Assembly (NCBI GenBank): GCA_027492735.1
Contig: JAPUEE010000018.1
Location: forward strand, 1-56,028
Direction of reading: 5' to 3'
DNA length: 56,028 nucleotides
Source: Candidatus Saccharimonadota bacterium
GTDB taxonomy: Bacteria; Patescibacteriota; Saccharimonadia; Saccharimonadales; Saccharimonadaceae
How positions within the stretch are numbered: position 1 is the first letter of the stretch; the number at the start of each line of letters is the position of its first letter. Below the pieces are notes generated by a model. That model did not search any database. It had not been told where the DNA came from and saw only the letters and a program-made list of their open reading frames with translations. Positions 1-56,028 of this stretch are shown here, in pieces. The translations under genes were made by a program, and so were the position numbers.

Positions 1-52
1 TTACTAACTGTAATAGTATATATGGTAATGCCTATAAAGTCAAAGGAGGGCT

Positions 53-292
53 ATGGCGACAAATTACATCAACAATCTAACAGGACTATTTGCAGACACC
101 TATAACTGTGGCGCATACGGAGCTGGTAATTTTAACGAAAATACCTGCTCGACCACTGGCGATTCTTCGATAACAGCCCCATCCACGGGCGTCTTTGGCG
201 TCGAAGCAGTCGGCGGTGCAGGATTAGGTTTAGCCCTCATCATCACGGCTGTTATCGTCCTAAAGAGCCGCAAGAAAAAAGCTACTAAATAA
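53..292 (+). CDS. Small surface/membrane protein with APSTG-TM-basic tail
   Basis: A 79-residue protein that I cannot assign to a named family. The first half is polar with two Cys (about residues 19 and 32). It is followed by an APSTG pentapeptide near residue 43, a Gly/Ala-rich hydrophobic helix (about 53-70) and a tail rich in Lys/Arg. That order (x-P-x-T-G, helix, basic tail) is the layout of a sortase sorting signal, although no classical signal peptide is visible. The start is supported by a strong Shine-Dalgarno (AAAGGAGG at 42-49). It converges on lepA with two bases between the stops. The APNTG-TM segment at the start of the 48516 protein is similar. Confidence 0.7.
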   Translation: MATNYINNLTGLFADTYNCGAYGAGNFNENTCSTTGDSSITAPSTGVFGVEAVGGAGLGLALIITAVIVLKSRKKKATK

Positions 293-294
293 CG

Positions 295-2061
295 CTAGTC
301 GCGTTTTAGCATTACCGTAAATGCTTCGGATGGGATATCGACTTTGCCGAAACGCTTCATGCGCTTTTTACCTTTGGCCTGTTTCGCAAGCACCTTCTTC
401 TTGCGACTCACATCACCGCCATAGAGACCAGTTGTCACGTCTTTACGATACGCACTCAAATCTTCACGAGCGATAAACTTGCCACCAATTGCCGCCTGGA
501 GCGCTACCTGAAAATTTTGTCGCGGGATGACTTCTTTGAGTTTTTTGACAATCGTTCGACCTAATGCATCCGCTTCAGAGCGGTGCACCATGATCGATAA
601 CGCGTCCACCATTTCGCCAGCCACATAAAAGTCCACCCGAACGAGATCTTCAATCCGATAATCACTCAGCTCGTAGTTAAATGAGCCGTAGCCGCTAGTT
701 ACTGATTTCAACTGGTCATAAAAGTCGGTGAGTAAATTAGCAAGCGGTGCCTCAAAACTAACAAGAGCTCGTTCGTCAATATAGCTGAGATTACTCTGGC
801 GACCACGCTTACTCACGATCAATTGGATCACAGCGCCGACGAAATTCTGTGGCACGACAATTTCGCCTCTGATCCAAGGCTCAGCGATGTCTTTTACTTT
901 TGTCATTTCCGGTAATTCCGACGCTGATTTGATATCTAGCGTCTCTCCGTTAACCAAGTTTACATGATAGTCGGTACTAGGGTTGGTAACGACTAGATCC
1001 AGATCATACTCACGCTCCAACCGCTCGCGGATAATATCCATGTGGAGCAGTCCCAGGAAACCGATGCGTACACCAAAACCCAGTACTGGCGAATTTTCTG
1101 GCTCAAATTGCAGCGCCGAGTCGCTCAGGGAGAGTTTCTCGATCGCATCCTTGAGATCCTGATAAAATTCATTGCTGGTTGGGAAAAATCCAGCATAGAC
1201 AAACGGCTTGACGTCTTTATAGCCAGGAAGTGGATGAGTTCTCCCGCCCACAGTTACCGTATCACCGACCTTGGCATCGCGGGTAGTTTTAAGGTTTGTC
1301 ACGATATAACCGATTTCGCCAGTTCGCATAGTAGATTCAGGTGTCATACCTGGTGCTAGTTTGCCAATTTCGAGCGCTAGGCCATGAGCCCCCGTCGCCA
1401 TCATATGGATCTGATCGCCTTTGTTTAGTTGACCGTCAACCACGCGCACATATAGGATAACTCCGCGATAGTCGTCGTAATAACTATCAAATATTAACGC
1501 CCTCGTTGGACCATCAACGTCGCCGCGGGGACTAGGGATACGCTCGATAATTGCATCGAGCACTTGGTCGACATTTTCCCCTGTTTTGGCACTAATTTTT
1601 ATGATATCCGACTCATCACAACCGAGCAAATTTATGACTTCTTTCGACACTCGCGGGACATCAGCAGCTGGCAGATCTACCTTGTTCAGCACTGGAATGA
1701 TAGCCAAGTCCTGCTCCATAGCGAGATAGACATTCGCTAGCGTCTGCGCCTGGATACCCTGACTCGCGTCGACCACTAGAATGGCGCCTTCGCACGCCTG
1801 CAGACTACGTGAAACTTCATAGCTAAAGTCGACATGCCCCGGTGTATCAATCAAATTCAAATCATAGCCCCGATATTGCATCCGAACAGGAGTCAGTTTA
1901 ATCGTGATACCCTTTTCCCGCTCGAGATCCATACTGTCGAGCAATTGCGATTTCATATCACGCTTCTCGACCGTGCTCGTCAATTCCATCATACGATCAG
2001 CTAGTGTCGACTTGCCATGATCAATATGAGCAATGATGCAAAAATTACGAATTTTCTCCAT
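295..2061 (-). CDS. lepA: Elongation factor 4 (LepA), back-translocating GTPase
   Basis: A 588-residue ribosomal translocation GTPase, the usual length for LepA. G1 is AHIDHGKST at residues 11-19, G2 contains GITIK, G3 is DTPGH and G4 is NKVD. The C-terminal third carries the family's basic tail (KKKVLAKQAKGKKRMKRFG) and a terminal IPSEAF segment. It binds the ribosome and GTP and promotes back-translocation or stalled-complex remodelling in the cytoplasm. It has its own promoter: TAGAAT lies 11 bases before ATG in the short gap after murJ and there is no Shine-Dalgarno, so the leader is near zero. Confidence 0.97.
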   Translation of the reverse strand: MEKIRNFCIIAHIDHGKSTLADRMMELTSTVEKRDMKSQLLDSMDLEREKGITIKLTPVRMQYRGYDLNLIDTPGHVDFSYEVSRSLQACEGAILVVDASQGIQAQTLANVYLAMEQDLAIIPVLNKVDLPAADVPRVSKEVINLLGCDESDIIKISAKTGENVDQVLDAIIERIPSPRGDVDGPTRALIFDSYYDDYRGVILYVRVVDGQLNKGDQIHMMATGAHGLALEIGKLAPGMTPESTMRTGEIGYIVTNLKTTRDAKVGDTVTVGGRTHPLPGYKDVKPFVYAGFFPTSNEFYQDLKDAIEKLSLSDSALQFEPENSPVLGFGVRIGFLGLLHMDIIRERLEREYDLDLVVTNPSTDYHVNLVNGETLDIKSASELPEMTKVKDIAEPWIRGEIVVPQNFVGAVIQLIVSKRGRQSNLSYIDERALVSFEAPLANLLTDFYDQLKSVTSGYGSFNYELSDYRIEDLVRVDFYVAGEMVDALSIMVHRSEADALGRTIVKKLKEVIPRQNFQVALQAAIGGKFIAREDLSAYRKDVTTGLYGGDVSRKKKVLAKQAKGKKRMKRFGKVDIPSEAFTVMLKRD

Positions 2062-2072
2062 ATATAGGAACT

Positions 2073-2078
2073 ATTCTA
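2073..2078 (-). promoter_or_regulatory. -10 box of lepA (near-leaderless)
   Basis: TAGAAT on the minus strand ends 11 bases before the lepA ATG. No Shine-Dalgarno lies between. Transcription would begin about four bases before the start codon. Confidence 0.55.
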
Positions 2079-2088
2079 CCACAGTTAG

Positions 2089-3894
2089 CTATTCAGCCGA
2101 GTTGCGGCCAACAAAGGATTTGCCAAAAATTATCTTCTTTACGTGACGCAATACAGGATCAGCTTCTTCGAGTTTAAACCGTTTTGACAACCACGTATAC
2201 ACTGCCATACTAATAATCCCGATAATGGCAAGCTGCGGTAATACCATTAACATCGTCTGATTAGCAAACTCTAGGCCAATGAGTTTAACCAGACCATACG
2301 TCACAAACGACATAATGACAGTTGCGATTGCCATTCGACCAACGCCCGCCCAAAAATTCCGATCGAATAGAGTAGGAATACGCTTTGCCATAATCAAGAA
2401 CAGAGCGACTATCTCAAACGCTGCCCACGCTACCTGCGCCCATGCGATACCAACCGGTCCAGATTGGAGGCCAAAGATTAACCATAGCTGCAGCGCTATC
2501 GCTAACGACAACCCAACTAACGAAATAATGAGCGGCGTCTTCGTATCCTGCTGGGCATAAAAACTACGTGAGGCTATATGATATACCGATCTGAGCAATA
2601 TAACGATACATAAAATACCAAATAGATCAACAATGAGCTGGTCACTACCACGAGATATAATACTGACAATATAGCCGCGCGCAAAAAAGGCAATTGCGGC
2701 TACTGGCATAGAAATCCAAATGATGACGCGCAAAATAGAACGTAATTCACGCGCAAAAAGATCAGGGCGTCCTTGACCGATACGCTCGGTCATCTGAGGA
2801 AAAGCCGCCGTTGATATTGCCACACCGATCAAGTTAATCGGCATTGAATACAGCGTCGAGGCCTGATTGTAGGCACGAATCGTTCCCTGGCCCATGCGAC
2901 TCGCTAGGTTGAGGTTTACCATGGAACTAACGTAGTCGAGACCTTGGTCGGCTGAACGTGCCGGCAATAGCGATAACACCTTTCGAAACCCTCTGTTTTT
3001 CCAGAAAATTTTAAACTTGTAATCAAACCCTAGTCCGATTAAACCAAGCGAGCTAATTAATAATTGCAATACTGCACCGAGAACCACACCGAGAGCTACA
3101 CCCATGATGCCGCCAGCAAAAATTTGATGGCCAAATATAGTAATACCGTTTGTAAACCAGACAGCACCGATAATAATACCAAGATTGTAGATAGCAGGTG
3201 CTAACGCGAAAAAGACAAACCGACCGACCGCCTGTTGAATCGAGGAAATTACCGCTGAAATGGCAAAGAGGAACGGATTGATCGCGATCACGCGCATCAT
3301 ACTAATAGCGAGTGCTTGACCTGATTCGCTCATGCCTGGGCCAATAATGTATTTCACTAAAATTGGTGCGAAAATGATTATGAGAACCGACGCAACCAAG
3401 GTGATCAGTGCCATAAAATTTATAACTGACGACGATAACTGCCAGGCTGATTCACGATTATTTTTCGACAGCCTACTGTTGAAGACCGGGATAAACGTTA
3501 CGCTCAGCGCTCCACTAACTAGCAACAAGAACATAAAGTCAGGGATCGAAAAAGCAGCCGTGTATGCATCAATACCTACTTTGTAGGTATCATAGTACAT
3601 ACTATTCAGCAGGCGATCACGATAGATACCGAGTAGGGCTGAAATCAGTGTTGAACTAGCGAGTAACACCGCCACAAAACGTATCGGAATTTTGCTATTC
3701 GCACGAGCAATCGCCGCTAGTGCACGATTACGACGTCGAGTTTTGCGCTCGTCTTGTTCTTGCTTTGCCTCCTGCTCAGCAGCGGCCTCTGCTAATTCTA
3801 CGCGGTTAGTGTAGTCGGACAATAGCTCACCAGCAGGCTTTTCGTGTTGAGTCAAGCCTCCCGATTCATACTTGTCGTGATCGTGCTCTGCCAA
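2089..3894 (-). CDS. murJ: Lipid II flippase MurJ (MviN)
   Basis: A 601-residue polytopic membrane protein of the MOP/MviN family. A charged cytoplasmic N-terminal extension of about 65 residues precedes the first of roughly 14 hydrophobic helices. Family-typical stretches such as SAALTPVF-like SGALSVTFIPVFN and RSFYAQQDTKTPL are visible. It flips lipid II across the cytoplasmic membrane for peptidoglycan synthesis, in line with murA, murB and murC elsewhere in the window. The start codon is TTG at 3892-3894. It is supported by AGGAG six bases upstream, which overlaps the ftsH stop region, so murJ is translated from the ftsH transcript (nine bases between genes). Confidence 0.93.
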   Translation of the reverse strand: MAEHDHDKYESGGLTQHEKPAGELLSDYTNRVELAEAAAEQEAKQEQDERKTRRRNRALAAIARANSKIPIRFVAVLLASSTLISALLGIYRDRLLNSMYYDTYKVGIDAYTAAFSIPDFMFLLLVSGALSVTFIPVFNSRLSKNNRESAWQLSSSVINFMALITLVASVLIIIFAPILVKYIIGPGMSESGQALAISMMRVIAINPFLFAISAVISSIQQAVGRFVFFALAPAIYNLGIIIGAVWFTNGITIFGHQIFAGGIMGVALGVVLGAVLQLLISSLGLIGLGFDYKFKIFWKNRGFRKVLSLLPARSADQGLDYVSSMVNLNLASRMGQGTIRAYNQASTLYSMPINLIGVAISTAAFPQMTERIGQGRPDLFARELRSILRVIIWISMPVAAIAFFARGYIVSIISRGSDQLIVDLFGILCIVILLRSVYHIASRSFYAQQDTKTPLIISLVGLSLAIALQLWLIFGLQSGPVGIAWAQVAWAAFEIVALFLIMAKRIPTLFDRNFWAGVGRMAIATVIMSFVTYGLVKLIGLEFANQTMLMVLPQLAIIGIISMAVYTWLSKRFKLEEADPVLRHVKKIIFGKSFVGRNSAE

Positions 3895-3903
3895 AACTAA
3901 CTC

Positions 3904-5796
3904 CTAATATAGCTTTGCTGAATCTGGCAATGTAGCGCCCTTAAAGATTTCTTTGACCGCATCGCCATCCAACGTTTCTTCGCGGAGCAAGGCGTCTTTG
4001 ATCGACTCGAGATATTTTCGGTTCTCACCAATAACAGCACGGGCTCGATTGGCAGCTTCTTCGATCAACTCGTTAATTTCGCGATCAATCTCCTCAGCAG
4101 TCTTGTCGCTGTATGGCTTCTCGCGAGCGATTCGATCCATCATCAGACCACCTTCGTCTTCATGAAACACTTGGTCTCGTAATTTCGTACCCATGCCCTG
4201 TTCGACAATCATGTCACGAGCTACTGCAGTCGCACTGCGTAGGTCACTACCGGCGCCAGTCGTGATTTTATCACGACCATAGACGACCTCTTCAGCAATA
4301 CGTCCACCGAGAGCTCGCGCCAGAATATCCTTGAATTCGACAACTGATGTATATGGTCGATCTTCTGGTGGAAGAGTCCAGGTAACACCGCCCGTGCCGC
4401 CACGTGGAATAATGGTAACCTTGTGAACATTGTCACTGTCAGGCAAGACTTGTGCCACCAATGCATGGCCACCCTCATGATACGCAGTCAGCTCACGATC
4501 GTGTTCGTTCATTACCTTGTTTTTGCGCTCCGGTCCAATCGCAACCTTTTCGAATGCCGCTGTCAGATCGTCATTATTGATAATTTTACGATTTTGACGA
4601 GCTGCTCGGATCGCTGCCTCGTTTACGACGTTAGCGAGATCAGCTCCAGATGAGCCTGTTGTTTTAGCAGCAAGTGCATCGAGATCAACATTTTTATCAA
4701 CTGGTTTCTTTTCGAAATGAACTTTCAAGATAGCAAGGCGATCTTTGCGTTCTGGTAATGTAATGTTAACGCGGCGATCAAAGCGACCCGGACGCAACAA
4801 TGCTGGGTCCAATACATCAGCTCGGTTAGTAGCAGCAAGTACAATCACATTTTGACCATTTTCGAAACCGTCCATCTCAACAAGAATCTGATTCAATGTT
4901 TGCTCGCGTTCATCATGACCACCGCCCATACCAGAACCACGGCGGCGACCGACGGCATCAATCTCATCGATAAAGATAATGCATGGGGCATTCTTTTTCG
5001 CTTTTTCAAACAAGTCACGTACACGACTAGCGCCAACACCGACAAACATCTCGACGAATTCAGAACCACTGATAGAAAAGAATGGTACATCAGCTTCTCC
5101 GGCGACAGCACGAGCCAACATGGTTTTACCGGTTCCTGGAGGGCCAACCAACAATACGCCCTTTGGTATTTTAGCGCCAACCTCAGCGAACTTCTTTGGA
5201 TGACGAAGGAAGTCGACTACTTCAACGAGATCTTCTTTGGCTTCTTCGTTTCCAGCAATCTCGGCGAATTTCGTCTGCTTTTTATCCTTGCCATAGAGTT
5301 TAGCTTTGCTACGACCGAATCCCATCGACTGATTGTTCTGAGCGCCAGCCGACCGCATCATCCAAACAAATAGTCCGACGATCAGTAATCCGGTAACGAC
5401 AAGGCTGATTGCGTTCCAGATAAAATCAGAACTGACATCTGGAGCTTTGACAGTATATTCAACCCTACTAATATCAAGTCCTTGCTCGCTAGCACTAGCT
5501 CCACTAGGAATACGTGATTTCAGGGTAGGGGTTTTTTCTGCTTTACCGTCTTTGCCATTCACAGTAACCGTTAGTTCAGACCCGCTTTCGACGATCTTTG
5601 CGACTTTACCTTCCTCAACCTTGCTGACTAGATTACTAAAGGAAATTTCCTCAAGCTTGTTTGCAGGTTGGACTGCTGCATAGATCATCAAGGCTAGCAA
5701 TATAATGATTGTATAGAAAATTGTGTTTTTGAGCCAACGCGACTTCTTTGGCGGCTCGGGCGCACGACCCCCCGGGAGCTTTTGATTTGTTCTCAT
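3904..5796 (-). CDS. ftsH: ATP-dependent zinc metalloprotease FtsH
   Basis: A 630-residue membrane-anchored AAA+ protease. There are two N-terminal helices (about 25-45 and 130-150) flanking a periplasmic region. The AAA domain has Walker A GPPGTGKT, Walker [12 protein letters not shown] and an SRH region ending RPGRFDRR. The M41 peptidase has the zinc motif HEGGH. It degrades unassembled membrane proteins and some regulators. It is the first gene of an ftsH-murJ operon. A -10 box (TACAAT, 5803-5808) lies six bases before ATG with no Shine-Dalgarno. Confidence 0.97.
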
Positions 5797-5802
5797 CTAA
5801 CT

Positions 5803-5808
5803 ATTGTA
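5803..5808 (-). promoter_or_regulatory. -10 box of ftsH (predicted leaderless)
   Basis: TACAAT ends exactly six bases before the ftsH ATG. A transcript starting seven bases after the box would begin at the A of ATG. Confidence 0.6.
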
Positions 5809-5838
5809 CCATAGAGCTAGCGATGTTCTAGCGTATTT

Positions 5839-6711
5839 TTATAGTTCGATAACCAGTTCACGCTGCGAGACATTCGCTGTTGCACCTCCAAATAGCAGCT
5901 GACGCCGGGCTCTCGAAACTTTAGCAAATAATAGTAATCGTCCTAGTTGCGGACGTGTCAATCGACCACCCGTTACTTTATATAGTAGTTCAATAGCGAC
6001 TTCGTCTGGCATCATAATCAGATAGTAGCGTCGAATTGTCGTTTTATTTTCCGTGACATGCACTAATTGACCAGCTAGACTCGTTAGCTCGGCCTCAATG
6101 TCACTACGCAGCTGCTTCTGCTTGTTGCGTAATTGCAGGATAGTGTGTTGATCAGTTGGTGACAGCGTCGTTAACCTGTCTCTGATACGATTACGAAAAT
6201 ATTTAGCCGAAAAATTAGTAGGGTCATCCTGCCAGGTCAAATTGTGATCGATGGCATACATTACGATTTCAGCTTTGGTTTTATTCAGCAAAGGTCGTAC
6301 AATATTACTCGCCATCGGCGCAAGCCCACGCCACCCTGTACCACGCAGCAGATTGATTGCGATCGTCTCTAGTAAATCATCCTGGTGATGAGCAGTTACA
6401 ACAATGCCATCGTCGCTGACTGAACGTAAAAAATTATAACGATGTCGTCTCGCTATAGATTCGCTAGAATCAGCTCCTAGATCAGCCGAACCGGTTACGA
6501 AAGCAACGCCGTAGTGAGCGGATAGTTGTCTGACAAACGTGAGGTCTTTGCCAGATTCGATCCGGATCCCATGATCAAAGTGCGCCACAATAAAATCCTC
6601 TGGCCAGGAAGCCCCACCAAAGTGGAGCTTCCTGAAATGGCCATCACGTGCGACCATATCGAGCAGTACAACCGAGTCAATACCGCCCGAAACTGCTAGC
6701 ACATAGTTCAT
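5839..6711 (-). CDS. tilS: tRNA(Ile)-lysidine synthase TilS
   Basis: A 290-residue N-type ATP pyrophosphatase. The PP-loop SGGIDS is at residues 8-13; AHFDHGIR, TAHHQDDLLET and the family's RNLLRGTGWRGL-like segment follow. It converts C34 of the CAU-anticodon tRNA-Ile to lysidine so that it reads AUA. At 290 residues it is a short version, with little of the C-terminal tRNA-binding domains of E. coli TilS. Three CAU tRNAs in this window are candidate substrates or competitors. It is the end gene of the minus-strand stretch, with its own -10 box six bases before ATG. Confidence 0.93.
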   Translation of the reverse strand: MNYVLAVSGGIDSVVLLDMVARDGHFRKLHFGGASWPEDFIVAHFDHGIRIESGKDLTFVRQLSAHYGVAFVTGSADLGADSSESIARRHRYNFLRSVSDDGIVVTAHHQDDLLETIAINLLRGTGWRGLAPMASNIVRPLLNKTKAEIVMYAIDHNLTWQDDPTNFSAKYFRNRIRDRLTTLSPTDQHTILQLRNKQKQLRSDIEAELTSLAGQLVHVTENKTTIRRYYLIMMPDEVAIELLYKVTGGRLTRPQLGRLLLFAKVSRARRQLLFGGATANVSQRELVIEL

Positions 6712-6717
6712 CTGCCT

Positions 6718-6723
6718 ATTATA
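6718..6723 (-). promoter_or_regulatory. -10 box of tilS (predicted leaderless)
   Basis: A perfect TATAAT on the minus strand directly abuts the stop of the ABC ATPase gene (6724). It lies exactly six bases from the tilS ATG, and there is no Shine-Dalgarno. Confidence 0.65.
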
Positions 6724-7398
6724 TCAGGCAGTGACAAGCTTGCCGTCTCGCAACTGAAAAGATACGTCCGTCCGACCGGCAATATCCAGGTCATGCGTTA
6801 CTACCACGATAGTCACATTTTCAGCTCGCGATAGTTGGTGCAGCAAGCCAAAGATCATTTTTCCCGTAGCAGCATCGAGATTCCCCGTTGGTTCATCGGC
6901 TAGTATTAGATCGGGTTTATTGGCTAATGCTCGTGCTACCGCAACACGCTGCTGCTCGCCACCAGATAATCGACCTGGCTTCCTGATATGTTTTTCGTCA
7001 TCGAGACCAACTTCACGCAGTAACGTTTTGGCGCGTTCGATACGGTTCTGTTTTGATAATATCGCAAATTCCATCGGCAAACAAACATTTTCAAGTGCTG
7101 TCAGATTCGGAATCAGCTGATAGTTCTGGAATACGAAACCGATCTTCTTACCTCGGTATTCGCTGAGTTTACTACCCCAGATCTTGGCGATATCTTGCCC
7201 GCCTACCTCTATCGTACCGGCCGTTGGTTTATCGAGTGCACCCAGCAGAGAGAGAAGGGTAGACTTACCCGAGCCACTCTTGCCAATGATACTCGCGAAT
7301 ACACCGTCTTTGACCTCGAAACTCACATTATCAACCGCGTGGACAGCCTTGCCGTCACCGCCATGAAACGTCTTCTCTAGATTCGTCACTTTTAACAT
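6724..7398 (-). CDS. ABC transporter ATP-binding protein (MacB/LolD-like)
   Basis: A 224-residue ATPase of the LolD/MacB/FtsE group. Walker A is GKSGSGKST (about 38-46), then the Q-loop FVFQNYQL, signature LSGGEQQR (about 144-151), Walker B LILADEP and the H-loop TH. It energises the permease encoded 13 bases upstream (7412). A Shine-Dalgarno (AAAGGAG) precedes ATG. The neighbouring sensor kinase and response regulator make export or sensing of envelope-active peptides the likeliest role; this is inference from context and the substrate is not visible. Confidence 0.93.
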
Positions 7399-7411
7399 AG
7401 CTTCTCCTTTC

Positions 7412-8839
7412 CTATTCTGCTCTCACTGCTTCGGCCGGTCTCACTCGCATGACTATCAGACTAGCTGTGCTGGCGCCAATGATCGCTATTACCATCGCCG
7501 ATCCTAGCGCGTAGAGCACAATCCGCCAGTCAACCTCGGCCGTAATTGTGGAGACGTTGTCAAAGCCGCTCTGAATAAAAGCTCCTGGACCACGTTCACC
7601 GACCGACCGTTCGCTTCGTTCCGTTGGTTGACTCTGCGAAGAAGTCGATGAGTTAGCAAGGGAGTTTGTCAGTGGTCCAGCCGCCAGGATGCCGATACCG
7701 ATACCGATTATCGACGCGAGCAGTGTCAGCGTCAGACTCTCCACTGCAAACATCTTTATAATTGATGACGACTTGGCACCAATCGCCTTTAGCACACCCA
7801 CTTCACCGCGACGCTCGCGGACAATCATCAACATCGCGAGCAAGATGATGACACCAGCTGCGACCACACAGGCAATGAGACTAAATATACTCGTTGTTTT
7901 GATACTCTCTAACGAGTCAAGCGCTGTCTGAACGCTCTCCGCATCACTCGTCACGTCAGCTCGATTATTGCCTTCGCTATCTGTACCAAGCTTTGATGTG
8001 ATAGTCGCTACTGCAGTCTCTGTGTTAGATACATTATCAACGACAGCAGTGATACTATTGATCGTATCTTCGTTATCGCTAATAGTTTGGAGTACGGCGA
8101 GTGGCACAATAATAGCCGATCCTACCGATAAATTACGCCCCATGCCGCCCGTGCTTGATTCGTTCGAGCTAGTCGTACTGACAATACCTTTGACAGTAAA
8201 CGTTTTATCGTAGAGCGTAAAGGTCGACCCAACGCTCAAATTATTCTTTTCAGCAATTTGGTCGCCAATGATCGCAACGTATTCAGACGAAGACCCATCG
8301 ATCGTTTCACCAGAAGACATCGTGACATCACCGAGCGTAGACATTGTCACCTCGGCATCAGTCGTACCTGTCACCATAACAGGCATACGAAACGTACTCG
8401 AATTCTCTTGGTTCGTTGCGTCACTGCTCTCCCCATTTCGAGCGCCCCAATTTGGCGTTGGGCTCGTCAAGTTTGTATTGGTATCTGTCGTAGCTCGTAC
8501 CGATAGCGTCGCGACAGCCTTTGCAATATGACTCGTGGCTTTGACTTTTGAAAGATCCTCGTTCGTGAGAGCGTTACCCTGGCTCGTCGTCTCGCCAGCT
8601 TGCCCACCGCCCGAGCGTTCACCACCAAAACCCCCGCCGAAGCCGCGCATACCGGCCGGACTAATGGTGATGTTATTACCGATAGAGCTTTTGACTGATG
8701 TGATTTTCTTGTCAACCGCTTGACGTGCGACCAGCATAGCGAGAGCTAGACCAATAGCGAGCGCCAATATCAGCACAATCGATATAGTGCGAATACCATT
8801 TCTGAAGGCATTCCTGACACCACGCGAAACATTATTCAT
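7412..8839 (-). CDS. ABC transporter permease, MacB/FtsX type
   Basis: A 475-residue permease. One N-terminal helix (about 17-40) is followed by a large extracellular MacB-PCD-like domain of about 270 residues and three C-terminal helices of the FtsX fold; MLMIVRERRGEVGVLKAIGA is the typical coupling-helix region. The outer part is unusually rich in Ser, Thr, Asn and Gly, with a GGG-rich patch near residue 65 and a Ser/Gln/Arg-rich loop near 395. It pairs with the 6724 ATPase. In mechanotransmission transporters of this type, ATP hydrolysis moves the extracellular domain rather than passing substrate through the membrane. Confidence 0.9.
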   Translation of the reverse strand: MNNVSRGVRNAFRNGIRTISIVLILALAIGLALAMLVARQAVDKKITSVKSSIGNNITISPAGMRGFGGGFGGERSGGGQAGETTSQGNALTNEDLSKVKATSHIAKAVATLSVRATTDTNTNLTSPTPNWGARNGESSDATNQENSSTFRMPVMVTGTTDAEVTMSTLGDVTMSSGETIDGSSSEYVAIIGDQIAEKNNLSVGSTFTLYDKTFTVKGIVSTTSSNESSTGGMGRNLSVGSAIIVPLAVLQTISDNEDTINSITAVVDNVSNTETAVATITSKLGTDSEGNNRADVTSDAESVQTALDSLESIKTTSIFSLIACVVAAGVIILLAMLMIVRERRGEVGVLKAIGAKSSSIIKMFAVESLTLTLLASIIGIGIGILAAGPLTNSLANSSTSSQSQPTERSERSVGERGPGAFIQSGFDNVSTITAEVDWRIVLYALGSAMVIAIIGASTASLIVMRVRPAEAVRAE

Positions 8840-8871
8840 GTATCCTATTCCTTTCTTTGGTTACTGTACCA

Positions 8872-9852
8872 CTATCCCAAAGTAGTCTGAGGCTTTTCTG
8901 AAAAGGTGATCGCAAAGGTTGATCCCTGTTGATTGCTACTCGCAGCAATAGTCACACCGATACGTTTCGCGAGATGCTGCGCTAACGCGAGGCCTAAACC
9001 GTAGCCTTCACTCGTTCTCGATGCTTCGGCACGGTAGAAACGATCGAAGATGTGAGGCAAGTCTGATTCGGAAATACCGGACCCTTGATCGATAATCGAT
9101 AGGGAGCGGCGATCGCCAGAAATGGTGATTGTTGATTGTTTTGGACTATATTTAATGGCATTATTAACTATGATAGAGATTATTTCCGTTAGAGCGCCCG
9201 CATTCGTCACAACGGACTGAGGTGTAACATCATTTTTAATGGTGATTCGTTTCGAAATCGCCTGTTTATTATTGAGATTGAGCGCTTCGTCAATAATCAT
9301 GCCTAGATCAGAATTAGTGAGGACGACTTCATCGTCCTGATTCAAATCGAGGAGATAATTCGTCAAACGCTGTAATTTACCAATCTCATCCAGGTTACTC
9401 TGAACCTGATCTCTGAGCTGTTTCGTCGTCGGTTTTTTCTCACGAAGTATTACTTCGTTTTCCATTGCAATAGCCGCGAGCGGCGTTCTGAGCTCGTGAC
9501 TCGCATCACCCACAAAGCGTGCCTGGTTTTCCATCGCCTTTTCGATAGGACGCAATGTCCACTGCGCCAAGAAATAACTGCCGATCGATCCAACGATGAG
9601 AATGACGATATTCACCATGGTCAACACGATAGTGATACGAAAATTAGCATCGTTAATTCGCTGTTCGAATACTTCATGAAACGTATCGTTGCCAATTGAT
9701 TGCGTTACGGTAGGTGGAAAGAAATCGAATGGTCGACGTATCTCCTGCGTAGCAATTACGCCGATGACAACACTAAAGGAAATCGAGATAATCATCAGAA
9801 TAGCCGTGTAGGTTGCCATCAACTTTATTCGAGCACCGCTAAACATCTTCAT
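8872..9852 (-). CDS. Sensor histidine kinase
   Basis: A 326-residue kinase. Two helices (about 13-34 and 73-97) bracket a short extracytoplasmic loop of about 38 residues. There is no clear HAMP domain beyond a short RPIEKAMENQ linker. The H-box is FVGDASHELRTPL, with the phospho-acceptor at H119. The N-box NNAIKYSP, G1 box IDQGSGI and G2 box GYGLGLAL are all intact. The loop is small, which resembles intramembrane-sensing kinases that listen to their partner ABC transporter. It sits four bases from the response regulator and 32 bases ahead of the permease, forming one regulator-transporter operon. Confidence 0.94.
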   Translation of the reverse strand: MKMFSGARIKLMATYTAILMIISISFSVVIGVIATQEIRRPFDFFPPTVTQSIGNDTFHEVFEQRINDANFRITIVLTMVNIVILIVGSIGSYFLAQWTLRPIEKAMENQARFVGDASHELRTPLAAIAMENEVILREKKPTTKQLRDQVQSNLDEIGKLQRLTNYLLDLNQDDEVVLTNSDLGMIIDEALNLNNKQAISKRITIKNDVTPQSVVTNAGALTEIISIIVNNAIKYSPKQSTITISGDRRSLSIIDQGSGISESDLPHIFDRFYRAEASRTSEGYGLGLALAQHLAKRIGVTIAASSNQQGSTFAITFSEKPQTTLG

Positions 9853-9855
9853 CTG

Positions 9856-10527
9856 CTACCCCTCAACCTTGTACCCAAACCCACGGAGTGTGTGAATGAG
9901 GGGCTTTCCTTTGAACGGCTTGTCGATCTTGTGTCTCAGAGAGCTAATGTAGGCCTCGACGGTATTCGGTAACACGTCAGCATCAAAATCCCAAACATGG
10001 CTAACGATTTTATCCTTGTTCATCACTCTAGTCTGATTACGCATGAGATATTCTAGCAGGGCAAATTCCGTGCTAGTGAGATGGATCGCCGTTTTACCAC
10101 GACGTACGTCGTAATTGACGGTATCGAGCGTCAAGTCGCCGACTTTTAATATATTATCGATGGCATCCTGCGGTCGACGAAGGACCGCCCGAATACGCGC
10201 CAATAGTTCCTCGAAACTAAATGGTTTTACTAAATAATCATCTGCGCCAGCATCGAGACCCTCAACTCGATCGCGAATTTGCGATTTGGCAGTCAATATA
10301 ATGATTGGTGTCGTAATGTTACCAGCACGGATCTGTCGACAGATCTCGACACCGTCCATCCCCGGTAACATCCGATCTAAAATAATAACGTCGTATTCAT
10401 CGCCTAGCGCCGATGCTAGACCCGATTCTCCATCGTCACATACCTCGACAATGGATTTTTCTTGCTTTAGCCCGCGCGATAGGGCGCCGGCAATCTTTGG
10501 TTCGTCTTCTACTATTAAAACTTTCAT
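9856..10527 (-). CDS. OmpR/PhoB-family response regulator
   Basis: A 223-residue regulator when started at ATG 10527 (MKVLIVEDE). A longer in-frame start at 10545 adds six residues unlike the family. The receiver has the acidic pair E8/D9-like VEDE, phospho-acceptor D51 (IILDRMLPG), a Thr in ILTAKS and K101 in LVKPF. It ends in a winged-helix DNA-binding domain (SSLRHKID, THRGFGYK-like HTLRGFGYKVEG). It probably controls this transporter operon. The start has no Shine-Dalgarno. Confidence 0.95.
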   Translation of the reverse strand: MKVLIVEDEPKIAGALSRGLKQEKSIVEVCDDGESGLASALGDEYDVIILDRMLPGMDGVEICRQIRAGNITTPIIILTAKSQIRDRVEGLDAGADDYLVKPFSFEELLARIRAVLRRPQDAIDNILKVGDLTLDTVNYDVRRGKTAIHLTSTEFALLEYLMRNQTRVMNKDKIVSHVWDFDADVLPNTVEAYISSLRHKIDKPFKGKPLIHTLRGFGYKVEG

Positions 10528-10574
10528 AATGAATCTATTTAACACGCCAAACCTGAAAGCTGGCTGAATCTTAT

Positions 10575-10580
10575 ATTATA
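10575..10580 (-). promoter_or_regulatory. -10 box of the two-component/ABC operon
   Basis: TATAAT on the minus strand lies four bases past the end of the flavoprotein gene (10584). It would give a leader of about 40 bases to the ATG at 10527, unlike the leaderless genes nearby. Any -35 element lies inside the upstream gene. Confidence 0.45.
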
Positions 10581-10583
10581 GAA

Positions 10584-11954
10584 CTATCGAAGCTTTGCGC
10601 AAGCCAACCGCAACACCTCTGCCCATGATCCAAACGGCGGAATCAATCCCGCTAATTCATGCGCTGTCAGGCCTTTGTTGATAGCTAATGACGGTGCAAT
10701 AATCGTTTCCGCCGCATGCGGAGTCATAATAGTTGCACCCAGTAACGTTCCTTTGGCATCAGTTAGTACCTTACTAAATCCCAAACCGAAATTAGCAGCG
10801 TTGGCTCGTGTCACAGCAGTATTTGCTACGACCGAACGATGGAATGCGATGTCTTCGCGGACCAAATCCGTCTCATTCATGCCAATCGTGGCAATTTCTG
10901 GCGTCGTCCAAATTACCCGGGGCACACTAGTGCGGTCGAACGTGAGTAGGGAACGACCCCACATATTGTTAGCCACTATTTTGCTCTGAGCCAAGGCACC
11001 TTGAGTAGACTCAGATCGACCAGTGACGGCACCAGCAGCAAATATATGTCGCGAAGAGGTGATCAAGTGACTATCCGTATGGATGCCCGACTGGTCATAT
11101 TCCACGCCAGCATTCTCTAAACCAATGTCCGTGTTCGGAGTCCATCCGGCGGCAACGAGAACCCTCTCAACCTTGAGTGAATGTTCATGCTCACCCGTTA
11201 GGTAAGTGACTCGCGTAAGCGGACTCTCCTTTTTTACAGAAATGACACTTGCTGAGGTAATAATCTCCATACCTCGCTGCTTTCGAAAAATCTCCGTTAG
11301 AGCCTCCGATACCTCGTCATCCTGTTTGGGTAAGATACGCTTTTTGGATTCCAAGAGATAGACCTTTGTGCCAAATATAGCGAATAGTTCAGCTAACTGT
11401 ATGCCAGTAGCTCCGGCACCGATAATCATTAATGTTTTCGGCGGGCGTATCAGGTCAATAATTGTTTCTGCCGTAAGATAGTCGACCGCCTCGAGGCCTG
11501 GAATAGCAGGGATGGCCGGCGACGCGCCGGTAGCTATCAGGATCTTTTCCGCAGATAAATGGCGTCTCGCAATCGATAGTTGATTTGGTGATAAAAAGTG
11601 TGCCCGACCTTTGAATACGCTGATACCACGACCGCGTAAATAGTCACCCGTCGAAGCCACTCCCGAACGCTTGACTGTCAGATCTTTCCAGTTCTTTATA
11701 CTAGGATAATTGTAGCCAATGGTGCTCGTCCGAATCCCAAACTGCGCCGCTCGACGCGCCTCATCAAAAGCATGCGCTGCCGTAAGCAGTGACTGAAGAG
11801 GTAAATCGCCCACTGTCGGAGCCGATCCACCCAAAATCCCCTGTTCTATTACGGCTACCCGCCGGCCAGCTCGAGCAGCAGATTCTGCAGCGAGCGAGCC
11901 GGCTGGCCCACTCCCGATAACGATCAAATCGTAGTCGTAGGTTACCTTTGCCAT
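10584..11954 (-). CDS. Pyridine nucleotide-disulfide oxidoreductase-like flavoprotein lacking redox cysteines
   Basis: A 456-residue two-dinucleotide-binding flavoprotein of the mercuric reductase/lipoamide dehydrogenase group. The FAD-binding GSGPAG is at residues 14-19, and a second dinucleotide fold has GAGATG. FAAGAVTG matches the second FAD motif, and a C-terminal dimerisation domain is present. The motif that normally holds the redox disulfide (GGTCxNxGCxPSK) reads GGSAPTVGD here, with Ala45 and Asp50 at the two Cys positions. The C-terminal HPTxxE acid-base motif reads PPFGSWAE. It can probably still move electrons from NAD(P)H through FAD, but not by the disulfide mechanism. It is the last gene of an operon with 11964 and 12246 and has its own Shine-Dalgarno (AGGAGA). 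Confidence 0.88.
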   Translation of the reverse strand: MAKVTYDYDLIVIGSGPAGSLAAESAARAGRRVAVIEQGILGGSAPTVGDLPLQSLLTAAHAFDEARRAAQFGIRTSTIGYNYPSIKNWKDLTVKRSGVASTGDYLRGRGISVFKGRAHFLSPNQLSIARRHLSAEKILIATGASPAIPAIPGLEAVDYLTAETIIDLIRPPKTLMIIGAGATGIQLAELFAIFGTKVYLLESKKRILPKQDDEVSEALTEIFRKQRGMEIITSASVISVKKESPLTRVTYLTGEHEHSLKVERVLVAAGWTPNTDIGLENAGVEYDQSGIHTDSHLITSSRHIFAAGAVTGRSESTQGALAQSKIVANNMWGRSLLTFDRTSVPRVIWTTPEIATIGMNETDLVREDIAFHRSVVANTAVTRANAANFGLGFSKVLTDAKGTLLGATIMTPHAAETIIAPSLAINKGLTAHELAGLIPPFGSWAEVLRLACAKLR

Positions 11955-11963
11955 GGCTTTCTC

Positions 11964-12224
11964 CTAGAACATCCTTTTTTCATTTTCATAAAAATAGGCT
12001 GCATCTGGATCATAATCGGCTAGAGCTGCCGCTGTTTGCAATCGCAATTCACGAGCCGTAAATTCAGTTTTGTCGCCCAGCCAACTCTCAACTTTGTGAA
12101 TTACTCGGGCCGCAAAGTCTTCAGCCTGACCAGACATACTATGATTAGCCATAACTGCACCTTTGACAGCAATAGATAATCGATTACTATCATAGTCTTC
12201 TTTTCTGATAATCTGCGTTTTCAT
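11964..12224 (-). CDS. Small ATP-cone-like protein
   Basis: An 86-residue soluble protein. It resembles an isolated ATP-cone domain: an N-terminal strand-like segment, an Asn-Arg-Leu helix, an Ala/Glu-rich helix with AARVIHKVE, a TARELRLQTAAAL helix and a C-terminal DPDAAYFYENEKR. ATP cones bind ATP/dATP and normally sit at the N-terminus of ribonucleotide reductases or of NrdR. No reductase adjoins it, only the flavoprotein (nine bases downstream) and a membrane protein. The start is fixed by AAGGAG. The family assignment is by eye and uncertain; a lineage-specific unknown is the alternative. Confidence 0.6.
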   Translation of the reverse strand: MKTQIIRKEDYDSNRLSIAVKGAVMANHSMSGQAEDFAARVIHKVESWLGDKTEFTARELRLQTAAALADYDPDAAYFYENEKRMF

Positions 12225-12245
12225 TTTTTCTCCTTTTTCTTCTCT

Positions 12246-12947
12246 TTACGCCACGTATGTTAATAAATAAATGCTGAGCGTGATCATCAATATACCAGCC
12301 GTAATCTGCAGGAATCGTTTATTTTGCTCACGCCACCGCTGAATCGCGCTAACTTTGTACCCGCGCGAGTATGCTATAGCCAGAGCTATTTGCGGCGTAG
12401 CAGCAATTACTGCATAGACAATGATTGCCAAATAGTAGGAACTCCCGCTCATACTGGATGCTATATAGGCGGCTATCATCATAGGAAATGCTATAAATAC
12501 GATTTCTAATAGAACTGCCATGCCACCGAGCAAGAAACTTCTGTCAACACTACTCGCCCGTTTTGTCGCTGCGTACAATCGCTCAGCAAAACGCCGTGGC
12601 AGCCAGAGCCTGGTGCCTTTTGGATCATATCGATAGTAAAATAATAACACCGCAAAGCCAGCTGTCATGAGAGTTGAAATCAGCACCAAAAATACAAAAT
12701 TATTATCCGACCAGCCGGTCACCTTGAACATCCAGGCGAGCCCCACAACTAGAGCAAGTGTCACCACCATAGATCCTGCTATATAACTCGCCATGAGCGC
12801 ACTATGCCCACGTTTAGCTCGATGATTCGCGAGAGACACGCCCGATAGCAATGTTAGTATACTAATACTCAAGCTAAAACTAGCTTGTACAATCGCAACT
12901 ATGGCTATAGGTAGCCATAGTGCCATCACTAGAGTATTTGTGTCCAT
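12246..12947 (-). CDS. Six-helix integral membrane protein
   Basis: A 233-residue protein with about six hydrophobic helices (residues 8-33, 52-75, 83-106, 139-165, 168-192, 213-232) and a basic cytoplasmic loop (RRFAERLYAATKRAS) between helices 3 and 4. This three-plus-three layout recalls the LysE/DsbD/CcdA-type transporters, but I see no diagnostic motif. It is the first gene of the operon with the ATP-cone-like protein and the flavoprotein, so a membrane partner for electron or thiol transfer, or an exporter, is plausible. AAGGAG lies about a dozen bases before ATG. Confidence 0.65.
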   Translation of the reverse strand: MDTNTLVMALWLPIAIVAIVQASFSLSISILTLLSGVSLANHRAKRGHSALMASYIAGSMVVTLALVVGLAWMFKVTGWSDNNFVFLVLISTLMTAGFAVLLFYYRYDPKGTRLWLPRRFAERLYAATKRASSVDRSFLLGGMAVLLEIVFIAFPMMIAAYIASSMSGSSYYLAIIVYAVIAATPQIALAIAYSRGYKVSAIQRWREQNKRFLQITAGILMITLSIYLLTYVA

Positions 12948-13039
12948 TATCTGTTGCTTCTCCTTGAGCTATATTTTACCACTAACTCTATAAAAGCACA
13001 AACGAAATGATTTGTACCATTTTTTCTTCTACCATTGTA

Positions 13040-13068
13040 TTGACAAAATGTCTAAAATTTGCTAGTAT
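13040..13068 (+). promoter_or_regulatory. Near-consensus promoter of the 43-aa peptide gene
   Basis: TTGACA (13040-13045), a 17-base spacer, and TAGTAT (13063-13068) preceded by TGC (an extended -10). It is one of the best full promoters in the window. Confidence 0.75.
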
Positions 13069-13109
13069 AGATAACATCAACAACTAATTAAACAAAAAGG
13101 AACTACATC

Positions 13110-13241
13110 ATGTCAAACACCGAACCAAAACTCGAAATACCAGCCTCAGACGAGAGTCTACAATCTCGCTTGCAACGCTTTGGAGGATCCATAATCGCGA
13201 AGAGACTCCTCGAACTAGAAGACGTAGATTTAGGTATCTAA
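13110..13241 (+). CDS. Small 43-residue protein, unknown
   Basis: An ORF of 43 codons plus TAA beginning MSNTEPKLE and ending DVDLGI. It contains an amphipathic stretch (LQSRLQRFGGSIIAKRLLEL, about residues 18-37) between acidic ends. There is no Cys, no signal peptide and no membrane segment. It is supported by a strong upstream promoter and AAAAAGGA (13095-13102) eight bases before ATG. It lies between divergent operons and just upstream of the tRNA pair. It could be a small regulator, an antitoxin-like peptide or a peptide precursor; nothing in the sequence decides. Confidence 0.6.
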   Translation: MSNTEPKLEIPASDESLQSRLQRFGGSIIAKRLLELEDVDLGI

Positions 13242-13251
13242 CGGCGATGAT

Positions 13252-13280
13252 TTGCGTTAATCCGGGTGATTTGCTATAAT
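13252..13280 (+). promoter_or_regulatory. Promoter of the two CAU tRNA genes
   Basis: TTGCGT (13252-13257), a 17-base spacer and a perfect TATAAT (13275-13280) preceded by TGC. A 57-base leader with small stem-loops (CACG-CGTG, CTCTG-CAGAG) precedes the first tRNA. Confidence 0.7.
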
Positions 13281-13337
13281 CGTCCCCGGTAATTGGTCAG
13301 GATCACGGTAACGTGGCTCTGCCAGCCAGAGTAATAC

Positions 13338-13414
13338 GGCACCGTAGCTCAGTTGGTTAGAGCGTAGGACTCATAAGCCTGAGGTCGCTGGTTCGATCCC
13401 AGCCGGTGCTACCA
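13338..13414 (+). tRNA. tRNA-Met (CAU), probably elongator
   Basis: A 77-base cloverleaf with encoded CCA. The acceptor GGCACCG pairs with CGGTGCT (G1-U72 wobble), the D-arm is GCTC-GAGC, the anticodon loop is CTCATAA and the T-arm is GCTGG-TTCGATC-CCAGC. The anticodon stem has an A-G opposition next to the loop. The D-arm and AGGTC variable region look like elongator Met; tRNA-Ile2 (lysidine) cannot be excluded from sequence alone. Confidence 0.9.
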
Positions 13415-13444
13415 AGTTTATATCATTAGGTTCAGTTTATATAT

Positions 13445-13522
13445 CGCGGGGTGGAGCAGTCTGGTCAGCTCGCTTGGCTCATAACCAAGAGGTCGTTGGT
13501 TCAAATCCAACCCCCGCCACCA
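13445..13522 (+). tRNA. Initiator tRNA-fMet (CAU)
   Basis: A 78-base tRNA with encoded CCA. The initiator marks are an unpaired 1-72 position (C1 opposite C72, where E. coli has C1-A72), the A11-U24 D-stem (GAGC/GCTC) and a CTCATAA loop. The anticodon stem is CTTGG/CCAAG, so only two of the three consecutive G-C pairs typical of initiators (30-40, 31-39) are kept; 29-41 is U-A. Confidence 0.93.
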
Positions 13523-13530
13523 AGTAAAGA

Positions 13531-13555
13531 AGGGCATCTATGTATGGCCTTTTTT
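13531..13555 (+). terminator. Terminator after the tRNA pair
   Basis: AGGGCAT and ATGGCCT pair with one central G-G mismatch around a six-base loop, followed by six T. It is a modest rho-independent terminator. Confidence 0.5.
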
Positions 13556-13568
13556 ATTTTGTTAAAAA

Positions 13569-13595
13569 TTGACAAACGCTAATGCTTACTATAAA
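13569..13595 (+). promoter_or_regulatory. Promoter of the 13607 gene
   Basis: TTGACA (13569-13574) and TATAAA (13590-13595) with a 15-base spacer. The box ends 11 bases before ATG, so the leader is only a few bases. Confidence 0.5.
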
Positions 13596-13606
13596 ATGAA
13601 CACATT

Positions 13607-14176
13607 ATGAATAAAACATCAAAAAAATCTACAAAAAAGAGCTCGAAACAAAATCACAGTATGAAAGGTCTTGCCATCATATTATTTGGAGTCATTACCC
13701 TGTCGGTTCTCGGTACTCTGACCTTTCATAGAATTACCGCCAGCCAGCGCCTGCAGCGAATTAATGCCGTCTACCAGAACATCGATCTGGATGATAGTTA
13801 CCTTATGGCGTCTAGCAACGTATTCGGCGAAAAGCAGGTCTACAGCTGGGACAAAGGTCGCACTTCATCGTCATATATAATCTACTATCACGGTGCTAAT
13901 GTCGATGTTACCGCTGCGGAGCTGAAAAAGAAGATCGAGGCAGCTGGATTCGAATATTTCGAAGAACCCTACCCAGGTAGCGCCGATGTACAGTGGCATT
14001 TCAAATCAAAAGACGGTGTCTATGTTCGCCTAACTGTTTCCAGCAAATCACGCAACGAGGCCATTCGAGATGCAAACCTGATGCATCAAGACGATTCTGC
14101 TGCCCTCAACATGGATCCAAACGCTGGTCCATCCGTCGTCACGATCAAGGTTAATCTCGACGACAACAACGAATAA
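13607..14176 (+). CDS. Membrane-anchored extracytoplasmic protein, unknown
   Basis: A 189-residue protein. A strongly basic Lys/Ser-rich N-terminus (about 1-22) precedes one hydrophobic helix (about 24-43), followed by a soluble domain of about 145 residues that is predicted outside. The domain has no Cys and alternates charged and aromatic residues (YSWDKGRTSSSYIIYYHG, FEYFEEPYPG). I do not recognise the family. It has its own near-leaderless promoter and is the only gene between the tRNA pair and the ABC-F gene. Confidence 0.75.
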   Translation: MNKTSKKSTKKSSKQNHSMKGLAIILFGVITLSVLGTLTFHRITASQRLQRINAVYQNIDLDDSYLMASSNVFGEKQVYSWDKGRTSSSYIIYYHGANVDVTAAELKKKIEAAGFEYFEEPYPGSADVQWHFKSKDGVYVRLTVSSKSRNEAIRDANLMHQDDSAALNMDPNAGPSVVTIKVNLDDNNE

Positions 14177-14225
14177 ACGCCATCTCTGTTACAATATGGG
14201 CAGCCATAGTGTACTTCCTCGCTCG

Positions 14226-14250
14226 GTCAGACAAACTAAGTTCGTCTGAC
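14226..14250. repeat. 25-bp palindrome over the ABC-F promoter
   Basis: GTCAGAC (14226-14232) and GTCTGAC (14244-14250) with inner AACT/AGTT around a central A; positions 7-from-centre A and C are the only mismatch pair. It covers the -35 position of the ABC-F promoter (-10 at 14264-14269). It may be an operator, or a hairpin ending the upstream transcript; no T-tract follows it. Confidence 0.6.
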
Positions 14251-14263
14251 TCTCACTTCGTAG

Positions 14264-14269
14264 TACAAT
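14264..14269 (+). promoter_or_regulatory. -10 box of the ABC-F gene
   Basis: TACAAT ends eight bases before ATG 14278, with no Shine-Dalgarno. A leaderless or near-leaderless start is predicted. Confidence 0.55.
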
Positions 14270-14277
14270 AGAGAGCT

Positions 14278-16026
14278 ATGATCGCTGATATCACTGTAAC
14301 CGAGAAATCTTTCGGACCAAAACTTCTCATGAGTAATGTGAAGTTTTCGGTTGATGATGGTGAAAAAGTGGGTATTATCGGCCGCAATGGCGTCGGAAAA
14401 TCGACACTATTCGGTATCCTCGCTGGTACTGACACTGATTTTACTGGTGATATTATCTATAGGCGCGGCACAACAGTAGTGGCAACCGCCCAGGAACACC
14501 ATGCCATGGGTGACACTACCGTACTTCAATATGTACTCGCGGGCCTACCGGAATATTCCACGCTGAGCCATATTATCGAAACCTACCCGACAACTATGGG
14601 CGATAATATGAAAAAGATTGAGGAATATACCGCCGCCTTGCAGCGATATGAGGATAAAGGTTTTTACCAGATCGAGGAACAAATCGAACGTGAGCTCGCA
14701 AATTTCCAACTACCTGATGTTGCCCACCGCCCTTTTTCAACCCTTTCCGGTGGTCAAAAACGCCTGGTTGAGGTCGTCAAAATCATGCATTCCGATGCTC
14801 ATTTAGCACTGGTTGATGAGCCAACCAACCACATGGACTATGTCGCCAAAGCACAATTTATTGACTGGCTAAAAGGTGCGCGCGAGGCGGTCCTGGTTAT
14901 CACGCACGATCGTGATGTTTTGGCTGAAGTTGACCGAATCATAGAACTAAAAGATGGCGGAAATGCCAGCTACAAAGGTAACTACGATGCCTATCTGAAA
15001 CAAAATGCTGTATCAACTGGCTCGCAAATGAACGAATTTGAACTCATCGAAAAACGGATCGTGAATCTCAAACAAAAAGCAATCGACTACCAGCGGCTCA
15101 AGGAAAAATCGCGTAATCCCGGTACCATCCAGAAATTCAAACGGCTCGAGGAAAACTCACGCAAAGAATTAGCTGAGCTCCAAGCCAAGGAAAAGCCGAC
15201 ATTTTGGATCGACAAAGAATCAGTCGAGAACTTGAATTATAAAATTGCTAGCCAATACGACAAGTTCAAGGCTCGTAATGTTCGCATCAATCTAAAAGAT
15301 GACAGCTCCCGCAGTAAACACGTTCTCGTGAGCGCTCGAGATCTAGCACTCGGGTACGATGAGCGTCTATTATTTGAGGGTATTGATATCGATCTGCGCG
15401 AAGGTGAAGCCGTGGAGCTGCGTGGCCGAAATGGTGCCGGTAAAACTACCTTGATCAAGGCACTATTAAAATCATCCACCTCTACGACTCCTTTTTCGAA
15501 GGCTCTGGCTTCCCGCCAGAGCGAGGCAAGACAAGAGCAATTAGCGCCGAGCGCGCCTGAGAAAAAGGAAGTCAGAGAGGAACCCGTAATGTTTAGCGGC
15601 GAGCTAACACTCGACTCTCAGGTTCGCGTTGGCATTTATGAACAAGAAGTCTCGCCGACTTATTTCGATTTACCACTCGAAGAAGCCATTGAACGTATGT
15701 ATCTCGATCGCAATCTCGCTATTACTACCACCAAAGTCCGTAGTCTCATGAGTGATTACCTCTTTACCGAGGGTGACGGAAAAATCCCTATTAGACGTCT
15801 CAGCGGTGGACAAAAAGCCCGCTTTCAATTAATTACGATGCTCGCGAATGATCCCCGGCTTCTCATTCTGGACGAACCGACGAATCACCTGGACTTACCG
15901 AGTATCGAAGAACTCGAAACCGCCCTCGCCAAATACAATGGCGCCGTTCTCTATGTCAGCCACGACAGTTATTTCCGATCAAAGCTCGGCGGTGAAGTAG
16001 TTGAACTAAAAAGCCCCGAGGTATAG
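14278..16026 (+). CDS. ABC-F family ribosome-associated ATPase
   Basis: A 582-residue soluble protein with two ABC domains and no membrane segment. Walker A motifs are GRNGVGKST and GRNGAGKTT. Signatures are LSGGQKRLVEV and LSGGQKARFQL. Walker B regions are LALVDEPTNHMD and LLILDEPTNHLD. A charged helical linker of about 80 residues joins them (about 245-325). The second domain has a Ser/Ala/Glu-rich insertion (about 400-438) between Walker A and the Q-loop region. ABC-F proteins bind the ribosomal E site and act in translation quality control or antibiotic protection. A palindrome over its promoter hints at regulation. I cannot say which ABC-F subgroup it belongs to. Confidence 0.92.
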   Translation: MIADITVTEKSFGPKLLMSNVKFSVDDGEKVGIIGRNGVGKSTLFGILAGTDTDFTGDIIYRRGTTVVATAQEHHAMGDTTVLQYVLAGLPEYSTLSHIIETYPTTMGDNMKKIEEYTAALQRYEDKGFYQIEEQIERELANFQLPDVAHRPFSTLSGGQKRLVEVVKIMHSDAHLALVDEPTNHMDYVAKAQFIDWLKGAREAVLVITHDRDVLAEVDRIIELKDGGNASYKGNYDAYLKQNAVSTGSQMNEFELIEKRIVNLKQKAIDYQRLKEKSRNPGTIQKFKRLEENSRKELAELQAKEKPTFWIDKESVENLNYKIASQYDKFKARNVRINLKDDSSRSKHVLVSARDLALGYDERLLFEGIDIDLREGEAVELRGRNGAGKTTLIKALLKSSTSTTPFSKALASRQSEARQEQLAPSAPEKKEVREEPVMFSGELTLDSQVRVGIYEQEVSPTYFDLPLEEAIERMYLDRNLAITTTKVRSLMSDYLFTEGDGKIPIRRLSGGQKARFQLITMLANDPRLLILDEPTNHLDLPSIEELETALAKYNGAVLYVSHDSYFRSKLGGEVVELKSPEV

Positions 16027-16038
16027 CTCAGGGCTTTT
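16008..16038. terminator. Bidirectional terminator between ABC-F and rny
   Basis: AAAAGCCC-C-GAG pairs with CTC-A-GGGCTTTT around a six-base loop. The ABC-F stop codon lies inside the hairpin. T-runs on both strands let it serve the two convergent genes. Confidence 0.7.
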
Positions 16039-16054
16039 CAAGTAGTCATCCTAC

Positions 16055-17542
16055 TTACTTGGCATATTCGATCGCTCGAGTTTCGCGGATCACATTCACC
16101 TTGATGGTACCTGGATACTGCATGGTTGATTCGATTTTGTTCGCGATATCACGAGATAGTTTGATAGCAGACAAGTCATCGATACGTTCTGGTCTGACGA
16201 TAACACGAACTTCGCGGCCAGCCGAAATGGCGTAGGCTTTGTCGATGCCTTCGAAACCAGTAGCGATATTCTCGAGATCACGCATGCGTTCGATAAAGTT
16301 CTCGGCGCTAATATTGCGAGCACCTGGACGAGCTGCAGACAATGCGTCACAGACACGAACAACGATAGCCTCGGGTGTTGTTGCCTCAATGTCATCATGG
16401 TGAGCCTCGATCGCATGAGCAATCGCTTCGCTCATACCATATTTACGAGCTAATTCAGCACCGATATGGTGATGTTTGCCTTCGATGCGATGAGTAACGG
16501 CCTTGCCTACATCATGGAGCAAAGTCGCGATTTTCGTAGTACGAACATCAGCACCGACTTCCTCGGCAATAACGCCAGCCAGTTGGGCCATTTCGGTCGA
16601 ATGTTTTAGCACGTTCTGACCATACGAAGTCCGGAATTTTAATTCACCGAGCAAACGTAGCATTTCTGGTGGAATACCGACCACTCCCGCTTCGCGCGCA
16701 GCGTCTTCACCAGCACGGACAATTTCTTTGTCGATCTGTTTTTGTGCTTTTTCGACAACTTCTTCGATACGAGCCGGATGGATACGACCATCTTTCATGA
16801 GCATTTCGAGTGCTATTCGTGCTGTCTGGCGGCGGACCGGATCAAAGCTCGAGAGAATAATCATACCTGGAGTATCATCGACGAGAATATCAACGCCAGT
16901 CGCACGCTGGAGAGCCTGAATGTTGCGGCCTTCCTTGCCAATGATGCGGCCTTTCATCTCCTCGTCAGTGAGCTCGACTGCTGTCACCGTACGCTCAGCA
17001 GTTACATCGCTCGCCATACGCTCCATAGCAGTCAAAATCACCATCTGCGCCTTTTCCTCGGCACTATCCTCGGCCTCACGCTGTAGTTTCGTGACTAATC
17101 CAGTCAGGTCGCCTTTGATGTCGCGCTCGGTCATTGCCATCAACTTTTCAGCAGCTTCGGTCTTTGATAATTTAGCGATTTTTTCGAGTTTTTCCTGCTG
17201 TTTGTCACGAATATCACGGACTTCGCCTTTGAGTTTGTCGATATCTGTCTCGGAGGCGCGGATTTTCTCGGCGCGCTTATCCAGCTCCTCGATTTTCGAG
17301 ACAATAGCATGCTCGCGCTCGGCAACTTTGTCTTCTGATTTTTTCAAGTCACGACGTAATTCGTCAGCTTCTTTTTTTGCTGTTTCGGTCGCTTTTAGGA
17401 TAATGTCGCTCGCCTTGTTCTGAGCATTGGCTAGGATTTTATCGGCTTTTGCCCCTTTTTGCGCACTCTGTACTTTGGTGTATGCGAAAGCTCCACCACC
17501 GCCAACCACGAGGCTGACGAGTGCAATTACTACTGTTTCCAT
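16055..17542 (-). CDS. rny: Ribonuclease Y
   Basis: A 495-residue endoribonuclease. An N-terminal helix (about 4-22) anchors it to the membrane, and a long Ala/Glu/Lys coiled coil (about 25-180) follows. The KH domain has GRIIGKEGRNIQ, and the HD domain has LLHDVGKA and KHHHIGAELA. RNase Y initiates mRNA decay. The window also holds RNase J and PNPase, so the Gram-positive-type degradation set is present. ATG is preceded by GGAAAGG, and the transcript has a leader of about 130 bases. Confidence 0.96.
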   Translation of the reverse strand: METVVIALVSLVVGGGGAFAYTKVQSAQKGAKADKILANAQNKASDIILKATETAKKEADELRRDLKKSEDKVAEREHAIVSKIEELDKRAEKIRASETDIDKLKGEVRDIRDKQQEKLEKIAKLSKTEAAEKLMAMTERDIKGDLTGLVTKLQREAEDSAEEKAQMVILTAMERMASDVTAERTVTAVELTDEEMKGRIIGKEGRNIQALQRATGVDILVDDTPGMIILSSFDPVRRQTARIALEMLMKDGRIHPARIEEVVEKAQKQIDKEIVRAGEDAAREAGVVGIPPEMLRLLGELKFRTSYGQNVLKHSTEMAQLAGVIAEEVGADVRTTKIATLLHDVGKAVTHRIEGKHHHIGAELARKYGMSEAIAHAIEAHHDDIEATTPEAIVVRVCDALSAARPGARNISAENFIERMRDLENIATGFEGIDKAYAISAGREVRVIVRPERIDDLSAIKLSRDIANKIESTMQYPGTIKVNVIRETRAIEYAK

Positions 17543-17609
17543 ACTAACCTTTCCGTTGCCCGCTCACTGTAAGGCATATCTTCATCGTCACTCACACTGG
17601 TTCGGATGA

Positions 17610-17684
17610 TGCCCGATGCCGGGCTAACTGATTCAAATTAACGTAAATGGTCATAAAAAGTAACATATAACCACACCTAGTATA
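17610..17684 (-). promoter_or_regulatory. Extended -10 promoter and leader hairpin of rny
   Basis: TATACT (minus strand, 17679-17684) is preceded by TGC, giving a leader of about 130 bases. The leader holds a perfect GCCCG-ATGC-CGGGC hairpin (17611-17624). Confidence 0.5.
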
Positions 17685-17690
17685 GCATTT

Positions 17691-18074
17691 TTATTTTTTT
17701 GGCGCAGTAATATTGGCTGGTGCGCCATATTCTGGTAAAACAATCTTGTCATTCATACCACTAGCCAGCTTCTCTCGCCCAGAAGCTAGCCAGTTTTCAC
17801 CGTTCGTCCCAACAATCGGAATTCCCTCGGCATAAGCCAGCGCATTCGCTACCGTTATACCAATTCGAAGTCCCGTAAAACTGCCCGGCCCCTTGAATAC
17901 AATAATACCTGTCACATCTTTATACTTGCCGTCGATCAGCTGGTCGAGTTCTCCTGGCAAGTCGCGCGCCAACGTACGCCCGGCTGGCCAGAGTTTCTGC
18001 CGTTCAACCTGTCCATCTTCATCAAGCCGATAGATTTCTGTGTCACTCATATCTGTTTTGATAGCTATATACAT
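17691..18074 (-). CDS. tsaB: Short TsaB (N-terminal half), t6A pathway
   Basis: A 127-residue protein matching the N-terminal domain of TsaB, including KGPGSFTGLRIG (about 60-71) and the following helix. Normal TsaB is about 220-240 residues, so the second ASKHA-like domain is missing. The remaining C-terminus ends in a Pro/Ala/Lys tail. TsaB is the scaffold for TsaD in threonylcarbamoylation of A37 in ANN-decoding tRNAs; the TsaC partner is encoded at 26290. It starts two bases after the ruvA stop, with GAAAGGA inside ruvA's end. Confidence 0.85.
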   Translation of the reverse strand: MYIAIKTDMSDTEIYRLDEDGQVERQKLWPAGRTLARDLPGELDQLIDGKYKDVTGIIVFKGPGSFTGLRIGITVANALAYAEGIPIVGTNGENWLASGREKLASGMNDKIVLPEYGAPANITAPKK

Positions 18075-18076
18075 AA

Positions 18077-18661
18077 TTATTTTCTATCCTTTAATGCCTC
18101 AGAAACGCGTTTGGCAGTCGGTAAGCTCGGGTCAATGCCAGCTAATGCCTCTGTGGCCTCGGCGAGGTTGTAGCCAAGTGCCATCAGTGCATCAAGGGCT
18201 TCATCACCCGCCAAATTCGAGATGGCTCCAGTTGTGAGATCATGACCCGGCACGTAGGTCGGCGCACCAACTTTGTCGCGTAGGTCAACCGTCACTCGTT
18301 CGGCAGTCTTCTTACCCACTCCCGATGCACGAGCCACAAACGCTACATCAGCACTTGCGATGGCACTCCGGACTGCTTCGGCTTCACCGAGACTCAAAAT
18401 AGCCAGAGCGGCTTTCGGTCCCACGCCCTGTACTGTAATCAGCAGTTCAAACAAACGTTTTGCCGCCAGTGCCGAAAACCCAAATAAATCCTCGGCCTGC
18501 TCACGCACGTGATGATAGGTATAAAATCTAGATTCTGCATCCAAATTCACTCGTTCAAAATCAGTCGCAGCAAGTTGAACTTCGTAACCCAAACCACCGA
18601 CATCAACCACAACTGAGCCAGAAAATTTTTCTATCACTTTGCCATTAACGAATGAGATCAT
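18077..18661 (-). CDS. ruvA: Holliday junction helicase subunit RuvA
   Basis: A 194-residue DNA-binding protein. An N-terminal OB fold (MISFVNGKV... GVGYEVQ-like GGLGYEVQL), tandem helix-hairpin-helix motifs (VQGVGPKAAL and ASGVGKKTAERV) and a C-terminal domain of about 45 residues that would bind RuvB are all present. It holds the four-way junction while RuvB migrates it; ruvB is not in the window. ruvC is seven bases upstream, but ruvA also has its own -10 box embedded in the ruvC end. Confidence 0.95.
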   Translation of the reverse strand: MISFVNGKVIEKFSGSVVVDVGGLGYEVQLAATDFERVNLDAESRFYTYHHVREQAEDLFGFSALAAKRLFELLITVQGVGPKAALAILSLGEAEAVRSAIASADVAFVARASGVGKKTAERVTVDLRDKVGAPTYVPGHDLTTGAISNLAGDEALDALMALGYNLAEATEALAGIDPSLPTAKRVSEALKDRK

Positions 18662-18667
18662 ACATCA

Positions 18668-18673
18668 ATTATA
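18668..18673 (-). promoter_or_regulatory. -10 box of ruvA inside ruvC stop (predicted leaderless)
   Basis: A perfect TATAAT on the minus strand overlaps the ruvC stop codon and lies exactly six bases before the ruvA ATG. No Shine-Dalgarno is present. Confidence 0.6.
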
Positions 18674-19145
18674 CCCTACTCATCATATCGTGGGTAATCG
18701 CGGCGGCGAGTGCATCGGCGCAGTCGTCTGGTTTTGGCACAGTTTTTAGATTCAGATGAATTCGTACCATTTCCTGAATTTGCTTTTTATCAGCCCGGCC
18801 GTAGCCCGTTAAGGTTTGTTTGATCTGGAGCGGCGTATACTCAAATACTGGTAGACCCGCCTTGGCACCAGCGAGCATTGCCACCCCGCGAGCATGCGAG
18901 ACACTCATCGCCGTTGTCGTATTGCGGGCAAAAAATAATTTCTCAATCGACATAACGTCGGGCTTTGTTTCATTGATAATTTCCACTAGACTGTCGTAGA
19001 TATCAACGAGACGCTCGGTTAACGGCGTATGAGCTGGTGTCGTGACAACACCGGCATCAACCATTATGGACGGCTTGCCTTTTATCACGTCTATAACACC
19101 AAACCCCAATATACCCGTGCCTGGATCGATACCGATGATTCGCAT
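18669..19145 (-). CDS. ruvC: Crossover junction endonuclease RuvC
   Basis: A 158-residue RNase H-fold resolvase. The catalytic acids are recognisable: D7 in GIDPGTG, Glu in SIEKLFFARN and the Asp pair in KPDDCADALAAA. It cuts Holliday junctions held by RuvA. Length and motifs are normal. It is upstream of ruvA and tsaB on the same strand. Confidence 0.96.
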   Translation of the reverse strand: MRIIGIDPGTGILGFGVIDVIKGKPSIMVDAGVVTTPAHTPLTERLVDIYDSLVEIINETKPDVMSIEKLFFARNTTTAMSVSHARGVAMLAGAKAGLPVFEYTPLQIKQTLTGYGRADKKQIQEMVRIHLNLKTVPKPDDCADALAAAITHDMMSRV

Positions 19146-19151
19146 ACACCA

Positions 19152-19157
19152 ATTCTA
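19152..19157 (-). promoter_or_regulatory. -10 box of ruvC (predicted leaderless)
   Basis: TAGAAT on the minus strand ends exactly six bases before the ruvC ATG. No Shine-Dalgarno is present. Confidence 0.55.
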
Positions 19158-19164
19158 CCATGTT

Positions 19165-21015
19165 CTAGCGAGCAGCTATAAACTGTGTACGAAGCTTGCG
19201 AATAAACTGACCTATTTCCATTTTGTACTGAAAGAATAGTATTCCGACAGTTATCGTCGCTACACCAATTGCCGCCAGCAATAACTGTCCGCTAGCGCTC
19301 GATGGTGGACCAGCCTCTACGGCAAACTGACCCTGCGCCGATGAAACAATCTTGCGACACCGATTTGTTTCCGCATTACGTTCATACCCGTCAGCACAAG
19401 GCTTTACTGTTGACGTTGTTGCTGCAATTCTACGACATCGGTTCGTCTCGGGGTTGCGCTCTTGACCTTCTTTGCATGGCGTGAGGGTTGCTGTTGTTAC
19501 GATTTTTCGACAGCGATTCGTTGATTCATTCCGATAGTATCCCGCCGCACAAGCTGCGACAGTCGCAATAGTTACTATCTTGTTACATCGACCAGTATCG
19601 AGATTGCGATAGTAGCCCTCCTGACAAGATGGATACTCCTGAAATATATTTCGTTGCCCTGGTGTTGGCGTGTATGTTTGTATCCATTCGCCGTCGACCA
19701 TTGACCATGAGGTATCCTTGGCGAGGCTCGCATAGGTGGTACTATCCACCTCCGTCTCACCATCAGAGCTATAGAGATATACTGTCCCGGTCGTCGTTTT
19801 AGTGAGACCCAGTGGTGTATCGTTAATGGCAATAACACGGAAGCTTCCAGGCTCTAGTGCCTCATCGCCAAATTCAAAGTATTTCGTGGCACTACGGTTT
19901 GTCATCAACTGACACCCCCGCAAGGTAACTGTTTGATCACTACTATTTACAATTTCGATAAATTGATTGTCGATATTGGCGCCGACCTCGGATAACTTTA
20001 CGCCTTCGCAGTAATTAACGGTTGGGAGAACATTTGGCAAGCCAGGACTCGGCTGTTTGGAAACCTGCCACTCCTCACCTATTTTCCACCACGACGTACC
20101 AGCTTTCAAGGCTGGATAGGCTTGAACATCAAGCTCTGTTGTGCCGTCGCTAGATAGTACATAAACGATACCAGCCACTGTTTTAGATAATGACAACTCC
20201 TTGTATTCGTCCATAAATAAAAGCTTGATCCCGTTTGGCTCTAGTGTCTCGTTGTCAAAACTAGCATATTTAGTGGTGGTGTTTTTGTTCGGTATTAACC
20301 TACATCCTTGAATATCGATAATCCGATCAGAAGTATTGGTTAATTCTATGAACTGCCTGCCGTATATGCCGCCACCTGGATACGCTCCAATTTCAGTTAT
20401 TTTCAAATTTTCGCAGTCTGGATTAGTCGGGTCACTGGGTGGAGCGGGTTCCTCATCAACAACAGGCTGCCACCCGCCAAACAATAACTCCGGAGATGTC
20501 GTCGATAATTCTAGCGACTGACAGCTGCCTGTCCCTGTAATACAAGGACTTACCAGTATCGGTTTGTTCGAGCTCATAGCGGGGGCGTTTCGATCCGACG
20601 AGCAAATTTTTATACTCCCCCAGCAATTTTCTAGGACGACAGATCCGTCAATCTCTAGCACTAGCCTTCCACCAGATAAAGCTATCCTATCTGCACTATA
20701 CGCTTTGTCAAAAGAGCCTGTAGTCGCTGTACTCTGGCTCACCAGTAACGAACTATTTGCTAAAAAGATACCACTCCCAAATTCAATGATTAGTGTCGGA
20801 TTTTTATTGTCAATACTACTGTTGAAAAACAGCAATCTCATATTAGTAGCTGAAATATCGGCCCCATCATTACGTATCATAACAGATTCAGAACCATTAG
20901 TTGAGTTGATAGACATAATATAAACCTGGCTCTGATCTATATCCTCAGCTCGCGCAGGCATCGACGGGCTGATAGCTATCAGCATCGCCAATAGAACAAG
21001 CATGAGCTTTTTCAT
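19165..21015 (-). CDS. Secreted lamin-tail-domain surface protein with Cys repeats and C-terminal anchor
   Basis: A 616-residue protein from ATG 21015 (MKKLMLVL), which begins a clean signal peptide ending near ARA-ED. The -10 spacing of six bases supports this start over the longer frame to 21090. An N-terminal domain of about 150 residues is followed by two lamin-tail-like domains, each with KITEIGA/KLSEVGA, QFIE and a paired Cys (about 215-330 and 350-460). Four tandem repeats of about 28 residues (C-x2-G-x2-RN-x3-T-x-RC-x-K-I) come next, then one helix and a basic 20-residue tail. It is probably displayed on the cell surface, the repeats forming a disulfide-linked stalk. Function is unknown. 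Confidence 0.8.
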   Translation of the reverse strand: MKKLMLVLLAMLIAISPSMPARAEDIDQSQVYIMSINSTNGSESVMIRNDGADISATNMRLLFFNSSIDNKNPTLIIEFGSGIFLANSSLLVSQSTATTGSFDKAYSADRIALSGGRLVLEIDGSVVLENCWGSIKICSSDRNAPAMSSNKPILVSPCITGTGSCQSLELSTTSPELLFGGWQPVVDEEPAPPSDPTNPDCENLKITEIGAYPGGGIYGRQFIELTNTSDRIIDIQGCRLIPNKNTTTKYASFDNETLEPNGIKLLFMDEYKELSLSKTVAGIVYVLSSDGTTELDVQAYPALKAGTSWWKIGEEWQVSKQPSPGLPNVLPTVNYCEGVKLSEVGANIDNQFIEIVNSSDQTVTLRGCQLMTNRSATKYFEFGDEALEPGSFRVIAINDTPLGLTKTTTGTVYLYSSDGETEVDSTTYASLAKDTSWSMVDGEWIQTYTPTPGQRNIFQEYPSCQEGYYRNLDTGRCNKIVTIATVAACAAGYYRNESTNRCRKIVTTATLTPCKEGQERNPETNRCRRIAATTSTVKPCADGYERNAETNRCRKIVSSAQGQFAVEAGPPSSASGQLLLAAIGVATITVGILFFQYKMEIGQFIRKLRTQFIAAR

Positions 21016-21021
21016 GAAAGT

Positions 21022-21027
21022 ATTGTA
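21022..21027 (-). promoter_or_regulatory. -10 box of the lamin-tail gene (decides start)
   Basis: TACAAT on the minus strand ends exactly six bases before ATG 21015, the codon that opens the signal peptide. Confidence 0.55.
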
Positions 21028-21076
21028 TATAAATACCTCGGCGGCTGCAAGGTTTGGTCTTTCGCATAGCCTGTTA

Positions 21077-21082
21077 TACAAT
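21077..21082 (+). promoter_or_regulatory. -10 box of the 21092 gene
   Basis: TACAAT ends nine bases before ATG 21092, with no Shine-Dalgarno. It is divergent from the lamin-tail promoter 50 bases away. Confidence 0.5.
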
Positions 21083-21091
21083 AGTAGCACT

Positions 21092-21832
21092 ATGGAGGAG
21101 CAGCCAGACGATAGGCCCGTTGCTTACGACGCAGAGGGCCGACCGCTGTACTACCATCCGGAGTCAGCGACCGAACCAGTGTCAGACCAGACGCCACCTC
21201 CTGCCGCGCCCAGTGAAACCCAGCCGGCACCTAGCGTAAAACCAGTCGCTAGCGATGAGCCGACCGTCATATCACCAGAATTAGAACAAAAACACGGCGA
21301 ATCAGTTGCAAACTATCCAGATCTCGATATTGGACCAAATGAATTCGTCGTTATCGATGTCGAACGATCGATAGTTGGCCTCGTCCTGATATGGGTAGTA
21401 GTTTGTGGTGCATTTTTGACCTTTATTATAACGACCGTCCTCGTGTCACAGGTAACGGTTAACAGTCCTTATGTGCTATTGATCGGCTTTTCGCTCGCAG
21501 TCACTTGTTTCATTGGGGGCCTCATTGCCACCTACGTGTATAACCAAAATTATTTCATCGTTACTAACGAACGAGTCATCGCCAACGTCCAAATCTCACC
21601 TTTTTCGCGCATGAATCAAAATGTTGAGCTAGAACATATCGAAGACTGTAGCTACACACAGAGCGGGGTCTTTCAGACGCTATTCAACTACGGTTCAATT
21701 CGCCTCAGTACAGTAGGTGACGAGCATACCTATCGCTTCAATTTTGTACGCGACCCTGGTGGACAATTTCAGATAGTAAATCGCGTAGTGCAGGCCGTCG
21801 ACGAAGGCGAGCCTACTAAATATAAACACTAG
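21092..21832 (+). CDS. Membrane protein with PH-like (bPH2/YdbT-type) domain
   Basis: A 246-residue protein when started at ATG 21092 (MEEQPDD), chosen for the -10 box just upstream; the open frame continues further without a reason to use it. The acidic/Pro-rich N-terminus (about 1-75) contains a WW-like pattern (AYDAEGRPLYYHPES). Two helices (about 93-117 and 125-148) follow, then a domain with YFIVTNERVIANVQISPFSRMNQNVELEHIEDCSY split across strands, as in bacterial PH-like domain proteins. The substrate or ligand is unknown. Its TAG stop overlaps the opposite-strand pilin stop by four bases. Confidence 0.75.
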   Translation: MEEQPDDRPVAYDAEGRPLYYHPESATEPVSDQTPPPAAPSETQPAPSVKPVASDEPTVISPELEQKHGESVANYPDLDIGPNEFVVIDVERSIVGLVLIWVVVCGAFLTFIITTVLVSQVTVNSPYVLLIGFSLAVTCFIGGLIATYVYNQNYFIVTNERVIANVQISPFSRMNQNVELEHIEDCSYTQSGVFQTLFNYGSIRLSTVGDEHTYRFNFVRDPGGQFQIVNRVVQAVDEGEPTKYKH

Positions 21833-22272
21833 TTTGAGCTAGATGAAGCCTTGGTAAAGTCAGCTTCAGCTTCTAGGTCTGCCGTCAGTTTAAACTGCTG
21901 ACAATGTCCATCCTGATCGCAGTTGCTCGGTGTATATCGATAGTTGCAATCGCCATCAACTGCCTGTTGGTCATCGAAATCAGTATAGGTACATTTATTA
22001 CCATCCAGCGTAAAACCATCTGGATCGGTGAATAATGTTGGATCAACAGACGGCAAGGTATCACGCGAGATAGTCTGTGGATAATAATTATGTTGTTTAT
22101 AATAGACCTCTGTCAAACCGTAATACATAGCGTTGACCGCTGTTTTCCTCGTTTGATCACGGGCAGCTGTCTCCATATGATTTCGCTGGACAACAAAAAA
22201 TACGGCTAACGTAACTAATACGATAAACGACACTATGAGCTCAATTGCCGTAAACCCCGCCTGCTTTTTCAT
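21829..22272 (-). CDS. Type IV pilin-like protein
   Basis: A 147-residue protein from ATG 22272 (MKKQAGFTAIELIV). A short basic leader ending in G precedes F-T-x-x-E, the prepilin peptidase (PilD) cleavage site with Glu5, followed by the conserved hydrophobic helix. The mature part has four Cys (CTYTD, CNYRY, CDQDGHC) and DPD/DGDCNY calcium-loop-like acidic stretches. It is one of three pilin-like genes in the window and probably a minor pilin. The -10 box TACAAT (22282-22287) is nine bases upstream. Confidence 0.85.
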   Translation of the reverse strand: MKKQAGFTAIELIVSFIVLVTLAVFFVVQRNHMETAARDQTRKTAVNAMYYGLTEVYYKQHNYYPQTISRDTLPSVDPTLFTDPDGFTLDGNKCTYTDFDDQQAVDGDCNYRYTPSNCDQDGHCQQFKLTADLEAEADFTKASSSSN

Positions 22273-22281
22273 GATTTGTCC

Positions 22282-22287
22282 ATTGTA
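22282..22287 (-). promoter_or_regulatory. -10 box of the 22272 pilin gene
   Basis: TACAAT on the minus strand ends nine bases before ATG, and no Shine-Dalgarno is present. Confidence 0.45.
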
Positions 22288-22293
22288 GCACAT

Positions 22294-22698
22294 CTACGAT
22301 TGCCGCCCAAACAGAAAATCCATCCACTGTTCAAAATTAGATTTCTCGATAACTAGAGAGGTAGTATTCGTTTTGTTGCTATCCGCACCGCTAGTGTGCG
22401 GCAAGATCACGAGATGCTCGCCTGGACGGGCTTTGTTGAGAAGCGCCCTCGCCTGTAGCTCGAGAAATTCGTCCGTTTGGTAGTATGCCTGCTGGAGACG
22501 CAGGTTTTCATTTTGCAGTTCCATGACTTGATTATCTAGCCGAGCCTGCTGGACTTGCTTCTCCAGATCATAGTTTTTCGTCAAAACATTGATGGTTGAC
22601 CAGGCCCAACTGAGCGCCAATAACATCGCTACAAGTAGTGCAATGTTCTCTAGTGTTAGGTGTTTTTTTATATCTGAAAAATCAGCAAATAAACGCAT
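22294..22698 (-). CDS. DivIC/FtsB/FtsL-like septum protein
   Basis: A 134-residue bitopic protein from ATG 22698 (MRLFADFSD). A cytoplasmic segment of about 20 residues is followed by one helix (about 22-40), a coiled coil (LEKQVQQARLDNQVMELQNENLRLQQAY) and then ARALLNKARPGEHLVIL, the DivIC/FtsB hallmark after the coil. It would link divisome proteins at midcell. A TATAAT exactly six bases before this ATG supports the start rather than the longer frame to 22740. Confidence 0.85.
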   Translation of the reverse strand: MRLFADFSDIKKHLTLENIALLVAMLLALSWAWSTINVLTKNYDLEKQVQQARLDNQVMELQNENLRLQQAYYQTDEFLELQARALLNKARPGEHLVILPHTSGADSNKTNTTSLVIEKSNFEQWMDFLFGRQS

Positions 22699-22704
22699 GT
22701 GGTT

Positions 22705-22710
22705 ATTATA
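22705..22710 (-). promoter_or_regulatory. -10 box of the DivIC-like gene (predicted leaderless)
   Basis: A perfect TATAAT on the minus strand ends exactly six bases before ATG 22698. No Shine-Dalgarno is present. Confidence 0.65.
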
Positions 22711-22746
22711 ACACAAATGGAAGGCTCCGAGAGCTGTCATTACCGT

Positions 22747-23294
22747 CTATTTAGCATTTAGACAATACGGTGCGCCACCCGAGGATTCCAGTGTTGTCCA
22801 CACCACTACGCTGCCGGTCTCATAATAAGAAGTGTCATAGCTCTCTGACCCCGTAGGACATCTAGCATTAATATTGTAGCCAATAAAGCCACCGTAACCA
22901 AAGGAATTATTCATGCTAATCCTATTATTAAGTTGTAAATAAGCATAATTAATTCTGTAGCCATTGTCTCCCTGCTGATTCCACCAATCAACATAGCCAA
23001 CAAAGAAGTCGTAGACATCAGGTGCATTGGTGGGAGAAATCGCACCACCCGAACTACCACTAACACCTGGGTATTTTCCGTAATCTGCCTTGTAACTCTG
23101 CAGCGCAGATATTACCTGACCCAGCTCCTGCTTTCTCTTGTTATCTCTCTGCGACTTTTGCATAGTAGGGACAGCGAGAAAGACGGTGAGAAAATAAGGC
23201 CCGCTATAGCTAGTACCAGCACCACTTCTATGATGGTAAAGCCCGACGCCCGCCCACCATACTTTGACGTTGTTTTTAACCACAAGCGTTTCAT
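22747..23294 (-). pseudogene. Type IV pilin-like gene split by a frameshift
   Basis: The leader and hydrophobic helix (MKRLWLKTTS... GFTIIEVVLVLAIAGLIF) lie in one frame from ATG 23294. The rest (LTVFLAVPTMQKSQRDNKRKQ, then a Tyr/Gly/Asn-rich domain with two Cys) lies in another frame to 22747. The intact paralogue at 39847 reads straight through the same region (GFTIIEVVLVLAVAGMIF, VVFLALPALQKNQRDNARKQ). The frames join around 23187-23196 and one missing base would explain it. It is either a degraded gene, a sequencing error or a slippage-regulated gene. A nine-C tract sits just upstream. Confidence 0.8.
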
Positions 23295-23316
23295 AGTTAA
23301 TAATAAGTATACCATA

Positions 23317-23325
23317 CCCCCCCCC
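23317..23325. repeat. C9/G9 homopolymer tract
   Basis: Nine consecutive C on the plus strand (G on the minus strand) in the start region of the frameshifted pilin, about 24 bases before the tRNA -35 position. Such tracts are prone to slippage. Confidence 0.85.
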
Positions 23326-23349
23326 GTGCAAATAAGAGAAAAGGAATGG

Positions 23350-23355
23350 TATAAT
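23350..23355 (+). promoter_or_regulatory. -10 box of the 23366 tRNA
   Basis: A perfect TATAAT ten bases before the tRNA 5' end. The -35 (TGCAAA-like) is weak. Confidence 0.6.
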
Positions 23356-23365
23356 AGTCCGTGTT

Positions 23366-23441
23366 CGGGGCGTAGCTCAGGGGTTAGAGCAGTCGGCTCA
23401 TAACCGATTGGTCGCTGGTTCGATCCCAGCCGCCCCGACCA
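23366..23441 (+). tRNA. tRNA with CAU anticodon (Ile2-lysidine or Met)
   Basis: A 76-base cloverleaf with encoded CCA. The acceptor CGGGGCG/CGCCCCG is fully paired including C1-G72, so it is not the initiator. The anticodon loop is CTCATAA on a TCGG/CCGA stem. The D-loop, the TTGGTC variable region and the T-arm GCTGG/CCAGC closely resemble bacterial tRNA-Ile2, whose C34 is made lysidine by TilS (encoded at 5839). An elongator Met assignment remains possible. Confidence 0.88.
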
Positions 23442-23445
23442 GAAA

Positions 23446-23949
23446 TTATTTCAGAGAACTATAATACTCGTCGGTTGCTTGATCGACTTCTGCCTGTGTA
23501 GGCGGATGGTCAAAAGTGGCAGTTACTGGAAAATCTACTACGACACTATAGGTTTTTACATTAGATTCTGCGTTAGACTCCAGCACCTGTTGTTGATTGC
23601 CTTGTTTCTTCTTGAGCGCAGCAGAACTGAGCAGTAAATCAGCACACGGCGTCGCAGCTACATCAATAGTAGAATCATCGAGGTTGTGGCGAAAATGATC
23701 ACGATTTCTCGCACTATCTGGGAGCGTATCGGTACCTCTCGTCAAAATAACGGCTAAATGACCGTAGGGTCGATCATTTTTCGTACCCAGTTCGCAGTCA
23801 CTACGGAAAGGACATGCCTCACACGCAATCCGGCCTATGGGACTGATTTGCGGCTTGTATCGGCGTGACACACTGAGCGCATCAATCATCTTGCGCAGCT
23901 GAAGTCCGCGTTCTGAGGTATGACGAGTTTTCCATTGGACTTTTGTCAT
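23446..23949 (-). CDS. Conserved-looking unknown protein with Cys cluster
   Basis: A 167-residue soluble protein. The N-terminal half is basic. It holds C-E-A-C-P-F-R-S-D-C (about 43-52), a C-x2-C-x5-C cluster that could bind metal, with a fourth Cys near residue 93. The C-terminal third has a VVVDFPVTATFDHPPTQAEVD strand-like segment. I do not recognise the family. The -10 box TATAAT (23956-23961) is exactly six bases before ATG. It converges on the 23366 tRNA. Confidence 0.65.
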   Translation of the reverse strand: MTKVQWKTRHTSERGLQLRKMIDALSVSRRYKPQISPIGRIACEACPFRSDCELGTKNDRPYGHLAVILTRGTDTLPDSARNRDHFRHNLDDSTIDVAATPCADLLLSSAALKKKQGNQQQVLESNAESNVKTYSVVVDFPVTATFDHPPTQAEVDQATDEYYSSLK

Positions 23950-23955
23950 AGTTTT

Positions 23956-23961
23956 ATTATA
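23956..23961 (-). promoter_or_regulatory. -10 box of the 23446 gene (predicted leaderless)
   Basis: A perfect TATAAT on the minus strand ends exactly six bases before ATG 23949. Confidence 0.6.
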
Positions 23962-23986
23962 GCATAAATGTAATAAAAAATCAACT

Positions 23987-24012
23987 AAAAACGCGCCCTG
24001 TTAGAGGCGCGC
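23987..24012 (-). terminator. Terminator after the 69-aa protein gene
   Basis: CGCGCC and GGCGCG arms around an eight-base loop are followed on the minus strand by TTTTTAG, just past the 24033 stop. Confidence 0.75.
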
Positions 24013-24032
24013 TATCTGAAACTACTGAAACC

Positions 24033-24242
24033 TTATTTCTTGGTCTTTTTGATAGTCAAGAAACCATTACGTGGGTTCTCAACAACTTCGTAGCCTGCTG
24101 GCAATTCAGTTGGGGTACCTTTGCCACCTTCAACTTTGGCAAAGAAGTAGATACGCTGCTCACGGCCACCGCGTAATACGACGTCCTTGTAATGCAAAAA
24201 GTATTCAACCCCCTTAGAGTTAGTGTGTGTGTAAGTTGCCAT
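24033..24242 (-). CDS. Small 69-residue protein, lineage-type unknown
   Basis: Starts at ATG 24242 (MATYTHTNSKG), fixed by a strong AAGGAGG. The longer frame to 24302 lacks support. It is basic, with aromatic strands (YFLHYKDVVLRGG, IYFFAKV) and a conserved-looking LPAGYEVVENPRNGFL ending in KKTKK. Proteins with this pattern recur in CPR genomes as far as I know, with no assigned function. It is monocistronic with its own terminator and a good ribosome site, so it may be abundantly expressed. Confidence 0.75.
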   Translation of the reverse strand: MATYTHTNSKGVEYFLHYKDVVLRGGREQRIYFFAKVEGGKGTPTELPAGYEVVENPRNGFLTIKKTKK

Positions 24243-24336
24243 AATTGTCCTCCTTACTTTACTTACATACCCCAGGTTACAGCACCTATCTCTCCCTGTC
24301 AACCCCTATTTCCACATTTTAAAGAAAACGCTTTTT

Positions 24337-25008
24337 TCAGAGAGCACGATATTTAAATTTCAAGATTATGCGCAAGATTATTGCCGCCACGAGACGCAAG
24401 ACAACCGTGAGCACGAGCAAAAAGCATATAAAGAGCGTAATGCCAGCGGCGTCTAGACTCCAGCGAGTCGGCGAAAATTCAATATAATAGGCATCTGGAG
24501 TAATCGACTCGGCCTCTGCGTAGCCGCTATCGCCACTCGCACCGATCTTTTCGGCAATACACCTAGCACGAGCTCTTGAACCGCCGCTGTACCAGGCTGA
24601 GGCGCATTCCTCGGTTACTTTTTGATAGAGGGTCTGGTCAATATCTACAGGTTTGGCAGCCTCTAGCGCTTTGTCGACCGCCTGATCATAGAGGGTTTGG
24701 AGCGGTAGACGAGGAACGGCGCTGTTCATATGGCCCGCCATAAAATTCTGGAGCTTTTTCGCGGCTTTTTCAACTTTTACAATGTCACCTGTTTTGTCGG
24801 CAGCCTTGAGGTTCTCGTAGAGATCTAGCGCGCCGAGGCTATTAAGACGCAAAAATACCGCGGCTAGCATGGAAAAAATCAGCAGCAGCACTAACATTTG
24901 CCAGATTTTAATGCCTTTTAGGAAATTAAGAACATGAATATCCCGTTTTACTGCGTCACCATGACCCAGATTCTGATATTTTTTATCACGCCAATTCCAC
25001 CCTTTCAT
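24337..25008 (-). CDS. Two-helix membrane protein, unknown
   Basis: A 223-residue protein. A basic N-terminus (about 1-32) is followed by one helix (about 35-54), an external domain of about 120 residues containing two Cys (CASAW, ARCIAEK), and a second helix near the C-terminus (about 190-218) with a basic end. I do not recognise the family. It is divergent from murC. Its -10 box TATAAT (25017-25022) ends eight bases before ATG. Confidence 0.7.
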   Translation of the reverse strand: MKGWNWRDKKYQNLGHGDAVKRDIHVLNFLKGIKIWQMLVLLLIFSMLAAVFLRLNSLGALDLYENLKAADKTGDIVKVEKAAKKLQNFMAGHMNSAVPRLPLQTLYDQAVDKALEAAKPVDIDQTLYQKVTEECASAWYSGGSRARARCIAEKIGASGDSGYAEAESITPDAYYIEFSPTRWSLDAAGITLFICFLLVLTVVLRLVAAIILRIILKFKYRAL

Positions 25009-25016
25009 TAGTGAAA

Positions 25017-25022
25017 ATTATA
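25017..25022 (-). promoter_or_regulatory. -10 box of the 24337 gene
   Basis: TATAAT on the minus strand ends eight bases before ATG 25008. It is divergent from the murC box, 11 bases away. Confidence 0.5.
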
Positions 25023-25033
25023 CCATAAAATGC

Positions 25034-25039
25034 TAGAAT
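25034..25039 (+). promoter_or_regulatory. -10 box of murC (predicted leaderless, GTG start)
   Basis: TAGAAT ends seven bases before the GTG at 25047. There is no Shine-Dalgarno. A nearby out-of-frame ATG (25042) is skipped. Confidence 0.5.
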
Positions 25040-25046
25040 TGATGGT

Positions 25047-26336
25047 GTGAACATCTTTGTATCAGGTATTGGCGGTGCCGCAATCGGCCCACTAGCAGAA
25101 ATTGCACTCGATGCTGGTTATTCAGTGCGCGGCTCGGATCTCTATCCTTCACTCATCAGTCGCGAGCTCGAAGCCCGCGGCGTCAGTGTCATTTACGAAC
25201 AAACCGCCGAGAGCATCGCTCGTGTCCACCAGGAACAGCCGATCGATTGGTTGGTGTATACCTCGGCGCTACCTGATGACGCGCCAGAGCTCGTATTTGC
25301 GCGTGAACATCATATTCACGTTAGTATGCGCGATGAATTCCTAGCGAATTTTATCAAAGATCATGATCTGGAACTGATTGCTATAGCTGGCACGCATGGC
25401 AAGACCACAACGACGGCACTAACAGTTTGGGTATTCCAGCAACTAGGCTTACCGGCTAGCTATTCTGTTGGATCTACTCTATCATTTGGACCTAGTGGCA
25501 AGTTCGATCCTAATTCACGGTTCTTTGTGTACGAAGCCGATGAATATAATCGTAATTTCCTGCATTTTAAGCCCACAATCAGCCTGCTCCCCTCAGTCGA
25601 CTATGATCATGCTGATATTTATCCTACTGTCGATGACTATCGTGCTGCGTTTCGCCAATTTATTGACCAGAGCGGCCGCGTTGTACTGTGGCGTCAAACA
25701 GCTGACTATCTAGAGCTGGATGCTGCACAGTCTGATCTAACTGTACTCGAGGGAACCGTCTCATCGCAAGAAATTCGATTAGCAGGAGCAACTATGCGCG
25801 CAAATGCCAAATTAGTGCTCGAAACATTGCGTCAGGTTCTCGATAGCTTTGATGAAGCACGCATCAAAGATATTATTGCAGCCTTTCCGGGATCTGATCG
25901 TCGCTTTGAGAAATTACGTGAGCATTTATATAGCGACTACGCTCATCATCCGGTCGAAATTGCCGCAACAATCGAAAAAGCTCGCGAACTATCGGATCGC
26001 GTCATTGTCGTCTATCAGCCACATCAGAACCTGCGCCAGACCGAGCTCATGCATCATGGAGGCTATGGCGATGCGTTTAACGGAGCCGATCATGTCTACT
26101 GGATACCGACCTATCTGGTACGAACCGACCTCATTGATGGGGCTCCGGTAGTTCTCACTCCACGTGATCTGATTGCGAGCCTGACTGATTCGTCAATGGT
26201 CGAGTCAGCAGAGTTAAGCAACGAGCTATGGCATACGATCGAGAATCATTTGAGACACGGAGACCTCGTCCTCGTCATGGGTGCCGGACCTATTGATGGC
26301 TGGCTACGTCAGCAGGCGCAAACTGAGCAAAGTTAA
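25047..26336 (+). CDS. murC: UDP-N-acetylmuramate--L-alanine ligase (MurC)
   Basis: A 429-residue Mur ligase starting with GTG. An N-terminal Rossmann segment (GIGGAAIGPLA) is followed by the ATP-binding GTHGKTTTT (about 114-122), EADEYNRNF, and DYAHHPVEIAATIEKAR typical of MurC/Mpl. It adds L-Ala to UDP-MurNAc in the cytoplasm. Mpl, which recycles murein tripeptide, is the main alternative; the short length fits either. It converges on tsaC-trmB with a 47-base antisense overlap of the 3' ends (26290-26336). Confidence 0.9.
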   Translation: MNIFVSGIGGAAIGPLAEIALDAGYSVRGSDLYPSLISRELEARGVSVIYEQTAESIARVHQEQPIDWLVYTSALPDDAPELVFAREHHIHVSMRDEFLANFIKDHDLELIAIAGTHGKTTTTALTVWVFQQLGLPASYSVGSTLSFGPSGKFDPNSRFFVYEADEYNRNFLHFKPTISLLPSVDYDHADIYPTVDDYRAAFRQFIDQSGRVVLWRQTADYLELDAAQSDLTVLEGTVSSQEIRLAGATMRANAKLVLETLRQVLDSFDEARIKDIIAAFPGSDRRFEKLREHLYSDYAHHPVEIAATIEKARELSDRVIVVYQPHQNLRQTELMHHGGYGDAFNGADHVYWIPTYLVRTDLIDGAPVVLTPRDLIASLTDSSMVESAELSNELWHTIENHLRHGDLVLVMGAGPIDGWLRQQAQTEQS

Positions 26337-27543
26337 TAGTCATTCCCTCATTCACGAAACGTTTCTCGTAGCTCGTCATAATTTTAGCTTCATCCGGAAC
26401 CTCAGAAGCATGTAAATCGCGCGTCATTATCTGTTCTCTCCATCCATTTTCCACAAATTGCTCGAGCGACCACTCGAATAGTCTGTTGCTATCGGTCTTG
26501 AACTGTAGCGTGCCGTGTGGCTGTAATAGTTGTCGATAATAATTGAGATAACGCGGCGCTGTCAAACGATGTTTGGCATCGGGTTTACGCGGGTAGGGAT
26601 CGGGGAAGGTTATCCAAATCTCATTAGCTCTAGCATCTGGTATAACTTCGTTTATCCTCGCGATATCACTACGAACAAAATAGATATTTGCAAGCTCTAG
26701 TCGAGCCGCTTCGCGCGCGCCTTGATAGAGCCTGTCGCCCTTTATGTCGACAGCAACAAACAATTTCTCGGGATGACGTTTGGCTAATTCTACAGAGAAT
26801 AGCGCTGAGCCAGCACCAATTTCGACCGTTAGTTCCCTGTCACCTGTCATTATTTCGCCGCGTGCTGCCAGCCACTCCTCGAGGTGAAAACAGGTGTCTA
26901 GTTCATCAAACTTTGCAAATTTATACAGTTTTCGTCGCCGGGTAATGACAAAATCCTCGGGATGACTGCGCCCATCTGATCGCAGTGTCTCAACAGTACC
27001 GCTCTCGGAGAAACGAATGATCCGCGAAGGCTGGTTTTCGTTACATTCCCCACTATCGATATAGAGACTGACTGAATCACCAAAGTAGGCTTTTGCCTCT
27101 TTGATGTTTCGTGCTGGTAATTGATCTGGCAGATTTGCGCTTGGCGCACAGAGCGGGCCAGTTTTCTGCAGCAACACACGGAGTGCTTGGTTTTGTTTCG
27201 AAGGTACTCGAAAACAAATGCTCGGTTTATTAGTACGAGTATCCGCCAGCCACGGGGCTTTCGAACCTTTTGATGACAAAATAACAGAGGTAGCAAATAA
27301 CGTAGCCCAAATTGTTTCGAGTCGAGCACGAATTTGTGGACGCAATGTCACCAACCGACCTATCGTCTCGACACTATCGGCGAGCACAATAAAACCCTGT
27401 TCTGGCGCACGATCGCGAACCGCATGGAGTCGCTCGACCGCCGACTGATCGAGTGCCGATGCAAATATTCCATAAATAGTATCGCTTTTCATGACGACTA
27501 GCTCACCGCGCCCTAGAGTATCAATAACGTCTTGCTCGGTCAT
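26290..27543 (-). CDS. TsaC-TrmB fusion: threonylcarbamoyl-AMP synthase and tRNA m7G46 methyltransferase
   Basis: A 417-residue two-domain protein. Residues about 1-195 match the YrdC/Sua5/TsaC fold (KSDTIYGIFASA, CFRVPS, GPLCAPSANLPDQLPA), which makes threonylcarbamoyl-AMP for t6A37. Residues about 205-410 match TrmB (VEIGAGSALFSVELAKRHPE for SAM, ITFPDPYPRKPDAKHRL as the catalytic signature, FKTDSNRLFEWSLE), which methylates G46. No stop or start separates them. It is the last gene of an operon with 27550 and 27921, seven bases after the 27550 stop. The short TsaB (17691) supplies another t6A part. Confidence 0.92.
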   Translation of the reverse strand: MTEQDVIDTLGRGELVVMKSDTIYGIFASALDQSAVERLHAVRDRAPEQGFIVLADSVETIGRLVTLRPQIRARLETIWATLFATSVILSSKGSKAPWLADTRTNKPSICFRVPSKQNQALRVLLQKTGPLCAPSANLPDQLPARNIKEAKAYFGDSVSLYIDSGECNENQPSRIIRFSESGTVETLRSDGRSHPEDFVITRRRKLYKFAKFDELDTCFHLEEWLAARGEIMTGDRELTVEIGAGSALFSVELAKRHPEKLFVAVDIKGDRLYQGAREAARLELANIYFVRSDIARINEVIPDARANEIWITFPDPYPRKPDAKHRLTAPRYLNYYRQLLQPHGTLQFKTDSNRLFEWSLEQFVENGWREQIMTRDLHASEVPDEAKIMTSYEKRFVNEGMTINFAQFAPADVASHQ

Positions 27544-27549
27544 GATAGA

Positions 27550-27924
27550 TTACTGGTCGGTCGACTCGGTATTTTCATCATTAGGATTGAGTCCGAGATT
27601 ATCATCTCTCACATCTGATTCGTCGTAGTTGTTAGTCTTGTCCAATTTGTCTCTGATGCTTCCATAGCGATTACGAAAGTCCTTGATGGCTTCACTATTT
27701 AATTCTCCCGTTGGCGAGAATGGCTTGGTTCCGCTATTATCGTCTTCGACCTCGGTACGAGCTTTTTCATAACCCGGGCGACTGAGATCTAATTTAGCGG
27801 CACCGCTGGATCGATAGAGCCACAGACTCACTCCTGTCATCACAATAGCTATCAAAACGGCACCTATGATAAATGTCAGCATTTGATTACCGAGAATCCA
27901 TGCTTTTAGACGTTCCATTTTCAT
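27550..27924 (-). CDS. Single-helix membrane protein, unknown
   Basis: A 124-residue protein. A short basic start (MKMERLKAW) precedes one helix (about 15-35) and a highly charged Asp/Asn/Glu-rich outer region ending in NPNDENTESTDQ. No family is recognised. Its ATG overlaps the TGA of the 27921 gene as ATGA, so the two are translationally coupled; AGAGG lies upstream. Confidence 0.7.
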   Translation of the reverse strand: MKMERLKAWILGNQMLTFIIGAVLIAIVMTGVSLWLYRSSGAAKLDLSRPGYEKARTEVEDDNSGTKPFSPTGELNSEAIKDFRNRYGSIRDKLDKTNNYDESDVRDDNLGLNPNDENTESTDQ

Positions 27925-28421
27925 AGATTCGCCTCTTTTACTAATGAATCAAAGCTACTGTAGTAGTCTCTCATATGAGTATTTAAATTATCGACATCAA
28001 CTCTCAGCGCGGCCCGAGCAGTTCTAGCTCTCTCTAACTGAGCATAGAATTCAGCTGGCTGATCCGTACATTTGAGAGTAATTGCAGCAGACACTGTGTC
28101 GTCATACACGTCATAGTGGTCGCGGAAATTATCGAATTCTCGTGAGAATTTATCGGTGATAGTAGTCAATGTTGGTGCTGTAATTCGATTAGTAGCCAAG
28201 CGCGCATTCATTGCAAACATTAATCCCAAAATCTCATTATAGTCGTGCCCTCGGTTAATACGTACCACCGCATCAGCTTTTTCTATCTGAGACAAGGTCG
28301 ACTGTGCCACAAGGCAATTATTCCTAATGATATTCTCATCCGGCATAGCTAGCGCCACTCTGGACGCAAAAACATCCGTTAGTAACATAGCCATCATTGC
28401 CATGATAGCAATTTTCTTCAT
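27921..28421 (-). CDS. Secreted helical protein, unknown
   Basis: A 166-residue protein from ATG 28421 (MKKIAIMAMMAML). The first 25 residues form a signal peptide ending near ALA-MPD. The mature part is mostly helical, with two Cys (NNCLVAQ, LKCTDQ) and an Arg/Asp-rich pattern suggesting a helical bundle. The TACAAT exactly six bases before this codon supports the start over the preceding ATG at 28427 and the long upstream frame. It is the first gene of the operon with 27550 and tsaC-trmB. Confidence 0.75.
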   Translation of the reverse strand: MKKIAIMAMMAMLLTDVFASRVALAMPDENIIRNNCLVAQSTLSQIEKADAVVRINRGHDYNEILGLMFAMNARLATNRITAPTLTTITDKFSREFDNFRDHYDVYDDTVSAAITLKCTDQPAEFYAQLERARTARAALRVDVDNLNTHMRDYYSSFDSLVKEANL

Positions 28422-28427
28422 AGCCAT

Positions 28428-28433
28428 ATTGTA
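28428..28433 (-). promoter_or_regulatory. -10 box of the 28421 operon (decides start)
   Basis: TACAAT on the minus strand ends exactly six bases before ATG 28421. The in-frame ATG at 28427 directly abuts the box and so would be outside the transcript. Confidence 0.55.
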
Positions 28434-28490
28434 ACATCGGAAAAAGTAAATTACAAACCACCAGGGCCAACATTTGCAGGCACGAGATGA

Positions 28491-28496
28491 TATACT
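28491..28496 (+). promoter_or_regulatory. -10 box of the 28504-murB operon
   Basis: TATACT ends seven bases before ATG 28504. No Shine-Dalgarno is present. Confidence 0.5.
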
Positions 28497-28503
28497 ATAT
28501 GGT

Positions 28504-28932
28504 ATGAAAAAGCGTAAGTTCTTGTTTATCGCCATCAACCTATTTGCAGCAGCTGGAATAGCTTTTAGTATCGGTATGGACTGGCTAGGAGGCGAAGCAC
28601 CACGAGTTGTCGGTCTCATCAGTATTATGCCGTTTGAATTACCTAGTCAAGTTGTCGAACTCTATTTATCAGTAGCTACGTTACTGGCAATAGGCGCCGT
28701 ACTCATAGGAATTGGTGGGCTATTTTCGATGCGATCAATGGTAGCAGCCGGATTACTCGTAGGTCTGCTCGTCGCTAGTTTTTGGATCTGGCATTTCGGA
28801 TTCGATATGAATACTCTAGGAATTAACGACGGTTTCAGTCTATTTGTCGTTAGCTTTATGGCATCATTCTTGTCGATCATCCTCCATCGCCACCAGAGAC
28901 ATCACGATAGAAAGAAATATGGTCGCCACTGA
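28504..28932 (+). CDS. Four-helix membrane protein, unknown
   Basis: A 142-residue protein from ATG 28504 (MKKRKFLFIAIN). It has four hydrophobic helices (about 5-25, 45-68, 75-95, 105-125) and a His/Arg-rich cytoplasmic end. No family is recognised. murB starts inside its last 14 bases, so the two genes are coupled. Confidence 0.7.
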   Translation: MKKRKFLFIAINLFAAAGIAFSIGMDWLGGEAPRVVGLISIMPFELPSQVVELYLSVATLLAIGAVLIGIGGLFSMRSMVAAGLLVGLLVASFWIWHFGFDMNTLGINDGFSLFVVSFMASFLSIILHRHQRHHDRKKYGRH

Positions 28933-29941
28933 ACATTACCCTCTCTCCGAGCTAACAACCATGCGGCTAGGCGGCAAAGCTCGTTGGGTCATCGAAATTA
29001 GTAATCGCGAAGACTTGTTAGAAGCTCTCGATTTTGCCAAACAACAAAATCTGCCATGGTTTATATTGGGTGACGGAAGTAATGTCATCGCCGGTGGTGA
29101 TTATAATGGAGTTATTATCCTCAATAGAATTACCGGTTTCGAACATATCGACGAAGATGATTCGAGTGTGACCTATCGAATTGGTGCGGGTGAGGTCTGG
29201 GACCACATAGTCGAACGACTTTGCGCACTCGAGCTATCTGGCGTAGAGGCTATGAGTGCGATTCCAGGACGAGCCGGCTCAACCCCAGTTCAGAACGTTG
29301 GTGCCTATGGTCAAGAGATTGCTGATACACTCATTGAGCTAGAAGCGTACGATACACAAACCGGAACATTTGTCACCTTGGAGCGTGATGATTGCGTATT
29401 CTCCTATCGCAATTCACTATTCAAAAACCCTGAAACGCGTCATCACATCATCACATCAATCACATTACGACTCAATAAAGCTTGGATGAAGCCGCCTTTT
29501 TATTCTAGTCTCGAATCTTATCTATCCAAACATGCTATCAGCGAATATTCTCCAAATACTATTAGAATAGCTGTCATAGCGATACGCACCGAAAAATTAC
29601 CTCCTGTTGATCAGATTGCTAGTGCTGGTTCATTTTTCAAAAACCCTATTGTGACGAGTGATGTAGCTGATTCTCTATTGGCTCATTATCCTGATATGCC
29701 ACATTGGTCGATGCCAGATAACAGAGTCAAGCTAGCTGCTGGCTGGCTAATCGAACAGACCGGACTAAAAGGTTTTTCAAAATATGGCATGGCAGTATAT
29801 CCGAAAAATGCGCTGGTTCTCACGAACGTGAACGCAACGTCAACTGACGATCTAGAGAAATTCAAAACAGAAATCATAGCAGCTGTACAGGCTAAATTTG
29901 CCATTACCCTAGAACAAGAGCCTGAGAATTTAATCGGCTAA
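28919..29941 (+). CDS. murB: UDP-N-acetylenolpyruvoylglucosamine reductase (MurB)
   Basis: A 340-residue FAD enzyme from ATG 28919 (MVATEHYPLSE). The FAD-binding GDGSNVIAGGDY, AMSAIPGRAGSTPVQNVGAYGQE, and the proton-donor Ser in SAGSFFKNP, as in E. coli-type (type I) MurB, are all present. It reduces the enolpyruvyl product of MurA to UDP-MurNAc in the cytoplasm. The upstream gene overlaps by 14 bases and only a weak AGAAAGAAA precedes the start, so translation is probably coupled. Confidence 0.94.
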   Translation: MVATEHYPLSELTTMRLGGKARWVIEISNREDLLEALDFAKQQNLPWFILGDGSNVIAGGDYNGVIILNRITGFEHIDEDDSSVTYRIGAGEVWDHIVERLCALELSGVEAMSAIPGRAGSTPVQNVGAYGQEIADTLIELEAYDTQTGTFVTLERDDCVFSYRNSLFKNPETRHHIITSITLRLNKAWMKPPFYSSLESYLSKHAISEYSPNTIRIAVIAIRTEKLPPVDQIASAGSFFKNPIVTSDVADSLLAHYPDMPHWSMPDNRVKLAAGWLIEQTGLKGFSKYGMAVYPKNALVLTNVNATSTDDLEKFKTEIIAAVQAKFAITLEQEPENLIG

Positions 29942-29949
29942 TAGAGCTA

Positions 29950-31227
29950 CTATTTATCGCTTGGCAGAGGGAACTTGCGCGCGAATGTAATGACCTGGTC
30001 GTGGATTTCGGATAATTTTGCTGTATCATCGCGATGCTCAATTGCCGCTAACATCCATTCAGCAATCTGATCCATGTCAGACTCGACGAGACCGCGCGTT
30101 GTCATAGCTGGTGTACCGAGACGCAAACCACTCGGTCGGAATGGCGGTTCCGAGTCGTTTGGAATAGCATTTTTGTTAGCAGTCAAACCAATATCATCGA
30201 GAGCCTTTTCAACAATACCGCCGTGCACGCCGAAGCTAGACTTTACATCGGCAAGAATGAGATGGTTATCAGTTCCACCGGTAATAAGTTTGAACCCACG
30301 TTTTTTCATAGACTCAGCAAGAGTGCTCGCATTTTTTACCACCTGGGCCGCATAGGTTCGGAACTCAGGCTGAAGTGCTTCGTGGAACGATACCGCTTTG
30401 GCTGCGATAACATGCATGAGCGGTCCACCTTGGGTTCCAGGAAAAACGCTACGATCGATCAAAGTTGGAATATTTTTGAGAGTGATCTCTGGCTTCTTTA
30501 GTGGATTGCCGACTGTACCCTTCGACAAAATCAAGCCTCCACGTGGACCACGCAACGTTTTATGGGTGGTCGTGGTGATAACATGAAAACCGAAATCAAA
30601 GGGGTTCGGGTGCGACCCGCCAGCGATCAATCCAGCCACATGAGCCATATCTGCCATCAGCAATGCACCGACCTTTTTGCCAATGCTTGCAAATCGTGCA
30701 AAATCAGGAATACGCGAGTACGCACTATAGCCAACGAGAATAATTTTTGGTTTATGTTTGAGTGCCAACTCCTCTAGCTCATCATAGTCAATTTCGCCAG
30801 TTTCGACATCTTTCATACCGTAGCGAATAAAATTATATACCTTTGCGCTCTGCGTTACTGGAGCACCGTGCGTGAGGTGACCGCCGTGACCCAGATCCAT
30901 GCCGAGCACTGTGTCACCCGGCTCGAGCCACGCATTATAGACCGCATTGTTTGCCTGCGCACCAGAATGTGGCTGCACATTCGCATGATCAGCGCCAAAT
31001 AGTTGTTTAGCGCGCTCAATCGCGAGAGCCTCGACTTGGTCAGTAAATTCTTGGCCACCATAGTAGCGACGACCAGGATATCCTTCACTGTATTTATTTG
31101 TGAATATACTACCCATGGCGTCTAATACTTCGCGGCTCACATAGTTCTCACTCGGAATCAGCTCTAATCCATCGCGCTGTCGCTCAGTTTCGCCCATAAT
31201 TAAATCGAATATCTCTTTGTCTTGCAT
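29950..31227 (-). CDS. glyA: Serine hydroxymethyltransferase (GlyA)
   Basis: A 425-residue PLP enzyme of normal length. PSENYVS, GRRYYGG, the PLP lysine segment [14 protein letters not shown] and [12 protein letters not shown] are intact. It converts serine and tetrahydrofolate to glycine and methylene-tetrahydrofolate. A CofE-type ligase in the window (33937) could polyglutamylate its cofactor. It has a leadered promoter (TATACT, 31252-31257) and a strong AAGGAGG before ATG. Confidence 0.97.
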
Positions 31228-31251
31228 TGGTCCCTCCTTTTGCTTGGTTAT

Positions 31252-31257
31252 AGTATA
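31252..31257 (-). promoter_or_regulatory. -10 box of glyA
   Basis: TATACT on the minus strand gives a leader of about 18 bases that contains AAGGAGG. Confidence 0.45.
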
Positions 31258-31295
31258 CTACTTTATCGTCGAAATGAGAAAAGGTTGTGGTTTTT

Positions 31296-31311
31296 ATATC
31301 AAATATGATAT
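31296..31311. promoter_or_regulatory. Operator-like palindrome over the HTH-murA promoter
   Basis: ATATCA (31296-31301), AATA, TGATAT (31306-31311): a perfect 6-4-6 inverted repeat. Its right arm overlaps the -10 box TATAAT (31309-31314), and the box ends nine bases before ATG. A half-site (TGATAT) recurs at 31321-31325. It is well placed for autorepression by the encoded XRE domain. Confidence 0.6.
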
Positions 31312-31323
31312 AATTGCTATGAT

Positions 31324-32856
31324 ATGAAAGAAGATTATCGAGAAAAAATTGGTAAGTTAGTCGCTGAATTACGCGCCAGCCACGGCTTAACCCAAGCAGA
31401 ACTAGCAGAGCGATTAGCCACGAGTCAATCAGCTATCAACCGTATCGAGCGCGGTGGACAAAATATCAGCCTCGAAACTATTGCGCGCATCTCCGATGTT
31501 TTGAACGCAGAAATTCTATCAGTTAATGACGAGAGTAAACTCAATCTACGAGTCCACGGCGGTCACACATTACACGGCGAAATAGAGACGAAAACCAGCA
31601 AAAATGCTGCTGTTGCCCTGCTTTGCGCCAGTCTTCTTAACAAGGGCAAAACTATTTTGCAGCGCGTCGCCCGTATCGAAGAAGTTAACCGTATTTTGGA
31701 AGTTTTGAATTCGATCGGTGTTAAAACGCGTTGGCTCAACGAACAGAACGACCTCGAAATTATCCGTCCCAAAGTGTTGAAACTAGACGATATGGATATC
31801 GAAGCCGCCAAACGTACGCGTACAATCATTATGTTTCTCGGTCCATTGTTGCACCAGTACAAAAGTTTCCGATTACCTTTTTCGGGTGGCTGCAACCTAG
31901 GAAAACGCACTGTTGAGCCACATTTGGTCGGACTGCGTGAATTCGGCATGAGTGTTGAAGCCCAAGACGGCACCGATTACTACCAAGTTGATGTCAAGCC
32001 ACGCGAACCGAGCGGTCCGATTATTTTGACTGAACGCGGTGACACAACAACCGAGAATATTTTGATGACTGCTGCCATGAACGAAGGTGAAACTATCATC
32101 AGAAACGCCAGCCCGAACTACATGGTTCAGGACGTCTGCTTTTTCCTGCAAAAACTCGGCGTTAAAATTGATGGCATCGGCACAACGATTCTACGCATTC
32201 GTGGTGTCAAAAATATCAATAAAACTGTTGAATACGCCGTCAGCGAAGACCCAATCGAAGCCATGAGCTTTATCGCAGCTGGCGCCATCACCCATTCGGA
32301 AATTACCGTCAAACGCGCACCGATCGAATTTTTGGAACTCGAAATGGCAACTCTCGGAGAAATGGGGCTCAATTACGAACTTGGGCCGGAATATCGTTCG
32401 CATAATGGCGAAACACGCCTCGTCGATATCACAATAAAGAAATCGCAGCTCCATGCCGCAAAAGACAAACTACATGCCTTGCCATTTCCCGGTATCAACC
32501 AGGATAACTTGCCCTTTATGGGGTTAATCGCTACTGCAGCCGAAGGCCGAACGTTGGTTCACGATTGGGCCTATGAAAATCGCGCTATCTATTTTACCGA
32601 GCTCAGCAAGCTCAATGCTCGTGTCGAAATGGTCGATCCACATCGAGTGTACATCACCGGTCCAACACGCTGGAAACCAGCTGATGTTGTCGCTCCACCT
32701 GCATTACGTCCGAGCGTCGTGGTATTGCTCGCTATGCTAGCCGCACCAGGAACGAGTGTTCTGCGCGATGTCTACAACATCAATCGTGGCTATGAGGATT
32801 TCTACCAGCGCCTCAACAGCCTCGGCGCCAAAGTCGAAACCTGGCGCGAGATTTAA
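31324..32856 (+). CDS. murA: XRE helix-turn-helix fused to MurA (UDP-GlcNAc enolpyruvyl transferase)
   Basis: A 510-residue fusion. Residues about 5-65 form an XRE/Cro-type HTH (LTQAELAERLATSQSAINRIERG). Residues about 75-510 form the EPSP-synthase-like MurA domain. The catalytic-loop Cys is kept in SGGCNLGKR (canonical GGCAIGARP), and SKNAAVAL matches the family's N-terminal Lys-Asn motif. MurA commits UDP-GlcNAc to peptidoglycan. Linking a DNA-binding domain to it, with a palindrome over its own promoter, suggests substrate-tuned autoregulation. The enzyme assignment is firm; regulation is inference. Confidence 0.92.
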   Translation: MKEDYREKIGKLVAELRASHGLTQAELAERLATSQSAINRIERGGQNISLETIARISDVLNAEILSVNDESKLNLRVHGGHTLHGEIETKTSKNAAVALLCASLLNKGKTILQRVARIEEVNRILEVLNSIGVKTRWLNEQNDLEIIRPKVLKLDDMDIEAAKRTRTIIMFLGPLLHQYKSFRLPFSGGCNLGKRTVEPHLVGLREFGMSVEAQDGTDYYQVDVKPREPSGPIILTERGDTTTENILMTAAMNEGETIIRNASPNYMVQDVCFFLQKLGVKIDGIGTTILRIRGVKNINKTVEYAVSEDPIEAMSFIAAGAITHSEITVKRAPIEFLELEMATLGEMGLNYELGPEYRSHNGETRLVDITIKKSQLHAAKDKLHALPFPGINQDNLPFMGLIATAAEGRTLVHDWAYENRAIYFTELSKLNARVEMVDPHRVYITGPTRWKPADVVAPPALRPSVVVLLAMLAAPGTSVLRDVYNINRGYEDFYQRLNSLGAKVETWREI

Positions 32857-32863
32857 CACAAAA

Positions 32864-32888
32864 AAACCGCTTCTACTCGAAGCGGTTT
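32864..32888. terminator. Bidirectional terminator between HTH-murA and tRNA-His
   Basis: AAACCGCTTC and GAAGCGGTTT form a perfect ten-base stem around a five-base loop. T-runs on the minus strand (seven T) end the tRNA-His transcript; the plus side has a weaker T tract. Confidence 0.85.
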
Positions 32889-32896
32889 GATAATTT

Positions 32897-32975
32897 TGGG
32901 GCGAATGATGGGACTCGAACCCACGACCTCCGGAGCCACAATCCAGCGCTCTAACCAAACTGAGCTACAATCGCC
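32897..32975 (-). tRNA. tRNA-His (GUG)
   Basis: A 79-base tRNA with encoded CCA and anticodon GTG. An encoded extra 5' G (position -1, 32975) faces discriminator C73, the histidine identity pair. The acceptor stem has one U-U opposition (positions 5-68). Confidence 0.95.
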
Positions 32976-33082
32976 ATATTGCCTACACTAGGCCGTGCTA
33001 TTTTAGCATACTTTATCAGATACACTAAATACTATATCCGGCATAAACCTAGCGTAGGCAGTTAAACCACACTCGTTAGATG

Positions 33083-33757
33083 TTAGTAATCGAACAACTG
33101 ACGAATCTGATTGTAATTTTGCTCGCTCGATGATGACGATGAGCTGTGAGCTTTGATAGGCACAGTGATGAACGTTGCAACGAGCAAAGCTCCGGCAACT
33201 GACATCGCTACCAATGTTAGTAGTTTGCTCTTGTCGCGACCGCGCATAATTTCCATAGCCATCCAGCCAGCAAATCCTACAACACCAACCGACAACAATA
33301 GTGGCAAGAACATACCGAGGTACATTGCCCCAATGTTAGTGCCGGTACCGATGAGGAGAAGTGAGGAAATCAAAATTGAAACCATCTCGAGTGCCATAAC
33401 AGCAACTGTTACAGCGAAGATCCCGACTAACGCATTGGTAATGAATGCATAAGCAGTTGTCTTGGTATACTCCGGTTGTTTCGCAATCTCGCGTGATACT
33501 TTGCCATACAAAAAGAAGGCTGCTACTGCCATACCAACACCAACAACTGCCAGCAAGATAGTGTCAGTATAGACATTACCGCCAGCAAATACTGCCATCA
33601 GATTCTGCAGGCTTACTTCGCTGCTCGTCCACATTGAAAATAGTTTGCCGATTACAGCTACGATTGAATATACGCTCATAAAGGTCGCGAAAGCGGCTCC
33701 TGTGTAGAGCAATGTAGTCAAGCCTTTAGCGCTCGACTGAGTTACTTTGCTATTCAT
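33083..33757 (-). CDS. Multi-helix membrane protein, unknown
   Basis: A 224-residue protein with about five to six hydrophobic helices (around 13-38, 55-80, 95-125, 130-160, 170-195) and a Ser-rich then Gln/Asn-rich tail outside the membrane (SSSSSSSEQNYNQIRQL). It is reminiscent of DUF5671-type proteins, but the assignment is weak. It has a leadered promoter with extended -10 TGC-TATACT (33797-33802) and AGGAGG before ATG, so it is probably well translated. It lies between tRNA-His and tRNA-Arg on the same strand as both. Confidence 0.7.
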   Translation of the reverse strand: MNSKVTQSSAKGLTTLLYTGAAFATFMSVYSIVAVIGKLFSMWTSSEVSLQNLMAVFAGGNVYTDTILLAVVGVGMAVAAFFLYGKVSREIAKQPEYTKTTAYAFITNALVGIFAVTVAVMALEMVSILISSLLLIGTGTNIGAMYLGMFLPLLLSVGVVGFAGWMAMEIMRGRDKSKLLTLVAMSVAGALLVATFITVPIKAHSSSSSSSEQNYNQIRQLFDY

Positions 33758-33796
33758 ATATTATCCTCCTAATGAACCTTACATTTTTGTATTATC

Positions 33797-33802
33797 AGTA
33801 TA
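33797..33802 (-). promoter_or_regulatory. Extended -10 box of the 33083 gene
   Basis: TATACT preceded by TGC on the minus strand. The leader is about 33 bases with AGGAGG. Confidence 0.5.
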
Positions 33803-33827
33803 GCATGCTATCAATTTTTTCATACAA

Positions 33828-33853
33828 AAACACTCCGTTTTGGGAGTGCTTTT
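33828..33853. terminator. Terminator after tRNA-Arg
   Basis: CACTCC and GGAGTG arms around a six-base loop. TTTTTG follows on the minus strand and CTTTTG on the plus strand. Confidence 0.7.
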
Positions 33854-33869
33854 GCTGTATAACAAACTA

Positions 33870-33946
33870 TGGTATCCCGGGAGGGAATCGAACCCCCGAC
33901 ACGAAGGATAGAAGCCTCCTGCTCTAATCCGCTGAGCTACCGGGAC
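33870..33946 (-). tRNA. tRNA-Arg (UCU)
   Basis: A 77-base tRNA with encoded CCA and anticodon TCT in loop CTTCTAT. Acceptor GTCCCGG pairs with CCGGGAT (G1-U72). Its first ten bases (33937-33946) are also the last codons and TAG of the upstream CofE-like gene. Confidence 0.93.
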
Positions 33947-34713
33947 CTGTTTTCTATTGTATCATAGCCGCCCGCGCCCTGCCGCCAATTAACAGAGTTT
34001 AGGAAGGGCGCGTAGAGGTCTTCGTTTTTGTCTACAAAGGTCGCGGCAATCTCCTCGGACGTAGGATCATGATCAACAAATTCTACAAAATTAGCGTCTG
34101 AGACGATGGCTATCGGCGTAGACTCAGTTCCTTCACCCATCACTACATTCGCAGCCGCTGCGAGACCACCGGCAATGGCCGAGACGGACACTTTGAATTC
34201 GTGATTAAACAAATCAGTCGTACCGCGTAGATCATTTAGCGCCTGAAAGCCACTCCAAGCCACCATGATACCAATCGTGCCACGCCGCAAGGGTGGTAAA
34301 CAGTTGCTGTCGGTGATAATTACCCCGACATTCTGACGGTTAAAATATTCGCGTAGGAATGTACGAGCTGCATTCGCCGAAGCAAAGGGGTCACTCGGCC
34401 ATAAGACCCAGTGTCCGTCACCATTACTTTCGTCTATTCCGGCACTCGCAATGAGTGTCCCTCGCGTAATAGCGAACCCATAGTTATAATCGGAAAACTC
34501 TGGCGGCAGATAATAATCGGCCTCTCGTTTGACTAGATCAGCTCGAGTTATCGAGTCAATATCAACCACGCGGTTTTCGCATAGTGCCACGACTTTCGAG
34601 CTAATAGCAACAACTGAGTTTTCCGGCAAATCCGCGATACTCTCTGCGAGCAAATCGTTCAAATTGATTTCACCAGCATGAACAATTCGTGTCTTTATTG
34701 CCTCAATCTTCAT
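33937..34713 (-). CDS. CofE-family gamma-glutamyl ligase (putative folate metabolism)
   Basis: A 258-residue protein of the F420-0:gamma-glutamyl ligase family (SSKVVALCENR, GTLIASAGIDESNGDG, ITDSNCLPPLRRGTIGIMVAWSGF). In CPR bacteria such genes are commonly labelled 'putative folate metabolism gamma-glutamate ligase'; no F420 genes are seen here, so a glutamyl-ligase role on folate or another acceptor is more likely. Its final ten bases are also the 5' end of tRNA-Arg. The -10 box TACAAT (34720-34725) is exactly six bases before ATG. Confidence 0.85.
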   Translation of the reverse strand: MKIEAIKTRIVHAGEINLNDLLAESIADLPENSVVAISSKVVALCENRVVDIDSITRADLVKREADYYLPPEFSDYNYGFAITRGTLIASAGIDESNGDGHWVLWPSDPFASANAARTFLREYFNRQNVGVIITDSNCLPPLRRGTIGIMVAWSGFQALNDLRGTTDLFNHEFKVSVSAIAGGLAAAANVVMGEGTESTPIAIVSDANFVEFVDHDPTSEEIAATFVDKNEDLYAPFLNSVNWRQGAGGYDTIENRSR

Positions 34714-34719
34714 AGCTCT

Positions 34720-34725
34720 ATTGTA
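34720..34725 (-). promoter_or_regulatory. -10 box of the CofE-like gene (predicted leaderless)
   Basis: TACAAT on the minus strand ends exactly six bases before ATG 34713. Confidence 0.55.
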
Positions 34726-34783
34726 TCTGACTACGCAGTGTTAGTAAAATTGAACGAACCAATTATCCAGGATAATCCTAGCC

Positions 34784-35287
34784 TCAGGCTAGATGTAATT
34801 CGCCGCCTTGCAATAGTTCGAATCCGCGACGGAGGACCTCGAATTCTTTGTCGTCCGCACCTTTTTCTGCGGAATACACCTTATCTAACTCATTGACTGC
34901 CATCCATACATATTCTGAATGATCGCTCGGATTGAGCGTGATAGTTTCTAATGAACTCGTAAACTCTGCAAAATAGACGACTTCTATGGAATGTGATTCC
35001 TTTATGTCATTCATGTAGGTAAAGCAAGCAAAAGGATCGCCTACGGCTATAGCTACTCCAAATTCCTCGTCTATTTCGCGCTGCAATCCCTCTACCATAT
35101 CTTCGCCGAATTCAATATGACCGCCCGGTAACTCAAACACGCCTGGCAAAAATTTCTTTGTCGTGGCTCGTTTAGGTAAAAATACTTTGTCTATTCCATC
35201 GAAATTATGATGGATAAACGCACAAGCCGTAAATACTTGCTGGCCTTCTGCTAGTTTCTCACTATCACCGATGAGTTGATTGGGCAT
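34784..35287 (-). CDS. Nudix hydrolase
   Basis: A 167-residue pyrophosphohydrolase. The Nudix box reads GGHIEFGEDMVEGLQREIDE followed by EFGV, a full G-x5-E-x7-REUxEExGU match (about residues 54-77). The substrate is not predictable; a nucleotide-pool cleaning role would suit the neighbouring HAM1-like gene. AAAGG precedes ATG. Confidence 0.9.
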   Translation of the reverse strand: MPNQLIGDSEKLAEGQQVFTACAFIHHNFDGIDKVFLPKRATTKKFLPGVFELPGGHIEFGEDMVEGLQREIDEEFGVAIAVGDPFACFTYMNDIKESHSIEVVYFAEFTSSLETITLNPSDHSEYVWMAVNELDKVYSAEKGADDKEFEVLRRGFELLQGGELHLA

Positions 35288-35333
35288 ATTATGAACCTTT
35301 CTGCTATAATTTCGTGTTTTATTATACTATGAC

Positions 35334-35897
35334 CTATCGACTTGCATACCAGTCAGCAGCATTGGTCCAGGCGTCATCCTGTAAACTATGCCCCTGGACA
35401 ATTCCTTTGTCCTGCAGTTCAGCGATAGTCGCACCGTCACCTTCGAGTTCGACAACACGCATAATAGGGGGACCGGTATGGCCTCGCGGCTCTGTAACAA
35501 ACACGCCCTTAATACGTTTGTTAAAAGTTACGATTTCATCAGCATCAATATAGGCAACGTGTTGTTCTAGATAAATTGTTCGATCGGTTTTGTCGCGCAT
35601 AATAGCCATAAAATCTTCGGGCGTAAACCACTGATTTATTGATTTCATGTACGGACCCGGGAATCCGTTCAACGCCGGAACGCTCCACGAATCGTCAGTC
35701 ACGAGCAAAGGTTTGCCGATAGCAGCGAAAGCTTTCCTAGCTTTGTCATGTAATATCGTATCAGCATCCTCGCCCTGAATTTCATCGATATCGATCACGA
35801 GCTGTTCGAGCGTAATACCACGATTAGAAAATGCAGCCTGGCCGATTGAAAACTTTTGGGCATTAGTTGTGGCGCAGAGTAGTGTAGATTTTTTCAT
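35334..35897 (-). CDS. HAM1/RdgB-like non-canonical purine NTP pyrophosphatase
   Basis: A 187-residue protein. The N-terminus has CATTNAQKFSIGQ (the T-x-N-x-x-K/F motif), then DIDEIQGEDADTILHDKARKAF and LLVTDDSWSVPALNGFPGPY, as in ITPase-fold enzymes. It would hydrolyse dITP/XTP to monophosphates. It is close to the usual length of about 190. The start has no Shine-Dalgarno, and a TAAGAT lies 14 bases upstream. Confidence 0.85.
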   Translation of the reverse strand: MKKSTLLCATTNAQKFSIGQAAFSNRGITLEQLVIDIDEIQGEDADTILHDKARKAFAAIGKPLLVTDDSWSVPALNGFPGPYMKSINQWFTPEDFMAIMRDKTDRTIYLEQHVAYIDADEIVTFNKRIKGVFVTEPRGHTGPPIMRVVELEGDGATIAELQDKGIVQGHSLQDDAWTNAADWYASR

Positions 35898-35914
35898 AGA
35901 GTAATAGAACTATC

Positions 35915-36724
35915 TTACCATAGGATGGTGACAGCCTGTATGTGTGAACACTCACCAGGTTGACCAGCAAAGTCACCCTGACCATTATATAAATCGCAGT
36001 CGCATGTATAGTGACCATCTCGCACTATGACACTATGATCGCTGTGATTACCAGCAACTATATATCCATCACCCGTTGGCCGTACTGCGCCATTCATACT
36101 ATAGTTTACTGCGTTATTAAACAGTTTATATAGCTGCGTGTAGCTGTCGCCTCTCGCATAACGGCACGCGAGGCGAGTAACTTTGTGACGCATTGTCTCG
36201 TCCATAGCTATAAATGTCTGGGTGCCTCTAGCAATGCCGTTTAGCGTATGCTGCAATTCTGCGCGGTTCTCAGGTGTAACACATAGTAACGCGACATCGT
36301 CACGAGCACGCACTGCCGCGATAAACTCATCGTCAGAATGGTATTTCACTGTTCCGACATACAGTGTAGCAGTATCTAAGATCTGGGTAACTAGTCGTTT
36401 GAAATCTGCAGAGTATAATTGCATCGGACCTATTTCGTCTATATACACCATATTTTTTGGATCAAATGGCGGTAAATCGTGCAGGAATTGATTGAGCGTC
36501 TCTACATCAACACCGTATTTCGACACTCGGATGGGACTCGGCGAATCCACACTCGCAAACATAGCTATTTTTCCCTCGGATGACACCAATTGAAAGCCAG
36601 TACGCTCTCCTTTTTCCAGCACCTCTTCGGCTACAAAGCCTTGTTTATTTGGTATTTGTTCGATAAAACCCTGAAGTAACTTTGTCTTGCCCGCCCCTGG
36701 CTTGCCCGTCAAAAGAAACTTCAT
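35915..36724 (-). CDS. THEP1-like NTPase fused to a SWIM zinc finger
   Basis: A 269-residue two-part protein. Residues about 1-170 resemble nucleoside-triphosphatase THEP1 (NTPase_1): P-loop GKPGAGKT (7-14), GFVAEEV, and the Walker B-like YIDEIGPMQLYS. Residues about 190-269 hold a SWIM-type finger: CDC (Cys-x-Cys), about 16 residues, then CSH (Cys-x-His). SWIM domains bind nucleic acid or protein. I know of no standard protein with this pair. The -10 box TATAAT (36736-36741) ends 11 bases before ATG. Confidence 0.8.
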   Translation of the reverse strand: MKFLLTGKPGAGKTKLLQGFIEQIPNKQGFVAEEVLEKGERTGFQLVSSEGKIAMFASVDSPSPIRVSKYGVDVETLNQFLHDLPPFDPKNMVYIDEIGPMQLYSADFKRLVTQILDTATLYVGTVKYHSDDEFIAAVRARDDVALLCVTPENRAELQHTLNGIARGTQTFIAMDETMRHKVTRLACRYARGDSYTQLYKLFNNAVNYSMNGAVRPTGDGYIVAGNHSDHSVIVRDGHYTCDCDLYNGQGDFAGQPGECSHIQAVTILW

Positions 36725-36735
36725 ACTCGTGTAGT

Positions 36736-36741
36736 ATTATA
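36736..36741 (-). promoter_or_regulatory. -10 box of the THEP1-SWIM gene
   Basis: A perfect TATAAT on the minus strand, 11 bases before ATG, immediately after the tRNA-Gly terminator T-run. Confidence 0.5.
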
Positions 36742-36745
36742 TCAT

Positions 36746-36768
36746 AAAAAGCCGCCCGACAGGGCGAC
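36746..36768 (-). terminator. Terminator after tRNA-Gly
   Basis: On the minus strand GTCGCCC and GGGCGGC pair (one G-U) around a four-base loop and are followed by TTTTT. Confidence 0.75.
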
Positions 36769-36790
36769 CGTTTCCGTTTTAGTTCCGATT

Positions 36791-36865
36791 TGGTGCGGGC
36801 GGAGAGAATCGAACTCTCGTCGCAAGTTTGGAAAACTCGAATATTAACCACTATACGACGCCCGC
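36791..36865 (-). tRNA. tRNA-Gly (UCC)
   Basis: A 75-base tRNA with encoded CCA, anticodon TCC in loop TTTCCAA, and acceptor GCGGGCG/CGCCCGC fully paired. Confidence 0.95.
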
Positions 36866-36898
36866 GTCACCATAGTATTGTATCAAAAGAGAGCAGAT

Positions 36899-39379
36899 TT
36901 ATCTACTAATACCGCCGCTGGCTTGGATGTCGGCGAGTGTAATCCTGATCCCAGATCCAGCAACCAGCTCACCGCTCAGCATTTTCTGGGCGATGATGTT
37001 CTCTACCGTACGCTGAACCACGCGGCGCATCGGCCTGGCACCCAGACGCGGATCATAGCCAGCATCCACCATAGCACGTTTAGCGTCATCATCTACTACC
37101 ACGCTCACCTTTTGGACTTCGAGATTTTTGTTAACTCCAGCCAATATGAGATCGATAACCTGCAACAGTTCTTCTTTGTTTAATGGTCTAAATACGACGA
37201 TTTCATCAAAGCGATTCAGGAATTCTGGCCTGAACTCTTGACGCTCTATCAGCTCATTAGTAATTTGTTCTTGGAACTGTTCCAGCTGGTAACCAGCATC
37301 AATATACTGACGGATCCGATCAGCACCAGCATTCGACGTGGCGATCAGAATAGTGTCGCGAAAACTAATTTCGCGGTTGTTGATATCGCGTAATACGCCC
37401 TCGTCGAGCACCTGCAATAGCGTAGTCAGAACGTTTGGATGGGCTTTTTCGATTTCATCGAGCAACACAACGCTGAACGGATTTTTCTGAACCTGGGCAG
37501 ACAACGAACTCGCATCGGTCGCCCCGTCGGCAATGAGTCGTGCGACGTCTTCGGCTCGAACATATTCGTTGAGATCAATGCGGACCATATGTTCCTCTCC
37601 GCCAAAGTAGACGGCGGCGAGACTCTTGGCCAGTTCAGTCTTGCCGACACCTGTTGGGCCGAGAAATAAAAAGGTGCCAATTGGACGGTTTTCGTTTCTC
37701 ACGCCAGCCCGAGCACGCCTAAGCGCTGCACTCACCGCTGTGACTGCGGTAGTCTGATTGATCATTCGTTCATGAATCAAGTTTTCTAGATTGAGCAACT
37801 TTTCACGCTCGCCCGCATCGCCAGAATCGACTGACCCTCCGACTTTGACTCCTAGCGTTTTTTCGATAGCGGCCGTCACAGATCTAGCCGTTACCAACCC
37901 CGACTCAGCATAGCTGGTTGCACTCTGGAGTAATTGAATGGATTTTTGCGGCTGCGCTACATCGTTGATATAGCGCTCGCTCAATCGATACGCCTCGGTC
38001 AACGACTGATAGGTAAAGGTTACATTACGTTGAAACTCTAGGCTAATGATCTGATCTTGCATCACTAACATAGTTTCTTCGCGATTCGGTGGCGCTACTT
38101 GTAAACGATTCAAAGCAGCTGCCAGGGCCGGTTTCGCCTGGGATATTTCCAAAAACTTTTGCTCGTCTAATGCTAAGATGAGCCGAATTCCGCCACCTTC
38201 TAGAATTGGTTGCAAAATATTTGAGATATCGACCGAACCGACGCCTTCTTCGAAAAACAATTGAGCATTATCGAGGAATAGAATGATATTTTTGGCTTTG
38301 TACGCCTCAACCAACAAGGTGTTAATGAGGCCCTCGATTTCACCTCGACCCGATGCGGCCGAAATGAGCGCTGCTGCATCCAACGCAAACACCTGACGAA
38401 AACGTATATTATCTGGCAACTGAACGCCGCCGTCCATCAGCGTTTCAGCAAAGCTGTCGACGATAGTGGCTTTGCCTACACCTAAAGGTCCGATCAGTGC
38501 CGCATTCTGTCTGCTGCCAGAGCTAAAATTATCGACTATCGCCGCTACTAATTCATGATGACTCTCGAGATGAACATTCAACGACCGACCGGACGCATAG
38601 CGCTCTGAGAGGTTGGTTGCAAAATGCTGCAACGTCGGAATATACCCAAAACTCCAATCTCGCCCGATGCCGCCGGTTAGTTTTGGCTGATCATGCTTTG
38701 CAATGAGAGCCGACAAATGCGCGAACCATTCAGCGCCGCTGATCATATCATTTTCATCGAGGTGTAGAGCATTTAAAACTTGTTTTGCCCCATCAGACAC
38801 ACGCACCAAGGCGGCCGTCAGTGTAGCAGATGAAATAGTGTCAGCTTTATCTGGCAAATTATCGTGAATCTTTAACATCTCTTGCCATACCGCAGCCGAA
38901 TCTGCCGGGTCCGAAGATACTAAATCCGGTAAGTATTGCGCCGAAATACCAAATCGTGCAAAGAAGAATCGCCCGCCATTCGTTTGACTAACAGCGATCA
39001 CCAAATCACGCGGACTAGGATGTTCCGGCAAAACACCTAGCACATCACCCGCTAAAATATCAGATAGATTTTGGGGTTTCTGGTTAGCAGGCAACTTGTC
39101 GAGATCATTTATTTTCCAGATATGAACCATCATTGGCCAGGCCGCTAGACCGAGCAGCAACCAGCCGATCGGCTCAGAGAAAAGTAATAGTGCTAGACCA
39201 CCAAATAATAGCAATAGTGCGACAATTACGGCGAGAAGATCTAATACTTTACCAAATCTGACACCAAAACGTGCCTTTGCAGCCCGCATTGCACCAAAAT
39301 CTAGACGAGTTTCCATGGTGCTCCAATACTCGTCATCACTATCAATCCAGCTACCGGCAGCAATGGCACTGCGGGCCAT
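36899..39379 (-). CDS. Membrane-anchored Clp-type AAA+ ATPase
   Basis: An 826-residue ClpA/B/C-like protein. Two adjacent helices (about 45-90) anchor it, replacing the free N-domain. The first AAA domain is degenerate: Walker A reads GPLGVGKAT (Ala after Lys) and the Walker B region FLDNAQ lacks the catalytic Glu. The second is intact: GPTGVGKTE, VVLLDEIEKAHPNV, NRFDEIVVFRPL and the C-terminal LGARPMRRVVQR. Without a clear ClpP loop I cannot say whether it is an unfoldase for a protease or a disaggregase. It starts inside the 39301 gene and is co-transcribed with it. Confidence 0.88.
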   Translation of the reverse strand: MARSAIAAGSWIDSDDEYWSTMETRLDFGAMRAAKARFGVRFGKVLDLLAVIVALLLLFGGLALLLFSEPIGWLLLGLAAWPMMVHIWKINDLDKLPANQKPQNLSDILAGDVLGVLPEHPSPRDLVIAVSQTNGGRFFFARFGISAQYLPDLVSSDPADSAAVWQEMLKIHDNLPDKADTISSATLTAALVRVSDGAKQVLNALHLDENDMISGAEWFAHLSALIAKHDQPKLTGGIGRDWSFGYIPTLQHFATNLSERYASGRSLNVHLESHHELVAAIVDNFSSGSRQNAALIGPLGVGKATIVDSFAETLMDGGVQLPDNIRFRQVFALDAAALISAASGRGEIEGLINTLLVEAYKAKNIILFLDNAQLFFEEGVGSVDISNILQPILEGGGIRLILALDEQKFLEISQAKPALAAALNRLQVAPPNREETMLVMQDQIISLEFQRNVTFTYQSLTEAYRLSERYINDVAQPQKSIQLLQSATSYAESGLVTARSVTAAIEKTLGVKVGGSVDSGDAGEREKLLNLENLIHERMINQTTAVTAVSAALRRARAGVRNENRPIGTFLFLGPTGVGKTELAKSLAAVYFGGEEHMVRIDLNEYVRAEDVARLIADGATDASSLSAQVQKNPFSVVLLDEIEKAHPNVLTTLLQVLDEGVLRDINNREISFRDTILIATSNAGADRIRQYIDAGYQLEQFQEQITNELIERQEFRPEFLNRFDEIVVFRPLNKEELLQVIDLILAGVNKNLEVQKVSVVVDDDAKRAMVDAGYDPRLGARPMRRVVQRTVENIIAQKMLSGELVAGSGIRITLADIQASGGISR

Positions 39380-39687
39380 AGTATCAAGCGAACTACACTA
39401 AGCAGTAACATGAGAAGCAATGTTATTAGTCCGAAAATAATCATAAAGGTTCGCATCACCGCACCAATAATGCGCGAAAATAGTCGATCTCCCCACGCGC
39501 GAAACTTTGAAGCTATATCATTCCCTGTTGCATCAGCAGAAATCTGCCTAAATGGTGCAAATAATGTCTTCGCGAGCAATGATATAGAAAAAAAATCGCT
39601 CGTTCGCTGCATCGAAAATTTGATTCTTTTGATTTGAGCACGCCATCCAGTGCCATACCACCAAGAGAAAAAACCCACCAAAATCAT
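39301..39687 (-). CDS. Small membrane protein upstream of the Clp-like ATPase
   Basis: A 128-residue protein from ATG 39687 (MILVGFFSWWYGTG). A basic/aromatic N-terminus precedes a region resembling an amphipathic helix, then two helices (about 70-95 and 100-122). No family is recognised. TATAAT exactly six bases before this ATG supports the start rather than the frame to 39744. The 3' end overlaps the Clp-like gene by 79 bases, so the two probably act together in the membrane. Confidence 0.7.
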   Translation of the reverse strand: MILVGFFSWWYGTGWRAQIKRIKFSMQRTSDFFSISLLAKTLFAPFRQISADATGNDIASKFRAWGDRLFSRIIGAVMRTFMIIFGLITLLLMLLLSVVRLILWPAVPLLPVAGLIVMTSIGAPWKLV

Positions 39688-39693
39688 GTAGTA

Positions 39694-39699
39694 ATTATA
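39694..39699 (-). promoter_or_regulatory. -10 box of the membrane protein/Clp operon
   Basis: A perfect TATAAT on the minus strand ends exactly six bases before ATG 39687. Confidence 0.6.
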
Positions 39700-39763
39700 C
39701 CATTGACCAGGCGAACGACAAAACGTTCTGCTAGCTCGTGACATATCATATGATTACGCTTAC

Positions 39764-39793
39764 TTGACGGCACTCTGTACTAATTGCTATACT
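39764..39793 (+). promoter_or_regulatory. Promoter of the 39847 pilin gene
   Basis: TTGACG (39764-39769), an 18-base spacer and TATACT (39788-39793) preceded by TGC. The leader is about 46 bases with GAAGGG. Confidence 0.6.
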
Positions 39794-39846
39794 TGTAACC
39801 ATAATTACGATTTGTTCATATATTTAGAAGGGTTGGGTAATAATAC

Positions 39847-40278
39847 ATGATGCAATCTAACAAACACAGCGGCTTTACTATCATAGAAGTAGTACTAGTC
39901 CTGGCGGTAGCTGGCATGATATTTATAGTAGTCTTCCTCGCCCTCCCAGCACTACAGAAAAATCAACGAGATAACGCTAGAAAACAAGATGTCGATAGAG
40001 TCGTAGGAGGCATCCAGCGTCATTTAGTCGATAGTACAGGCTGGCCCGTCTCTGGTATAGTATCGACTGGATTTTTTACTGACTTTGCAGTGGCTAGTGG
40101 TGCCCAATTCCGCGCCGCCGCCGCAGGTTGCGCAAAAGACACTGTTGGTACCTATGTTCAGATTGCTCCTGGATGTACCTGTAGTTACACGGGAAGTATC
40201 GACTATACCGCCCGTAGAGCGGCTATACATGTACTACTCGAAAGCGGTGTTACCTACTGCAAAGAAACTACTCGCTAG
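39847..40278 (+). CDS. Type IV pilin-like protein
   Basis: A 143-residue prepilin. The leader ends SG before FTIIEVVLVLAVAGMIF, the PilD site with Glu5, and the helix continues through FLALPALQKNQRDNARKQ. Three to four Cys in the C-terminal half (CAKD, CTCSY, TYCKE) may form disulfides, with the DsbA-like protein encoded just downstream. The first of two adjacent ATG codons (39847, 39850) is used here; either is possible. It is the intact paralogue of the frameshifted gene at 22747. Confidence 0.87.
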   Translation: MMQSNKHSGFTIIEVVLVLAVAGMIFIVVFLALPALQKNQRDNARKQDVDRVVGGIQRHLVDSTGWPVSGIVSTGFFTDFAVASGAQFRAAAAGCAKDTVGTYVQIAPGCTCSYTGSIDYTARRAAIHVLLESGVTYCKETTR

Positions 40279-40314
40279 CTCGTTGTGATATACTATTAAA
40301 CATAAAGGAGGGGT

Positions 40315-41067
40315 ATGAATAGACGATTATGGATCGTATTTGCTATCTTGGTTATTGCTACATTAGGTGGATTAGTTTGGTGGAAAAACACGACTGGCGA
40401 CAGTGGCACATCGTATGTTGACCACCTAGACAGTAACAAGCTCATAACCATAGATGACGTAGTAACCGCAAAAAATAAAGCTGCCAACGGCGGAAAAGTT
40501 GCCAGTGATTTCAGCGTTGACAAGAGCACTATCATTCCCGACCATTATCTAGGCGACACTACATCCAAGGTGATCGTCGTAGAATATGAGGACTTTGCCT
40601 GTAGCGCCTGTAACAGTTTTGCCCCATCGGCAAACAAGATCCACGAAGATTACAAAGACCGAGTTCTGTTCATTTATCGTAACTTCAATATCGGCCAAAA
40701 TACTTCGACTCTATCCGAGAGCGCTGCCGAAGCAGCTCACTTGCTAGGCGGCCAAGAGGCATATTGGAAAATGCACGACTTAATATTTAGCGATGAAACC
40801 TGCGTGGAAGGTAACGATAAAACAGTATGTCATGACACACTGGTGAACTACGCTAAACAAATAGGGCTCGATACTAACAAATTCAAAGAAGCCCTCACTA
40901 ACTATTCAGACAATGGTATTCAGGCAAAAATTCAACGAGATAAAAAGCTCGGTAGAAATGCAGGCGTAACCGCTACACCAACATGGTTCATCAACGGCGA
41001 AAAGATCGAGGGTGCCAATGCCTCTGGCATGCGTAGTGCTATCGATGTAGCACTAAAGAGCAACTAA
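40315..41067 (+). CDS. DsbA-like thioredoxin-fold protein, membrane-anchored
   Basis: A 250-residue protein. One N-terminal helix (about 5-23) anchors it. The thioredoxin fold has the active site C-S-A-C (about residues 98-101, FACSACNSF), a second Cys pair (TCVEG, VCHDT) and the cis-Pro segment TATPTWFING. It would oxidise or isomerise thiols outside the membrane. The neighbouring Cys-bearing pilin and the Cys-repeat surface protein are candidate substrates (inference). AAAGGAGG precedes ATG, 36 bases after the pilin stop, so it is probably in the pilin operon. Confidence 0.9.
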   Translation: MNRRLWIVFAILVIATLGGLVWWKNTTGDSGTSYVDHLDSNKLITIDDVVTAKNKAANGGKVASDFSVDKSTIIPDHYLGDTTSKVIVVEYEDFACSACNSFAPSANKIHEDYKDRVLFIYRNFNIGQNTSTLSESAAEAAHLLGGQEAYWKMHDLIFSDETCVEGNDKTVCHDTLVNYAKQIGLDTNKFKEALTNYSDNGIQAKIQRDKKLGRNAGVTATPTWFINGEKIEGANASGMRSAIDVALKSN

Positions 41068-41068
41068 T

Positions 41069-42010
41069 TTAAAACCAGTGGCGTCGTTTTGCTACGAGTA
41101 TAACGGTTATTATCGCTAGAACAGTTCCAATAATAATAGTGACAAACGCCCATGGATGATGTTGCATAGGCAGCTCAATATTCATACCATACATACCAAA
41201 AACGACATTTGGTAGTGCAATAAAAAACGTTGCCGCTGTGAGAGCTTTCATAGTACGGTTTAGCGAATTATTAGACAATGCAGCATAGGCTTCGCGAACA
41301 CTCACTATGCGAGCGACATTGGTGTCACACGTATGAATCGATTGTTCGACAGACAGTATAATGTCCTCGATCATATCTCGATCATTGTTAGTGAACGCTA
41401 AATGTTTAGATGTTGCGAGGCGTCTCATGAGCGACACCACTGGATCGAGAGCACTCGTAAAGCTATTGATTTGCTCTTCGACCAAAACAAAACGAATGAA
41501 ATCTTCGCTCTCTAATTTATTGCGTTGCATCTTGTCAATGATTTTCTTTACTAGTTGACTCTGACCTTTTATGTATAGTTCGTATTCATTAAATATTTGT
41601 GTCAGTATCTGCAGTAGAATAGATTTCGATGAACGCATCGAGAAAGTAACGTCGTTTCCTAGAAAATCTGCATTGTCTAGTTTAATCGGTGAAACCGTCA
41701 GTAGATCTGTCGCGCTATACACAATGAGGAGCGGACTAGTGGAAGTTGTCCCTGACTTGTTCATTCTCGGCCATCGCACATAGAGATAATCATGTGCAGC
41801 ATCATGGTCTAGGCGTGGAGATTCATGAATATCGAGTGCGTCGCTCAGATTGCCCGCTTTGAGCCCAAATCTCTCAGTAGTTACATCTAATTCTTCACGG
41901 CTCGGATCTTCGAGCGATATCCAAGCGTTTGCTATCGGACGCAGATCACCTAGTGGAATTACTTTGTGTGTCAGGCTCCCGCTCGTTGCTTTGGAAAAAA
42001 TCTCTATCAT
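41069..42010 (-). CDS. CorA-family magnesium/divalent metal channel
   Basis: A 313-residue protein of normal CorA length. It has a soluble N-terminal funnel of about 250 residues, then two C-terminal helices with the signature MYGMN (about 276-280) at the end of the first. A short basic end (AKRRHWF) follows the second helix. CorA admits Mg2+ and sometimes Co2+ or Ni2+. It converges on the DsbA-like gene by one base. The -10 box TATAAT (42019-42024) ends eight bases before ATG. Confidence 0.92.
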   Translation of the reverse strand: MIEIFSKATSGSLTHKVIPLGDLRPIANAWISLEDPSREELDVTTERFGLKAGNLSDALDIHESPRLDHDAAHDYLYVRWPRMNKSGTTSTSPLLIVYSATDLLTVSPIKLDNADFLGNDVTFSMRSSKSILLQILTQIFNEYELYIKGQSQLVKKIIDKMQRNKLESEDFIRFVLVEEQINSFTSALDPVVSLMRRLATSKHLAFTNNDRDMIEDIILSVEQSIHTCDTNVARIVSVREAYAALSNNSLNRTMKALTAATFFIALPNVVFGMYGMNIELPMQHHPWAFVTIIIGTVLAIITVILVAKRRHWF

Positions 42011-42018
42011 AGCTCTAG

Positions 42019-42024
42019 ATTATA
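42019..42024 (-). promoter_or_regulatory. -10 box of the corA-like gene
   Basis: A perfect TATAAT on the minus strand ends eight bases before ATG 42010. Confidence 0.5.
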
Positions 42025-42054
42025 GCGCTTGTGGTAACTATACGCAATCACCTA

Positions 42055-42678
42055 TCAGACTAATTTGAGGATACCCAGCGAGTGCTCGGTCCGAAAACTC
42101 TTGATTATGGTCGAATGTTGCGATATCCATTCATCGGTAGCACGAGCGGCTCCCGGTAGAGCTTCACTATCATAATCATCAATTACAATAGTAGCTCCAG
42201 CCGAAAAGAGATCTTGACAAACCCGAAAACTGTCTCTGATACTTTCATAAAAATCACCATCAAAAAAAGCAAAACAAATGTCAGCCGGCATATCAGTCCT
42301 ATTGAGGTTACTAAACCAGGCTTTTTTAATAGTCGGCTGAGGCAAGTAATTTTTCATAAACGTTCTGACTAAATCAGCTTTGGTTGCATGCAGTTCGCCA
42401 GCGACAAATTGGTCGCCTACAGTTGAGCTATCTTGGGCTGTCTTTGGCGGCAGGCCAGCGAAACTATCATATAGATATAATTTCCGGTCTTCGTTTCGCG
42501 CCGCTAGCAGTCGAGCTAAAAACAAGCTCGTCGTTCCTTTGTAACAGCCTAACTCAACTATATCTCCCTGAATGTTACGCTCTAAAACAAATTCGAGTTC
42601 GCGCAAAATAACGCGCAACTCTGACACATCAACCTGGTCCGATATTAGTGGAAATCTCCGCAGTAAACTATCTATCAC
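42055..42678 (-). CDS. TylF-like SAM-dependent methyltransferase
   Basis: About 207 residues when started at GTG 42678 (VIDSLLRRFPL). The ATG at 42687 overlaps the -10 box TATAAT itself and so would be untranscribed. The motifs GDIVELGCYKGTTSLFLARLL (SAM site), YDSFAGLPP and FDGDFYESIRDSF resemble the macrocin O-methyltransferase (TylF/MycF) family. The substrate is unknown; a sugar or envelope glycan is possible. Confidence 0.82.
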   Translation of the reverse strand: MIDSLLRRFPLISDQVDVSELRVILRELEFVLERNIQGDIVELGCYKGTTSLFLARLLAARNEDRKLYLYDSFAGLPPKTAQDSSTVGDQFVAGELHATKADLVRTFMKNYLPQPTIKKAWFSNLNRTDMPADICFAFFDGDFYESIRDSFRVCQDLFSAGATIVIDDYDSEALPGAARATDEWISQHSTIIKSFRTEHSLGILKLV

Positions 42679-42685
42679 GCAATTC

Positions 42686-42691
42686 ATTATA
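42686..42691 (-). promoter_or_regulatory. -10 box of the methyltransferase gene (decides start)
   Basis: TATAAT overlaps the upstream ATG (42685-42687) and lies seven bases before the GTG used as the predicted start. Confidence 0.5.
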
Positions 42692-42711
42692 CTGCCAAGA
42701 TACCGAAATGA

Positions 42712-42732
42712 TATAATGATACTATCGTATCA
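42712..42732. promoter_or_regulatory. Promoter with operator-like palindrome before the metal ATPase
   Basis: TGATAC (42717-42722), TATC, GTATCA (42727-42732): a perfect 6-4-6 inverted repeat. It is abutted by a plus-strand TATAAT (42712-42717) and lies at the -35 side of the divergent methyltransferase promoter. Confidence 0.55.
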
Positions 42733-42794
42733 ATGTAGCACTTCGTCGCCTCGAAAATACCTGCAAGCAGTTATTTCGCTCGGGCTCCTAGTGT

Positions 42795-42800
42795 TATAAT
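42795..42800 (+). promoter_or_regulatory. -10 box of the P-type ATPase (predicted leaderless)
   Basis: A perfect TATAAT ends seven bases before ATG 42808. The in-frame ATG at 42799 overlaps it and is unlikely to be used. Confidence 0.55.
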
Positions 42801-42807
42801 GATTGGT

Positions 42808-44634
42808 ATGAAATCAATCTTTCACTACTGGAAATTTTTATTAACCGTTGTAGTAGGGTTGATCGCTCTCGTCCTGTATTTCGCCTTACGCCAAGAATCT
42901 AACGCCGGATGGCTCGTGAGTATCTATGCCATTTTTATCGCTATCATTCTGTTAGTCGACATGGTAAAGACCCTACGCTCTGGTAGTTATGGTGTTGATA
43001 TTTTAGCAATTACCGCAATAGTGTCGACCATAGCAGTCGGACAATTCTGGGCTGCGTTAGTGATAGTTCTAATGCTAACTGGCGGTGAAACACTCGAAGA
43101 TTTTGCTGACCATCGCGCCAAACGAGAATTATCAGCTCTGCTCGATAGAGCGCCTCAAATAGCTCATTTGCTACACAACAAAGCTATGTCGGATATTCCA
43201 GTATCACAAGTAAAACCGGGCGATACTGTAGTGGTGAAGCCATTTGAAATCATACCTGTTGACGGTATTCTATTATCAGATAGGGCAACACTAGACGAGA
43301 GCGGTCTAACTGGTGAATCACTCCCGGTTGATCGAGCATCCGGTGACCGTGTACTGTCTGGAGCTATCAATGGACATTCTGCCATTCATATCAAAGCCAC
43401 TGCTACCGCCAAAGATTCCCAGTACGAACAGATCATCAAATTAGTCCGCGAGGCTGAATCAAACCCAGCTCCATTTGTGCGACTAGCCGACCGTTATGCT
43501 GTGCCCTTTACACTCATTGCCTACATAATCGCTGGAACAGCCTGGTATATATCTGGCGACCCAGTGAGATTCGCCGAGGTATTAGTAGTAGCTAGCCCCT
43601 GTCCGCTGATTCTAGCAGCCCCAATTGCTATCATCTCCGGTATGAGCCGAGCCAGTAAACACGGTATCATCGTCAAAGGTGGTGCTGTTATCGAAAAAGT
43701 AGCGTCAGCAACGACATTCGCTTTCGATAAAACCGGCACTCTGACGCATGGCGAAGTCAAGGTCAGCAATATTGCCCCGGTCGGACAGCTGTCAGCTAGT
43801 GAACTAGTCAGACTAGCCGCCAGTGCTGAGTCAGGTAGTTCGCACGTCTTGGCCGAATCAATTCTAGCGTACGCCAAGAAACATAGAATGAAGCTCATCC
43901 CGGCCAGAAATGTTCGAGAAATAGCTGGTGACGGTATATTTGCTACAGTATCGGGTCACAAGCTCATAGTCGGAAAAGCCGCTTTTCTAAAAAAGAACAA
44001 GATTTCCGGTCTGAAACAAGTAGCCCTCGACAAATCACAAACTGTCATATTAATAGCAATAGATGGCGTCTATGCTGGTGCTATTTACTTTGCCGATATC
44101 GTTAGACATGACACAAAAACAACCATTGAAACGTTACGGAGACTCGGCGTCAATACTATCGCCATGTTGACTGGTGATACAGTAGACACAGCGAAAAAAG
44201 TCGCAGCAGAGGCTGGCGTCGATCAGGTATATGCCGAATTGTTACCAGTCGACAAAGTGAGCGTTATGAAACGCCTATCTTCTGATAAAAATACTGTTGT
44301 CATGGTTGGCGATGGTGTCAATGACGCGCCCGTGCTAGCAGCAGCTGATGTTGGTATCGCTATGGGTATGCGAGGCAGTACAGCAGCGAGCGAATCAGCC
44401 GATGCAGTCATATTGTTAGACAGAATAGACCGGGTAGCACTACTCCGCACTATTTCTAAACGATCTATTGGTATCGCTTTAGAGTCTGTCTGGGTCGGAA
44501 TTCTGCTGTGTTTAGTACTAATGGTAATTGCCGCTTTTGGCAAAATACCCGCTCTGGTAGGAGCGGGCTTGCAAGAGCTCATCGACGTTGTCGTTATTTT
44601 TAACGCACTCCGCGCTCATCGCGGCACAAAATAG
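42808..44634 (+). CDS. P1B-type heavy-metal-transporting P-type ATPase
   Basis: A 608-residue pump from ATG 42808. The phosphorylation motif is DKTGTLTHG, the actuator has LTGESLPV and the hinge has GDGVNDAPVLA. The transmembrane metal motif is SPCPL (ser-pro-cys), as in P1B-4-like Zn/Co/Fe ATPases. There is no N-terminal metal-binding domain, and only a short start precedes the helices. The last helix carries GLQELIDVVVIFNALR rather than the HEGG motif of classical P1B-4, so the metal is uncertain. It would export toxic metal. A palindrome at 42717-42732 may be its operator. Confidence 0.92.
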   Translation: MKSIFHYWKFLLTVVVGLIALVLYFALRQESNAGWLVSIYAIFIAIILLVDMVKTLRSGSYGVDILAITAIVSTIAVGQFWAALVIVLMLTGGETLEDFADHRAKRELSALLDRAPQIAHLLHNKAMSDIPVSQVKPGDTVVVKPFEIIPVDGILLSDRATLDESGLTGESLPVDRASGDRVLSGAINGHSAIHIKATATAKDSQYEQIIKLVREAESNPAPFVRLADRYAVPFTLIAYIIAGTAWYISGDPVRFAEVLVVASPCPLILAAPIAIISGMSRASKHGIIVKGGAVIEKVASATTFAFDKTGTLTHGEVKVSNIAPVGQLSASELVRLAASAESGSSHVLAESILAYAKKHRMKLIPARNVREIAGDGIFATVSGHKLIVGKAAFLKKNKISGLKQVALDKSQTVILIAIDGVYAGAIYFADIVRHDTKTTIETLRRLGVNTIAMLTGDTVDTAKKVAAEAGVDQVYAELLPVDKVSVMKRLSSDKNTVVMVGDGVNDAPVLAAADVGIAMGMRGSTAASESADAVILLDRIDRVALLRTISKRSIGIALESVWVGILLCLVLMVIAAFGKIPALVGAGLQELIDVVVIFNALRAHRGTK

Positions 44635-44639
44635 TAAGT

Positions 44640-46883
44640 TTACTCTCGCCACATTCGCATCGGATTCGGACCAATTGGGGTCTTTTTGAATGAGATAGCC
44701 TCGGGAGTTTTAGCGGCCGGCTGAGAAGCTGGCTGACTAGTTGGAGCATTCTTCGTCTTTGGTCGGCCATTGAATGATCTCGCCTGAGGGCTAGCTTTAC
44801 GAGCCGTAAAGTGAGCGGTGTTGCCGCCACGAATACGTGCCATTTCTTGCTTTTCAAAGTCTGAATCTTTGCGCTCGCCATTATCACGACGATTTCTATT
44901 ATCAGCTTGGCTTGAACCGCCACCGCCAATCTCGTTCACTACTGGAATAACGATTGGTGTGCGCCTAGTCTGATCGTACAGGATCTGCGTAATTTCATCA
45001 CGTAGATCGTGTTTGAAGGCTTCCATATCCACTCGTCTAGAGGCATACGCCCTAGCAGCTTTCTGCTTGACGTACTGACGAATTGAATCGATCAGATGTT
45101 CACTATCACGTAAATAGATAAAACCGCGTGAAATGATATCAGGGCTCGACAATAATCGACCGCTGCCTCGCTGGACAGTCAGAACTACTACGAAAATTCC
45201 CTCCGTTGACATGTGTATACGATCCTTTAGGACAACCTCAGATACGATAGCGCCAGCGTCATCATACATCACACTACCAACATGCACGCGATTGACACGC
45301 TTTGCTGTACCGTCATGGTAGAATTCGACGACATCACCGGCATCACAAACAAAGATATTGTCTCGTGGAATACCACACTCCTGCTCGGCAATCTCAGCAT
45401 TATGGACAAGGAAGGTAAAGTCACCGTGGTTCGGGAAATAGAATTTTGGATTGAGTGCCGTAATATAGGTCACAAAATCATCATGGTACCCGTGGCCTCC
45501 CAAGTGAACTGCGCCAACACCGTAGTTAGCAGCGTTATTTCTGGAGATAACGTCACAACCTTCTCGAATGAGGTTGTCCTCCATAGTAGCAATATGTGCC
45601 TCGTTACCAGGAATTCGGCTCGAGCTGAGGACTATGATATCGCTATTCTTTATTTTAATAAAGCGATGCGCACCACTAGCCATACGATTGAGTACCGCGT
45701 TCAACTCACCTTGGTTGCCCGTACAAACAATACAAACTTTATCGTCAGGCAACTTTACGGCGTCTTCTAGTTTGACCATGGTATTCGACGGGATCTTTAG
45801 GTCACCCGTTCTGAGCGCCAATTCAACGTTATTGATCATTGAATACCCAGCTACAGCCACCTTGCGTCCGTGGGCAGCCGCTTCACTAATTACCGTCTGT
45901 ATACGATGAATCTGTGAGGAAAACGACGATACAATGATTCTAGAGTTAGTGAATTTATCCATAACCTGAGAGAAGCTCATTTTAATCTCGGCTTCGGTGC
46001 TATCGTTATGTCCAGGAACTTCACAGCTCGTTGACTCGTTGACGAGTAATAGAATATTTTCCTTGGTTGCAATCTCGGTAAAACGTTCCATATCGAACTT
46101 GCGACCATCGAGTGGGTCTTCCTGGAAACGCCAGTCGCCTGAAAAGACAACCGCACCGACCGGTGTGCGCACGACAATAGCAGCACTGTCTGGAATCGAA
46201 TGGTTCACGCGGACAAACTCAACAGAAAAATGCTTGCCGACCTTGGCAATATCATGATTCTCAGGACTCATCTCGTGATATTCTGGCTCGTAGCCGCTAT
46301 CCGATTCTTCCATGTTCTTTTTCAGCATTTCGAGAGTAAATTTCGTCGCATATACTGGTGCCGGAATCTTTGGAATGAGGTGATGAAACGCGCCAATATG
46401 ATCGAGGTGTCCGTGCGTAAATAGTGCCGCCTTTATATTATCTTTGCGCTCTTCGAGATAGGTGATATCTGGCACAATGTAGTTAATGCCTGGGTAGTCA
46501 TCGCCTGGGAATAGAAAGCCCATATCAACAACGACAATTTCATCATCATATTCAAGCGCTGTGGTATTACGTCCAATCTCGGTACCGCCAACCGGAATAA
46601 CGCGGAGGGCTGGTTGATTGGATTTCTTGTTACCATTTTTAAAGAAACTGGCACTGTATTGACAACCATCAAAGCCATTATAGATTGATTTGTTTACTGG
46701 TACATCAATAGCATACTGCGATGCCTGCAGTTTAACATTTTCACTAATACGGCGCTGGGCACGCATTACCTCGCCTTTGCGAGTTTTGGTAGCGTCTAAA
46801 ACGGTATTGCCCGTCTTTTTTCTAACATTTGGACGTTTTGACAAGTCGTCCCCTTGTGTTTCAGCCAGTCTTCGTTGGCCCAT
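44640..46883 (-). CDS. rnj: Ribonuclease J
   Basis: A 747-residue beta-CASP metallo-beta-lactamase RNase. An N-terminal extension of about 95 residues, basic, precedes the core with THGHLDHIGA (zinc ligands) and FSGDWRF. The beta-CASP region holds SSFSSQIHRIQ and LGGHGYHDD. A basic, Arg/Gln/Pro-rich tail of about 110 residues follows, probably RNA-binding. It acts as a 5'-3' exonuclease and endonuclease alongside RNase Y and PNPase in this window. AAGGAGA precedes ATG. The transcript has a leader of about 85 bases. Its stop is three bases past the ATPase stop, in convergent orientation. Confidence 0.95.
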   Translation of the reverse strand: MGQRRLAETQGDDLSKRPNVRKKTGNTVLDATKTRKGEVMRAQRRISENVKLQASQYAIDVPVNKSIYNGFDGCQYSASFFKNGNKKSNQPALRVIPVGGTEIGRNTTALEYDDEIVVVDMGFLFPGDDYPGINYIVPDITYLEERKDNIKAALFTHGHLDHIGAFHHLIPKIPAPVYATKFTLEMLKKNMEESDSGYEPEYHEMSPENHDIAKVGKHFSVEFVRVNHSIPDSAAIVVRTPVGAVVFSGDWRFQEDPLDGRKFDMERFTEIATKENILLLVNESTSCEVPGHNDSTEAEIKMSFSQVMDKFTNSRIIVSSFSSQIHRIQTVISEAAAHGRKVAVAGYSMINNVELALRTGDLKIPSNTMVKLEDAVKLPDDKVCIVCTGNQGELNAVLNRMASGAHRFIKIKNSDIIVLSSSRIPGNEAHIATMEDNLIREGCDVISRNNAANYGVGAVHLGGHGYHDDFVTYITALNPKFYFPNHGDFTFLVHNAEIAEQECGIPRDNIFVCDAGDVVEFYHDGTAKRVNRVHVGSVMYDDAGAIVSEVVLKDRIHMSTEGIFVVVLTVQRGSGRLLSSPDIISRGFIYLRDSEHLIDSIRQYVKQKAARAYASRRVDMEAFKHDLRDEITQILYDQTRRTPIVIPVVNEIGGGGSSQADNRNRRDNGERKDSDFEKQEMARIRGGNTAHFTARKASPQARSFNGRPKTKNAPTSQPASQPAAKTPEAISFKKTPIGPNPMRMWRE

Positions 46884-46947
46884 ATATTCTCCTTTTCTTT
46901 CGTTTCGCCTTTGATCTCAAATAGTTTGATAAATTCCTAGTAGAGAG

Positions 46948-46979
46948 AAGCGATTATCGCTTTGGTACGTAACAGTATA
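46948..46979 (-). promoter_or_regulatory. Extended -10 promoter and 5' hairpin of rnj
   Basis: TATACT (46974-46979) preceded by TGC on the minus strand, and a perfect AAGCGA-TTA-TCGCTT hairpin (46948-46962) near the predicted 5' end of the transcript. Confidence 0.5.
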
Positions 46980-47046
46980 GCAGATGTGCATGAAAATTGC
47001 AATACCCTCATTAAAATCGATCGACGATCTATGTAAATTCAATGAC

Positions 47047-48516
47047 TTAGAATCGAAGAGGTTCTCTCATACAGCGAACCCCGTACCCGGCGTCGCGACC
47101 GTCGTTGTAGCTGCCCGGATAGACGTAGTCTGGGCCGAAGTACGCGCTAAAAGCGGTGTCCGAGGAGTCTGGGTAAGCTGAGGCGGACCACAGGTCGCCC
47201 CAACTGCCCTGATCGACGAAACCACCACCCCAGCCGCCAGAAAAAATGCCCCTGAATTGACCATTAAATAGCCAATTTGCCTGATATCCCCATGGATTAT
47301 CTAGATAGGTACTGTCTGTCGTACTAGCAAACCCAGCCATTCGGGCATTGAGAATGTTGAAATCGCTGGTGTCTTTCGGCATCCGATCAATGGTGTCGTT
47401 AACGCCACCAGTTGGAAGTCTCCAGTTAGCTGGACAAATGCTATACTGCGCCGTATCGTCGCCTGCCGGGAGGGATGTTCTGGTTTCGCCTGCGGTCGCA
47501 GCTGAGAAGTTGTAGAGATAGCCGTAGTTTGTTGCGCCAGAGCCCGTGTCGCCCGTAACGGGGCCGTGGGCGTATGGAGTATCGTAATCATTGCCAGGTC
47601 CACTTAAGATACTACTACGCGCCCCATCATTCAGCTGCGGCAACTCAAACGTAGTGTCTGGAGCAATGTTACTATCGCTCGACGTGAGGGTTATGGAACT
47701 AGTAGTTGACCCTAGCTTCAAGTTATCCAGCATCCAACAGTTTTCATCGGCTAGTTTGGCGATGCGATAGGTTCGAGTAATACCGCCGCGGCTGTCTGCA
47801 CGAGTCACTATAGCATCTTCGTTCGTGCCATCATAAATTGGTAGGGCAGTACAGTTACTAGCGGTGAAACTTTGGATACTAGCAAGAGGTATTGGATCAT
47901 TATCGGTAGCAGTGTAGCTCAGTTTAAGTTGCTTCTGACCTGGTGTGACAGTACTATCAATCGCAAAGGTTAGAGTGACTTCGGTAGTGTCGGTAGCGTC
48001 ATCTAGATTGGCTTCGGTAGTAGTTTTTAGGGAAAGCGGCGTCGTATGGGCAATCAGTGGTGTATTTGTGCCAATGTCACCGCCTCTGAGGCTGATATCT
48101 ATGCCTGGCTCAGCTTGTGCGAGAGCCGCTGTTAGTTTGTAGCCAGTCTCATTAACTGTGCCAGTAGTAATGGTGGTTGACACGGCGGCTGTACCACCAC
48201 CCTGGGGAACTGTTACCGTAAGGTTATTTTGGTTAGCAGCTAGAGTTAGATACGGAATAGCATTGGCAGTGGATAAGTTAATAGTTAAAGCAAAAGTAGA
48301 TAGTATTAGAAAGGTAAAGATTCCAAAACCCCGGAAAGACTTGCGTGATGATTTACGAATATTAATTAGATAGAAGCTGGCAGCTAGCAAAATAATAGTT
48401 ATCACCAGAATGATCGGCAAAATACTGGTATCTGACAACGTACCGGTATTGGGAGCCCCTAAATCTGTGGTATTGCCGTAGTTAATAATGATAGTTTGCT
48501 CTAATGTTTGTTGCAT
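47047..48516 (-). CDS. Surface protein with FISUMP-type domain
   Basis: A 489-residue protein. The first part is APNTG (about 21-25), a helix (about 33-52), a basic loop and a second helix (about 62-82) ending STANA-IPY like a signal peptide. The outer region has a beta-sandwich-like Thr/Asp-rich part (about 90-220) and then a FISUMP-like module (ENCWMLDNLKLG, PANWRLPTGG, LWSASAY, GYGVRCMREP). FISUMP domains occur in adhesin-like proteins; no activity is known. GGAGGAGG precedes ATG. A single N-terminal peptide with two membrane segments is unusual. Confidence 0.82.
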   Translation of the reverse strand: MQQTLEQTIIINYGNTTDLGAPNTGTLSDTSILPIILVITIILLAASFYLINIRKSSRKSFRGFGIFTFLILSTFALTINLSTANAIPYLTLAANQNNLTVTVPQGGGTAAVSTTITTGTVNETGYKLTAALAQAEPGIDISLRGGDIGTNTPLIAHTTPLSLKTTTEANLDDATDTTEVTLTFAIDSTVTPGQKQLKLSYTATDNDPIPLASIQSFTASNCTALPIYDGTNEDAIVTRADSRGGITRTYRIAKLADENCWMLDNLKLGSTTSSITLTSSDSNIAPDTTFELPQLNDGARSSILSGPGNDYDTPYAHGPVTGDTGSGATNYGYLYNFSAATAGETRTSLPAGDDTAQYSICPANWRLPTGGVNDTIDRMPKDTSDFNILNARMAGFASTTDSTYLDNPWGYQANWLFNGQFRGIFSGGWGGGFVDQGSWGDLWSASAYPDSSDTAFSAYFGPDYVYPGSYNDGRDAGYGVRCMREPLRF

Positions 48517-48652
48517 TTAGCGTCCTCCTCCCCTCTAATCTTTGCCTCTAGGCTCGTTAGAACTACCTTGCTCTAGTGTTGTGTTCACTCAATGTTTAAT
48601 TATAGTGCTAGTTTAGCATGAGGGGAATGGGGAGCGCAAGGGGGATGTAAGT

Positions 48653-49273
48653 TTACTGAGTCATAATCGACATAACATAGTCGCGATCTTGGACACGTTT
48701 CAGAATATCTGGTAGCATTGCGAGATCGGCTATGAGCGTCTCTCGCATGGAGCCATTGTAGAGTGCTGCCGCTGGATGAAACAGAGGTAGTACGACAATG
48801 GATAGCTCCTGATCGCCTAATTGCATCGAGATACGTTTTGGATGGCCATGAACTGACGATATTTTCGCCCCTGGCAGGAAATATTCCATAGAATGCCGCC
48901 CGAGTGTTGCTACGATCTTTGGTTGAATAATCTCTAACTGACGCCACAAAAATGGCCAAAAAGCTTCTTTTTCCTCTGGAAATGGATCGCGATTTCCTGG
49001 TGGACGATATTTTACGATATTGGTGATATATACGTCTTGGCGATTCATGTTTGCACTCGCGAGCATTTCATTGAGGAATTTACCAGCAGCACCAACAAAT
49101 GGCAATCCCTGTTCATCCTCGTTTTTACCCGGCGCCTCACCGATAAATACTATATCGGCATCTATATTGCCATCGCCCATAACCAAGTTATGTGCCTCGG
49201 CAGCTAATTCTGGGCAAATATTTCCCTCGATTATATCTTGCCTAACCTGTTCGAGCCGTTCAGCTTTGTTCAT
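48653..49273 (-). CDS. Family-4-like uracil-DNA glycosylase without Fe-S cysteines
   Basis: A 206-residue protein. The glycosylase motif FIGEAPGKNEDEQGLPFVGAAG, TNIVKYRPPGNRDP and the C-terminal LFHPAAALYN are those of UDG superfamily family 4. The four Cys that hold the [4Fe-4S] cluster in that family are absent: KC becomes KY, the E-x6-C-x-P segment reads EAFWPFL, and the N-terminus has a single Cys. It would excise uracil from DNA without the cluster. AGGAGG precedes ATG. It lies downstream of htrA on the same strand, 15 bases apart. Confidence 0.85.
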   Translation of the reverse strand: MNKAERLEQVRQDIIEGNICPELAAEAHNLVMGDGNIDADIVFIGEAPGKNEDEQGLPFVGAAGKFLNEMLASANMNRQDVYITNIVKYRPPGNRDPFPEEKEAFWPFLWRQLEIIQPKIVATLGRHSMEYFLPGAKISSVHGHPKRISMQLGDQELSIVVLPLFHPAAALYNGSMRETLIADLAMLPDILKRVQDRDYVMSIMTQ

Positions 49274-49287
49274 TGACGCTCCTCCTG

Positions 49288-50523
49288 TTACTGATAGACA
49301 CCTAGTTCAACAATAATAGTTAGCGTATCAGAACCACGCAACACGGTCAAGGTGACTTTGTCGCCTGGTGCCATCATGCTTGTGAGCGATGATAATTGTA
49401 TCGAACTGGATAACGCAATCCCGTTCACGGCAGTGATTATATCGCCGTCCTTTAGACCTGCCTTGTCGGCCGGACTGCCTGAAACAATCGCCGGACCACT
49501 GCTATCACCTTTCACATAGGCGCCTTCGCTGACCGATAGACTGTTCTCTTTGGCGACAGCTTTGGTTAATGTTACGTAACGCACCCCAATATAGGCTCGT
49601 TCAACCTTGCCATGTTTCAGCACACTGGTCATCACGCCTTTTGTTTCATTCGTCGGTATCGAAAAACCAATGCCTTGAGCATCCTCGATAATAGCGGTAT
49701 TGATTCCAATAACTTTGCCATCGAGCGTCACTAGAGGCCCACCAGAGTTTCCAGAATTGATGGCTGCATCCGTCTGCAAGAGGTTAGTGAGTGTCTCGGT
49801 AGAGTTCGAATCTATACGTGCAGTAATGGTTCGTCCAGTACCGCTGACGATGCCACTCGTGACCGTATTTTGATATTCACCGAGCGCGTTCCCTATCGCA
49901 ATCACTCGAGACCCCACAGGAACTGATGCGCTATCGCCGAACTCAGCCGCAGGCAATCCGCTAACATTATTAATCTTTAGAAAAGCAATGTCATTTAACG
50001 GATCACGTCCGATAACTTTTACATCATCATATTCGGTACCGTCTTTTGTCACAACGGCGACAGACGTCGTGTTCTCACCTATAACGTGTTTGTTAGTGAT
50101 GATATATCCATCGCTACTGATAATGACACCAGTGCCAGCGCTGGATGTTTGATAGGTGCGTGTGTCATCGCCACCAAACCACCAACTAGAACTACTTTCA
50201 CCAGATCGAGTGCTCGTGCCATTCGCCACGATGGATACAACACTAGGACTGACTTTTTCTACCGCCTTGGCAATAGCCTCGCCTTCGGTAGTGATTGTTG
50301 TTATATTTACACCAGAATTAATTGTGGAAGCATTACCAGACTGTTCGATCACAAAAAAGAGTGCTGCGCCCGACAGTCCATAGACAAACGCCAAAAAGAC
50401 CAAGAGGATGATTTTTGCTATGCCCAGACGGGCAGGTTTTGGTTTTACGTATGTAGTTACTGCCATCTGGCTCTCTCCAGAATGAGACGTCGTGTGTTGC
50501 TGGTGCTGAGTTTTATTCTCCAT
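49288..50523 (-). CDS. HtrA/DegP-type serine protease, membrane-anchored
   Basis: A 411-residue protein from ATG 50523; TAGAAT ten bases upstream makes the codon at 50535, which lies inside the box, unlikely. One helix (about 35-60) anchors it. The trypsin-like triad is His in ITNKHVIG, Asp in DPLNDIAFL and Ser in NSGNSGGPL. A C-terminal PDZ domain (GSPADKAGLKDGDIITAVNG) follows. It is an envelope quality-control protease. A nested hairpin (50547-50618) sits just upstream of its promoter. Confidence 0.95.
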   Translation of the reverse strand: MENKTQHQQHTTSHSGESQMAVTTYVKPKPARLGIAKIILLVFLAFVYGLSGAALFFVIEQSGNASTINSGVNITTITTEGEAIAKAVEKVSPSVVSIVANGTSTRSGESSSSWWFGGDDTRTYQTSSAGTGVIISSDGYIITNKHVIGENTTSVAVVTKDGTEYDDVKVIGRDPLNDIAFLKINNVSGLPAAEFGDSASVPVGSRVIAIGNALGEYQNTVTSGIVSGTGRTITARIDSNSTETLTNLLQTDAAINSGNSGGPLVTLDGKVIGINTAIIEDAQGIGFSIPTNETKGVMTSVLKHGKVERAYIGVRYVTLTKAVAKENSLSVSEGAYVKGDSSGPAIVSGSPADKAGLKDGDIITAVNGIALSSSIQLSSLTSMMAPGDKVTLTVLRGSDTLTIIVELGVYQ

Positions 50524-50533
50524 GATACTATCC

Positions 50534-50539
50534 ATTCTA
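50534..50539 (-). promoter_or_regulatory. -10 box of htrA
   Basis: TAGAAT on the minus strand ends ten bases before ATG 50523. The hairpin at 50547-50618 covers the -35 position. Confidence 0.5.
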
Positions 50540-50546
50540 CCACTTT

Positions 50547-50618
50547 AGTGTTTCCGGCTGAACGTTAACTGGCGAACAAGCCACCAAAGACTCGCTCGCC
50601 AGTTGTTCGAGAAACACT
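50547..50618. repeat. Nested inverted repeat upstream of htrA
   Basis: AGTGTTTC pairs with GAAACACT, GAAC with GTTC, and AACTGGCGA with TCGCCAGTT, giving a stem of about 21 paired bases with small internal loops and a 20-base terminal loop. It lies between the 50627 gene and htrA. It lacks a T-tract, so it may be an operator or stabilising stem rather than a simple terminator. Confidence 0.7.
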
Positions 50619-50626
50619 ACTATGTA

Positions 50627-51523
50627 CTATTCTCTGCCGTTAGCTTTGTCAGTAAGATACTGGCCTAGCTCATTAACAGCGCTGCTAAATTGTACTGCGT
50701 TGTATAGTTCTTCGATGTTATCTTTCCAAGTGCTATCAGCGTCGGTCAATTTGGTACTGGCAGCAGATACTTTGTTGTAGAGAGATGAATCGTAGTTGCC
50801 GGAATTTACTGCACTAACATAGGCCTCAATGGCGCTAATGAACTCTGGAAGAGCAGTGTTGATCTCGTCAATGTAGTCTTTGTTAACTTTCTGCTTGAGA
50901 TCGAGTGCTTTCAATTTGGTTTCATACTCTTTGAGCGTTGAAACGGTTTGGTCAGCATTGCTATAGGATACAGATTCTAGTTCTTTGACGATCGGGAAGA
51001 TCTTGTCTAGATATTCAATTTCTGCGTTGATAAAGGTCTCTAGGTCAGCTTTTTCGGTGCTGACTTTTTTGTAGTAGTCAGCAGCTTTCTGATCTTTCTT
51101 TATAGCCTTTGCATCGCCGAGCTCCTTGAAATTCTTATCTATGCCTGATAGACCCGTCTTTAGCGTCTCAAGCTTTTTAGCGGCTTCGCTGCTAGTGTCA
51201 TACCCGCTAACATAGACCGAGCTAACACTGCTATATGAGCTACCTAGTGCTTTGGCCTTGGTCTGAGCTTCGCTATAATCTTGTTTGCTCACACCGCCGA
51301 GCAGCAGGAATAGAAGCAATGTAACCACACCTGCAATCAGCACAACACCACCAGCTATCAAGCCTATAATGAGGCCTTTTTTAGATTTTTTAGGTGGAGT
51401 AGCTGATGGATCACCAACAACAGGTTGCACTGGGATTGGGTCGGCTGGCGGGAATGCTCCTGGGGCCGGATTTACATTTTGATTCGACTGATTGTCGGCT
51501 GGATTCTGATCACTAGGATTCAT
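50627..51523 (-). CDS. Anchored extracytoplasmic helical protein, unknown
   Basis: A 298-residue protein from ATG 51523 (an in-frame TTG at 51529 is possible). A Pro/Asn/Gln-rich cytoplasmic N-terminus (about 1-45) and KKSKK precede one helix (about 49-74), then about 225 residues rich in Lys, Ser, Tyr, Ala and Asp that are predicted largely helical. There are no Cys. No family is recognised. AAGGAGT precedes the start. It is upstream of htrA on the same strand. Confidence 0.75.
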   Translation of the reverse strand: MNPSDQNPADNQSNQNVNPAPGAFPPADPIPVQPVVGDPSATPPKKSKKGLIIGLIAGGVVLIAGVVTLLLFLLLGGVSKQDYSEAQTKAKALGSSYSSVSSVYVSGYDTSSEAAKKLETLKTGLSGIDKNFKELGDAKAIKKDQKAADYYKKVSTEKADLETFINAEIEYLDKIFPIVKELESVSYSNADQTVSTLKEYETKLKALDLKQKVNKDYIDEINTALPEFISAIEAYVSAVNSGNYDSSLYNKVSAASTKLTDADSTWKDNIEELYNAVQFSSAVNELGQYLTDKANGRE

Positions 51524-51608
51524 AATCAATACTCCTTATGGTTTTAATGGTACTGCCATTATACCACAAAGAATAGTGATGGTCAGTGAAAAATCAGACT
51601 AATGTTGA

Positions 51609-53732
51609 TTAGGCTATATCAGCTGGTTTCATACTGAGAGACAAGCGGCCGCGGTCGTCAATTGCCATCAATTTGACACGAACTTTATCGCCCTCTTTCA
51701 TGACATCAGTGACTTTTTCGACACGTTGATCGCTCATAGCCGAAATGTGACACATACCGTCGACGCCAGGCAAGATATTGATGAATGCACCAAAGTCTTT
51801 GATGCTGACAACCGTGCCTTCGTAGATCTTGCCAACTTCGGGTTCTTCGGTGAGAGATCGTACCCAAGTGAGGGCTTGCTCCATCTTGGCAGGATCGTTG
51901 CTAGCAAAGGTAATCAGACCGTCTTCTTTGATGTCGATCATGACGCCAGTTTCTGAGGTGATCTTGTTGATTGTTTCGCCGCCCTTGCCAATGACTGCAC
52001 CAATTTTATCTGGATTGATCATCAGTTTTTCGATACGCGGTGCGTATGGTGATAGAGTATCGCGTGGACCAGGTAACGTTTCGAGCATTGATTCTAGAAT
52101 CTCAGCGCGAGCTTCGCGGGCTTGATCGAGGGCTTGTTTCAAAACCTCGGCTGGTAATCCGTGGACCTTCATATCCATCTGGAGTGCTGTAATACCTTCG
52201 CTGGTACCAGTTACTTTGAAATCCATGTCGCCGGCAAAATCTTCCTGGTCGGCTAGGTCCGTTAATACATAGTAATTATCGCCATCAACCATCAAGCCCA
52301 TTGCTACGCCGCTGACTGGGCGCTTCAGTGGTACACCGGCATCCATGAGTGCCAAGCATGATGAACAAGTTGCAGCCATAGAGGTCGAACCATTTTGGCT
52401 CATAATTTCAGTCACGCTGCGAATCGAATATGGAAAGTCCTCCTCGCTCGGTAGTACTGCAGTCAAAGCGCGCTCTGCGAGATAGCCGTGGCCAATTTCG
52501 CGGCGTCCTGGACTACCGAGACGCTTGATCTCACCCACAGTGTAGCCTGGAGCATTGTAGTGATGCATATAGCGACGCTCACCATCAGTAACTTCCATCG
52601 TATCAACGATTTGCGAATAGCTGAGAGGAGCCAGAGTAACGATATTGAGAGCCTGAGTCAGGCCGCGAGTAAACAAGCTAGAGCCATGAGTCCGCGATAG
52701 AACGCTCACTTCGGAACTGAGTGGGCGAATCTCTTTGAGACCGCGACCGTCTGGACGAACGCCTTTTTCGACGATACCTTTTCGAACATCTTGATGCATA
52801 GCTAGTGAGAAAGCTTCGGCATATTCGCCCTTGAGCTCTTTCCACTCATCTTCGCTATGTTCAGCAGAAAAGTGTTCGGTGTAGGCTTGTTTCAATGCGG
52901 CTAGGAGCTCGTTGCGCTCTGGATAAGGTTGATGAAAATCTTCGGTCAATTTACCGTCTAACCATTTAGCGGCGGCAGTTTGAACATCTTCGTTAGGTTT
53001 AACCAATTCATAAGCCTGCTCGGCTGGAGCTACGGCTTTGCGCAATTCTTCTTGCAATTTGATAGCTGGTTGAATTTGATCATAAGCCCAAGCAATAGCA
53101 TCAGTCACAGTGTCTTCGCTAACTTCGCTCGCGCCAGCCTCGACCATCATAATGCCAGATTTTGACCCAGCTACGAACAGATCGAGTTTGCCAGCATTCA
53201 TCGTCTCTCGATTTAGGAAAGTCGTGAATTCACCTTTATCATCTAATCCAACACGTAGACCAGCAACTGGACCATCGTATGGCGTGCCAGTAATCATCAG
53301 TGCCGCACTAGCTGCTACCATAGCAACAGCATCTGGGCGAAATGTCGGATCCATCGATAGCACACTCGCGACTACCTGACATTCGTTGCGGTAACCTTTT
53401 GGAAATAGCGGGCGGATTGGTCGGTCAATCAAACGACCAATGAGGATTGCTTCGTCGGATGGGCGACCCTCGCGTTTAATAAAGCGAGAACCGCTAATTT
53501 TTCCAGAAGCATAGAACTTTTCCTCGTAATCGATTGACAGTGGGAAATAATCGAGGTTAGGGTTGACTGGACCAGTTTGCGCCGTGCCGAGCACTACAGT
53601 CTCACCGTATCGTACGAGGACCGAAGCGCTGGTACGAAAACCAACACGATTGACTTCGAGTGTGAGGGTTCGACCCATCCACTCAGTTGACACGGAGATA
53701 ATCTCCTTGCCTGTTTGAATGACTTTTGTCAT
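51609..53732 (-). CDS. pnp: Polyribonucleotide nucleotidyltransferase (PNPase)
   Basis: A 707-residue exoribonuclease from ATG 53732 (MTKVIQTGKEI), fixed by AAAGGAG; the longer frame to 53780 lacks support. Two RNase PH domains (first near 20-140, second near 310-540 with GRREIGHGYLAERAL and SNGSTSMAA-like QNGSTSMAATCS) are followed by KH (IGAVIGKGGETINKI) and S1 (YEGTVVSIKDFGAFINI). It degrades RNA 3'-5' with phosphate. It follows rpsO as in many bacteria. Confidence 0.97.
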   Translation of the reverse strand: MTKVIQTGKEIISVSTEWMGRTLTLEVNRVGFRTSASVLVRYGETVVLGTAQTGPVNPNLDYFPLSIDYEEKFYASGKISGSRFIKREGRPSDEAILIGRLIDRPIRPLFPKGYRNECQVVASVLSMDPTFRPDAVAMVAASAALMITGTPYDGPVAGLRVGLDDKGEFTTFLNRETMNAGKLDLFVAGSKSGIMMVEAGASEVSEDTVTDAIAWAYDQIQPAIKLQEELRKAVAPAEQAYELVKPNEDVQTAAAKWLDGKLTEDFHQPYPERNELLAALKQAYTEHFSAEHSEDEWKELKGEYAEAFSLAMHQDVRKGIVEKGVRPDGRGLKEIRPLSSEVSVLSRTHGSSLFTRGLTQALNIVTLAPLSYSQIVDTMEVTDGERRYMHHYNAPGYTVGEIKRLGSPGRREIGHGYLAERALTAVLPSEEDFPYSIRSVTEIMSQNGSTSMAATCSSCLALMDAGVPLKRPVSGVAMGLMVDGDNYYVLTDLADQEDFAGDMDFKVTGTSEGITALQMDMKVHGLPAEVLKQALDQAREARAEILESMLETLPGPRDTLSPYAPRIEKLMINPDKIGAVIGKGGETINKITSETGVMIDIKEDGLITFASNDPAKMEQALTWVRSLTEEPEVGKIYEGTVVSIKDFGAFINILPGVDGMCHISAMSDQRVEKVTDVMKEGDKVRVKLMAIDDRGRLSLSMKPADIA

Positions 53733-53750
53733 CAAAGCTCCTTTCATTCG

Positions 53751-53815
53751 AGCGTCAGTAGCGGGTATTTTCTGCGCCATGCATATATTCGCAAAAAGTA
53801 TCCGACGCCGACGCT
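53751..53815 (-). promoter_or_regulatory. Stem-loop in the pnp leader
   Basis: AGCGTC (53751-53756) pairs with GACGCT (53810-53815), and GGGTA-like and TATCC-like inner arms extend the stem. The -10 TACAAT (53840-53845) predicts a leader of about 100 bases. In E. coli the pnp leader stem-loop mediates autoregulation. Confidence 0.45.
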
Positions 53816-53839
53816 ACAAAAACTTAAACTTACTCTATT

Positions 53840-53845
53840 ATTGTA
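53840..53845 (-). promoter_or_regulatory. -10 box of pnp
   Basis: TACAAT on the minus strand, about 107 bases before ATG 53732, after the rpsO terminator. Confidence 0.4.
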
Positions 53846-53870
53846 CCATGAACTCGCCGCACCCAACAAT

Positions 53871-53895
53871 AAAACGCCTCTTTCGAGGCGATTTT
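53871..53895 (-). terminator. Terminator between rpsO and pnp
   Basis: CGCCTC and GAGGCG around a four-base loop; the minus strand continues TTTTATTG. Confidence 0.75.
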
Positions 53896-53913
53896 ATAGG
53901 CAAATAACTATTA

Positions 53914-54180
53914 CTATTTGCGCAAGCCCAAGGTTTCGATAACCTTTTTGTACTGAGCAAAGTCGTTCTTTTCTAGTGAACGTAGTAATTTCTTGCGACG
54001 ACCAACCATCTGTAATAGACCACGACGTGCCATAAAGTCATGCTTGTTAGACTTTAGGTGATCGGTAATCTCATTGATGCGTGCCGTCAAAATCGCTACC
54101 TGTGCCGCTGGAGAACCAACGTCGTCTTTGTGCACCTGAGTCGACTTGATCGCTGCTAGTTTATCCTCTTTTGTAATCAT
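53914..54180 (-). CDS. rpsO: 30S ribosomal protein S15 (uS15)
   Basis: An 88-residue protein of the expected length. LTARINEITDHLKSNKHDFMARRGLLQMVGRRKKLLRSLEKND spans the helix-turn-helix core and 16S-binding LxxLVGxRRKLL pattern of S15. A -10 (TAAACT, 54189-54194) ends eight bases before ATG, with no Shine-Dalgarno, so it may be leaderless. It is followed by a terminator and then pnp. Confidence 0.97.
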   Translation of the reverse strand: MITKEDKLAAIKSTQVHKDDVGSPAAQVAILTARINEITDHLKSNKHDFMARRGLLQMVGRRKKLLRSLEKNDFAQYKKVIETLGLRK

Positions 54181-54233
54181 CGTGAGATAGTTTAGCAGAT
54201 TTTTAGGCGAAACGCAAGAGGGTGAGAGATACG

Positions 54234-55529
54234 CTACGCGATATCAACGATTTCTACGGTGTCAACGCTCGTTCCATTCCATACACCCATCAACTCGGCT
54301 GGCTGTACAGTGGCGCCGTCCCATACACCATATATTTCAGGAAAAAGAAGTTCATCGTCTTCGTGACGACCAACCCAGGTGCTAATGCTGCTACGAATCT
54401 TTACCCTACCGACAGCAAAATCATCGATAGCAACACTATCCGTCAACCTGCCCAAGCTGAATTGTCGCAATACATTACTGCCCGAATCAGCTGTCAGAGG
54501 ACCCGTATCATAAATCGGCGAATCCGACCCTAGAGGGAATACTGCGCCGCGATACGTCTGATTGACTCTATCGACCCGGAGCTCGATACGATACATGGAA
54601 CTCGTAGACATAACATTTGTCGAGCTCCTCGCTAGCTCCACATTTGGATTAGCAAAAAAGCGTATCTGACCTGGAGATCCGGCCCCAGCCATAATAATTC
54701 TATCAATATACGGTGTGTCTATCGTTCCGGCAATAAATAGAGAGCTAGATACTGATCCCCATGTACCCGGAGTTTTTATATAAAACCGAGCCGCGAAAGT
54801 ATCTGCAGTCGACTGCCAGGTCGCATAATTCAACGTGCTCCCTGAGGCTATAACCATAAAGTTATCACCGTCGAGGGTAGGCGTTGTACCCGTTATTGCA
54901 GGTAAAGCGCCACCATCCCATTCGATAATCGTGTCAGGATCTGTAGAGATATCTGATGCGTGACGACCAACCCACGACCCAACAGTGTCGACAGCCTTGA
55001 TTCGACCTATCGTCAGCTCATTCAACGAATTACCGCTAGTGACACGGCCCAGCCAAATATTAGTAAATGCTGCAGCACCGGTATCTATAGATGTCAGCAA
55101 TCCCGTATCGTGAATCGGAATTTCGCTCATGAGTGGGAATACTGCGCCGCGATACGTCTGATTGACTCTATCGACTTGTATTTCTACACGATATTCGGTA
55201 GATAGAGAAACCACATTGCTTGCACGCAAGATCTCTGTATTGCCTGCTCTAATATGGCGAACCTGGCCTGGTGACGCAGACCCGGCGACATTAAATCTAG
55301 CATTCGAAACAGCACTAGCACGAGCGATCATCATAGACCAGGCTGCCGACGACCACGCAGATGGCACTTTGAAATACCAACGTAACGTAAATTGGTCTGC
55401 GCTAATAGGCCACTGAGCAATATTATCTGCTGTCCCTGCAGCAAACGTCATCGAATATCCATCAACAGTCGGAGTAGTTCCTACTATAGAGGGAAGTGCG
55501 CCACCATCCCATTCGAACAATGTAGCCAC
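54234..55529 (-). CDS. Tandem lectin-like repeat protein, phage- or surface-associated
   Basis: A 431-residue protein starting GTG 55529, whose G is the last base of the upstream TAG. Two repeats of about 200 residues each begin with FEWDGGALP/IEWDGGALP and continue WYF/FYIK, SPGQ, (V/L)DRVNQTYRGAVFPL and VGSWVGRH. This is LamG/concanavalin-like beta architecture by pattern. The repeats share an exact 41-base run (54535-54575 and 55135-55175), exactly 600 bases apart. The C-terminus has GVWDG/GVWNGTSV. No signal peptide. It resembles phage tail or receptor-binding proteins by architecture; this is inference. Confidence 0.7.
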   Translation of the reverse strand: MATLFEWDGGALPSIVGTTPTVDGYSMTFAAGTADNIAQWPISADQFTLRWYFKVPSAWSSAAWSMMIARASAVSNARFNVAGSASPGQVRHIRAGNTEILRASNVVSLSTEYRVEIQVDRVNQTYRGAVFPLMSEIPIHDTGLLTSIDTGAAAFTNIWLGRVTSGNSLNELTIGRIKAVDTVGSWVGRHASDISTDPDTIIEWDGGALPAITGTTPTLDGDNFMVIASGSTLNYATWQSTADTFAARFYIKTPGTWGSVSSSLFIAGTIDTPYIDRIIMAGAGSPGQIRFFANPNVELARSSTNVMSTSSMYRIELRVDRVNQTYRGAVFPLGSDSPIYDTGPLTADSGSNVLRQFSLGRLTDSVAIDDFAVGRVKIRSSISTWVGRHEDDELLFPEIYGVWDGATVQPAELMGVWNGTSVDTVEIVDIA

Positions 55530-56028
55530 TAGACTGTCCTACGGATGATTAGAGTTCCTGCTGGCGTACCTGCTGGGATGTCAGCTTCAGTTTGGCCTGG
55601 GGCTAATGTATACACCATCTGTAGCATTACGCCGTTGCGACTAATCGCACCGTCGGACCAGCGTACGCCAAAAGGAACTGTGTATGCTGCACCAGTGCGG
55701 CGATCATTAATTTCAAACGCGTTACCGTTCAAGTTATCGCCATCTTGTATGATAGCGCGTACGAGTGAATCTGCCCACGATGAATATGGATTACGGCCGC
55801 GTAAAGCACCCCACTCATTAAGCCACATACGTTGGCTACCATTTACGTTGATATGAAAGATGTCTGGATCTGCCGGATCAACTGTATAATTTAAATTACG
55901 GTTGATCATCGATGTTGTTGGTACCGATGAAACTGTAGCATTTTGCTGTACAAACATACTTGTATCGGGCGCCGGTCCCGTCGCCCCTGTTGCACCAGGG
56001 GTTCCGGTAGGCCCCGTAGCACCTGTAG
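55529..56028 (-). CDS. Collagen-like tail-fibre-like protein (runs off the window)
   Basis: The 3' part of a gene that continues past 56028. The visible N-terminal-ward part encodes Gly-X-Y triplets (GAT, GPT, GTP, GAT, GAT, GPA), then a 140-residue globular domain with WLNEWGALRGRNPYSSW and a C-terminal TLAPGQTEADIPAGTPAGTLIIRR. Collagen-like stalks with small head domains are typical of phage tail fibres and of some surface fibres. It overlaps the repeat gene by one base. The true start and full length cannot be seen; the Met at 55957 is internal. Confidence 0.7.
   Translation of the reverse strand, partial: TGATGPTGTPGATGATGPAPDTSMFVQQNATVSSVPTTSMINRNLNYTVDPADPDIFHINVNGSQRMWLNEWGALRGRNPYSSWADSLVRAIIQDGDNLNGNAFEINDRRTGAAYTVPFGVRWSDGAISRNGVMLQMVYTLAPGQTEADIPAGTPAGTLIIRRTV

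Follow-up and report, generated by a model that had tools for sequence, protein, structure and literature searches.

In saccharibacteria, which live attached to other bacteria, the sole MurA, the enzyme for the first step of cell-wall synthesis, carries a DNA-binding domain, and a matching DNA site lies on its own promoter in nearly every relative, even in actinobacteria that acquired the gene. The best explanation is that this is a bifunctional MurA that represses its own gene, to which we assign a probability of about 0.76. The gene was found in the window, a stretch of 56,028 nucleotides of a Candidatus Saccharimonadota genome (here called G000). A preliminary description of the sequence had reported an XRE domain fused to an apparently active MurA, with a perfect palindrome overlapping the -10 box, and we confirmed that observation. 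The parts of the locus are the following.

31252 to 31280, minus strand: promoter-like site (TTCTCA-17-TATACT) of the divergent glyA-like gene (29950-31227), separate from the dyad.
31295 to 31312, no strand assigned: putative operator, the 18-bp dyad TATATC-N6-GATATA, which contains the perfect ATATCA-N4-TGATAT at 31296-31311.
31309 to 31314, plus strand: -10-like element TATAAT of the murA promoter, overlapping the right half-site.
31324 to 32856, plus strand: HTH-MurA fusion gene, 510 aa, the sole MurA of the genome.
31351 to 31509, plus strand: XRE/Cro-C1 helix-turn-helix domain, residues 10-62.
31426 to 31449, plus strand: recognition helix, residues 35-42 (QSAINRIE).
31504 to 31539, plus strand: linker predicted to be flexible, residues 61-72.
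31543 to 32841, plus strand: MurA (UDP-GlcNAc enolpyruvyl transferase) domain, residues 74-506, with the loop Cys190 at 31891-31893.
32860 to 32980: terminator-like inverted repeat after murA, followed by what looks like a tRNA gene on the minus strand.

The fusion is encoded by one uninterrupted open reading frame. Pfam places HTH_3 at residues 14-61 (E 1e-13) and EPSP_synthase at residues 78-497 (E 3e-46), and NCBIfam assigns residues 74-506 to MurA (PRK09369, above its cut-off), whereas the aroA model is far weaker. The score with TIGR01072 (319.7 bits) is below the cut-off of that model (392.7), but the best hits in a Foldseek search are all MurA, with a TM score of 0.9 to solved MurA structures. 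The catalytic-loop cysteine is C190, equivalent to E. coli C115, and K22, N23, R91, R120, D231, D305, R331, R371 and R397 (E. coli numbering) are also kept. All active-site residues tested are invariant in 166 fused and 12 unfused sequences, except that the whole subfamily, with or without the HTH, lacks the equivalent of E. coli D369 (window residue 459); it also has Thr at the G164 position (around residue 242). The fusion is the only PF00275/TIGR01072 protein of the genome, so it is the MurA of the cell as far as the 97.5% complete assembly shows; that it supplies this step is an inference from the absence of another copy. The AlphaFold2 model (pLDDT 89) shows a four-helix HTH (helices 5-19, 24-30, 35-42 and 50-60), a linker with pLDDT below 50 at residues 66-70, and a MurA fold.

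The ATG follows 9 nt after the -10-like element, so the transcript is probably almost leaderless. A simple promoter scan did not confirm this -10 element and found no sigma-70 -35 hexamer for murA, but the aligned promoters show conservation of TATA(A)T at dyad positions 15-20. In the 817-kb genome, the exact palindrome occurs only here and once inside rpoC. Within the window, matches with up to two mismatches are no more frequent than chance, so the case rests on position and conservation and not on rarity. A chance palindrome can be rejected, given its conservation at a nearly fixed position in over 100 loci.

The fusion is not a one-off but is standard for the order. It is present in 58 of 60 sampled relatives of the family and order (in one draft only part of the gene is on the contig) and in nearly every order member of a second sample. 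Other orders of the class have a stand-alone MurA of about 30% identity, and elsewhere in the phylum the same MurA subfamily occurs both with and without the HTH, which provides a natural experiment. Within 100 nt upstream of 125 non-identical saccharibacterial fusions, a weight matrix found a TATAYC-N6-GRTATA dyad in 122, in most of them 8-13 nt before the start codon. The left half-site carries 1.65, 1.93, 1.93, 0.96, 1.0 and 0.94 bits per position, compared to at most 0.47 in the upstream flank, and its outer three bases are about as conserved as the -10 box. No known promoter element explains a second conserved hexamer a dozen bases upstream of the -10 box. With the consensus TATMTCA-N4-TGAKATA and up to two mismatches allowed, sites were found in 70% of the saccharibacterial fusions, 64% of those of other Patescibacteria and 89% of the actinobacterial ones, but in 0 of 13 relatives of the same subfamily that lack the HTH; Markov-shuffled controls gave 2.4% or less. 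One unfused member of the group (locus L212) has only degenerate sequence where the HTH would be, and the canonical MurAs of other Patescibacteria show nothing similar by eye in their upstream 70 nt. Some fused genes (L203, L209, L157 and L199) lack a recognizable dyad near the start, and among saccharibacterial sites left and right substitutions do not covary beyond expectation. Moreover, the sequences are related, so the counts are not independent: only three independent contrasts between fused and unfused genes lie on supported branches, too few for a test, and in these the dyad goes the same way or does not differ, never the opposite. The preliminary description had stated that its reading would fail if the palindrome were not conserved with the fusion, and the comparison came out in its favor.

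The other condition under which it would have failed, degenerate recognition residues in the orthologues, was not observed either. The recognition helix is the most conserved part of the HTH: residues 34-43 are 86% identical among saccharibacteria, compared to 63% for the whole HTH and 66% for MurA, and residues 34-37, 42, 44 and 47 are near-invariant. In one largely gut/rumen saccharibacterial lineage (within loci L140-L171) the left half-site has become TAT[TG]C[AG], and residue 39 of the recognition helix is His in 22 of these 24 loci, whereas it is Asn in all 83 loci with TATAYC. This fits coevolution of specificity, but the association is largely that of one clade.

Full-length fusions (58 to 63% identity over residues 1-510) also occur in Knoellia, Janibacter, Actinocatenispora, Streptomyces and Nonomuraea, and in 11 of 246 sampled genomes of the Actinobacteria, the query included. 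In the tree they form one clade (100/99) inside the clade of the window's own family (100/100), which itself lies among other fused Patescibacteria, so the direction of transfer is from Patescibacteria to Actinobacteria. The actinobacteria received the gene with its operator from saccharibacteria (loci L146, L157, L158, L162, L165, L166, L187, L188 and L190-L199). In GC-rich surroundings they keep the dyad, which changed on both arms together from TATATCA/TGATATA to TATCTCA-N4-TGAGATA, at the same 10-11 nt from the start codon in most. Loci L208 and L047 have TATAGC-N6-GCTATA and TATACC-N6-GGTATA, respectively. In Knoellia, Janibacter and a further genome (G403) the fusion is the only MurA, which implies that the enzyme works; the second PF00275 hit in Knoellia and Janibacter is AroA and not a canonical MurA. 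In genome G328 (C1:1261849-1263347, locus L199) the fusion is split between two frames although it is the only MurA found, and whether this is an assembly error or a real frameshift is not known. Streptomyces-like genomes have a canonical copy as well. The canonical MurA kept beside the fusion in a Micrococcales MAG and in Actinocatenispora (L176 and L177) has Asp in place of the loop Cys (GGDAIGSR), the type known for fosfomycin insensitivity, whereas the fused enzyme has Cys.

A search for the palindrome at other wall genes had also been proposed beforehand. The same site lies 10 nt before murB in one relative (genome G010, L226) and just before murB in another (G028, L263), but not in the other murB loci examined; murB of the window has no site and follows closely behind an upstream gene. 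The circuit thus appears mainly to be a private autoregulatory loop that in some lineages includes the next enzyme. The other sites in G000 lie inside rpoC, inside a short open reading frame upstream of thrS, and 9 nt before a uvrB-like gene. As they share no theme, we do not claim a large regulon. Sites like the operator are found near thrS and/or an nrdR-like gene in three genomes (G000, L225 on contig C22; G016, L230; G031, L258), possibly belonging to another regulator.

In the explanation we favor, the XRE domain binds, presumably as a dimer, the operator over the -10 box and blocks RNA polymerase, so that the amount of MurA, the committed step of peptidoglycan synthesis, is held steady by negative feedback, and the flexible linker lets the two domains act side by side. 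The analysis itself establishes the architecture, the intact active site, the position of the operator and its conservation together with the HTH, whereas binding, dimerization, repression rather than activation and any effect of a ligand are inferred, as neither DNA binding nor expression was measured. The interpretation in the preliminary description, an enzyme that senses its substrate and represses its own gene, is therefore supported only in part: autoregulation by the fused HTH is strongly supported by comparison, but for the sensing of UDP-GlcNAc or PEP there is no evidence either way.

A substrate-gated enzyme, in which closing of MurA upon binding of UDP-GlcNAc or PEP changes its affinity for DNA so that repression reports pathway flux, as in PutA or BirA, would be a refinement of this explanation and not an alternative to it, and we consider it only tentatively. 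MurA opens and closes on substrate, fusion of an enzyme to an HTH is the usual layout of such regulators and the active site is intact, but there is no sequence evidence for coupling, and the linker, predicted to be floppy and poorly conserved (residues 63-72 are 37% identical among saccharibacteria), argues for loose rather than tight coupling. It is possible, although we think it rather unlikely, that the flux at the committed step is read by the enzyme itself and fed back to its own promoter, and in some lineages to murB, by a circuit that was invented in Patescibacteria and passed whole, enzyme plus operator, to Actinobacteria, the phylum of known saccharibacterial hosts, where in some lineages it is now the only MurA.

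It is unlikely that the bound protein is instead an activator that helps RNA polymerase. No conserved -35 hexamer was seen in 122 aligned promoters, as in some activator-dependent promoters, but the dyad overlaps the -10 box itself, which is the position of a classical repressor site. Even less likely is that the dyad belongs to a different regulator and that the HTH serves for oligomerization or is a relic: there is a modest excess of similar sites elsewhere in the genomes of relatives, some in front of non-wall genes, but the dyad follows the fusion into another phylum, it has no close match in HTH-less relatives, and the recognition helix is conserved. The least likely possibility is that the palindrome consists of two back-to-back -10 boxes. 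TATATC read backwards is the -10-like GATATA and a divergent gene lies upstream, but that glyA-like gene has its own promoter-like site (one found, 0.7 expected), the spacing of the dyad is mostly constant, and the dyad persists in Actinobacteria with other upstream sequence.

As far as we know, described control of MurA in model bacteria is mostly by protein stability or binding partners, and transcriptional self-control by a built-in repressor would be a different solution. It would also be one of few regulatory circuits predicted with a defined operator in Patescibacteria, which have few regulators and are mostly uncultured, and it is testable in E. coli because enzyme and operator come as a pair. 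As MurA is the target of fosfomycin, a MurA inhibitor might also affect the regulator. The preliminary description knew of no such MurA, and we also found no HTH-fused or autoregulating MurA in the papers searched, which largely did not include subscription journals. A possible link to S. coelicolor MurA2 (SCO5998) was considered, but we saw no mention of an HTH in PMC8346170 and PMC12161575, and we leave this link undecided. The pairing of HTH_3 with EPSP_synthase has been counted in the Pfam database (PMC9394408), where HTH_3 is listed as a promiscuous domain associated with EPSPS, with no operator, no MurA assignment and no regulation.

Compared to canonical MurA (E. coli b3189, PDB 1uae), the protein has the same fold (TM 0.91) and the catalytic residues listed above, but it is only 30% identical, carries the extra N-terminal HTH and is changed at D369 and the G164 position, as is its whole subfamily. 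The HTH domain is most like that of HipB/Y4mF-type XRE antitoxins (TIGR03070, 47.6 bits, below its cut-off of 71.65), which usually repress their own operon; here it is fused to an enzyme, a toxin partner was neither looked for nor seen, and the E. coli HipB operator, TATCC-N8-GGATA, has wider spacing. PutA, BirA and NadR are enzymes with a DNA-binding domain that repress transcription. Ligand control is not shown for the fusion and no large regulon was seen, but as in those proteins a catalytic and a DNA-binding domain are joined in one polypeptide, with an operator at its own or its pathway's promoter, and what is different here is that the enzyme is MurA and that the HTH is of the XRE/Cro-C1 type.
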